DNA of 35,306 nucleotides from Chloroflexota bacterium (GTDB lineage Bacteria; Chloroflexota; Anaerolineae; Anaerolineales; VGOW01), in NCBI GenBank assembly GCA_016197225.1, contig JACPWC010000061.1:1-35306 (forward strand), given 5' to 3'. The notes under the pieces are model-generated. The model was not told where the DNA came from, searched no databases, and saw only the letters and a list, made by a program, of their open reading frames with translations. This document shows, piece by piece, positions 1 through 35,306 of this stretch. A program made the translations under genes and the position numbers. Numbering within the stretch: position 1 is the stretch's first letter; each line of letters opens with the position of its first letter.

Positions 1-67
1 CCCGTTCACTGAACACTTGTCGAAACGCCCCGATCACAGGCATAATGTCGTTGGGCAGAGTGAACAT
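1..67 (-). CDS. Transposase N-terminus (partial, IS701/IS4-like)
   Basis: Only the first 22 codons are in the window. The start is ATG at 67, preceded on the minus strand by GAAGGAG at good spacing. The peptide begins MFTLPNDIMPVIGAFRQVF, which resembles the start of IS701-type DDE transposases (often M-L-T-L-P followed by a hydrophobic stretch with a PF..LFS-like motif). The gene would encode the enzyme that cuts and joins the IS ends. The C-terminus of a similar transposase lies at the opposite edge of the window (35184-35306), which could be another copy of the same element. Too little is visible to assign catalytic residues. Confidence 0.6.
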   Translation of the reverse strand, partial: MFTLPNDIMPVIGAFRQVFSER

Positions 68-141
68 TTGGCTTCTCCTTCGTCGGAAAGCCAGCTTACT
101 CTGCCCTTTCGTTCTTGTCCACTAAATGGATAAAGTCCAGT
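1..141 (-). mobile_element. 5' end of an IS701-like insertion sequence, cut by the window edge
   Basis: The outer end is taken as AAATGGATAAAGTCCAGT at 124-141. The same 18 bases occur on the other strand at 35184-35167, next to what looks like a transposase C-terminus, so they are most simply the terminal inverted repeat of one IS type present at both window edges. Inside lie an untranslated stretch (68-123) and the start of a minus-strand transposase. Immediately outside, from 142, a dehydrogenase reading frame begins in mid-protein, which places the junction. The family name rests on the transposase ends only and is tentative. Confidence 0.7.
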
Positions 142-699
142 GTGAGCGACCCGTCGCAGACTTATGCCATTCCGTCGAGCAACCCGTTTGCCGGTCGTTC
201 AGACGCCAGCCCTGAAGTTTGGGCCTATGGTTTGCGCAACCCCTGGCGTTTCAGTTTTGATCGCGCTACTGGCGATCTTTACATTGCCGACGTTGGGCAA
301 AACGAGTATGAAGAGATTGACTTTCAACCGGCGGCCAGCGCGGGCGGCGAGAACTATGGCTGGAACAGCTACGAGGGCTTGCATACTTACAACGGCGGCG
401 TGGAAGCCGGGCTGACCTTTCCGATTGCGGAATACTCTCACGAAGAAGGCGGTTGCTCGGTTTCGGGTGGCTATGTGTATCGCGGCCCGGCCCTGCCGGC
501 GTTGAGCGGCGTCTACTTTTTTGGCGATTACTGCTCCGGCAAAATTTGGGCGCTATACGCTTCAACCGGCGGCGCCTGGGAGCGGATGTTGATGTTCGAC
601 ACCGAGGCCGGAATCACTTCCTTTGGCGAAGACGAAGCCGGGGAGATTTACGTGGTGGATGGCAAGGGATCAATCTTTCAACTGGCGGCAGTGCCTTGA
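142..699 (+). pseudogene. Glucose/sorbosone dehydrogenase, C-terminal fragment truncated by an IS
   Basis: The frame reads about 186 residues typical of the C-terminal part of PQQ-dependent glucose/sorbosone dehydrogenase (GSDH) beta-propellers: YAIPSSNPF, then WAYGLRNPWRFSFD, LYIADVGQ with EEID, GGENYGW, and a terminal VYFFGDYCSGKIWAL repeat. Intact relatives have a further 200 or more residues and usually a signal peptide; here everything before YAIP is replaced by IS sequence ending at 141. The frame stays open a little way into the IS (a TTG at 115), but this is chance coding. No start codon or ribosome site belongs to it, so the gene is probably inactive. The ICMT-like gene starts 7 bases after its stop. 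Confidence 0.85.
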
Positions 700-706
700 T
701 TATTCC

Positions 707-1294
707 ATGAACAGCGTTTACGTTCCTTCCACAACCGGCTGGATTTCTTTCAGCCTTTGCTTCTTCGGTTGGGCGGTCTTTGAGCTGGTCGTCAACCTGC
801 GTTTGTGGAACGCCGACTCGAAGAACCATGATCGGCTGTCGCGCTATCTGATCATTGCCGCCGTGCTGGCCGCCTTTTCACTGGCCGTGCTGGCGACGCG
901 CTTGCACGCTTTTGACCTGAGGCTTTTCCGGCCTCAGGTGTTTTATTGGGGCTTAACTTTGATGCTCACTGGCTTGGGCTTCCGCTGGGTGGCGATTCGC
1001 CAGCTTGGCCGGTTCTTCATCCCCGAAGTTGCCATCCAGCCCGGCCACCGGATCATGGATCAGGGGCTCTACCACTTCATCCGCCACCCGTCTTACACCG
1101 GCACGTTTATCACCATTGTTGGTTACGGGCTGGCGCTCACCAACTGGCTCAGTTTGGCGGTCATGTTGCTGGGCAGCGGCGTAGCTTACGCTTATCGGAT
1201 CCGATTGGAAGAGGCCGCTTTGCTGGAGGCCTTCGGCGACGAGTATCGCGCCTACATGCGGCGGACGAAAAGGCTGATTCCATTTGTCTGGTAA
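707..1294 (+). CDS. Isoprenylcysteine carboxyl methyltransferase (ICMT)/PEMT-like membrane methyltransferase
   Basis: The product has 195 residues from ATG 707, chosen over the longer frame from 623 because that would run backwards into the upstream dehydrogenase gene. About five hydrophobic segments are visible. The C-terminal third holds the family signature: GLYHFIRHPSYTG (about residues 121-133), a hydrophobic helix, then a glutamate-rich helix with RLEEAALLEAFGDEYRAY, which in ICMT/PEMT-fold enzymes forms the SAM pocket. The natural substrate cannot be told from sequence; bacterial members methylate lipids, small thiols or isoprenoid-type acids. It starts 7 bases after the broken dehydrogenase and may have shared its transcript. 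Confidence 0.8.
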   Translation: MNSVYVPSTTGWISFSLCFFGWAVFELVVNLRLWNADSKNHDRLSRYLIIAAVLAAFSLAVLATRLHAFDLRLFRPQVFYWGLTLMLTGLGFRWVAIRQLGRFFIPEVAIQPGHRIMDQGLYHFIRHPSYTGTFITIVGYGLALTNWLSLAVMLLGSGVAYAYRIRLEEAALLEAFGDEYRAYMRRTKRLIPFVW

Positions 1295-1297
1295 TCG

Positions 1298-1639
1298 CTA
1301 AACCTCAAACACCGTTTCCAAAACCCGCCGGGGCGATTCGGGGGCGTAAAAGAGTTCGCCGCGAAGGGTGTGACGGCCAGCCGGTTGCGGGCCGCGCAAA
1401 TGCACCGTCATTTCAAAGTCGTGATCCATTGACTCGATGATCGAGAGCGACGCCACTTCAGCGCCGTCGGCGTTCGTCACCTGAAACTCCAGGTTAGGCC
1501 GTTCGAGGAAAGGGGTGACTTTGACGTTGACCCGCACCCGGCGGCCATCAGGGTATACTCTGGCCTCAAGGCTTTCGATCTTCACCGCCTCCGGCGGCTG
1601 GGGAACTTCGTCCGGTTCGACAAATTCGATTTCATCCAT
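1298..1639 (-). CDS. Conserved hypothetical protein, 113 aa
   Basis: A small acidic soluble protein. It begins MDEIEFVEPDEVPQPPEAV and continues with a beta-rich stretch (YPDGRRVRVNVKVTPFLERP, NLEFQVTNADG, IIESMDHDFEMTVHLRG) that looks like a single immunoglobulin-like sandwich. I do not recognise a characterised family; similar short proteins are, from memory, common in Anaerolineae. It has no signal peptide or membrane segment. It converges tail-to-tail with the ICMT-like gene (3 bases between stops) and is divergent from the cystathionine gamma-synthase gene. Coding is supported by the low-degeneracy frame and tight fit between neighbours. Confidence 0.7.
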   Translation of the reverse strand: MDEIEFVEPDEVPQPPEAVKIESLEARVYPDGRRVRVNVKVTPFLERPNLEFQVTNADGAEVASLSIIESMDHDFEMTVHLRGPQPAGRHTLRGELFYAPESPRRVLETVFEV

Positions 1640-1670
1640 AGTGTGAAGATTATACTCACGAATACATGAT

Positions 1671-1707
1671 CAGACGCCAGGTGTCTCCAATAGACACCTG
1701 GCGTCTG
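1671..1707. repeat. Perfect 16-bp palindrome upstream of the cystathionine gene
   Basis: CAGACGCCAGGTGTCT (1671-1686) and its exact complement AGACACCTGGCGTCTG (1692-1707) are separated by CCAAT. There is no T-run, so it is not a typical terminator. It lies 14 bases before the start codon and ends just before the ribosome site (GAAGGAGAG), so if transcribed it could affect initiation. It resembles the other dispersed palindromes of this window in being a long perfect stem between genes. Confidence 0.85.
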
Positions 1708-1721
1708 AGCGAAGGAGAGTT

Positions 1722-2870
1722 ATGACCGACTATCACATTGAAACACTGGCCATCCACGCCGGGCAAAAGCCCGACCCGACCACCGGGGCGGTGATGACGC
1801 CGATCTATCAAACATCCACTTACGTGCAAAGCGCGGTGGGTGAGCACAAGGGCTACGAATACTCGCGCACCGGCAACCCCACCCGCACGGCGTTGGAAGA
1901 CTGTTTGGCCGGGCTGGAGGGCGGGGCGCACGGGCTGGCCTTTGCCTCCGGCATGGCCGCCATTGACACCGTGCTCAAGCTGGTGACTCCGGGCCAGCAC
2001 GTTCTGGCCGGCAACGACGTTTACGGCGGCACCTTCCGCTTGCTCGACAAAGTGTTGAAGACTTACGGCATCGAATACTCGTTTGTCGAGATGACTGACC
2101 TGGCGGCAGTGAAGAATGGCCTGCGCCCGAACACGCGGATGGTTCTGCTGGAGACGCCGACTAACCCTCGCCTCAAAGTGTTCGACATTGCCGCCATTGC
2201 CAAACTGGCTCATGCAAATAACTCGGAGGCGCTGGTGATGGTGGACAACACTTTTGCCACGCCTTACCTGCAACGCCCACTCGAACTGGGAGCCGACATC
2301 GTCGTCCACTCGACGACCAAATATCTGGGCGGCCACTCGGACGTGGTGGGCGGCGCGGCCCTGATGAACGACGACGCGGTTTACGAACGCCTGAAGTTTC
2401 TGCAAAACGCAATCGGCGCGGTTCCGGGGCCGATGGATTGCTGGCTTGTTCTGCGCGGCCTCAAGACGCTCACGGTGCGAATGGATCGCCACGCCGAAAA
2501 CGCGCTGGCAGTTGCCCAGTTCCTGGCCGACCACCCGCAAGTCAAAGAGGTGATCTATCCCGGCCTGCCCGATCATCCTCAGCACGAGTTGGCGAAACGG
2601 CAAATGCGAAACGGCGGCGGCATGATCTCCTTTGTGGTTCACGGCGGCGTGGAAGCGGCGCGGCGGCTGGTGGCTCGCACGCATTTATTCGCCCTGGCCG
2701 AGTCGCTGGGCGGCGTCGAGTCGCTCATCGAAATCCCGGCGGCCATGACCCACGCCAGCACGCAAGGTTCGCCGCTCGAAGTGGAGGCGGGCCTGATCCG
2801 CGTTTCGGTGGGGCTGGAGCACAAAGATGACTTGATCAACGACCTGCGGCAGGCGATGATGCAATCCTAA
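1722..2870 (+). CDS. Cystathionine gamma-synthase/gamma-lyase family PLP enzyme
   Basis: The protein has 382 residues, the usual length for Cys/Met metabolism PLP enzymes (fold type I). Motifs in order: YQTSTYVQ, YSRTGNPTRTALEDCLAGLEGG (about residues 47-68), FASGMAAID, DNTFATPYLQRPLELGADIVVHS, then STTKYLGGHSDVVGG with the PLP-binding lysine at about residue 200, and the C-terminal SLGGVESLIEIPAAMTH and GLIRVSVGLE. The family interconverts homoserine esters, cysteine, cystathionine and methionine precursors; MetB (synthase) and MccB/MetC-like (lyase) members cannot be separated reliably by eye, so no symbol is given. The start ATG 1722 follows GAAGGAGAG. Full-length and intact. Confidence 0.9.
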   Translation: MTDYHIETLAIHAGQKPDPTTGAVMTPIYQTSTYVQSAVGEHKGYEYSRTGNPTRTALEDCLAGLEGGAHGLAFASGMAAIDTVLKLVTPGQHVLAGNDVYGGTFRLLDKVLKTYGIEYSFVEMTDLAAVKNGLRPNTRMVLLETPTNPRLKVFDIAAIAKLAHANNSEALVMVDNTFATPYLQRPLELGADIVVHSTTKYLGGHSDVVGGAALMNDDAVYERLKFLQNAIGAVPGPMDCWLVLRGLKTLTVRMDRHAENALAVAQFLADHPQVKEVIYPGLPDHPQHELAKRQMRNGGGMISFVVHGGVEAARRLVARTHLFALAESLGGVESLIEIPAAMTHASTQGSPLEVEAGLIRVSVGLEHKDDLINDLRQAMMQS

Positions 2871-2900
2871 TATCCTCTCAAATAGATGTGGTTCGTCACT

Positions 2901-2928
2901 TTGCCGCCCGGCTGGCCGTCGCTACACT
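2901..2928 (+). promoter_or_regulatory. Probable promoter for the PCYCGC/DUF1573 pair
   Basis: TTGCCG (2901-2906) and TACACT (2923-2928) with a 16-base spacer match a sigma-70-type promoter. It sits in the 86-base gap after the cystathionine gene and would give a leader of about 20 bases before ATG 2957. Seen by eye only. Confidence 0.45.
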
Positions 2929-2956
2929 TTCGGCAGTTTAATTCAGGAGAGTGAAG

Positions 2957-3412
2957 ATGACTCACAAACGCCTATTTAGTTTTCTAATACTGTTGGGGCT
3001 GGTATTTGCCGGCGGGCTGACGAGCGGGTGCAGTGCGCCGCAGGAGCATGAGCTGATGATGGCCTCGCTCGACCAGATGCCGCCCGAAGTGCAGAACGAG
3101 CCGGAGCGCACCCGGCAGGCCTACCAGTTCGCCGTCGCTAACCCGGACGTGATGCAGCATATTCCGTGTTACTGCGGCTGTGACAACCTGGGCCACACCA
3201 ACAACTACGTCTGTTATGTGGCCGGCGTGGACGCGGCGGGCATCATCAAGTTCGACTCGCACGCCATCGGTTGCCCCATTTGCGTTGACATCACCCAGGA
3301 TGCCATGAAGATGCTCAGGCAGGGCAAGAGCACTGCCGAGATCAAAACATACATTGACACGATGTACGCCAAATACGGCCCGTCGAACATGCCTGCGGAG
3401 AATGTGCCATGA
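2957..3412 (+). CDS. PCYCGC-motif lipoprotein
   Basis: The product has 151 residues. A lipoprotein signal is clear: MTHKRLFSFLILLGLVFAGG, then LTSGCS with the lipobox cysteine, so the protein should be anchored outside the membrane. The mature part carries the family motif IPCYCGCDN (about residues 72-80) and two further cysteines in AIGCPICVDI, plus histidines (HTNN, DSHAIGC), suggesting a metal- or redox-active site; function in this family (PF13798-type) is not established. The ATG at 2957 is preferred over GTG 2951 because CAGGAG (2944-2949) is spaced 7 bases from it and directly abuts the GTG. It overlaps the next gene by 4 bases (ATGA), implying translational coupling to the putative selenoprotein. 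Confidence 0.85.
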   Translation: MTHKRLFSFLILLGLVFAGGLTSGCSAPQEHELMMASLDQMPPEVQNEPERTRQAYQFAVANPDVMQHIPCYCGCDNLGHTNNYVCYVAGVDAAGIIKFDSHAIGCPICVDITQDAMKMLRQGKSTAEIKTYIDTMYAKYGPSNMPAENVP

Positions 3413-3897
3413 GCCAGAAAAAGAAACGAACCGAGTCGCGGCGCGAGACTGCTTCGCGCTGGCCGATGTTGTTTGTGATGGGCGGACTGTTGCTGGTCGG
3501 GGTCGCCGCCGTTTTGTTGTGGGGGGCGTTTACGACACCCAAAGCTTCCCCTGAAGTGACGGGTTCCCCGAAACTCAAAGTGGATCAGGAGAAAGTTGAT
3601 CTTGGCGACGTGCCGCTTGGTCAAACAGTGGAAGTGTCGTTTGAGCTAACCAATGCTGGCGACCGGCAGTTGCGTTTCACCGACGTGCCTTACGTTGAAG
3701 TTGCGGCAGGGTGTTGACCGCCCAAACCGGCCATCGGTTCGATGGCCCTCAACCCCGGTGAAACCACAACAGTTTCGATGCAATTCATGATGCACGGCGA
3801 CATGGGCGGCATGCACGACTTCCGCCTGCACTTGGAAACCAACGACCCCGCCCAGCCGGATCGCACGGTGACGGTGCTTTCGAATTGGGTGCCGTAA
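3409..3897 (+). CDS. DUF1573-like membrane-anchored protein, putative selenoprotein (UGA at 3715)
   Basis: An upstream frame of 102 codons ends at TGA 3715-3717, but the same frame continues without a stop to TAA 3895-3897, giving 162 residues. The N-terminus is basic with one transmembrane helix (MLFVMGGLLLVGVAAVLLWG). The rest is an immunoglobulin-like DUF1573-type domain: VDLGDVPLGQTVEVSFELTN before the UGA, then ALNPGETTTVSMQF, RLHLETNDPAQPD and VTVLSNWVP after it. The UGA lies directly after Cys102 in a G-C-U-P-P context; related proteins, from memory, have G-C-C-P-P there, so a Cys-to-Sec exchange fits. A hairpin follows at 3729-3747. UGA is a normal stop elsewhere in the window (for example 697), so read-through as Trp is unlikely. 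It overlaps the PCYCGC gene and probably forms an extracytoplasmic redox pair with it. Alternative: nonsense mutation or read error. Confidence 0.8.
3729..3747 (+). promoter_or_regulatory. Putative bacterial SECIS hairpin for UGA 3715
   Basis: GGCCATCG (3729-3736) pairs perfectly with CGATGGCC (3740-3747) around the loop GTT; a 7-bp form with loop GGTTC is equally possible. The stem starts 11 bases after the UGA and the loop G lies 18-19 bases after it. Known bacterial SECIS elements lie within the coding region just downstream of UGA and have a G in the first two loop positions, bound by SelB. This fits that rule. Confidence 0.7.
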
Positions 3898-3902
3898 TTA
3901 GC

Positions 3903-3932
3903 TTGACTCGCGTTCTCGCCTTGTGGCATAAT
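3903..3932 (+). promoter_or_regulatory. Promoter of the T-box/ileS transcript
   Basis: TTGACT (3903-3908) and CATAAT (3927-3932) with an 18-base spacer form a near-consensus promoter. Transcription would begin near 3939, just before Stem I of the T-box leader. Confidence 0.7.
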
Positions 3933-4050
3933 CTTGCCACTGGCGTTGATGGAAACGAGTAGGTGTGACCCGGTGGAGTCAGCGAGTTCGGGACAGTGCA
4001 AGCCGAGCCTCTGCCCCACACCGAAAATCCTTCCGGAGCCGCGAAATGAA

Positions 4051-4117
4051 AGTGGACAGTGGGTAGTAATCAGTGGTCAGTAACTGATCACTGTCAACTG
4101 ACCACTGACCACTAGTA
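4051..4117. repeat. Palindromic repeat inserted within the T-box leader
   Basis: A run of short related words, CAGTGGTCAGT, CTGATCACTGTC, ACTGACCACT, folds on itself: AGTGGTCAGT (4072-4081) is the exact complement of ACTGACCACT (4104-4113). It resembles the GTGAACAGTGA-type repeat at 19001-19060. T-box leaders do not normally contain such a block at this point; it occupies the variable region between Stem I and the T-box. Confidence 0.75.
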
Positions 4118-4233
4118 GTTCTCGCCGGGACCGTTCCCCGTTACCAAAACGCGGATGTGATTGCATCTGACTGAGAGGCCGCCTCTGTTGAACGTGGCGG
4201 CAACCAGGGTGGTACCGCGGGAAATGCATTTTG

Positions 4234-4270
4234 CGCTCTCGTCCCTGAATTGGGATGAGGGCGTTTTTGT
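4234..4270 (+). terminator. T-box-controlled rho-independent terminator
   Basis: CGCTCTCGTCCC (4234-4245) pairs with GGGATGAGGGCG (4252-4263) over 12 bp (two G-U) with loop TGAATT, followed by TTTTTGTTTTT. It competes with the antiterminator formed around the T-box sequence. Confidence 0.9.
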
Positions 4271-4274
4271 TTTT

Positions 4275-4386
4275 ATCCGCAGATTACGCAGATTTTCACA
4301 GACGATTCGAGGCTAACCTGCGCGCGAAGCGCCTGCGAAAACCTGAGGAAATAGAATCCGTTCAATTCGTTTGATCCGTTGTCAAC
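4275..4386. repeat. Two dispersed-repeat remnants between terminator and ileS
   Basis: ATCCGCAGATTACGCAGATT (4275-4294) and, at 4356-4386, a copy of the AATCCGTTCAATTCGTTTG family also found as a long palindrome at 28541-28612. Between them nothing coding is visible. The ribosome site AAGGAG precedes ATG 4399. Confidence 0.65.
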
Positions 4387-4398
4387 CAAGGAGCAAGA

Positions 4399-7300
4399 AT
4401 GTTCCAGCCAGTCTCACCAAAACTCGACATCCAAAAACTCGAAACCGACGTGCTGAATTTCTGGAAACGCGAGAACGTTTTCCAGAAGTCCATGGACAAC
4501 CGCAAGAGCGGGCAACGCTACGTGTTTTACGAAGGGCCGCCGACGGCCAACGGCAAGCCGGGGTCACATCACGTTCTGGCCCGTGCCTTCAAGGACATGT
4601 TTCCACGCTTTCAGGCCATGCGCGGCAAATATGTTTTGCGGCGCGGCGGCTGGGACACCCACGGTCTGCCGGTCGAGATCGAAGTCGAGAAACAACTCGG
4701 CTTCAACGGCAAGGAGCAGATCGAGAAATACGGTATCGCCGAGTTCAACGCCCGTTGCCGCAAGTCGGCCTTCGACTACATTCAAGACTGGGAGCGGATG
4801 ACGGAGCGCATCGGCTTCTGGGTTGATCTCAAGACGGCCTACGTCACTTACGAAAACGAATACATCGAGTCGGTCTGGTGGATTCTCAAACAGTTCTGGG
4901 ATAAGGGCTTGCTCTATCAGGGCTTCAAGGTTGTGCCCTACTGCGCCCGCTGTGGCACGCCGCTCTCCGATCACGAAGTGTCGCTTGGCTACCAGGAAGA
5001 CACCGAAGACCCGTCGGTGTTTGTGCGCTTCCCGCTCAAAGACGAGCCGGGCACATCCTTCCTCGTCTGGACGACCACGCCCTGGACACTGCCCGGCAAC
5101 GTCGCCCTCGCCGTTCATCCCGACGTGCTCTATCTCAAAGTGGAACGCAAGACCGGAGAGAACGGCAGCACCGAGAAGCTCATCATCGCCAAAGACTTGG
5201 CCGACAAAGTTTTAGGCGAGGGCCAATACACCGTCGTCGGCGATTATAAGGGCAAGGAACTCAAAGGCAAACGTTACAACCCGCTGTACTCCTTTCTGCC
5301 CTTCGAAGGCAAGGCTCACTACGTGGTGCTGGGCGACTTCGTCACCACCGACGACGGAACCGGCATCGTCCATCAAGCGCCGGCTTTCGGCGCGGACGAC
5401 ATGAAGATGGCGAATGAAAACGATCTGCCGGTGCTGATGACGGTGGACTCACGCGGGACGTTCGTGGAGGCCGTCACCCCGTGGCGGGGCACGTGGGTCA
5501 AAGACGCCGATCCGATGATCACCCGTGATTTGGATGATCGCGGCCTGCTCTTCAAAGCCGGGACGTACTTACACACCTATCCATTCTGTTGGCGATGCGG
5601 GACGCCGTTGTTATACTACGCCCGCACGACTTGGTACGTCGAGACCACGCGCTACAAGAAGCAACTCAACGACCTCAACGACACTATCAACTGGGTTCCC
5701 GATCACATCAAGCATGGCCGCTTCGGCAACTGGCTGGAGAACAACATTGACTGGGCGCTGGGCCGCGAACGTTACTGGGGCACGGCCCTGCCGGTGTGGG
5801 TGGATGATGACGGCGATCAACTGTGCGTCGGCTCGGTGGCCGAGTTGAGCGGACTGGCCGGGCGCGATCTATCGGACCTAGATTTGCACCGACCCTTCGT
5901 GGACGACATCGTCTTCCCCAACCCCAAAACAGGCAAGCCCATGCGCCGCGTGCCGGAACTGATTGACGTGTGGTTCGACTCGGGCGCGATGCCAGTGGCT
6001 CAGTGGCACTATCCATTTGAGAACAAAGAGATGTTTGAAGAGCAGTTCCCAGCGGACTACATCTGTGAAGCGATTGACCAGACTCGCGGCTGGTTCTACT
6101 CGCTTCATGCCATCGCCACTTTGCTATTCGACAGCGTCTCATTCAAGAATGTGATCTGCCTCGGCCACATCCTCGACGGCGACGGATTCAAGATGTCGAA
6201 ATCGAAGGGCAACATCGTAGACCCCTGGAGCGTGCTCAACGCCAACGGGGCCGACGCCTTCCGCTGGTATCTTTATACAGCCTCGCCGCCCGGCAACTCG
6301 CGCCGCTTCTCGGTTGATCTGGTCGGCGAAGTCATCCGCAACTTCACGTTGCCATTGTGGAACACCTACTCGTTCTTCGTGACCTATGCCAACCTGGCCA
6401 ACTGGAAACCGTCCGCCGACGTTGGGCAGTTGACGGCGCTGGACAAGTGGATTCTGTCCGAGCTTCACACGCTGGTGGCCGACGTAAGCGAAGCTTACGA
6501 ACACTATGACGTGACCGCCGCCACCCGGCCCATCGAGAAGTTTGTGGATGACCTCTCGAACTGGTATCTGCGCCGGTCGCGCCGCCGCTTCTGGAAGTCG
6601 GAGTCGGAGACCGACAAGGCGGCTTACTCGACGCTCTACGAGTGTTTGGTGACGGTCGCCAAACTGCTGGCCCCGGCCATGCCGTTCATGTCCGACGCCC
6701 TGTATCGCAATCTGGTCGCCTCGGTTGATCCGACGGCCCCCGAGTCCGTTCATCTGGCCGACTGGCCGACCTCGCTGTTGTTGCGCGTTGACGAAAAGTT
6801 GATGGACGACATGCGCGTGGTGATGCGTTCGGCCTCGCTCGGCCACGCGGCGCGGGCCAAAGCCAACCGCAAGGTGCGCCAGCCGCTCTCTGAGGCCGCC
6901 TTCTCCGCGCCCACGCCTGCCGAGGCCGCCGCCGTTCGCGCCTACGCCGACCTGCTGGCCGACGAGTTGAACGTCAAGGCCGTCACAGTGTTAGATCACG
7001 CCGAGGACGCCGTGACGTACTCGCTCAATCCGCTTCCCAAACAACTCGGCCAGAAGCACGGGGCCAGGTTCCCGAAGATCAAGGCCGCCCTGCTGAGCGG
7101 CGATCAGACCGTGTTCGCTCGCGCCCTGTTGTCGAATCAGGGTGTGGTCGTCGAAGTGGATGGGGAGTCGATCACCGTCCTGCCCGGCGAAGTGGAAGTG
7201 CGCCAGAACGCGCGTGGCGGCTATGTGGTTGCCGAAGAAGGGGGCTACCTGGCCGCGCTCAAGACCGAGTTGACTGATGAGCTTGTGCGCGAAGGCCTGG

Positions 7301-7542
7301 CCCGCGAGTTCGTCCGCCGCGTGCAAGACCTGCGCAAGTCCGCCGGACTCGATATCGCCGACAGGATCGTCGCGCGCTACACCGCCTCGCCCAAACTGGC
7401 TGAGGCCGTGACCGCCTGGGCCGACTACATCAAAGACGAAACGCTGTGCGTGGACTTGGCCGCTGGTGAATTGGCCGATGCCGCAACTGCCGAAGACTCG
7501 TTTGATGGGGAGAGAGTGAAGATAACGTTGGCGAAGAGTTGA
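4399..7542 (+). CDS. ileS: Isoleucyl-tRNA synthetase
   Basis: The protein has 1047 residues, as in the longer IleRS type (class Ia). It joins isoleucine to tRNA-Ile in the cytoplasm. The class I signatures are GPPTANGKPGSHHVLA (HIGH-like HHVL at 57-60) and KMSKS at about 598-602 in DGFKMSKSKGN. The editing domain lies between, with VWTTTPWTLPGN and TGIVHQAPAFG. Two Cys pairs (CARCG, CWRCG) are present in the insert. The anticodon-binding and long C-terminal domains follow, ending in VKITLAKS. Expression is controlled by the Ile-specific T-box just upstream. The last 57 codons are repeated in diverged form at 8400-8570, on the far side of a toxin-antitoxin module. The gene itself is intact. 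Confidence 0.97.
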   Translation: MFQPVSPKLDIQKLETDVLNFWKRENVFQKSMDNRKSGQRYVFYEGPPTANGKPGSHHVLARAFKDMFPRFQAMRGKYVLRRGGWDTHGLPVEIEVEKQLGFNGKEQIEKYGIAEFNARCRKSAFDYIQDWERMTERIGFWVDLKTAYVTYENEYIESVWWILKQFWDKGLLYQGFKVVPYCARCGTPLSDHEVSLGYQEDTEDPSVFVRFPLKDEPGTSFLVWTTTPWTLPGNVALAVHPDVLYLKVERKTGENGSTEKLIIAKDLADKVLGEGQYTVVGDYKGKELKGKRYNPLYSFLPFEGKAHYVVLGDFVTTDDGTGIVHQAPAFGADDMKMANENDLPVLMTVDSRGTFVEAVTPWRGTWVKDADPMITRDLDDRGLLFKAGTYLHTYPFCWRCGTPLLYYARTTWYVETTRYKKQLNDLNDTINWVPDHIKHGRFGNWLENNIDWALGRERYWGTALPVWVDDDGDQLCVGSVAELSGLAGRDLSDLDLHRPFVDDIVFPNPKTGKPMRRVPELIDVWFDSGAMPVAQWHYPFENKEMFEEQFPADYICEAIDQTRGWFYSLHAIATLLFDSVSFKNVICLGHILDGDGFKMSKSKGNIVDPWSVLNANGADAFRWYLYTASPPGNSRRFSVDLVGEVIRNFTLPLWNTYSFFVTYANLANWKPSADVGQLTALDKWILSELHTLVADVSEAYEHYDVTAATRPIEKFVDDLSNWYLRRSRRRFWKSESETDKAAYSTLYECLVTVAKLLAPAMPFMSDALYRNLVASVDPTAPESVHLADWPTSLLLRVDEKLMDDMRVVMRSASLGHAARAKANRKVRQPLSEAAFSAPTPAEAAAVRAYADLLADELNVKAVTVLDHAEDAVTYSLNPLPKQLGQKHGARFPKIKAALLSGDQTVFARALLSNQGVVVEVDGESITVLPGEVEVRQNARGGYVVAEEGGYLAALKTELTDELVREGLAREFVRRVQDLRKSAGLDIADRIVARYTASPKLAEAVTAWADYIKDETLCVDLAAGELADAATAEDSFDGERVKITLAKS

Positions 7543-7592
7543 TCACCCTCTCCCTTTGGGATGGTCGGAGACCAGCCGGGGTGAGGGCAAGC

Positions 7593-7630
7593 AAAAACAG
7601 GCAGGTGCTTGGTGCACCTGCCTGTTTTTT
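7593..7630. terminator. Bidirectional terminator between ileS and the TA module
   Basis: ACAGGCAGGTGC (7597-7608) and GCACCTGCCTGT (7614-7625) form a perfect 12-bp stem with loop TTGGT, flanked by five A on the left and six T on the right, so it can end both ileS and the oppositely oriented antitoxin transcript. Confidence 0.9.
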
Positions 7631-7641
7631 CTTGAGATTTC

Positions 7642-8308
<667 letters not shown>

Positions 8309-8399
8309 TCAAGGTGGGAGAAGCAAGACGATGAACATGGCACATCTGGCCTTGACTAGCGAAGGACGGCGCTTGGTTTTACACTGCTAGCAAGCTTAC

Positions 8400-8570
8400 G
8401 TGCGTTACACGGCTTCACCAAAACTGGCCGAAGCGGCGGCCGCCTGGGCCGACTACATCAAAGACGAAACGCTGTGCGTGGATTTGGCCGCTGGCAACTT
8501 GGCCGATGGCGCGACTGTTGAAGATGTGTTTGACGGTGAGACGGTGAAGGTGATGTTGGCGAAGAAGTAA
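8400..8570 (+). pseudogene. Duplicate of the ileS 3' end (57 codons)
   Basis: The frame reads VRYTASPKLAEAAAAWADY and onward to VKVMLAKK and TAA. It aligns without gaps to the last 56 residues of IleRS (7372-7542), with about 45 of 56 identical. There is no start codon, ribosome site or rest of the gene. The fragment lies directly beyond the TA module, so the order is ileS end, antitoxin/toxin (reverse), ileS end copy. The divergence is too high for a recent tandem duplication of the resident gene, suggesting that one of the two tails came from another strain or species. Confidence 0.9.
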
Positions 8571-8663
8571 ATCTGCCTTTGGCAAAAAATTTCATAACTC
8601 TCGTCCATCAAACAGGAGTAAAATAGTCGCAGTTGTGAAGGCTGAGTGGGGTCACAATCGGCG

Positions 8664-11600
8664 ATGTCTACCATCCAAATCTTTTTGCTTGGCCGTTTTG
8701 AAACAGTTTGCGGGGAGAAAGTTCTGCGCGCCCGCGACTGGCCTCGTCGCAAAGCCGCCGCCCTTCTTCAACGCCTCGCCCTCAGCCGCCGTTTGCTGAG
8801 AGACGAGGCGATTGATTTCCTCTGGCCGGACGCCGACTCTGCTTCTGGCGCGAACAACCTCTATCGGACACTGCACGCCCTGCGCCAAACTTTGGATACT
8901 GCCCTCGGCCCCGGGACGGCTGAGGCCGCCTTTGCCTTTACCGATGGCGCGCTTACCCTGACCGATTCGGTTTGGGTGGACGCACACGAATTTGAGAAGC
9001 AGGCGCAAGCCGCGCTCATCAATCCTCAATCGCCAATCTCTCATCTCGAATCGGCTATCGAACTCTACACAGGAGATTTATTGCCGGATGACGTTTACGC
9101 CGACTGGTTGGCCGCCCCCCGCGAGTCCCTTCGCCGTTTGCAGCGCGAAGCGCAATTAAAGTTGGCCGTCCACAATCGTGATGCGGGCGACTATGCCAGC
9201 GCCCTCGCTCTGCTCACGCCGCTGGTAGTGCGCGACAGGGCCGATGAAGTTGTGCACCGTGAACTGATGCGGACGTATGCCCTGGCCGGCCGCCGCCACG
9301 ACGCTCTGCGCCAATATCAGGCTTGCGTGGACGCCCTCGCCGTCGAACTCGATGTCCCGCCAGAGCCTGAGACCGCCGCTCTCTATTCACAAATCCTCAG
9401 CGGCGACATCGCGCCGCCTTCACTAATCTCCTCCTCTCAATCTCTACAGTCTCTCAATGCCGAAACGGAAGAACAAGCCACACCATTGGTGGGGCGCGAG
9501 TCGGAATTGGAAAGTCTGCGCCTGTGGTTGCGAACCGCGTGGCGCGGGCAGGGCAAGGTCATCCTCATCACTGGCGACTCCGGCGTAGGTAAAACCCGGC
9601 TCGCCCTGGAAGCGCGGCGGGTCGCCGCCTCTGCCGGAATGACGACTCTCTTCGGCGCCGCCTATGAGCAAGAGGGGCAATTGCCCTATCAACCCTTCGT
9701 CGAAGCCTTCGACGATTTCCTCAGCCAATCACCGCGCCTGCCCGACGGCGTCGAGCCATCCAATCCCATCACCCACTTCAAACGGTTGGGCGTCAGCGAT
9801 CCTCAACAGGAAGGCTGGGCGCAGTTCAAGGCGGTGGCCGACTTACTCGGCGCATTGAGCCAACCCGCGCCAGTTGTGCTTTTGCTCGACGATCTCCACG
9901 CCGCTGACGAGGCCAGCCTGCGCCTTCTCCATTATCTCGCCCGCCACGCCCGTACTGCGCCGGTCGTGTTGATGGCAACCTGCCGAACCGATGTATCGCT
10001 GTCATCATCATTCGGGACTCTGATCAATGCCCTGTATCGTGAACGATTGAGCGAGTCGCTGACTCTGGCTCCTCTGTCCGCCGAAGCGACGACATATGTG
10101 CTGGCGCAGGAACTCGGCGGCGAACCGTCTCCGGCGCTGGTGGCCGTCGTTTACGACCTGACCGAGGGCAACCCGTTCTACATTCAAGAGATGGCGCGGA
10201 CATTGTTGAAGGATGATCGCGTAGAAGCGCGCGATGGGCAATGGCATCTGACAGCGGGCGATCAGAATCTGAAAATGCCTGCCGGGCTGAGCGGCCTTCT
10301 GCACGAGCGTGTGGCTCGCCTCGGTTCTGAAGTGGAAACGACGCTTATTGCTGCCGCCGTGATTGGCCGCGAGTTCAGCTTTGGCGTGCTTCGCGGAATC
10401 GTGCCTCTCCCGGACAGCAACCTGATTGCCGCGCTGGATGCCGCCCTCGCCACTCGCCTGCTCGACGAGAGCGAATACGGCTATCGCTTCAGGCATCCCC
10501 TCATCCGCCGTGAGTTGTATGACTCGTTGAGCCGTGTGCGCCGCGCGCGCCTGCACAGCCAGACTGCCGAGGCGATTGAGTCCATTCAATCGCGGCAACC
10601 GGGAGGTGTCCGAGACATCGAAGCGTTGGCTTTCCATTACGATTTGAGCGATCGCCGCGATCGCGCACTGCCGTATTTGATTCAAGCCGGGCAGAAGGCG
10701 GCGAGTGTCTACGCCTTTGAGGTGGCAGTGGATTATTTTGAAAGGGCGCTGGCATTGATGGAGGCGCTGGACACGGAGGCGGGCACCCAACGTTGGATGG
10801 TGCTGGAATCGCTGGGCTGGTGGCACACCATCCTCGCCGACACCCCGCAGGCCGTGAAACGCTTTGAGCAGGCCGCCGCCCTCCCGCCCACCGACCGCTG
10901 GCAATCCGGCAAGCGCGACCGGGCGCGCGTTCATCGCGGCGCGGTGATGGCATTGGTCACAGCCGGAGATATTACAGGGACCGAGGCCCATCTGCGAGCC
11001 GCGTTAGCCGAAGTGGATGAGAAAGAAGACGCCGCCGAGTATGCGCATGTGCTTTACAACGTCGCGCAGGTGCATTGGCACCGGGGCGAATATCAGGAAG
11101 CCTTCAACGCGGCGCAACATAGCCTCAACGTGGCCGAGCGCCTCAACGACTCAACAGCTATCGCCCGCGCTTTTGAAATGCTGGCCCTGGCCTGTCATTC
11201 GTTGGGCGAGTGGCAGGATGGTCTGCGTTTCGAGGCCCAACGCGCCACGCTGGCCGGTTCGGGCCTCGATGTCACCGAGGCCTTCGACGTTCACCTCTGA
11301 CTGTGGGAGTATCACCTGTATGGTGATAAAGGTTACGAAGAGGTCAAGCGCGCAGTCAGCACCACCCTGGAGCAGGCCCGGCGGATGGGCGCGCCCCGGG
11401 CTATTGCCCTCTGTCGCTGCTTCGACGGCGCGCTTGAATTTCAGGCCGGCAACTGGGACGCCGCCGAAGCCTCCCTCCGCGAGTCCATCCGCCTGCACCG
11501 TGAGATCGGCGCGGCTTCGGGCGAAGCCCTGGCCTGCCAGCGGTTGGGCGTTCTCCTCACCGCGCGTGGCCGTTTGGATGAAGGCAAAATGATTTTGGAG

Positions 11601-12074
11601 GAAGGCCTCATCGCCGCCGAACGCGCTCTTCTCCGCGCCCACTGCCTGACTCGCCTCTACGCCGCATTGGCCCGCAACCGCCTCTCGGCGGACGACCTCG
11701 CCGCCGCTGATGAGGCGCTGGCGCAAGGGCTGGCGATGAGCGAGCGTCACGGCCATTGCACCACCTGTGATGCCCTGCTTCTCCCCGCCGCCATCAGCCT
11801 CCGCGCCGCCCAACGCAATTGGTCTGCGGCGGAAATGTTCTGCCATCAACTCGATAAAGCCGCCGCCGAGTATGGCAGTCGCACTTGGTTGGCCATGGCC
11901 CGCCAGTCTCGTGGTGAACTGGCGGCGGCCCGTGGTCACACCGAAGAAGCCCTCGCCTACTGCGCCGAAGCACAATCGGCCTTCGCCCTCGCCGGCAACA
12001 CTGCTGAAGCCGAGCGATGTCGGGCCATGATTGCCGCGCTCCGACCAGTTGAGTCGCTGGACAAAGCCTCGTAA
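8664..12074 (+). CDS. BTAD/AAA-ATPase/TPR transcriptional regulator, putative selenoprotein (UGA at 11298)
   Basis: The frame encodes 1136 residues if TGA 11298-11300 is read through as residue 879. Order: winged-helix DNA-binding domain (about 1-80), BTAD helical domain (about 95-250, with HRELMRTYALAGRRHDALRQYQ), a linker, an AAA ATPase with Walker A GDSGVGKTR (about 303-311) and Walker B VVLLLDDLHAADEA, then a long TPR region to the end. This is the SARP/MalT-like architecture of signal-integrating activators. The UGA falls inside the TPR region (FDVHL-U-LWEYHLYGD); the downstream 258 codons continue the TPR pattern in the same frame without a gap, and a SECIS-like hairpin follows at 11310. 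Family members probably have Cys there (recalled, not checked). ATG 8664 is chosen over GTG 8646. It likely controls the downstream OsmC/methyltransferase genes. Alternative: gene split by a nonsense mutation. Confidence 0.8.
11310..11328 (+). promoter_or_regulatory. Putative bacterial SECIS hairpin for UGA 11298
   Basis: TATCACC (11310-11316) and GGTGATA (11322-11328) pair perfectly around the loop TGTAT, with G as the second loop base. The stem starts 9 bases after the UGA and the loop G is 17 bases beyond it, nearly the same geometry as the hairpins at 3729 and 13489. Confidence 0.65.
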
Positions 12075-12100
12075 TCACTAAATTACAAATTGCTCTCCTC

Positions 12101-12141
12101 GGACTGCCAAATCCGGCGAAAAGTGACGGATTTGGCGATCC
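12101..12141. repeat. Dispersed palindrome after the regulator gene
   Basis: GCCAAATCCG (12106-12115) pairs with CGGATTTGGC (12127-12136), extended outward by GGA/TCC to about 15 bp with one mismatch. No T-run follows. It belongs by form to the group of long intergenic palindromes of this window. Confidence 0.75.
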
Positions 12142-12159
12142 GCCACGAACATTTCGTGA

Positions 12160-12203
12160 CCACCTCCCACAGCGTTTGACTTGTGGGAGGTGGTTTCGTT
12201 TTT
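12160..12203 (+). terminator. Rho-independent terminator of the regulator gene
   Basis: CCACCTCCCACA (12160-12171) and TGTGGGAGGTGG (12182-12193) form a 12-bp perfect stem with a 10-base loop, followed by TTTCGTTTTT. It separates the regulator transcript from the OsmC/methyltransferase operon. Confidence 0.85.
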
Positions 12204-12243
12204 CTGAGCCGGTGAGAGTCAGGGTGATGGGAGGTCACTCATC

Positions 12244-12287
12244 TATAGTGCCTTCATCAATTCGGAGAAGTTAGATACAAAAAGGAG
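12244..12287 (+). promoter_or_regulatory. Possible promoter and ribosome site of the OsmC/methyltransferase operon
   Basis: TATAGT (12244-12249) is a plausible -10 element; no good -35 is seen, as expected for an activator-dependent promoter. Just upstream GTGATGGGAGGTCAC (about 12222-12236) is an imperfect inverted repeat and could be an operator. AAAGGAG (12281-12287) is a strong ribosome site 7 bases before ATG 12295. Confidence 0.4.
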
Positions 12288-12294
12288 ATAAACC

Positions 12295-12861
12295 ATGACT
12301 ACCGCAACTGCAACCACCATCGTCAACGGCGTCAATGTCGATCAACTCATCGGCACGATCAACGCCATCAAGGCCAACCCCGACCTGGCTCGATTCAGGT
12401 TTCGGGCCGAGACCGAGTGGGTGGATGGCGGCCACTCGCGCACCGAGATCCAAAGTTTCTACGGAGCCGGACAGGAAGATACCTCACGTAATCAACTGTT
12501 CGTGTTGGAAGGCGACGAGCCGCCCGTCCTGTTGGGGGCGAATGCCGGGCCGAACGCGGTCGAGGCCGTCCTCCATGCTCTGGCTTCATGTTTGAGTGTG
12601 GGCTTCATCTACAACGCCGCCGCTCAGGGCATCAGGGTGGACAGCCTGGCCTTCCGGTTGGAGGGGGACATTGATCTGCACGGCTTCCTCGGCCTCTCCG
12701 ATAAAGTGCGCCCCGGTTATCAGGGCATACGACTCTCTTACCGGGTGAAGAGTAATGCGCCCCGTGAGAAACTCGAAGAACTCTGCGAGTACGTCCAGAA
12801 AACATCGCCGGTGCTCGACATCATCCGCAACCCCGTGCCGGTCACTATCAATCTGGAGTAA
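12295..12861 (+). CDS. OsmC-like thiol peroxidase-fold protein
   Basis: The product has 188 residues. The OsmC/Ohr fold shows in LGANAGPNAVEAVLHALASCLSVGF, where the first active-site cysteine (about residue 101) lies at the start of the long helix, and in KLEELCEYVQKTSPVLDIIRN, which carries the second cysteine. In this family the two cysteines reduce organic peroxides or handle reactive thiols; OsmC-like proteins found next to methyltransferases are often of unknown substrate. It is the first gene of an operon: only 2 bases separate its stop from the start of the putative selenoprotein methyltransferase. Both its cysteines are ordinary TGT/TGC codons, unlike the UGA in its neighbour. Confidence 0.9.
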   Translation: MTTATATTIVNGVNVDQLIGTINAIKANPDLARFRFRAETEWVDGGHSRTEIQSFYGAGQEDTSRNQLFVLEGDEPPVLLGANAGPNAVEAVLHALASCLSVGFIYNAAAQGIRVDSLAFRLEGDIDLHGFLGLSDKVRPGYQGIRLSYRVKSNAPREKLEELCEYVQKTSPVLDIIRNPVPVTINLE

Positions 12862-12863
12862 CG

Positions 12864-13655
12864 ATGAGCACTCTACAAGCCACCCCCAAGCTCTCGCTGG
12901 AAGAGTTACGCCTAGAGATTCAGAAAGAATACACCGGCGTTGCCTGTGACCCAAACAAGGGCTATCACTTTCACACGGGCCGCCGCCTGGCCCCGTTACT
13001 TGGCTACGACGAACAATGGTTTGCCCACCTGCCAGAGGGCAATATCGCCTCCTTCGCCGGGACGGGCAACCCGTTCGCTGCCGGCCTTGTCCACCCCGGA
13101 GAAACAGTCGTGGACATCGGCTCTGGCGCTGGTTTCGATTCGCTCATCGCGGCGCAGATGGTCGGCCCGGCTGGTCGGGTTGTCGGGATTGATATGACAC
13201 AGGAGATGCTGAGGAAAGCGCGAGACGGGGCGACGCGGCTGGAAGCGACCCAGGTTGAATTCCGCCAGGGCTATGTGGAAAGCCTGCCCCTGCCGGACAA
13301 CTTTGCCGATGTCGTCATCAGCAACGGTGTGCTTAACCTGACGCTGGACAAAGTCGAAACCCTGCGCGAGTGGGGGCGCGTCCTCAAACCGGGTGGGCGT
13401 TTGCAGATAGGCGATATCCTGGTCGAGCGTCCGGTTCCCGCTGGCGCGCTGAACGACATCTCGCTGTGGACGGGTTGAATTGCTGGTGCTCTGCTGGAAG
13501 CAGAGTTGATCAGCGCCGTGCGCGCCGCCGCTTTTGAAGAAGTGCAAATCGTACACAGGCACGAGCACCTCTACGAAGATGTCCCTGACCCTTCGAGTGC
13601 GCCGGAGTTTGGCACACAGGGCATCACCTTCCGAGCACGCAAACCCAAGACGTAA
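12864..13655 (+). CDS. ArsM-like SAM methyltransferase, putative selenoprotein (UGA at 13476)
   Basis: The frame gives 263 residues with TGA 13476-13478 read as residue 205. The N-terminus carries [17 protein letters not shown]. The SAM-binding core is [16 protein letters not shown] and [17 protein letters not shown], followed by [26 protein letters not shown] and [13 protein letters not shown], all typical of arsenite-methyltransferase relatives. The position of the [18 protein letters not shown], corresponds to a conserved cysteine (C-I/L-A/G-G-A-L) that binds As(III) in ArsM. The other ArsM cysteine (SNC) is Gly here. The 59 codons after the UGA keep the frame to TAA 13653, and a SECIS-like hairpin follows at 13489. 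The substrate may be a metalloid or a thiol compound; not provable here. Alternative: nonsense mutation. Confidence 0.83.
13489..13505 (+). promoter_or_regulatory. Putative bacterial SECIS hairpin for UGA 13476
   Basis: CTCTGCT (13489-13495) pairs exactly with AGCAGAG (13499-13505), loop GGA, extendable by one G-U pair. The stem begins 10 bases after the UGA and the first loop G is 17 bases beyond it, which meets the bacterial SECIS spacing and loop-G rule. Confidence 0.7.
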
Positions 13656-13672
13656 AGGAGGAGTGTCCGACG

Positions 13673-14488
13673 ATGGAACTTTCACCCGAAATGCAAACAC
13701 TCAAGACCCGCTTGAAAGCCACTTGGATGACGGGCGACTACGGCCACTTTGCCAAATATCTTGAACCGGGCGCGCTGGAAATTTTTGCCCGGCTGAATAT
13801 CAGGTCCGGCGAGTATGTCCTCGACGTTGCCTGTGGCGCCGGTCAACTATGCTTTCCCGCCGCCCGCGCCGGGGCTATTGTCACTGGCGTGGACATTGCC
13901 GCCAATCTCGTCGAACAAGCGCGGGCGCGCGCTGCCGCCGAAGGCTTGAACATCCGCTTCGACGAAGGGGATGCAGAGGCACTGCCTTACCCAGATAAAT
14001 CGTTCGACACAGTTCTCAGTCTGATCGGGGCGATGTTTGCGCCCCGACCCGAGCGGGTGGCGGCTGAACTGGTGCGGGTGTGCCGGCCCGGTGGCCGCAT
14101 CCTCATGTTCAACTGGATGCCGGATAGTTTCGTCGGCCAGATGTTCAAGGTCAATGGCAAGCATGTGCCGCCGCCGCCCAACATGCCGCCTCCCGTGTTA
14201 TGGGGCGATGAGGCCATCGTGCGTGAGCGGCTACGCAACGGTCTCGCCGATTTGCAATTAACCCGGCGGTTCTATCCCTTCAAGTATCCTTTTAGCGTGC
14301 CGGAGGTCGTAGAGTTTTATCGCGCCTACTGTGGCCCCACCCAGCGCGCTTTTGCCGCGCTCGACGAAGCGGGTCAGGCCGCCTTACGCCGTGATCTGGA
14401 GTCGCTATGGTCGGCTCATAATCGCGCTGCCGACGGCACGACTCATATCGAATCGGAATATCTGGAAGTACAGGCAGTGCGGGTGTAA
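13673..14488 (+). CDS. Class I SAM-dependent methyltransferase (UbiE-like)
   Basis: The product has 271 residues. Motif I is [19 protein letters not shown] (about residues 44-62), followed by [15 protein letters not shown], the post-I region [21 protein letters not shown] and motif [16 protein letters not shown]. The C-terminal half is a family-specific lid rich in aromatic residues ([22 protein letters not shown]). The start ATG 13673 has AAGGAGGAG upstream, overlapping the stop of the preceding gene region by a 17-base gap, so it is the third gene of the OsmC operon. Its substrate is unknown; pairing with an ArsM-like enzyme suggests the same pathway. All its cysteines are normally encoded. 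Confidence 0.85.
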
Positions 14489-14640
14489 CACCCTCGCGCG
14501 GAACTGGTCGACTCTGGGCGGCGCGCGTTTTACAACGTCGAGTTGGGTCATGCTTGAAGACCAGCCAATCACCGCCGTCAATGGGGTGGTCGTTGCCGGA
14601 GTGATGTGCGAGACGCTGGTGAGGCGGTGACGATGGATGG
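14489..14640 (+). other. Unrecognised possible gene remnant
   Basis: The gap after the second methyltransferase is not AT-rich and holds short open stretches in two frames, for example LVDSGRRAFYNVELGHA ending at a TGA near 14555, and MLEDQPITAVNGVVVAG from ATG 14551 to TGA 14630. They look protein-like but match nothing I recognise; a decayed gene end is the simplest reading. Confidence 0.3.
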
Positions 14641-14658
14641 CGAGCCTATTTTATAGGG

Positions 14659-14664
14659 TACAAT
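14659..14664 (+). promoter_or_regulatory. -10 element of a leaderless lspA transcript
   Basis: TACAAT lies 6 bases before ATG 14671 in a local AT-rich stretch (TATTTTATAGGGTACAAT). Transcription would start at or next to the start codon, and no ribosome site is present, so lspA is probably translated from a leaderless mRNA. Confidence 0.5.
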
Positions 14665-14670
14665 CTATGC

Positions 14671-15216
14671 ATGTCACGCAACCTTCAACACACCATCCTC
14701 TTCGCCATCGCCGCGCTCGTGGTCGTGGCCGATCAACTCACCAAAGCCTACATTCGCAACAACCTGGCCCTGTTTGAGTCATTCGCGCCCATCCCGGCCC
14801 TGGGCGACTTCTTCACCATCATCAACACCCACAACACCGGGGCCGCCTTCGGCATGTTCAAGCAGGCGGGCGGCATTTTCACTGTGGTCGCCATTCTAGT
14901 GGCCGGGGCCATCGTCTTCTACTATCGCCAGATTCCCGAAGGGCAAATTGCAGTTCGCCTGGCTCTCGGTTTGCAGTTGGGCGGGGCGATTGGCAACCTG
15001 ATTGACCGCCTGTTTTTCGGCACCGTCACCGACTTCATCTTCTTTCACTGGGGCAACACCCTCAACGCGCCCATCTTCAACCTGGCCGACCTCTCGATCA
15101 CCTCTGGCGTCATCGTGCTGGCCCTGCTGATGCTGAAAGAGCACAACGCCGAGCAGGCCGCCAAAGCCGCCGCCGTTCCGCCTGCCGAACCGACCGCCAG
15201 TACGACACATGAGTGA
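14671..15216 (+). CDS. lspA: Lipoprotein signal peptidase (signal peptidase II)
   Basis: The product has 181 residues with four hydrophobic segments. The conserved blocks of LspA are present: VVADQLTKA (Asp21), NTGAAFG (about 55-61), GGAIGNLIDRL (about 104-114), VTDFI with catalytic Asp121, and FNLADLSI with catalytic Asp140. It removes signal peptides from prolipoproteins in the membrane, such as the PCYCGC lipoprotein of this window. A proline/alanine-rich cytoplasmic tail extends beyond the usual end. The next gene, an RluA-type pseudouridine synthase, is a common partner of lspA in bacteria; here a palindromic repeat separates them. Confidence 0.96.
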   Translation: MSRNLQHTILFAIAALVVVADQLTKAYIRNNLALFESFAPIPALGDFFTIINTHNTGAAFGMFKQAGGIFTVVAILVAGAIVFYYRQIPEGQIAVRLALGLQLGGAIGNLIDRLFFGTVTDFIFFHWGNTLNAPIFNLADLSITSGVIVLALLMLKEHNAEQAAKAAAVPPAEPTASTTHE

Positions 15217-15227
15217 GCGAAATCCCC

Positions 15228-15294
15228 GCCACGAATTTCACTAATTTGCACGAAAGTTAATAACCAATTCGTGATGGTTCGTGTAATTCGTGGC
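15228..15294. repeat. Dispersed palindrome between lspA and the pseudouridine synthase
   Basis: GCCACGAATTTCACTAATTT at the left and GTGTAATTCGTGGC at the right form an imperfect inverted repeat of the GCCACGAATTACACGAATT type, with an inner CACGAA/TTCGTG pairing. Nothing coding is seen in it. Confidence 0.8.
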
Positions 15295-15314
15295 AAAGAA
15301 GATGCTTTACCACA

Positions 15315-16244
15315 ATGCGCGTCATTACCTTGACAGTCGAAACTGACTTCAACCGCCTCGACCGCTATTTAGCTCAGGCCCTGCCCGATCTTTCACGCGC
15401 CCAAATTCAAAGGCTGATTGACGACGGCTTCGTCACCGTCAACAATGTGGCCCTTTCCAAGCCCAGCGCGAAAGTGAATGACGGTGACGAGATCGTGTTA
15501 CGCATCCCACCGCCGGCCCCAGCCCAGGCCGTCGCCGAAGCTATTCCGCTGGACATTGTTTATGAAGATGGCGATCTGATCGTGATTGACAAACCGGCGG
15601 GCATGGTCGTGCATCCTGCCGTCGGTCACGCCAGTGGCACGCTCGTCAACGCCGTGCTGGCCCACGCGCCCGACCTCGAAGGGGTAGGCAACGAACAACG
15701 CCCCGGCATTGTCCACCGGCTCGACAAAGACACTTCCGGCCTGATCGTCGTCGCCAAAAATGATCGGGCGCACCGGCACCTGCAAGCGCAGTTCAAAGAT
15801 CGCGCCGCGCAAAAACTGTATCTGGCATTAGTCGTCGGTCGCCCGCCGACTCCGACGGGCCGCATCGAAGCGCCCCTGGGCCGCGACCCGAAGAACCGCC
15901 AGCGCATGGCCGTTTTGCAGGCCGACAACCTCTCCGCCCGCGAAGCCATCACCGAGTATCGCACTCGCGAAACGTTCAAGCTGTTCACCTTGCTCGACGT
16001 CGAACCCAAGACCGGGCGCACCCACCAGATTCGCGTTCACTTCACCTTCCTCGGTTGCCCGCTGGCCGGTGATATGCTTTATGCGACTCGCCGCAGCGCC
16101 GGAATCAAACTGCCCGGCCTCAACCGCCACTTTTTGCACGCGACCCGCCTCACCCTTCAGCTTCCATCCGGCGAGACGCGCACTTTCGAGTCGCCCCTGC
16201 CGCCCGATTTGGCGGCGGTCCTCGCCGAACTCCGCGCAAAATAG
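15315..16244 (+). CDS. RluA-family 23S rRNA pseudouridine synthase (RluD-like)
   Basis: The product has 309 residues: an S4 RNA-binding domain (about 10-70, RLDRYLAQALPDLSRAQIQRLIDDGFVTVN) followed by the catalytic domain. The catalytic motif is HRLDKDTSGLIVVAKN with Asp137; further family blocks are VIDKPAGMVVHPA, LEAPLGRDPKNRQRM-like sequence (here IEAPLGRDPKNRQRM) and PKTGRTHQIRVH. This matches the RluC/RluD group, which isomerises uridines in large-subunit rRNA; the exact target sites cannot be read from sequence. It is full length. The start ATG 15315 lies shortly after the palindrome at 15228-15294; no strong ribosome site is seen. Confidence 0.93.
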   Translation: MRVITLTVETDFNRLDRYLAQALPDLSRAQIQRLIDDGFVTVNNVALSKPSAKVNDGDEIVLRIPPPAPAQAVAEAIPLDIVYEDGDLIVIDKPAGMVVHPAVGHASGTLVNAVLAHAPDLEGVGNEQRPGIVHRLDKDTSGLIVVAKNDRAHRHLQAQFKDRAAQKLYLALVVGRPPTPTGRIEAPLGRDPKNRQRMAVLQADNLSAREAITEYRTRETFKLFTLLDVEPKTGRTHQIRVHFTFLGCPLAGDMLYATRRSAGIKLPGLNRHFLHATRLTLQLPSGETRTFESPLPPDLAAVLAELRAK

Positions 16245-16281
16245 CGCCCACTCTCAGCTATAATTGCAAAACCCAAAGCTA

Positions 16282-16357
16282 CCACAAAGTCACGAAGACA
16301 CAAAGTTACACAAAGAAAAACTTGGTGAATCTTAGAGACTTCGTGCCTTCGTGGTGG
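16282..16357. repeat. CACGAAGACACAAAG-type dispersed repeat
   Basis: CCACAAAGTCACGAAGACAC on the left is mirrored by CTTCGTGCCTTCGTGGTGG on the right, giving an imperfect long hairpin. The same words recur in coding sequence at 27160-27200 and 29831-29870. The frame through it ahead of ATG 16390 is taken as non-coding. Confidence 0.8.
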
Positions 16358-16389
16358 ATCAGCCTAAACTTACGAGGAGCCTTGTCTTC

Positions 16390-17226
16390 ATGCGCGAAGT
16401 CACCATTGCCACCGTTCAAATGCGACCCTTGCTCAACGAGATGGAAGAAAATCTCGTCAAGATGTCGGACTACATTGCCAAAATCTGCGGCAGCCAGAAA
16501 GTTGACCTCATCGTCTTCCCCGAACTCATCACCACCGGCTACGAGTGCGGCGTGCGCTTTGTAGACCTGGCCCAGCGCGTGCCCGGTTCATCAGTCAACG
16601 TCGTGGCTCAGCGGGCCGCCGAGTTCAACGTCCACGTCGCCTTTGGGATGCCGTCGAAGGAAAAAGTCGAGTCGATCCTCTTCAACACGGCGGTGCTCAT
16701 CGGCCCGGATGGCGAGTTGATTGGTGACTATCGCAAAGTCCATCTCAAGGGCGAAGAGCGCATGATCTTCCGCGCCGGTTACAAGTACCCGATCTTCGAG
16801 ACGGCCTTTGGCAACGTCGGCCTCCTGCTTGGCTACGACATCGCCTTCCCCGAAGCGGCCCGCACCCTGGCCCTCGACGGCGCAGATTTGATCGTGCTGT
16901 GCGCCAACTGGGAGAAGCCGCGCAACGACGAGTGGCGCACCTACGTTGCCGCTCGCGCTTACGAGAACTCGTGCTTCATCGCCGCCGCCAACCGGGTGGG
17001 CGAAGACGCCACCCTGTCGTTCATCGGCGACAGCATGATCGTCGGGCCGCGCGGCCAGGTGTTCGCCTCGCTGGCCGGGGAGGTTGATCCCAAAACAAGC
17101 GACCCGGCGGAAGGCTATGCTCTGGCCCGCGTTGACCTCAGCGACGTTCGCCGCAACCGCGAAGAATTTCAAACTTTGCAAAATCGCGAGCCGGATACGT
17201 ATAAGGCGATTGTGCGGAAGTATTGA
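16390..17226 (+). CDS. Carbon-nitrogen hydrolase (nitrilase) family protein lacking the catalytic Cys
   Basis: The product has 278 residues of nitrilase fold. The catalytic Glu (FPE, residue 45) and Lys (HLKGEE, residue 120) are present. At the third position the family has CYD..FPE; here the sequence is LLLGYDIAFPE with Gly148 (GGC at 16831-16833), one base from TGC. The enzyme should therefore be unable to form the thioester intermediate, unless the base is a read error. The rest is well kept: LIVLCANWEKPRNDEW, RAYENSCFIAAANRVG, FIGDSMIVGPRG. ATG 16390 (MREVTIATVQ) is chosen because the frame before it runs through a dispersed repeat; AGGAG lies about 12 bases ahead. Substrate unknown. Confidence 0.88.
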   Translation: MREVTIATVQMRPLLNEMEENLVKMSDYIAKICGSQKVDLIVFPELITTGYECGVRFVDLAQRVPGSSVNVVAQRAAEFNVHVAFGMPSKEKVESILFNTAVLIGPDGELIGDYRKVHLKGEERMIFRAGYKYPIFETAFGNVGLLLGYDIAFPEAARTLALDGADLIVLCANWEKPRNDEWRTYVAARAYENSCFIAAANRVGEDATLSFIGDSMIVGPRGQVFASLAGEVDPKTSDPAEGYALARVDLSDVRRNREEFQTLQNREPDTYKAIVRKY

Positions 17227-17245
17227 TGGCAACACCGACTGAGGC

Positions 17246-17584
17246 ATGACTGACTTGACGCCGCTCCGGCGCAACTTGTTGGCGGCAACCAGTTTGATGT
17301 TGGGCGTCGTCAGCTTTCTGCTTTCGCTCACCGCGCCAATCCCGTTCATCCCTCTTATCTCGCTGTTCGCTTATCCGTTGGGATTGGGAGCCATCGTGGC
17401 CGGTTGGGCTGGGGAGCGGCGGGCGAAAAACAACGGCGACCCAACCGGAGTCGCCCAGGCCCAGTGGGGTGTAAAGCTCGGCTGTCTCTCGTGGCTCGTC
17501 GAGGCTGTCACTCGTCTTATCACCCTGATCATTCTCACCGGCCTGCTCGTCGCCGCCATCAGAGCCTGGCGAAACTCACCTTGA
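17246..17584 (+). CDS. Small membrane protein, DUF4190-like
   Basis: The product has 112 residues with two hydrophobic hairpins: residues about 10-55 (LLAATSLMLGVVSFLLSL ... YPLGLGAIVAGWAG) and about 85-106 (LITLIILTGLLVAAIRAW). The middle GERRAKNNGDPTGVAQAQWG is the polar loop seen in DUF4190-type proteins, which have no known function. It starts 19 bases after the nitrilase-like gene and ends 7 bases before threonine aldolase, so the three are probably one transcript. Confidence 0.7.
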   Translation: MTDLTPLRRNLLAATSLMLGVVSFLLSLTAPIPFIPLISLFAYPLGLGAIVAGWAGERRAKNNGDPTGVAQAQWGVKLGCLSWLVEAVTRLITLIILTGLLVAAIRAWRNSP

Positions 17585-17591
17585 GGGTTTC

Positions 17592-18662
17592 ATGTACAAC
17601 TCTTTCGCTACTCATGACTCGCCCGCTAACATCATCGATCTGCGTTCCGACACCGTCACCCATCCCACGCCGGCCATGCGCCGGGTCATGGCCGACGCCG
17701 AAGTGGGCGACGATGTTTATGGCGAAGACCCGACGATTAACAAACTTGAAAGGCTGGCCGCCGAGATGCTGGGCAAAGAGGCCGCCGTCTTTGTTGCCAG
17801 CGGCACGATGGCCAATGTGTCGGCCATGATGTGCCACGTTCAGCGCGGCGACGAAGTGATCCTCGGTGCGCGCAGTCACATGTATCTCGAAGAGCAGGGG
17901 GCGATTGCGGCGCTCGGTCAGGCTCAGGCTGTGCCGATCATGGAAAACCCCGATGGCACTCTGCCGTTGGAGGCTGTTGAAGCCGCCATTCGCGACGACG
18001 ACCCGCATCATCCCATTACCCGCCTCGTCTGCCTCGAAAACACGCACAACATTTGCGGCGGCCAACCCATCTCTGTTGAGTATACGCAAGCGATCGGCGC
18101 ACTGGCGAAGAAGCATGGACTGAAATTTCATATTGACGGCGCGCGTCTCTTCAACGCCGCCGTCGCCCTCAATGTTTCGCCCGCCGCCCTCGCCGGGCCA
18201 GCCGACTCTATTTCGTTTTGCCTTTCCAAAGGCCTGTGCGCGCCGGTCGGCTCGATGGTGTGCGGAAGCGGCGACTTCATTGCTCGCGTTCGGCGGGCGC
18301 GCAAAGTGCTGGGCGGCGGCATGAGGCAGGCCGGCATCCTGGCCGCCGCCGGACTCGTGGCCCTGACCACGATGGTCGAGCGTCTGTCGAATGATCACGA
18401 CGATGCCCAACGGCTGGCGCAAGGCCTGGCTAAAATTTCGGGTATCGTGCTCGACCCGGCGCAGGTGCGAACGAATATGGTCTATTTTGATCTCGCGCCG
18501 GAGGCGCCGATGAACGCGCAACAGTTTGCCGACAAGCTGAAGGAGCGCGGCGCCCTCATCGGCCCGGCAGGCCCGCGCCGCCTGCGCGCTGTTTTGCATT
18601 ACTGGATTTCGCCCGTGCAAGTGGATGAGACGATTGAGGCAGTGAAGGAAGTTTTGAAGTGA
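17592..18662 (+). CDS. ltaE: L-threonine aldolase (low-specificity type)
   Basis: The product has 356 residues, normal for PLP-dependent threonine aldolases that split threonine or allo-threonine into glycine and acetaldehyde. Motifs: [19 protein letters not shown] at the N-terminus, [55 protein letters not shown] (Asp binding the pyridine nitrogen) and [14 protein letters not shown] with the PLP lysine at residue 213, then [15 protein letters not shown]. The ATG at 17592 follows GAGGG. It is the last gene of the nitrilase/DUF4190 group; a repeat-rich spacer follows. Confidence 0.93.
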
Positions 18663-18716
18663 AGGAGGTGGTTGCCGACAATTTTGAACTTGGGAAAGAT
18701 AGCGCATGACCCTGGG

Positions 18717-18758
18717 AGACTTCCGAAGCGCCAAAAAGCAGCGAAACTTCGGAAGTCT
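18717..18758. repeat. Palindromic element AGACTTCCGAAG, intergenic copy
   Basis: AGACTTCCGAAG (18717-18728) and CTTCGGAAGTCT (18747-18758) flank an 18-base spacer CGCCAAAAAGCAGCGAAA. A sister element with 14 of 18 spacer bases identical and the same spacer length lies inside a glycosyltransferase gene at 33671-33720. Confidence 0.88.
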
Positions 18759-18813
18759 GGAAATGCAGGGTGACGAGGATGAGGGTTCCCCAACGCAAGG
18801 CGGGGTTAACGGC

Positions 18814-18852
18814 AGACCTCACAGGTCTTCGCGAAGCGGACCTGTGAGGTCT
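18814..18852. repeat. Palindrome AGACCTCACAGGTC
   Basis: AGACCTCACAGGTC (18814-18827) and GACCTGTGAGGTCT (18839-18852) are exact complements, 14 bp, with loop TTCGCGAAGCG. No T-run follows, so it is not a normal terminator. Confidence 0.88.
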
Positions 18853-19000
18853 AGAGCCGGAAAATCGAAAGTTCAGCGGAAGCCCTCCGGGTCAGCCGGA
18901 CCCGACACTCTTTCCCCTCCAAAGGAAAAGCCGCTCGCAACGCCCGCAGGCAACTGCCCGGCCAACGCGAGTGAGCGCGGCCAAGTCAGTGTCCAGTTAG

Positions 19001-19060
19001 CAGTAAACAGTGAACAGTGAAGAGCAGATCACTGTTCACTGACTACTGTTCACTGTTCAC
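19001..19060. repeat. GTGAACAGTGA/TCACTGTTCAC palindromic repeat
   Basis: AACAGTGAACAGTGA on the left is mirrored by repeated ACTGTTCAC words on the right. Related words occur in the T-box leader (4051-4117) and within a glycosyltransferase gene at about 29378-29404. Confidence 0.75.
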
Positions 19061-19080
19061 TTTCCCACTGGAGGCTTCCC

Positions 19081-20937
19081 ATGTGTGGCATCGTTGGTTA
19101 CGTCGGCCCGCGCGAGGCGGCGCCGATCATTCTCGACGGCTTGAAGCGGCTGGAGTATCGCGGCTACGACTCAGCCGGACTGGCCGTCTTGCACGACGCG
19201 GGTGACGGCGTCACCCGGATCAACATCCGGCGCGATGTTGGCAAACTGCATAATCTGGTCTCGCGCTACAACAGCGACCCGGTGAGCGGCCCGATCGGCA
19301 TCGGGCACACGCGCTGGGCGACTCACGGCGCGCCCTCGGAGCGCAACGCCCATCCCCACCTCAGCGACGGCGGCAACGTGGTCGTGGTGCAAAACGGCAT
19401 CGTCGAGAACTTCGTCGAACTCAAAGAGGAACTGCTGGCCGAGGGCGCAACGTTCAGCTCCGACACCGACACCGAAGTGATCGCCAATCTCATCGAACGT
19501 TATTTGTCTGCCGACGTTCCGTTGGAAGAAGCGGTGCGGCAAACGCTCAAGCGCCTGCGCGGCGCGAACGTGATCGTGGCCATGACGCCGCGCGAGCCGG
19601 GCAAGATCGTGGCGGCGCGGATGGGCAACGCCGGCGGCGTCACCGTCGGCCTGGGCGACGGTGAAATGTTCCTCGCCTCCGACATGCCCGCCATCCTCGA
19701 ACATACCCGACGCATGGCGTTTCTGGAGTCGGGCTGGATGGTGATCGTTCAACGCGACGGCTACGAAGTGCAAACATTCGACGGCAAGGCCGTTCACCCA
19801 GAAGTCCACACCATCGCCTGGGACATGGTGACGGCAGAGAAGGGCGAGTACCGCCACTTCATGCAAAAAGAGATTCACGAGCAAGTGCGCTCCATCACCG
19901 ACACCATCGGCGGGCGAATTAACTTTGAAACCGGGCAGGTGACGTTGGGCGACCTGAACCTGACGCCCGAACTGGCTAAGAAGATTGAGAAGATCGTCAT
20001 CGTGGCCTGCGGCACGGCGGCTCATGCGGGCATGGTCGGCAAGGTGTTGATCGAATCGCTGGCCCGCGTTCCGGTGGAAGTGGACATCGCCTCTGAGTTT
20101 CGCTACCGCGACCCGTTGGTGAACGACCGGACGGCGGCGCTGTCCATCAGCCAATCCGGGGAAACCGCCGACACGTTGGCGGCGATGGAGGAAGCCCGAA
20201 GCAGGGGCGCGACCTTGTGGAGCATCGTCAACGTCATCGGCTCGCAGGCGATGCGCGTCGCGCATGGCTACATCACCATGCAGTCCGGCCCGGAGATCGG
20301 CGTGGCCTCAACCAAAGCCTTCACCGCGCCGCTGGTTGACCTGTATTTGTTGGCGATGAAGCTGGGCGAACTGCGCGGCGTGCTGAAGCCGAAAGACCTC
20401 AAGGCGCTGGCCGCCGACCTGGCCCGCCTGCCCGACCTGGTGGGCCGCACCCTCGACCGCGAGCCACAAGTGGAAGCGGTGGCAAGAATCCTGCGCGACA
20501 CCAATCACTGCCTTTACTTGGGGCGCGGCATCAACATGCCCATTGCCTACGAAGGCGCGCTCAAGCTCAAAGAGATTTCGTACATTCACGCCGAAGGCTA
20601 CCCGGCGGGCGAGATGAAGCACGGCCCGATTGCCTTGATTGACAAGGAGATGCCGGTGCTGGTGATTGCGACGAAGGATCGCTGGTACGAAAAAATGTTG
20701 AGCCAGGTGGAGCAGGCCAGAGCCAGAGGCGGGATCGTGATTGCCGTCGCCACCGACGGCGACACGTTGATGGCCGCCAAAGCCGATCACGTCTTATACG
20801 TTCCCGATTGCCCCTGGCTCCTCAGCCCGGTGCTAACGGTTCTGCCCCTGCAGCTGCTGGCCTATCACATCGCCGTCCTGCGCGGCTGTGATGTTGACCA
20901 GCCTCGCAATTTGGCGAAGAGTGTGACGGTGGAGTAA
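19081..20937 (+). CDS. glmS: Glutamine-fructose-6-phosphate aminotransferase (isomerizing)
   Basis: The product has 618 residues, the standard length. It makes glucosamine 6-phosphate from fructose 6-phosphate and glutamine, the first step to UDP-GlcNAc for cell envelope polymers. The N-terminal glutaminase domain starts MCGIVGYVG with nucleophile Cys2 exposed after Met removal, and has YRGYDSAGLAV, GHTRWATHG and ENF...TDTEVIANL. Two SIS sugar-isomerase domains follow (about 290-430 with ACGTAAHAG and SQSGETADTLAA, and about 460-600 with GRG..MPIAYEGALKLKEISYIHAEGYPAGEMKHGPIALI, here cited in part). The C-terminal DQPRNLAKSVTVE is canonical. GGAGG precedes the start. The last 19 codons and the terminator are copied at 21777-21892. 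Confidence 0.97.
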   Translation: MCGIVGYVGPREAAPIILDGLKRLEYRGYDSAGLAVLHDAGDGVTRINIRRDVGKLHNLVSRYNSDPVSGPIGIGHTRWATHGAPSERNAHPHLSDGGNVVVVQNGIVENFVELKEELLAEGATFSSDTDTEVIANLIERYLSADVPLEEAVRQTLKRLRGANVIVAMTPREPGKIVAARMGNAGGVTVGLGDGEMFLASDMPAILEHTRRMAFLESGWMVIVQRDGYEVQTFDGKAVHPEVHTIAWDMVTAEKGEYRHFMQKEIHEQVRSITDTIGGRINFETGQVTLGDLNLTPELAKKIEKIVIVACGTAAHAGMVGKVLIESLARVPVEVDIASEFRYRDPLVNDRTAALSISQSGETADTLAAMEEARSRGATLWSIVNVIGSQAMRVAHGYITMQSGPEIGVASTKAFTAPLVDLYLLAMKLGELRGVLKPKDLKALAADLARLPDLVGRTLDREPQVEAVARILRDTNHCLYLGRGINMPIAYEGALKLKEISYIHAEGYPAGEMKHGPIALIDKEMPVLVIATKDRWYEKMLSQVEQARARGGIVIAVATDGDTLMAAKADHVLYVPDCPWLLSPVLTVLPLQLLAYHIAVLRGCDVDQPRNLAKSVTVE

Positions 20938-20955
20938 GTTGGGGCTGGCGGAATA

Positions 20956-20994
20956 AAAAAGCGGCCTTGCTTGGGGAGAGCGAGGCCGCTTTTT
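20956..20994. terminator. glmS terminator (bidirectional)
   Basis: AAAAAGCGGCCTTGCT (20956-20971) pairs with AGCGAGGCCGCTTTTT (20979-20994) with a single T/G interruption and a 7-base loop. Flanking A and T tracts allow function in both directions, for glmS and for the convergent antitoxin. Confidence 0.9.
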
Positions 20995-21045
20995 GATAGT
21001 TGTGCTAGGTTCTGAAGTGGCGGCGGGAGACCGCCCCGTTGCCCT

Positions 21046-21384
21046 TCAGGCAACTTTGCCTGGCCTTTTAGCCTTCGCGCTCTTTTGACGAGTAGCCGGT
21101 CGAACAACATCCCAAACAGCGTCAGGATGTTTTGCCGCCACTTGCAATAGAACACGCGCCGGGCCTTCTGGCATTCGACGGCCCTGTTCCCAGTTTCGCA
21201 AGGTTTTTACGCTGATACCGAGCAACGCGGCGAACTCATTCTGTGACAGCTGATAATAGGCGCGAACACGCTTGATGTTTGGCCCGTCCACAACAAAGGC
21301 GCGCGAAGGGGTGACCGCGCCACGCAGTATTGCGCCGCCTTCCCGTGCGCTAGCCACCAACTCATTGAACAACTCTTCTTTCAT
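21046..21384 (-). CDS. XRE-family antitoxin (HigA/NadS-like)
   Basis: The product has 112 residues. The helix-turn-helix lies at about 38-75: IKRVRAYYQLSQNEFAALLG, then ISVKTLRNWEQGRRMPEGPA, a classic XRE domain in the form found in C-terminally extended antitoxins. The C-terminus ends in a lysine-rich tail (KSAKAKRPGKVA). It follows the toxin gene with a 4-base overlap (toxin first), as in higBA-type systems. It should neutralise the toxin and repress the promoter at 21709-21737. It converges on glmS. Confidence 0.88.
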   Translation of the reverse strand: MKEELFNELVASAREGGAILRGAVTPSRAFVVDGPNIKRVRAYYQLSQNEFAALLGISVKTLRNWEQGRRMPEGPARVLLQVAAKHPDAVWDVVRPATRQKSAKAKRPGKVA

Positions 21385-21698
21385 GGATATTCGTCCTCGA
21401 CAATCGTTCGCAATAACTTGAGTTGAGCGGCGGATAAATCATCGCGTTCGTTCTTGGGGTACACGAACAGCATGAGCAACCGTTCCTGCTTGACCGCCCA
21501 ATAGTAGATGACTCGCGCTCCGCCTCGTTTGCCACGTCCTGCTATTGCCCATCGTATTTTGCGTAAACCGCCACTGCCTTTGATGAGGTCTCCGGCGCTG
21601 GGGCGGTTGGCTAAGACAACCTGCAACTTGCGGTACTCATCGTCCGTCAGCAGTTCCAATACCTGCCGGGTGAACACTGAAGTTTCGACGATGACCAT
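21381..21698 (-). CDS. RelE/HigB-type toxin
   Basis: The product has 105 residues from ATG 21698, MVIVETSVFTRQVLELLTD, followed by LQVVLANRPSAGDLIKGSGGLRKIRW, RGKRGGARVIYYW, LLMLFVYPKNERDDLSAAQ and LLRTIVEDEYP. This is the RelE-superfamily pattern (DLI.G..GLRK.R, GKRGGAR.IYY, Y.K....DL), a ribosome-dependent mRNA endonuclease in characterised members. An upstream in-frame ATG at 21737 exists, but the -10 element at 21714-21709 lies between the two, so 21698 is the likely start, almost leaderless. Confidence 0.9.
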   Translation of the reverse strand: MVIVETSVFTRQVLELLTDDEYRKLQVVLANRPSAGDLIKGSGGLRKIRWAIAGRGKRGGARVIYYWAVKQERLLMLFVYPKNERDDLSAAQLKLLRTIVEDEYP

Positions 21699-21708
21699 AC
21701 TTGAGCCA

Positions 21709-21737
21709 ACTATACGCCAATGGCGCATACCTGTCAA
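21709..21737 (-). promoter_or_regulatory. TA promoter with embedded palindromic operator
   Basis: On the minus strand TTGACA (21737-21732) and TATAGT (21714-21709) are separated by exactly 17 bases, near-consensus. The spacer contains TATACGCCAATGGCGCATA (21711-21729), a palindrome with one mismatch, suited to a dimeric XRE repressor, which suggests autoregulation by the antitoxin. Confidence 0.8.
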
Positions 21738-21776
21738 GTGCGATACTGGCGACGAGCGCGAAACCCCGCGTCAACC

Positions 21777-21925
21777 TTGCGCGGCTGTGACGCGGACCAG
21801 CCGCGCAATTTGGTGAAGAGTGTGACGGTAGAATAAGTTGGCGCTGGCGGAATAAAAAGCGGCCTTGCTCGGGGAGAGCGAGGCCGCTTTTTGATGGTAG
21901 CGTTTGGGTCTAAGGTGGTGGCGGG
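21777..21925 (+). pseudogene. Duplicate of the glmS 3' end and terminator
   Basis: From 21777 the frame reads LRGCDADQPRNLVKSVTVE and TAA (21834-21836), matching the last 19 residues of GlmS at 17 positions. The similarity continues through the intergenic bases and the whole terminator (copy stem 21854-21869/21877-21892) and fades near 21925. About 11 differences are seen over about 120 bases. The copy lies just beyond the TA module, so the order is glmS end, antitoxin/toxin (reverse), glmS end copy, exactly as at ileS. Confidence 0.93.
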
Positions 21926-22214
21926 GCGCAGCAATGCGCCCGGGCTACCCGATTGAGTTGCTTTTCGTGGGATAACCACCCTGAACTTGCTAAATCGTAT
22001 CGTTGTTTTTGCAGACGGTTACTTAGTTGTTGACTTATAGTGATTGCAGTTGGCGTGAATGTAGGTGTTGCCGTAGCTGAGAAAGCCGGTGTAATAGTGT
22101 TCGTTGCTGTTGGAGAGAGCGAGCCTGCGGCTTCTGTTGGAGTAAGGGTATGGGGCACAGGCGAGGGCTTGGTCGTAGGTGATACAAAATTAGTCGGTGA
22201 CGTAGGTTGAGCTT

Positions 22215-23796
22215 CTAGCAGTTTGTCGGAGAGAAAAGTCGAAATATGTTTTTCGAAGCGGATCATAGGTAACTACAGGTCGTCAATGGCCGACTGGCAG
22301 GTCATACATGTGCATTTCGTGGGTTCAACCGCTCGTTTTTCTGGCAACAGGCGCGTTGAAGAATCCTCTTAGGCAACCAGCAAGACATGCAGACGTTTCA
22401 AGTTGAAGGCCAAGCAAACCAGGCCCCACTCGCCCGCCGCCGCGGCCAAACCGCGCAAGGAGAACTGGCGAAAGCCCAGGACTTCTTTGATAATGCCAAT
22501 GACTGGCTCGACGGTACATTTGCGCAAGCGATAAATGGCTTGACCGATTTCGGTCTGAAGTTGGTAGGCCATTTTAACCGTCGGGCTGGCATCGTCCGGC
22601 GGCGGGGTAGGTTGTTCAGCAAAGTAGGCCCGCCAGTTTTGATGATGAGAAGTCTCCCGGCCGGTGGCGATATAAGAGTCAATCCCGCGCGCTACCATAC
22701 CCGCGATGTTGGCCGCACTAAAGAAGCCGTTGTCCAAAGCGGCCGCTTGGGGTTTGCCAACTTCCGGGGCGATCGCGTCCAAGGTGGGCAACGCTTCGCC
22801 GTCATCAGGGGGATGGTTGGAGAGGGTGTTAGCGACAATGAGAAAACTGTCTTGGGTCACCGCCACCTGAGCGTTGTAATGCTGGTCAAAGCCTTGATTG
22901 GTGCTGTTCTTCATTATCCGCGAATCGGGATCGGTAAAGTTGTACTGGTCCTTGTCTCGCGGCTCTGGGGTCGGCGGTTTTGGAGCGCGCCCGTGCGGTT
23001 TACGTTTCATTTTCCGAGCTTTTTCGTCACGGGCCCGGACTTTGGCATCGTAGTCGTCTTTCTCAGCTTGGTACCGTTCCTGGGCGCGGGCTTGCAACAC
23101 CGCTTTGGCTTGGGCCAGGTTCGTCAGCCGCTCCTGGCGCAGGGCGATTTCATCCGGGATGACCAATCCGTCCGGCAACTGCCGGTCACCCTGGTCGGCT
23201 TGTTCACCCAGGGCCAACAAGTCATGCACCTCCTGGCGCAATTGGACTTCCAGTTCCAGCAGACGTTTGTAACTGACGGCTTGGCTCTTGGAAGCATCGG
23301 CATGAATTTTGCTCCCGTCCAAACTGAGATTGCCGAGTTTCAATACTTGGGCGGCCTGAGCCAAGAGCAGAATTTGCACGAACAATTCTTGGATCTCGAC
23401 CAGAAAAGTTTTGCGAAAATTAGCCAGGGTGTCATGATCCGGATGCCAGTTCCCGGCAATGAAGCGAAAGGGCAAGCTTTCGTAAGTGGCCTTTTCGATC
23501 TTGCGGGAACTAAACACGCCGGTGGCATAGCCATAAAACAACAACGCCAGCAGAATGTCTGGCGCAAAGGCTTCACCGCCCACTGGCGCATAACGGGCAT
23601 ACAGCGCGCCCAAGTCCAGTTGCGCTACTATATCGACGACGAACCGCGCCAAGTGATTGGGCGGCAGGGCCTCTCGTAAACTTACGGCCAGATCGAGTGT
23701 TGCTTCATAATCAGCGGTTTTGAATTTTCGGGTCATAGACAAAGTGTATCACTGCTTCAACTCGGAAAGGCAGGGGCCTCTCCGACAAACTGCTAG
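22215..23796 (-). mobile_element. Complete IS1182-like insertion sequence with CTAG target duplication
   Basis: Terminal inverted repeats CAGTTTGTCGGAGAG (22219-22233) and CTCTCCGACAAACTG (23778-23792) are perfect over 15 bp. Both ends are bordered by CTAG (22215-22218 and 23793-23796), which is either a 4-bp target duplication or, being palindromic, part of 19-bp repeats; restoring the host reading frame favours duplication. The element proper is 1574 bp with a single transposase gene. No other copy is visible in the window. Confidence 0.92.
22369..23742 (-). CDS. IS1182-family transposase
   Basis: The product has 457 residues, apparently intact. The N-terminal DUF772 domain reads FVVDIVAQLDLGALYARY, LLALLFYGYATGVFSSRKIEKATYES and FRFIAGNWHPDHDTLANFRK (quoted in part), the standard start of IS1182/IS5-group DDE transposases. 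The DDE domain follows: LSLDGSKIHADASK (first Asp), a charged coiled insert rich in Lys/Glu/Arg (about 190-260), AAALDNGFFSAANI (second Asp region), and VEPVIGIIKEVLGFRQFSLRG with the catalytic Glu region, ending AFNLKRLHVL. It catalyses movement of the element that disrupted the membrane-protein gene. Start at 23742 (ATG); a second ATG lies two codons on. Confidence 0.93.
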   Translation of the reverse strand: MSMTRKFKTADYEATLDLAVSLREALPPNHLARFVVDIVAQLDLGALYARYAPVGGEAFAPDILLALLFYGYATGVFSSRKIEKATYESLPFRFIAGNWHPDHDTLANFRKTFLVEIQELFVQILLLAQAAQVLKLGNLSLDGSKIHADASKSQAVSYKRLLELEVQLRQEVHDLLALGEQADQGDRQLPDGLVIPDEIALRQERLTNLAQAKAVLQARAQERYQAEKDDYDAKVRARDEKARKMKRKPHGRAPKPPTPEPRDKDQYNFTDPDSRIMKNSTNQGFDQHYNAQVAVTQDSFLIVANTLSNHPPDDGEALPTLDAIAPEVGKPQAAALDNGFFSAANIAGMVARGIDSYIATGRETSHHQNWRAYFAEQPTPPPDDASPTVKMAYQLQTEIGQAIYRLRKCTVEPVIGIIKEVLGFRQFSLRGLAAAAGEWGLVCLAFNLKRLHVLLVA

Positions 23797-24336
23797 GGCT
23801 GGGATTTGCGTAGAGACCAGCGTCCCCGCACTCATTCCAAATAGCACAAGTGATATAGCCATCGTTCCGTACCACACGATGCCAAACACCCAGGTCGGGT
23901 CAAATAGCTTCAGCGATGACCATCCCATAAGATCTGTGGCCTCTTGTAAGGATAGGTACACACCATATTGAGCTAAGGCTATCAATAATATCCCGACGAA
24001 TCTAAGGAAAGGTGAACTGGCTGGAGTAAAGACTAATACAGAAGCTGCAAAAGCCACTGCTAAGAATGCCAAAGAGATTTGCACTATTCCAATCGTATCT
24101 GATCTCTGCAGCTTTCGCTTATCGGTAACACCGGATGGCATTACGGCTCTATTCATATTCTTATTGTCTTGTAATGACTCCTGATTGGGCGGCGATTCCT
24201 GTGAGGCAAGGGAGTTCTTTGAAGCCAAATAACGTACCACGAGCACCAGAGCAGTTATCTGCACGAGTGCCAGAATAAACAAAAACACATTGATTGGGTA
24301 ACTTTGAGTTGGCTGCGACTTGGGCTTGCTGTTCAT

Positions 24337-24636
24337 TTTGTAACCGTAGAGAGTTGCCGCTATTTAGGTGAATTTGGACTGTCAGGGTTCGGGTGCTCAT
24401 AGTAACCCAATCATATGAGTAGATGGCAACTGCTTACGGCAAAATCACTCCCAACGGCCCAAAATGCTACACTTGCGGCTATTGGCCCCATTACGAGAGA
24501 TTTTATAGCGACCTTCCGCCACACTCTTGAAGCAAGTATATCCCACGCCAGACAAAAATCAACCACCCTAAGGCGGCCCTTCACCGCGTTGAAGCTTCAG
24601 GCGTGTAGCTGCACTTTTTCTTGACGCCCCAATTTG
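24337..24636 (+). other. Intergenic region upstream of the split membrane gene
   Basis: These 300 bases between the pirin stop and the membrane-protein start show no supported gene or RNA. They contain the 18-base word CAGACAAAAATCAACCAC at 24549-24566, repeated at 25507-25524 on the other side of the pirin gene. Confidence 0.55.
24549..24566. repeat. Direct repeat flanking the pirin gene, left copy
   Basis: CAGACAAAAATCAACCAC occurs here and identically at 25507-25524, 958 bases apart in the same orientation. The pirin coding sequence lies wholly between them. Confidence 0.75.
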
Positions 24637-25482
24637 TCACTTGATAAACGTCCCATTCCGCAATTCAAACAACGCCTGCCGGATTTCTTCGGCGGTGTTC
24701 ATGACGAACGGCCCGTAAGGGGCAATCGGCTCGCGAAACGGCGCGCCGGCAATCAGCATAAAACGCACCCCGGCCTCGCTCTGGACTTCAATCCGGTCGC
24801 CGTCGTCGAACACGATCATACGCACCGCTTCCACGGCCGTCTCATCAGCGCCGAAGTGGCCCGCTCCCTCAAAGACGTAGGCCAGGGCGGTGTGGCCGCG
24901 CGGGACGGAGAGGGCGAACGAGGAGGCGGGACTCAGATTGACCTCCAAATACGTGGGTGAGGCCGCAATCTCGGTCACCGGGCCGCGTGTATTGCCGAAC
25001 TCGCCGGCCACCAGGTGGAGACTCGCCCCGTCTTGACGCATGACCGGGATCGTTTCGGCGCTGACTTCCTGATAGCGCGGAGCCGTCATCTTTTGCGCGG
25101 CAGGCAAGTTGACCCACAACTGAAAGCCGTAGATTGCGCCGCTCGGGCCACGACGGGGCATTTCCTCATGCATGATGCCGCGCCCGCTCGTCATCCATTG
25201 AACATCGCCGGCGCCGATCAGACCCGCGTTGCCCAGGCTGTCGCGGTGATGAACGGAGCCTTCGAGCATATAGGTGACGGTCTCGATGCCGCGGTGAGGG
25301 TGGGTGGGGAAGCCGACCAGCGGGCCTTCGATGGGGTCGTTGAAGGCGAAGTGATCAAAGAGCAGGAAAGGATCATATTCGTTCGAGACGCGCGGGGCAA
25401 AGGAGCGGCGCAGGAGCACCCCAGCGCCCTCAATGGCATATTGCGGTTCAATGATATGGGAAATGGATCGAGAGAGGGTCAT
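24637..25482 (-). CDS. Pirin family protein
   Basis: The product has 281 residues from ATG 25482 (MTLSRSISHII); the longer frame from 25530 runs through the direct repeat and is rejected. The N-terminal cupin carries the pirin signature: DPFLLFDHF, GFPTHPHRGIETVTYMLEG (metal-binding His pair) and SVHHRDSLGNAGLIGAGDVQWMTSGRGIMHEE (third His and Glu, quoted across two blocks). The C-terminal cupin contains FEGAGHFG and the closing GPFVMNTAEEIRQAL. Bacterial pirins bind iron and some have quercetin dioxygenase activity or protein-binding roles; the role here is unknown. It stands alone, bracketed by an 18-base direct repeat. Confidence 0.93.
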   Translation of the reverse strand: MTLSRSISHIIEPQYAIEGAGVLLRRSFAPRVSNEYDPFLLFDHFAFNDPIEGPLVGFPTHPHRGIETVTYMLEGSVHHRDSLGNAGLIGAGDVQWMTSGRGIMHEEMPRRGPSGAIYGFQLWVNLPAAQKMTAPRYQEVSAETIPVMRQDGASLHLVAGEFGNTRGPVTEIAASPTYLEVNLSPASSFALSVPRGHTALAYVFEGAGHFGADETAVEAVRMIVFDDGDRIEVQSEAGVRFMLIAGAPFREPIAPYGPFVMNTAEEIRQALFELRNGTFIK

Positions 25483-25506
25483 AGTGACGGCAACTATAAC
25501 CTGAAT

Positions 25507-25524
25507 CAGACAAAAATCAACCAC
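25507..25524. repeat. Direct repeat flanking the pirin gene, right copy
   Basis: Identical to 24549-24566 over 18 bases, placed 25 bases upstream of the pirin start codon. Confidence 0.75.
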
Positions 25525-25558
25525 GCTCAAATTACGGACAACGGGCCGTTAAATTACG

Positions 25559-25593
25559 CCTCCCCTGTGGCCGGGGGAAGCACACAGGGGAGG
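25559..25593. repeat. Palindrome CCTCCCCTGTG
   Basis: CCTCCCCTGTG (25559-25569) and CACAGGGGAGG (25583-25593) are exact complements with a 13-base loop. It lies in the 257-base gap between the pirin and glycosyltransferase genes, in which no gene is seen. Both neighbours are minus strand, and no T-run follows on either side. Confidence 0.8.
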
Positions 25594-25739
25594 ACTTCGG
25601 GGGGTGAGGAGGAGAAAGCAGATTTAGAAACGTCGGAGGGGGAGGCGACGTTCGATCCACTACCGAGCATCATTATGCGCCAGGTTCTTCAATTTGGCGG
25701 ATAGGATTGAGAAGAATTGGTTGGCGAAAGTAGGCGTGG

Positions 25740-27641
25740 CTAAGGCTCAAGACTCGCAACCAGCGCCGCGTCCGGTTCCCCGAAACCGGCCGTCTCCAAT
25801 CTGAGGCGCTCGCCCGTCGAAGGCAGGTACATTCCAACGACCAGGCTGATTGGCTGATCAGTTGGGATGTCGAACTCGTGAACGTCCACGATCAACCGGT
25901 CGGGCCGCCACTGTGAAGTGGAAACTTTGGGTGGCGCGTCGTGGCCGACGACGTTGTAGCCGTCGCCGGCCAAAGCGTGGACGAAGATGGTGTAGTCGGC
26001 AGTGGGGGCCGAGTCGGCAACCCAAACCAGGGTGAGGCGGCCTGGCGCAAGATGGTAGCCCACGAGCCGGATGCCGTCGGCGAATTTTGTCGTGAGCGGC
26101 TCGGCCTCTGTCGGCGGAATGAACAGCATCAGCCGCATCTTGTTGAAGTGTTGGTCTTCACTCAGGATGGCCGTGTTGAGCAAGCGGTTTTGCACATAAG
26201 CGTCGGCGTCCCAGTTTGGCGCGTTGACGGGCACGAACCAGATGCGGCCCGCGATGAGTTGGCTCAGTTCGGCGTCAGAGTGATCGTTGGCTTTGCCGGG
26301 GAGCATGTGATACGACACGCCGAGGTTGTGGGTGTAATAGACCTGAACCGGATCGGGAAAGTTTGCCAGGTAGATGTCGCCCGGTTGATCCGACTCTGCG
26401 AGATGAGCGGCCACTTCTCTCAGGCCGCGCGTTTTACTGTATTGGGGATTAGTGTATTGGTTATTGAGGCCGACGACAAACGCGGCGATACTAATGACGA
26501 TGATGGCCGCGCCGAGCGGCGGGAATTTTTTGTGGAGCGCATGCAGGCCGCCAGCGGCCAGCAGGTAAGCGGCGGGGAAAGCGAAGACGAGATAGAACGT
26601 GTTGAAGGTGGCGCGCACGGCGACGATGGCGTAGGTGCCGAGGAAGGGGATGAGGAGAGAGGAGAGAAGGTAGACAAGGAGACGGGGAGACAAAGCGAAA
26701 ATGGAAAAGAAGGAAATAAGGAAGAAGGCGGCGGCGATGATGAGTTTGATTTGTTCGGGGAAGGCGGGGCCGGCGGTGAGGTCGCCGAGGACGGCGGTGG
26801 CGTATTGGGTGAAGGGCAGTGAGCCGGGATCGGCTAGTTGGCCGCGTGAGTAAACAGGCAGAATAGTGATGGCCCAGGGGGCGACGAGGGCGGCGATGGC
26901 GAGACCGGCGGTGAGCCATGACCACGCATCGGCGGTTGGCACCGCAGCAACCGCTACCCGAGGCGCGAAGTCGGCCTTCGCCGACTCGGCGCTAGCCCGC
27001 GCAGGCGGGCTTTGTGAATTTTGTGGCCGCGACTTCCAGTCGCCGGGTAAAGACGAAGCGAGCACATAAGCCCCATGCGCCATCAACGGAAACAGCGCAT
27101 AATAATGGCTATACATCGCAAACGTTCCGCAAGCCACATAGCCAAGCCAATAGAAGATTTTCTTCGTGTGCCTTCGTGTCTTAGTGTCTTCGTGGTGAAT
27201 CAGCTTTGGCAATAACAACGTGGCGACCAGCAAAGCAATAAGCGCCAGTTGATACATGTTGCGCACATCCTGCGCCAGCCAGATTTGTTGAGGGTGAATG
27301 GCCGTGAGACTTGCCGCCAGCAAGCCAACCTCCTCCCGCCACAACCTGCGCCCCACTTGATACATCAATGGAACCAGCATCAAACTGAGCAGGGCCGACC
27401 AGGCCCGCATGGCAAACTCGGTCTCGCCCGTCATCTTGGCCCAGCCCCACAACAGCCAATAATGAATCGGCGGCTGAGGATCGCCTTCGCGAATGATGCG
27501 GGCCAGAATCTCGCCCGGCGAGTCCTGAATGTAATTCCAGCTAAAGCCTTCGTCCCCGCGCAACTCTTGATTGCCAAGCAGGTGAACACGCAGAGTGAAG
27601 GCAATGAACAGAATCAGGATGAGGGTAAAGAGGCGGCGCAC
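25740..27641 (-). CDS. GT-C glycosyltransferase (family 39-like) with repeat-derived insertions
   Basis: The product has about 633 residues from GTG 27641 (VRRLFTLILILFIAFTLR). A longer start at 27707 would place the N-terminus inside a dispersed palindrome, so it is rejected; the true start is uncertain. GT-C features: first helix followed by LRGDEGFSWNYI (acidic motif in the first outer loop), PQPPIHYWLLWGW, LYQ-type helices and about ten transmembrane segments, then a C-terminal soluble domain with two beta-rich halves. Such enzymes move sugars from polyprenyl phosphate to acceptors outside the membrane. Two inserts are encoded by dispersed repeats: IHHEDTKTRRHTKKI (27160-27200) and GDWKSRPQNSQSPPARASAE (26961-27052). 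Divergent from the BtpA gene. Confidence 0.82.
   Translation of the reverse strand: MRRLFTLILILFIAFTLRVHLLGNQELRGDEGFSWNYIQDSPGEILARIIREGDPQPPIHYWLLWGWAKMTGETEFAMRAWSALLSLMLVPLMYQVGRRLWREEVGLLAASLTAIHPQQIWLAQDVRNMYQLALIALLVATLLLPKLIHHEDTKTRRHTKKIFYWLGYVACGTFAMYSHYYALFPLMAHGAYVLASSLPGDWKSRPQNSQSPPARASAESAKADFAPRVAVAAVPTADAWSWLTAGLAIAALVAPWAITILPVYSRGQLADPGSLPFTQYATAVLGDLTAGPAFPEQIKLIIAAAFFLISFFSIFALSPRLLVYLLSSLLIPFLGTYAIVAVRATFNTFYLVFAFPAAYLLAAGGLHALHKKFPPLGAAIIVISIAAFVVGLNNQYTNPQYSKTRGLREVAAHLAESDQPGDIYLANFPDPVQVYYTHNLGVSYHMLPGKANDHSDAELSQLIAGRIWFVPVNAPNWDADAYVQNRLLNTAILSEDQHFNKMRLMLFIPPTEAEPLTTKFADGIRLVGYHLAPGRLTLVWVADSAPTADYTIFVHALAGDGYNVVGHDAPPKVSTSQWRPDRLIVDVHEFDIPTDQPISLVVGMYLPSTGERLRLETAGFGEPDAALVASLEP
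26961..27052. repeat. In-frame palindromic repeat inside the glycosyltransferase gene
   Basis: Three small palindromes follow each other: AAGTCGGCCTTCGCCGACT, GCCCGCGCAGGCGGGC and GGCGACTGG-type ends around GCGACTTCCAGTCGCC. The block is read on the minus strand as a Ser/Ala/Pro-rich peptide between two membrane helices, without disturbing the frame. Confidence 0.8.
27160..27200. repeat. In-frame CACGAAGACACTAAGACACG repeat
   Basis: On the minus strand the repeat reads as tandem ACGAAG/ACACTAAG words and encodes HHEDTKTRRHTKK, a highly charged peptide between two hydrophobic helices of the glycosyltransferase. The same repeat family is intergenic at 16282-16357 and in frame at 29831-29870. 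Confidence 0.85.
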
Positions 27642-27684
27642 GGGCGGAAGTATAACAGAGGCTATCAGGTATAATCGCTGGAGT

Positions 27685-27730
27685 AAACGACAAACGTCAA
27701 ACGACATACATGCCTTGACGTTTGTCGTTT
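27685..27730. repeat. Palindrome AAACGACAAACGTCAA
   Basis: AAACGACAAACGTCAA (27685-27700) and TTGACGTTTGTCGTTT (27715-27730) are exact 16-bp complements with a 14-base loop, placed in the divergent gap between the glycosyltransferase and BtpA genes. A shorter relative lies at 30932-30972. Confidence 0.9.
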
Positions 27731-27745
27731 CTTCAAAGGAGTTTA

Positions 27746-28537
27746 ATGTTCACGTCCCAAAAACCCGTCATCGCCATGATTCACGTCGAAGCCCTGCCGG
27801 GCACGCCTGCCAGCCGGTTGAGCGTGCGCGAGATTGAAGCCAAAGCGCTGGCCGAAGCTAAAATTTACCGGGAGGCCGGCGTTCAGGCGATTGGCCTTGA
27901 GAACATGCACGACCTGCCTTACTTGCGCGGCGGCGTGGGGCCGGAGATCGTAGCCGCAATGACGATCGTCTCCCACGCCGTCAAAGAGGCCAGCGGCCTG
28001 CCGTGCGGCATTCAAATTCTGGCCGGGGCCAACCTTGAGGCAATGGCCGTTGCTCACGCCGCCGGGCTGGATTTCATTCGGGCTGAGGGGTTTGTGTTTG
28101 CCCACGTTGCCGACGAGGGCCTCATTCAATCATCGGCGGCAAAGTTGTTGCGCTACCGCAAACAGATCGGCGCCGAGCGCGTGCAAGTCTGGGCCGACGT
28201 GAAGAAGAAGCACAGCTCACATGCCATCACCGCCGACATCGGCATCGGGGCGACGGCGGAGACGGTGGAGTTCATGCGCGGCGACGCAGTCATCGTCACC
28301 GGCTCGGTGACGGGCGACCCGCCGCAAGCCGGCGACATCGCCGAAGTGAAGCGACATTGCCGCCTGCCGGTCTATCTTGGCTCCGGTGTCACCGCCGACA
28401 ATTTGGGCGGCTACTACCCCGCCGCCGACGGCTTCATCGTCGGCTCCCACTTCAAGGTAGACGGCTACTGGGCTAACCAGGTTGATCCCAAACGCGTCGA
28501 GCGCTTCATGGCCGCGCACGCCAGGTTGGGCGGGTAA
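27746..28537 (+). CDS. BtpA/SgcQ family protein
   Basis: The product has 263 residues from ATG 27746, preceded by AAAGGAG; the longer frame from 27722 runs into the palindrome. It is a TIM-barrel protein with family blocks IAMIHVEALPGTP, GVQAIGLENMHDLPY, GIQILAGANLEAMAVAHAAG, DFIRAEGFVFAHVADEG, VWADVKKKHSSHAI, DAVIVTGSVTGDPP and GSGVTADNLGGYYPAADGF (phosphate-binding end of the barrel). Cyanobacterial BtpA affects photosystem I accumulation, and SgcQ is a homologue in a sugar locus; in heterotrophs the role is unknown, possibly a sugar-phosphate or nucleoside-type enzyme. It stands alone between two palindromes. Confidence 0.9.
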   Translation: MFTSQKPVIAMIHVEALPGTPASRLSVREIEAKALAEAKIYREAGVQAIGLENMHDLPYLRGGVGPEIVAAMTIVSHAVKEASGLPCGIQILAGANLEAMAVAHAAGLDFIRAEGFVFAHVADEGLIQSSAAKLLRYRKQIGAERVQVWADVKKKHSSHAITADIGIGATAETVEFMRGDAVIVTGSVTGDPPQAGDIAEVKRHCRLPVYLGSGVTADNLGGYYPAADGFIVGSHFKVDGYWANQVDPKRVERFMAAHARLGG

Positions 28538-28540
28538 AAG

Positions 28541-28612
28541 GGTCAACGGATGAAACGGATTGAACGGATTTTTTATAAATATATCCGTTGAATTCGTTCA
28601 ATCCGTTGACCC
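28541..28612. repeat. Long imperfect palindrome of the ATCCGTTGAATCCGTT family
   Basis: The 29-base arms 28541-28569 and 28584-28612 match at about 25 positions; outer ends are GGTCAACGGAT and ATCCGTTGACC. A single-arm relative lies ahead of ileS (4356-4386). It fills the gap between the BtpA and glycosyltransferase genes. Confidence 0.9.
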
Positions 28613-28618
28613 TGATAC

Positions 28619-30925
28619 ATGGGTCAACAACAACGCTGGGCTATTCTGATCAGCGCCGCCTTCGTGATACTGGCTCTGGCCTACAACTTTGCCAACCCGC
28701 CGTTTGAAGCCGTAGACGAAATCCGGCACTTTCGCTACGTTCGCTATCTGACTCTCAACCACGCCCTGCCGCCCGTCTCAGCTGAATCGTCCCGCGAACT
28801 GCAAGCGCACCATCCGCCGCTTTATTACATTCTGGCCGCGCTGATCACTTCGCCCATTCAATCCGACGCTGGCCCCGACTACACGCCGCCCGTCAACCCT
28901 TTCTGGGGCTTTCGCTACTTCGAGCCATCCACCGACAACAAGAATCAATATTTGCATTCGCCTGATGAACGCTGGCAATTCAGCGGCGCAACTCTTATCG
29001 TCTATCTTGGCCGCTGGCTCTCCATGCTCTTCGGCCTCGGCGCGGTGCTTATGGCTTATCGTTTGAGTCGCACAGTGTTTCCAGATCGACCGGCACTCGC
29101 CCTCGGCGCGATGGCCTTCGTCGCCTTCAACCCCATGTTCCTGCACGGCTCGGCCTCGCTCAACAACGACACTGCTGTTGCCTTCTTCGGCTCATGGGCA
29201 ATTGTCGAGTCGGCGGCCATTGCTCAGTTTGGCCCGACGAACCGGCGCGGCCTTGCTTTGGGGATCGCCCTGGGACTCGGCATCCTGTCGAAAGCCTCGG
29301 CCCTGCCTTTGATCCTAGCGGCCGCCGCCGCGTTTGTGGCCGCTAGCCTTCGACACGAGCGCCACTGCTTCAAGTATTCACTGCTCACTGTTTCACTGTT
29401 CACTGCTCTGACCGGTTGGTGGTTTGCCCGCAACTACCTGCAAACTGGCGACATTATGGGTTTGCGCGATTATCAATCAGCCTGGGCCGGCGATGCTGAT
29501 CGCGCCCGCCTCATTCGCGAAGCCCTCTCCGGCTTGCCTTATGCCTGGACGACGTTCTGGGCGCGGTTCGATTACGGGCAGATCGTTTTGCCGGATTGGG
29601 CCTATCAAGGTTTAGCCGCCTTGTGCATGTTGGCCGTCATCGGCCTCACTCGGGCGCGGCGCGAGTTCCGCTCGCCGGGCTTGCTCATCGTGGCCCTCGC
29701 CGTCCTCGTCTCGCTGGCTGGGTGGGGGGTGCTGATGATCACCATCCCCGCCACGGCCAATGCCCGCCTCGTCTTCCAAATCTTCCCGGCACTAGGATTG
29801 TTGTTTGTGTTGGGATGGCAGGAGTTGCTGACACCAAGACACGAAGACACTAGGCCACCAAGAAAAATCAGTTCTACCGGGTTTAACGCAAAGTCACAAG
29901 GACGCAAAGAAAACCGGCTTATGCCTTGGCGGCTTTGCGCCTTTGCGTTGAATCTTTCCTGCCCAAGCCGGGAGAGCCGAAGAATCTTTGTATCTTTGAG
30001 TCTTAGCGCCTTTGTGTTTTTATTTGCCCTCGTTGCCCTGTTTGGCTACCTCGCTCCCGCCTTCGCCTACCCTCGCGTTGCCGCTTCATTACCTAAAGAT
30101 ACGACTCTGGCCTCAGCCAACTTTGAAGGCGCGGCGGAGATTGTTGGCTACCGAGTTTCGGCGGATAAGGTTCAGCCGGGTGACGGCGTGGGCGTGACTG
30201 TTTACTGGCGACCTCTCTCACAGACCACCGCGCCGCTTCAAGTTTTTGTTCACCTTGTAAATAGCGAAGGCATCATCGTCGCCCAACGCGACACGTATCC
30301 GGGTTTGGGCAAAGCGATCACTACCACCTGGCGCGTCGGCCAAATCTTGGCCGACACTTACCGCGTCTTCATTCCCGACACCGCTTACGCGCCCGAAACG
30401 CTCACCGTGCGAGTCGGCTTGTGGAATCCTGACGAGAACCGGCCACTGATCGCAAACGACAGCGACACACTTGAAGTTGGCGCGCTCGCTTTGCAGAGTC
30501 GTGTAGGCACTGTACCCAACCCAACTTCCATCAACTTTGCCAACAAGATGGCACTAAGGGGTTACGAACTCGATGCACGCATACTAAAACCGGGAAACAC
30601 AATTCTTCTCACTACTTACTGGCAACCTGTCGCGCCCGAAGCCGACTACTGGGCTTACGCCCACATCGTCGGCGCGGATGGCCGAATCTGGGCCATCGCC
30701 GACTCGATCATTGTGCCGCCGATCACCGGCTGGCCGCTCGGCGAAGTGCGTTCCGAGACGCGGCAGATCGTTCTGGCGTCGGACACGCCGCCCGGTCAGT
30801 ACACGATTGAATTTGGACTGACGAAGATTCTCAACCCCGGCCAGGATCGACTCTCGGTGCTGGCCGACGATGGGCACGAAGTTGGGGATCATATTGAATT
30901 GGCTAAGATTAGAGTCGCTCCGTAA
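28619..30925 (+). CDS. GT-C membrane glycosyltransferase with C-terminal beta domains and repeat-derived insertions
   Basis: The product has 768 residues. The start ATG 28619 lies 7 bases after the palindrome, without a clear ribosome site. The first helix (WAILISAAFVILALAYNF) leads to NPPFEAVDEIRHFRYVRYL, with the acidic loop of GT-C enzymes, and LQAHHPPLYYILAAL. About ten membrane helices follow to around residue 390. Between the last helices lies an unusual 70-residue stretch, LTPRHEDTRPPRK, FNAKSQGRKENRLMPW, RRIFVSLSLSAFVF, encoded by three dispersed repeats. Two beta-sandwich units form the C-terminus (each with PGDGVGVTVYWRPL- or PGNTILLTTYWQPV-like strands). It probably transfers sugars to an envelope glycan, with the neighbouring glycosyltransferases. 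Confidence 0.82.
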   Translation: MGQQQRWAILISAAFVILALAYNFANPPFEAVDEIRHFRYVRYLTLNHALPPVSAESSRELQAHHPPLYYILAALITSPIQSDAGPDYTPPVNPFWGFRYFEPSTDNKNQYLHSPDERWQFSGATLIVYLGRWLSMLFGLGAVLMAYRLSRTVFPDRPALALGAMAFVAFNPMFLHGSASLNNDTAVAFFGSWAIVESAAIAQFGPTNRRGLALGIALGLGILSKASALPLILAAAAAFVAASLRHERHCFKYSLLTVSLFTALTGWWFARNYLQTGDIMGLRDYQSAWAGDADRARLIREALSGLPYAWTTFWARFDYGQIVLPDWAYQGLAALCMLAVIGLTRARREFRSPGLLIVALAVLVSLAGWGVLMITIPATANARLVFQIFPALGLLFVLGWQELLTPRHEDTRPPRKISSTGFNAKSQGRKENRLMPWRLCAFALNLSCPSRESRRIFVSLSLSAFVFLFALVALFGYLAPAFAYPRVAASLPKDTTLASANFEGAAEIVGYRVSADKVQPGDGVGVTVYWRPLSQTTAPLQVFVHLVNSEGIIVAQRDTYPGLGKAITTTWRVGQILADTYRVFIPDTAYAPETLTVRVGLWNPDENRPLIANDSDTLEVGALALQSRVGTVPNPTSINFANKMALRGYELDARILKPGNTILLTTYWQPVAPEADYWAYAHIVGADGRIWAIADSIIVPPITGWPLGEVRSETRQIVLASDTPPGQYTIEFGLTKILNPGQDRLSVLADDGHEVGDHIELAKIRVAP
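29831..30020. repeat. Cluster of three in-frame dispersed repeats inside a glycosyltransferase gene
   Basis: ACACCAAGACACGAAGACAC (29829-29848) starts the first; AACGCAAAGTCACAAGGACG and its mirror GGCTTTGCGCCTTTGCGTT (about 29884-29951) form the second, a hairpin; AATCTTTGTATCTTTGAGTC and GCGCCTTTGTG (about 29982-30015) the third. All are read through in one frame. Confidence 0.8.
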
Positions 30926-30931
30926 AACAAC

Positions 30932-30972
30932 AAACGACAAACGTTAGATATGTCGTTTGACGTTTGTCGTTT
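30932..30972. repeat. Palindrome AAACGACAAACGT
   Basis: AAACGACAAACGT (30932-30944) and ACGTTTGTCGTTT (30960-30972) are exact 13-bp complements; the loop also contains TGTCGTTTG. Same family as 27685-27730. It lies between the glycosyltransferase stop and the VanZ gene. Confidence 0.88.
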
Positions 30973-30992
30973 GACTTCACAGATTCCGATTG

Positions 30993-31415
30993 ATGAAATC
31001 TTTTCTGACACGCTGGGGCCTTGCGCTCCTCTGGATGCTCATCATCTTCACCTTCTCGTCGCAACCCAAAGGGACTTTATTAGTGCCTGATCTGGGCGTG
31101 TGGGATTTTGTGACCAAGAAGAGCGCGCACTTCATCGAGTACGCGTTCCTGGCCGTCTTCATGTTGCGCGGCGCGCGCGGGTCTGCGCCGTTGCGGCTTT
31201 CACATTTGATCTGGGCTTTTGCACTCACGGTATTGTACGCGGCGACCGACGAGTATCATCAAACCTTTGTGCCGGGTCGCGAGGGCCACTGGCCGGACGT
31301 GGTTGTGGACGGGTTGGGGGCTATGACAGGCCTGATTCTTCAGGGCTGGCGGCAGGGGTTTCGTCTTCCGCCGAAGGATCCATCTCCGAGTAAATCTCAA
31401 TCGCATCGTCGTTGA
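30993..31415 (+). CDS. VanZ family membrane protein
   Basis: The product has 140 residues from ATG 30993. The VanZ-like pattern is LLWMLIIFTFSSQP at the first helix, DFVTKKSAHFIEYAFLAVFML (K..H...Y..L), a third helix (LIWAFALTVLYAATDEYHQTFVPGREG, with the conserved D-E-x-x-Q) and DVVVDGLGAMTGLIL. VanZ itself confers low-level teicoplanin resistance; most members have unknown roles at the membrane. The 3' end overlaps scpA tail-to-tail by 95 bases on opposite strands, so the last 32 codons (proline/serine/lysine-rich) use antisense scpA sequence; a shorter ancestral protein is likely. Confidence 0.88.
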   Translation: MKSFLTRWGLALLWMLIIFTFSSQPKGTLLVPDLGVWDFVTKKSAHFIEYAFLAVFMLRGARGSAPLRLSHLIWAFALTVLYAATDEYHQTFVPGREGHWPDVVVDGLGAMTGLILQGWRQGFRLPPKDPSPSKSQSHRR

Positions 31416-32157
31416 TCCAGTCGCCCACCGGCTCCACCACGATGTCGCCAAACAGTTTCTCTTGAAGGGCCGTCACCCGCCGCTGTTTTACCAACTCCAG
31501 GATCGCCAAAAACGTCACCATCACTTCCACTCGCGATTTAGCCTCGGCCAACAGATCGAAGAAGCGAGCGTTACCCCCGGCGCGCAAGGCCAACTGCACC
31601 CGGCGTATTTTGTCGCGAATAGTGATGCGGGGCGGGACGACGACCGACGAGACGGGCGGGGCGTCGGGCATCAGCGCCAGGGCGCGGGCGACGGCCTTCC
31701 ACAAATCGTCTACGGAAACGTTTGAAAGATCGAGCTTGCCTTCAACTTTGGGCGGGGCGGCCAGCCGCAGATAGGTTCGCAGACCGTCCACTTCGCGCTG
31801 GTGCAGGGCGCTGGCGATCTCTTTGTACTTTTTGTAGGCCATGAGCTGGCGGGCCAGTTCGTCGCCAGGGTCTTCTTCGCCTGGCGCGCGCTCCGGCGGG
31901 CGCGGCAGGATGGCCTCGGATTTGATGAGGACGAGCCGGGCGGCAATGACAAGAAAGTCGGCGATGCCTTCCAGACTTTGCTGTTCAAGGGCGCGCACGT
32001 GGGCCAGGTATTGATCGGTCACCTGGGCCAGGGCCACTTTGGTGATGTCGAGTTCCTCACGCTCGATGAGTTGCAGGAGCAGGTCGAGCGGCCCTTGATA
32101 CACAGGCAGGTCAACAGGAAACGGGGCGGGTTTGAGAGGCGGTTGAGGCTGGGTCAT
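31321..32157 (-). CDS. scpA: Segregation and condensation protein A
   Basis: The product has 278 residues from ATG 32157; the longer frame from 32304 is antisense to nothing but overlaps the zinc-ribbon gene and is rejected. ScpA is the kleisin of the bacterial SMC-ScpAB condensin. The N-terminal SMC-binding part reads VYQGPLDLLLQLIEREELDITKVALAQVTDQYL (cited in part), then GIADFLVIAARLVLIKSEAILP, the family signature. The middle is Arg/Ala/Pro-rich and the C-terminal winged helix is FFDLLAEAKSRVEVMVTFLAILELVKQRRV. Its partner scpB is not in the window. It overlaps the zinc-ribbon gene by 4 bases (ATGA), so translation is coupled, and it converges on VanZ. Confidence 0.93.
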   Translation of the reverse strand: MTQPQPPLKPAPFPVDLPVYQGPLDLLLQLIEREELDITKVALAQVTDQYLAHVRALEQQSLEGIADFLVIAARLVLIKSEAILPRPPERAPGEEDPGDELARQLMAYKKYKEIASALHQREVDGLRTYLRLAAPPKVEGKLDLSNVSVDDLWKAVARALALMPDAPPVSSVVVPPRITIRDKIRRVQLALRAGGNARFFDLLAEAKSRVEVMVTFLAILELVKQRRVTALQEKLFGDIVVEPVGDWINDDAIEIYSEMDPSAEDETPAASPEESGLS

Positions 32158-32594
32158 TTGGCAAAAAACAGAAAGAAGACGCCGACGACAACGATGACAA
32201 TCACGACGATGGCGATCAGCCCGATGAACAAAATGGTTTGCTCGCGGTCTTGCCGGGCTTTCTGCCGGGCCAGAAACTCCTGCCGTCGCTTCTCGGTTTC
32301 CCACATTTCGCCCAATCGTTTACGGCTGGACTCTTCTTCTTCAGCTTTCAACGATCCGGCCATTTTGCGTTGCTCTTCCAGTGTGGACTTGAACCCTCTG
32401 ACTCGCCGCTCGTTCATAAACGAGATCGGGTCCAGATCGTGGCCGCACGAGGCGCAGTCTTCGGCCCCTGTCCAGTTCTTAGCGCCACAGTTAGGGCAGG
32501 CATACTTCAAGGGGTCGCCGCACTTCTTGCAGAACTCGGCGTCGGCGTCATTGGCGGTTTGGCAAACAGCGCACGTCACTTGATCAGGGGACAT
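32154..32594 (-). CDS. Double zinc-ribbon membrane-anchored protein
   Basis: The product has 146 residues. Four pairs of cysteines form two zinc ribbons: C8xxC11 with C22xxC25, and C33xxC36 with C47xxC50. A charged coiled-coil-like stretch follows (about 65-118, rich in Glu, Lys and Arg), then a single C-terminal hydrophobic helix (TILFIGLIAIVVIVIVVVGV) that should anchor the protein with the ribbons in the cytoplasm. No function is known. It overlaps the upstream glycosyltransferase by 11 bases and scpA by 4, placing all three in one transcript. Confidence 0.82.
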   Translation of the reverse strand: MSPDQVTCAVCQTANDADAEFCKKCGDPLKYACPNCGAKNWTGAEDCASCGHDLDPISFMNERRVRGFKSTLEEQRKMAGSLKAEEEESSRKRLGEMWETEKRRQEFLARQKARQDREQTILFIGLIAIVVIVIVVVGVFFLFFAK

Positions 32595-34224
32595 TGTTCC
32601 CGCCTTTCGGTTTCAAAATGCGGTAGTTGAATCCATTCATGATGATGGTTTCGACCGGCTCGTAGTTCTGGCCGATGGCGATCAGCACCGAGCGCGGGTA
32701 GAACTCAGCTTTGAGCACAATGACGTCGAAACTCTGAGCGTTAATCATATTCACCATCGCGCTGGAGTCTAGCATGGAATTTTTGGCCAGGTTGAGCAGT
32801 TGCGTCGGATTCCCCGCCTGCTCCTTGCCGGCCAACAACGAGAAGGCGGCTTCTTCCGTCAGCACCGGCCCGTCAACAGGTCTAGTGTAGGCCAAAATTT
32901 TGTAGCCTTGCTCGCTATCAATTCGATTCGGCGGGCGGCCAAGCTGAGTGTAGCCTTGCGAGTCGTAATACTGCATCCGCCCCTCGCTGTCCACAAACAT
33001 GCCCACGCCGCCAACGTCAACGAAACCGCGCGCTTCGAATTGCTGATCAACCGGCAGGCCGAGGGCGCGGGCAATTGGCTCGAACAATCGCCCTTGAGTC
33101 GGCATGTGGATGAGCCGACCGGCTTGAGCGATGAACAAAGCCGGAACGGCAATGGCGGTTGCCCACTGGGCAACCGTCGGCCAGGCCTTGCTCCTTCCTC
33201 TCCATTCGGCCATCAACAACCCGGCGCAAATACACATCGCCGCAATCGAAGTGGTGAAATAAGACTCGCCCGCGCCCCACTTGCCGGCCAGCGCCCCGTT
33301 GGCAACCGCCCCCGCGAACCACAACGCATAAAGCGGCACGCGCCGCCGCGCCAGTTCGAGCACAACCCAGATTACTGCAAGCCAGATCAAAATCAAATGC
33401 AAGTCATGCCACTGACGATAGAGGCCCTCGGCCTGACCGGGGATAAATTCGTTGATGTTGGCCAGGATGATGTTGACCCACCACTGGCCGCCGGTGGCGA
33501 GGTTGATCAGGCCGAAGAGAATGGCCGCCACTGCCGTGAAGGCCGCCGAGGCAACGAGTCCCCGTTTGACTCCGCGAGTGATGATAAACAAAAGGGCAAC
33601 CGCCACTGTGGCATAAGCCAACTGTTTTGTGTACCCGGCGGCCAGTAGGCAAAGCAAGCCCCAGAACACTCGCCAGACTTCGGAAGCGCCAAACACCGGC
33701 GAGACTTCCGAAGTCTGGCGACTTAGTGGCGCAAGAATCACAATCGCCAGCGTCTCGAACATCACCATCACAATATGCTGGCGGAAGAGCGGGCCGATGT
33801 GATAAACGTAGTTGGAGGCCAGGAAGGCCAAGCCGGCGAGCAGGCTGATGGGTTTGTCGCGGCTGGCGCGATGAACGGCGTAGCCAATGGCTAAGGCCGT
33901 GACGAGGGTGCTCAGGAACGCCACCAACCGCCCGTACCAGTAAGCCGGGCCAAAGGCCCACACAAACGGCACGAGGATAATATGATAGAGCGGCGGATAA
34001 TTGGAAGCGTAGAACGGGAAGACTTCGTTGCTCCTGTAGGGCCACTCGCCGCCCGCCATCAACACCGAGTCGTTCAGTTCGAAGCCCTCACCCTGATCGT
34101 AGTCGAACGGGAACTGGAGCAGAGCGGCGGTGTAGCGTAGATAGATGAGGAAGTAGCCGAAGAAGAGGAGAATCGCCAGACCAAGCAGAAAAGCGCCAAC
34201 CAGACGAAGAGATCGCTGACTCAC
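32584..34224 (-). CDS. GT-C membrane glycosyltransferase
   Basis: The product has 546 residues from GTG 34224. After the first helix (LVGAFLLGLAILLFFGYFLI) the loop FPFDYDQGEGFELNDSVLM holds the acidic motif of GT-C enzymes, followed by FPFYASNYPPLYHIILVP. About ten helices and a soluble C-terminal domain follow. The peptide SRQTSEVSPVFGASEVW (33671-33720) is encoded by a palindromic element whose sister is intergenic at 18717. It is the first gene of the transcript leading to the zinc-ribbon gene and scpA. The promoter TATAAT lies 9 bases ahead of the start, so the mRNA is probably nearly leaderless. Acceptor and sugar unknown. Confidence 0.83.
   Translation of the reverse strand: MSQRSLRLVGAFLLGLAILLFFGYFLIYLRYTAALLQFPFDYDQGEGFELNDSVLMAGGEWPYRSNEVFPFYASNYPPLYHIILVPFVWAFGPAYWYGRLVAFLSTLVTALAIGYAVHRASRDKPISLLAGLAFLASNYVYHIGPLFRQHIVMVMFETLAIVILAPLSRQTSEVSPVFGASEVWRVFWGLLCLLAAGYTKQLAYATVAVALLFIITRGVKRGLVASAAFTAVAAILFGLINLATGGQWWVNIILANINEFIPGQAEGLYRQWHDLHLILIWLAVIWVVLELARRRVPLYALWFAGAVANGALAGKWGAGESYFTTSIAAMCICAGLLMAEWRGRSKAWPTVAQWATAIAVPALFIAQAGRLIHMPTQGRLFEPIARALGLPVDQQFEARGFVDVGGVGMFVDSEGRMQYYDSQGYTQLGRPPNRIDSEQGYKILAYTRPVDGPVLTEEAAFSLLAGKEQAGNPTQLLNLAKNSMLDSSAMVNMINAQSFDVIVLKAEFYPRSVLIAIGQNYEPVETIIMNGFNYRILKPKGGNNVP
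33671..33720. repeat. In-frame palindromic element CGCCAGACTTCGGAAG
   Basis: CGCCAGACTTCGGAAG (33671-33686) and CTTCCGAAGTCTGGCG (33705-33720) are exact 16-bp complements around an 18-base spacer CGCCAAACACCGGCGAGA. The spacer matches that of the intergenic element at 18717-18758 at 14 of 18 positions. On the minus strand it is translated between two helices of the glycosyltransferase. Confidence 0.92.
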
Positions 34225-34232
34225 GGCGCGGG

Positions 34233-34238
34233 ATTATA
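34233..34238 (-). promoter_or_regulatory. -10 element of the glycosyltransferase-scpA transcript
   Basis: TATAAT on the minus strand (34238-34233), preceded by a short terminator hairpin. The start would fall at about 34227, giving an almost leaderless mRNA for GTG 34224. Confidence 0.5.
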
Positions 34239-34242
34239 ACGT

Positions 34243-34277
34243 AAAAGCCGCCAAGTATCCTGCACATACCTGGCGGC
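34243..34277 (-). terminator. Terminator of the radical SAM fragment
   Basis: On the minus strand GCCGCCA (34277-34271) pairs with TGGCGGC (34253-34247), with a partly paired loop, followed by TTTT. It lies between the radical SAM stop and the next promoter. Confidence 0.6.
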
Positions 34278-34321
34278 GGTTTGGATTGTAGAGACGCAAT
34301 TTTCAACTCTGCCCGTTGACG

Positions 34322-35166
34322 TTAAGCCGCTACCGGGATAGTGAGAAGAGGCGCCGAAATCGCTTCGTTGAGCACCGGCTCGCTCTCTTCAATTGGCATC
34401 AACTCGGCGTACCTCCCTAGCTGTCGCTTGTACTCGCGGACGTAGAAGCCGGGCAGGGCGTGTGACTCCCCGGTATGAAAAGCAAGAAATTGTTTGTCGG
34501 TCTGCAAGTGCTTCAGGATAATTTGAAGACCTCTGAGGATCGGTCTGGTGAAGGCGGTGCGCATGTAGTGCGTGTATTTGGCGAACGGGTGCTCGCTGTT
34601 GGCGAATCGCGTCTGCAACAACTCGCCCGAAGTAACAAGCGAGTACAGATCGATCATCTTCTGAAAATAAGTGATGGGGTCGTAGCTTTTCAGAATCAGC
34701 GTCAGATAGGGAAGTATGTAGAAGGTAAACGGCATTTGCTTCAGAATGCGGCCCTCTCGCAGAAAGTCGTTGTAAAGAGGCGTGCCGCCGAAGGCAAACG
34801 GAATGTTCATGTACGTCCAGACGAAAGGCGTTCGACGAACAAACTCTTTGGTCAATTCAAAAGGCTCATCGCCGGTATCCGTATCAAGACCAAAGATGAA
34901 GTTGGCTTGCAGGTAAGGAACATATTCGTGAAGAGTGTGAAACTGCTCCACAACCTGCCTCAGCTTTTCAGGCCCCGTCGCTTTGCCCACTCCGGCCTTG
35001 TTTGAATAGTGAGTCCAGGACTCAACGCCCGGAGCGACGGCGAAACAGTTGGTGTCGCGAAGGCGCTTGAGCCTGTCCGGGCGCATATTGCTCAGGGAGC
35101 TTTCTATGATGTAAGGACTGCGTTGCCCCTCAGGCAAACTTTCAAAGACGGCCATTGTTTCATCAA
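34322..35166 (-). pseudogene. Radical SAM (B12-binding type) protein, C-terminal fragment truncated by an IS
   Basis: About 281 residues of host sequence remain, starting at FDETMAVFESLPEG. They match the second half of B12-binding-domain radical SAM proteins: SPYIIESSLSNMRPDRLKRL, FAVAPGVESWTHYSNKAG, LQANFIFGLDTDTGDEPFEL, VWTYMNIPFAFGGTPLY and a long helical C-terminus with YDPITYFQKMIDLYS. The N-terminal half with the CxxxCxxC cluster motif and any cobalamin domain is missing, replaced at 35167 by the end of an IS. An in-frame ATG at 35218 lies within the IS and is not the native start. The remnant is probably non-functional. Confidence 0.85.
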
Positions 35167-35306
35167 ACTGGACTTTATCCATTTCAACGTGCATAGCAGA
35201 CAGTATCGAGTAGCCCATTGAAGAGGGTGCTGGGAATTACGAGAGATGGCGTTTGCACGGGTGAGTTCACGAATTTCACGGAGGTCCACAGGTGGCGACG
35301 GACGAG
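35167..35306 (-). mobile_element. 3' end of an IS701-like insertion sequence, cut by the window edge
   Basis: The terminal repeat ACTGGACTTTATCCATTT (35167-35184) is the complement of 124-141. Inside it lies the end of a transposase frame. The host radical SAM frame starts directly outside. Confidence 0.72.
35184..35306 (-). CDS. Transposase C-terminus (partial, IS701-like)
   Basis: Forty codons read LVRRHLWTSVKFVNSP, then LVIPSTLFNGLLDTVCYAR and TGA (35186-35184). The ending (basic/Trp segment, then a helix closing with L..T.CYA) resembles the C-terminus of IS701-type transposases. The stop codon overlaps the inner end of the terminal repeat. With the N-terminus at 1-67 it could be the same IS type, seen from its two ends. 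Confidence 0.65.
   Translation of the reverse strand, partial: LVRRHLWTSVKFVNSPVQTPSLVIPSTLFNGLLDTVCYAR

Follow-up and report, generated by a model that had tools for sequence, protein, structure and literature searches.

A probable selenocysteine-containing SARP-type activator beside its putative target operon in Chloroflexota

The window analysed here, a stretch of 35,306 nucleotides from a Chloroflexota bacterium, carries a SARP/BTAD-AAA-TPR regulator frame (8664-12074) with a single in-frame TGA at position 11298, and the decoding of this UGA as selenocysteine 879 (Sec879) is strongly supported by comparison with related sequences. Indeed, the conserved UGA, the exchange between Sec and Cys, the hairpin and the decoding machinery together make up the usual comparative evidence for a selenoprotein. 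Very probably, the protein acts as a Sec-containing SARP/STAND activator of the neighbouring operon, with both the Sec insertion and the DNA binding being predicted from sequence.

Results

Reading frame and domain organization of the regulator

The frame is open from GTG 8646 or ATG 8664 to TGA 11298-11300 and then on to TAA 12072-12074. A preliminary description of this DNA had reported a frame that stops at this TGA and continues behind it, which is correct apart from the numbering: counted from ATG 8664, the interrupted codon is residue 879 and the downstream part amounts to 257 codons and a stop. The features of the gene are the following.

8664-12074, + strand: predicted Sec-containing SARP/BTAD-AAA(STAND)-TPR regulator of 1136 aa, counting TGA 11298 as Sec, based on the frame, Pfam and 16 species with UGA
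8664-9398, + strand: N-terminal SARP unit, with a predicted winged helix (about residues 1-100) and BTAD at 105-245 (PF03704, E=3e-21)
9483-10463, + strand: AAA_16/STAND ATPase (NOD) switch domain with Walker A GDSGVGKT (PF13191, E=1e-23, residues 274-436)
11298-11300, + strand: TGA as putative selenocysteine 879 in the motif FDVHL-U-LWEYHLYGD, the column being TGA in 16 species and TGC/TGT in 5 relatives
11310-11328, + strand: putative bSECIS hairpin UAUCACC-UGUAU-GGUGAUA, based on bSECIS constraints, MFE with shuffles and invariant codons
11757-11768, + strand: CxxC (Cys1032, Cys1035) of the TPR sensor region, from an 18-row alignment

PF03704, PF13191 and TPR_12 all score over their cut-offs, in the SARP-NOD-TPR order of large SARP regulators. 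The winged helix was deduced from the helices and strands of an AF2 model, from which the extent of the NOD past residue 436 was also taken. According to Pfam, the TPR array starts before the TGA and carries on behind it, the 257-codon C-terminal extension being TPR in character (PF17874 TPR_MalT, E=1e-9; PF13424). With the AfsR model of NCBIfam, the alignment covers residues 8-317 and the score stays far under the cut-off, and a fold search with the model of the whole regulator returned the STAND-TPR protein 6mfv as top match.

Just upstream of the regulator gene, the ileS 3' end is present twice (7371-7537 and 8399-8565, 83% over 167 bp), and this duplication around about 860 bp is apparently the trace of an insertion or rearrangement.

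The UGA column among relatives

At column 879, UGA is found in 16 Chloroflexota species, Cys (TGC/TGT) in 5 genes and nothing else, as the preliminary description had anticipated in expecting either Cys or UGA from homologues. Among 400 genomes of the order, the regulator gene was found in the species of the window and in five more, six in total, each copy containing a single TGA, and a scan of 84,980 species gave eleven loci, all from Chloroflexota and with the TGA at one column in FDVHL*LWEYHLYGD. Four more species with TGA, of which two are 39-41% identical and belong to other families, came from searches of the phylum and the class, and so did the five Cys genes. The latter are those of G481 (TGC; 62% across the C-terminal half), G410, G437 and G761 and an additional copy in G1034 (TGT). 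Two distant local matches that lack the conserved motifs of the subfamily (L098 and L129) were left out of these counts. The Cys homologues run through column 879 as one uninterrupted chain. Furthermore, the Cys ortholog of G481 is nested within the UGA clade of the tree, with modest support, as expected for a change from Sec to Cys.

Most of the regulator copies come from draft or MAG assemblies. At locus L078 (isolate H5_CFX7), the C-terminal part of the regulator is frameshifted from position 11222 onward, and this genome appears to be the same as G1034, which also bears a Cys paralog of the regulator.

A bSECIS-like hairpin and its codons

The hairpin described earlier, of 7 bp with a G in the loop and 9 nt behind the TGA, is indeed present in the sequence. 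Its stem closes a 5-nt loop, UGUAU, with G second and then U, and the distance from the TGA to the apical loop is 16 nt. It folds at -12.1 kcal/mol (z -3.2), a stability equalled by 0 of 200 shuffled sequences. The bSECIS model specifies a loop of 3-9 nt, a stem of 4-16 bp, a G in the first two loop positions, a distance of 16-37 nt from the UGA and an MFE <= -7.5 (PMC13188914), and the window hairpin falls within every one of these published constraints.

Codon choice singles out the same stretch. Across 11 UGA orthologs, the 281 informative columns have a mean codon identity of 0.41 and only 4 are invariant, all of them within the hairpin (TAT CAC CTG. GGT). The synonymous conservation of a six-codon window over the hairpin was equalled in 0 of 20,000 column shuffles of the gene, and pS is 0.21 over the hairpin codons versus about 0.75 elsewhere. 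The pN/pS ratio is 0.32 before the hairpin, 0.35 just behind it (codons 889-907) and 0.31 far behind, and this similarity on both sides of the UGA indicates that both are translated and constrained. Decayed halves of a pseudogene, which the preliminary description had named as a possible refutation, are thus not what is found, the ratio being alike before (0.32) and after (0.31) the TGA.

The hairpin varies among orthologs: it is weak at L068 (-5.8 kcal/mol), L070 has a better alternative fold, and the outermost pairs are lost in some copies. No compensatory base changes in the stem were found among the orthologs because coding constraint freezes it, and without usable covariation the argument for the hairpin is drawn from the codons. 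In the Cys form of G481, the YHLYGD residues are kept and the stem is broken (CAC>CAT, CTG>TTG, GGT>GGC). The Cys paralog of G1034 retains the hairpin codons, so that a rule by which the hairpin is lost in Cys forms, true of G481, fails for this paralog and was discarded.

Selenocysteine machinery and other selenoprotein candidates

The genome from which the window derives encodes tRNA-Sec, SelA, SelB and SelD. A true tRNA-Sec was detected in 11 of the 12 tested genomes with the regulator; in the remaining one, the MAG L075/G403, tRNA-Sec was not found and SelA is present. As SelA is common in the order (320 of 400 genomes, 80%), presence of the machinery alone says little and is necessary rather than decisive, and co-occurrence with SelA was dropped as proof of Sec for being uninformative at this frequency. 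The genome's own SelD (G000:C37:1757-2695, L121) contains one in-frame TGA, and Sec-containing SelD is a listed selenoprotein family.

Elsewhere in the window, a DUF1573-like protein (3409-3897), assigned to its family by eye, has an in-frame TGA at 3715-3717 (VAAGC-U-PPKPAIGSMALNPGE) and is probably a further selenoprotein of a listed family; directly ahead of it lies a PCYCGC-motif lipoprotein-like ORF (2951-3412). At 21046-21737 and 22369-23742 on the minus strand, a toxin-antitoxin-like pair (HTH; RelE/HigB-like) and a transposase-like ORF were recognized by eye.

A SARP-type promoter and the operon behind the regulator

Behind the regulator gene, a terminator-like hairpin divides the regulator and downstream transcription units, the latter beginning with a candidate SARP-type promoter.

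12160-12204, + strand: terminator-like hairpin (ACCACCTCCCACA...TGTGGGAGGTGGTTTCGTTTTT) that follows the regulator, read from the sequence
12218-12249, + strand: SARP-type promoter with heptads GTCAGGG (12218-12224) and GGGAGGT (12229-12235), 8 bp, and -10 TATAGT (12244-12249)
12295-12861, + strand: probable target gene 1, encoding an OsmC-like protein of the Cys form (PF02566, E=1e-18), 71-81% identical to the neighbour copies
12864-13655, + strand: ArsM-like SAM methyltransferase with TGA 13476-13478, probable target gene 2, with a read-through frame in all neighbour copies

The binding sites of SARPs are direct repeats that lie 11 or 22 bp from each other, of which the 3' one is located 8 bp from the -10 element (PMC10936776), and the window promoter fits this geometry exactly (11 bp, 8 bp), with imperfect repeats. 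The common pattern upstream of the downstream operon is GTAAGRT-N4-GGGAGGT-N8-TATNNT. A matrix built from seven loci that share the site in register independently located it in L068, L072, L078, L074, G481 and later L124, always just behind the regulator gene, with scores of 24-42 versus 12.5 for the next best (298 kb). The site persists at L074 and in the Cys form G481, where other genes follow, and it is the sole exact match in the 4.8-Mb genome of the window. A genome-wide regulon was considered and rejected, since there is one exact operator only; the rest have 3 mismatches, and a backward control also had 3 such matches. As a site with the SARP layout lies just behind the regulator gene, the regulator most likely activates the OsmC/ArsM(Sec) operon locally, through predicted DNA binding.

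The OsmC-like and ArsM-like genes both follow the regulator in the window and at L069, L072, L073, L075, L076, L077, L078 and G686, while only the methyltransferase is present at L068 and only the OsmC-like gene at L070. Neither was found at L074 or at the Cys-form loci examined, several of these loci being near contig ends.

The ArsM-like methyltransferase with its in-frame TGA resembles a known Sec family and is probably a second selenoprotein. Its UGA is followed by a hairpin, CUCUGC-UGGAA-GCAGAG, with 16 nt to the loop as judged by eye, and for the window copy, a stable, more extended stem over those bases results from RNA folding. Against NF008823 the protein scores 216.7 bits and does not reach the cut-off of 263, for which reason it is called ArsM-like only. 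ArsM has a catalytic Cys at a place where this protein and its neighbour homologues have Gly (SNGVLNL or SNGVINL); hence, arsenite need not be the signal and the substrate of the enzyme may not be arsenite.

The surroundings of the regulator at L074 are metal-related (HMA-type P-type ATPase, ArsR, PpoB2, DUF1326), as are those of the Cys paralog of G1034 (an ORF resembling an HMA-type ATPase), and genes for an ArsR-rhodanese protein and an MFS transporter occur in the vicinity of L068.

Predicted Sec879 and a conserved CxxC in the sensor region

The placement of the Sec in the sensor region, as first proposed, was right, residue 879 being inside the TPR part. In the 18-row homologue alignment, columns 879 (U/C), 1032 and 1035 are the only Cys/Sec columns kept in all the rows that cover them. 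The earlier idea of a redox or metalloid switch gains support from this co-conserved CxxC and from the metal(loid)-related neighbours. In two AF2 models, with mean pLDDT values of 81 and 83, Sec879 falls within a TPR helix and the CxxC lies at the beginning of a helix four repeats further along. The confidence of both models is lowest at about 866-885 even though conservation is highest in this stretch, a hint of some non-TPR feature. A three-ligand metalloid site made of Sec879, C1032 and C1035 would be an attractive possibility. However, canonical TPR geometry would hold the two groups apart, and their separation by about four TPRs in the models counts against assuming a single shared site. 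The signal itself may be soft and thiol- or selenol-reactive, such as a metal(loid), an organometal or an oxidant, a suggestion that we regard as tentative and somewhat below even chances.

Discussion

Several other readings of the interrupted frame have to be weighed against selenocysteine. Readthrough of the UGA without selenium, by leaky termination or by a near-cognate Trp or Cys tRNA and with the hairpin acting merely as a stimulator, could be favored by the base after UGA 11298, which is C, UGA-C being a leaky termination context. Nevertheless, this is very unlikely because relatives that lack the UGA always have Cys and never Trp, the hairpin conforms to the bSECIS rules, tRNA-Sec, SelA, SelB and SelD are all encoded, and a second UGA gene, similar to a known Sec family, is adjacent. 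A real stop would leave a short SARP-NOD-partial-TPR regulator cooperating with a separate TPR protein restarted at Met 11385. Such an arrangement would agree with the invariance of Met908 in the 11-row ortholog alignment, and a truncated product is to be expected whenever Sec insertion fails. Yet codons 889-907, between the hairpin and Met908, are equally constrained (pN/pS 0.35), which argues that they are translated, and the Cys homologues form one through-running chain; two separate proteins were discarded on the strength of this constraint, and we consider them highly improbable. As for an assembly error or a pseudogene, the predominance of draft and MAG copies and the frameshift of L078 further downstream might speak for it, but an identical TGA in 16 independently assembled species and equal purifying selection on either side refute it, and its probability is practically negligible.

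A last alternative overlaps with the main explanation and rivals only its sensing part: Sec would be real and serve selenium gating alone, with no sensory chemistry. Such gating would be logical given that the probable target operon encodes a UGA-containing enzyme. We nevertheless find gating alone unlikely, as the replacement of Sec by Cys only in relatives and the retention of the CxxC argue for chemistry at residue 879.

For the favored reading, a Sec-containing activator of the neighbouring operon, the following mechanism can be proposed. SelB and tRNA-Sec, aided by the adjacent bSECIS hairpin, would decode UGA 11298 as Sec879, giving a full protein that, by its sequence, consists of the SARP DNA-binding unit, a nucleotide-dependent AAA_16/NOD switch and a TPR sensor with Sec879 and the CxxC. 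The TPR sensor would react with the soft thiol- or selenol-reactive signal and thereby free the switch, and the freed SARP unit would bind the two heptads of the osmC-arsM(Sec) promoter and recruit RNA polymerase. If residue 879 is Sec, full-length synthesis would be selenium-dependent and, with the sensor half encoded after the UGA, this selenoprotein operon would have its complete regulator only when selenium is available. The NOD and TPR domains of AfsR keep its SARP unit inhibited (PMC10936776), so a truncated regulator could be silent or unregulated. In such a scheme, Sec879 and the CxxC would form a selenol sensor and UGA decoding would be selenium-conditional, so that a single protein would combine the supply of selenium with a signal of toxic or redox nature in switching on the selenoprotein operon; we give this integrated version a little less than an even chance.

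The regulator shares with AfsR and the large Streptomyces SARPs the SARP-NOD-TPR domain order and the promoter geometry, with repeats 11 bp apart and 8 bp between the 3' repeat and the -10 element (PMC10936776). It differs from them by its occurrence in Chloroflexota instead of actinomycetes, by the Sec in its TPR region and by its probable target, a metal(loid)/redox-type selenoprotein operon. An AAA_16 switch followed by a TPR superhelix is likewise found in STAND ATPases with TPR sensors (MalT; 6mfv), whereas the present regulator has Sec and a CxxC in the sensor and an N-terminal SARP output unit, the output of MalT being a C-terminal LuxR helix-turn-helix.

Known bacterial selenoproteins, including Sec-ArsM (UxxG) and OsmC-like proteins, resemble the regulator in the UGA, the bSECIS-like hairpin and the Sec/Cys exchange, but a regulator of the BTAD/AAA/TPR type is absent from the selenoprotein lists of PMC9312934 and PMC13188914 (119 families). 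Moreover, NCBIfam 20.0 has no family over its cut-off for this protein, and the open-access literature gave only chance matches for a Sec-containing BTAD regulator, so the earlier statement that no characterized selenoprotein is known in this regulator class stands for these sources. Most of the listed selenoproteins are enzymes, transporters or proteins that bind metals or have redox roles, with the FmdB family as sole regulatory entry (PMC9312934, PMC13188914).

The finding suggests that annotation pipelines are likely to split such regulators into two truncated genes. A conserved Sec in a DNA-binding activator, which here comes with a predicted operator and a target operon, would represent a new role for selenocysteine, namely signal sensing in transcription.
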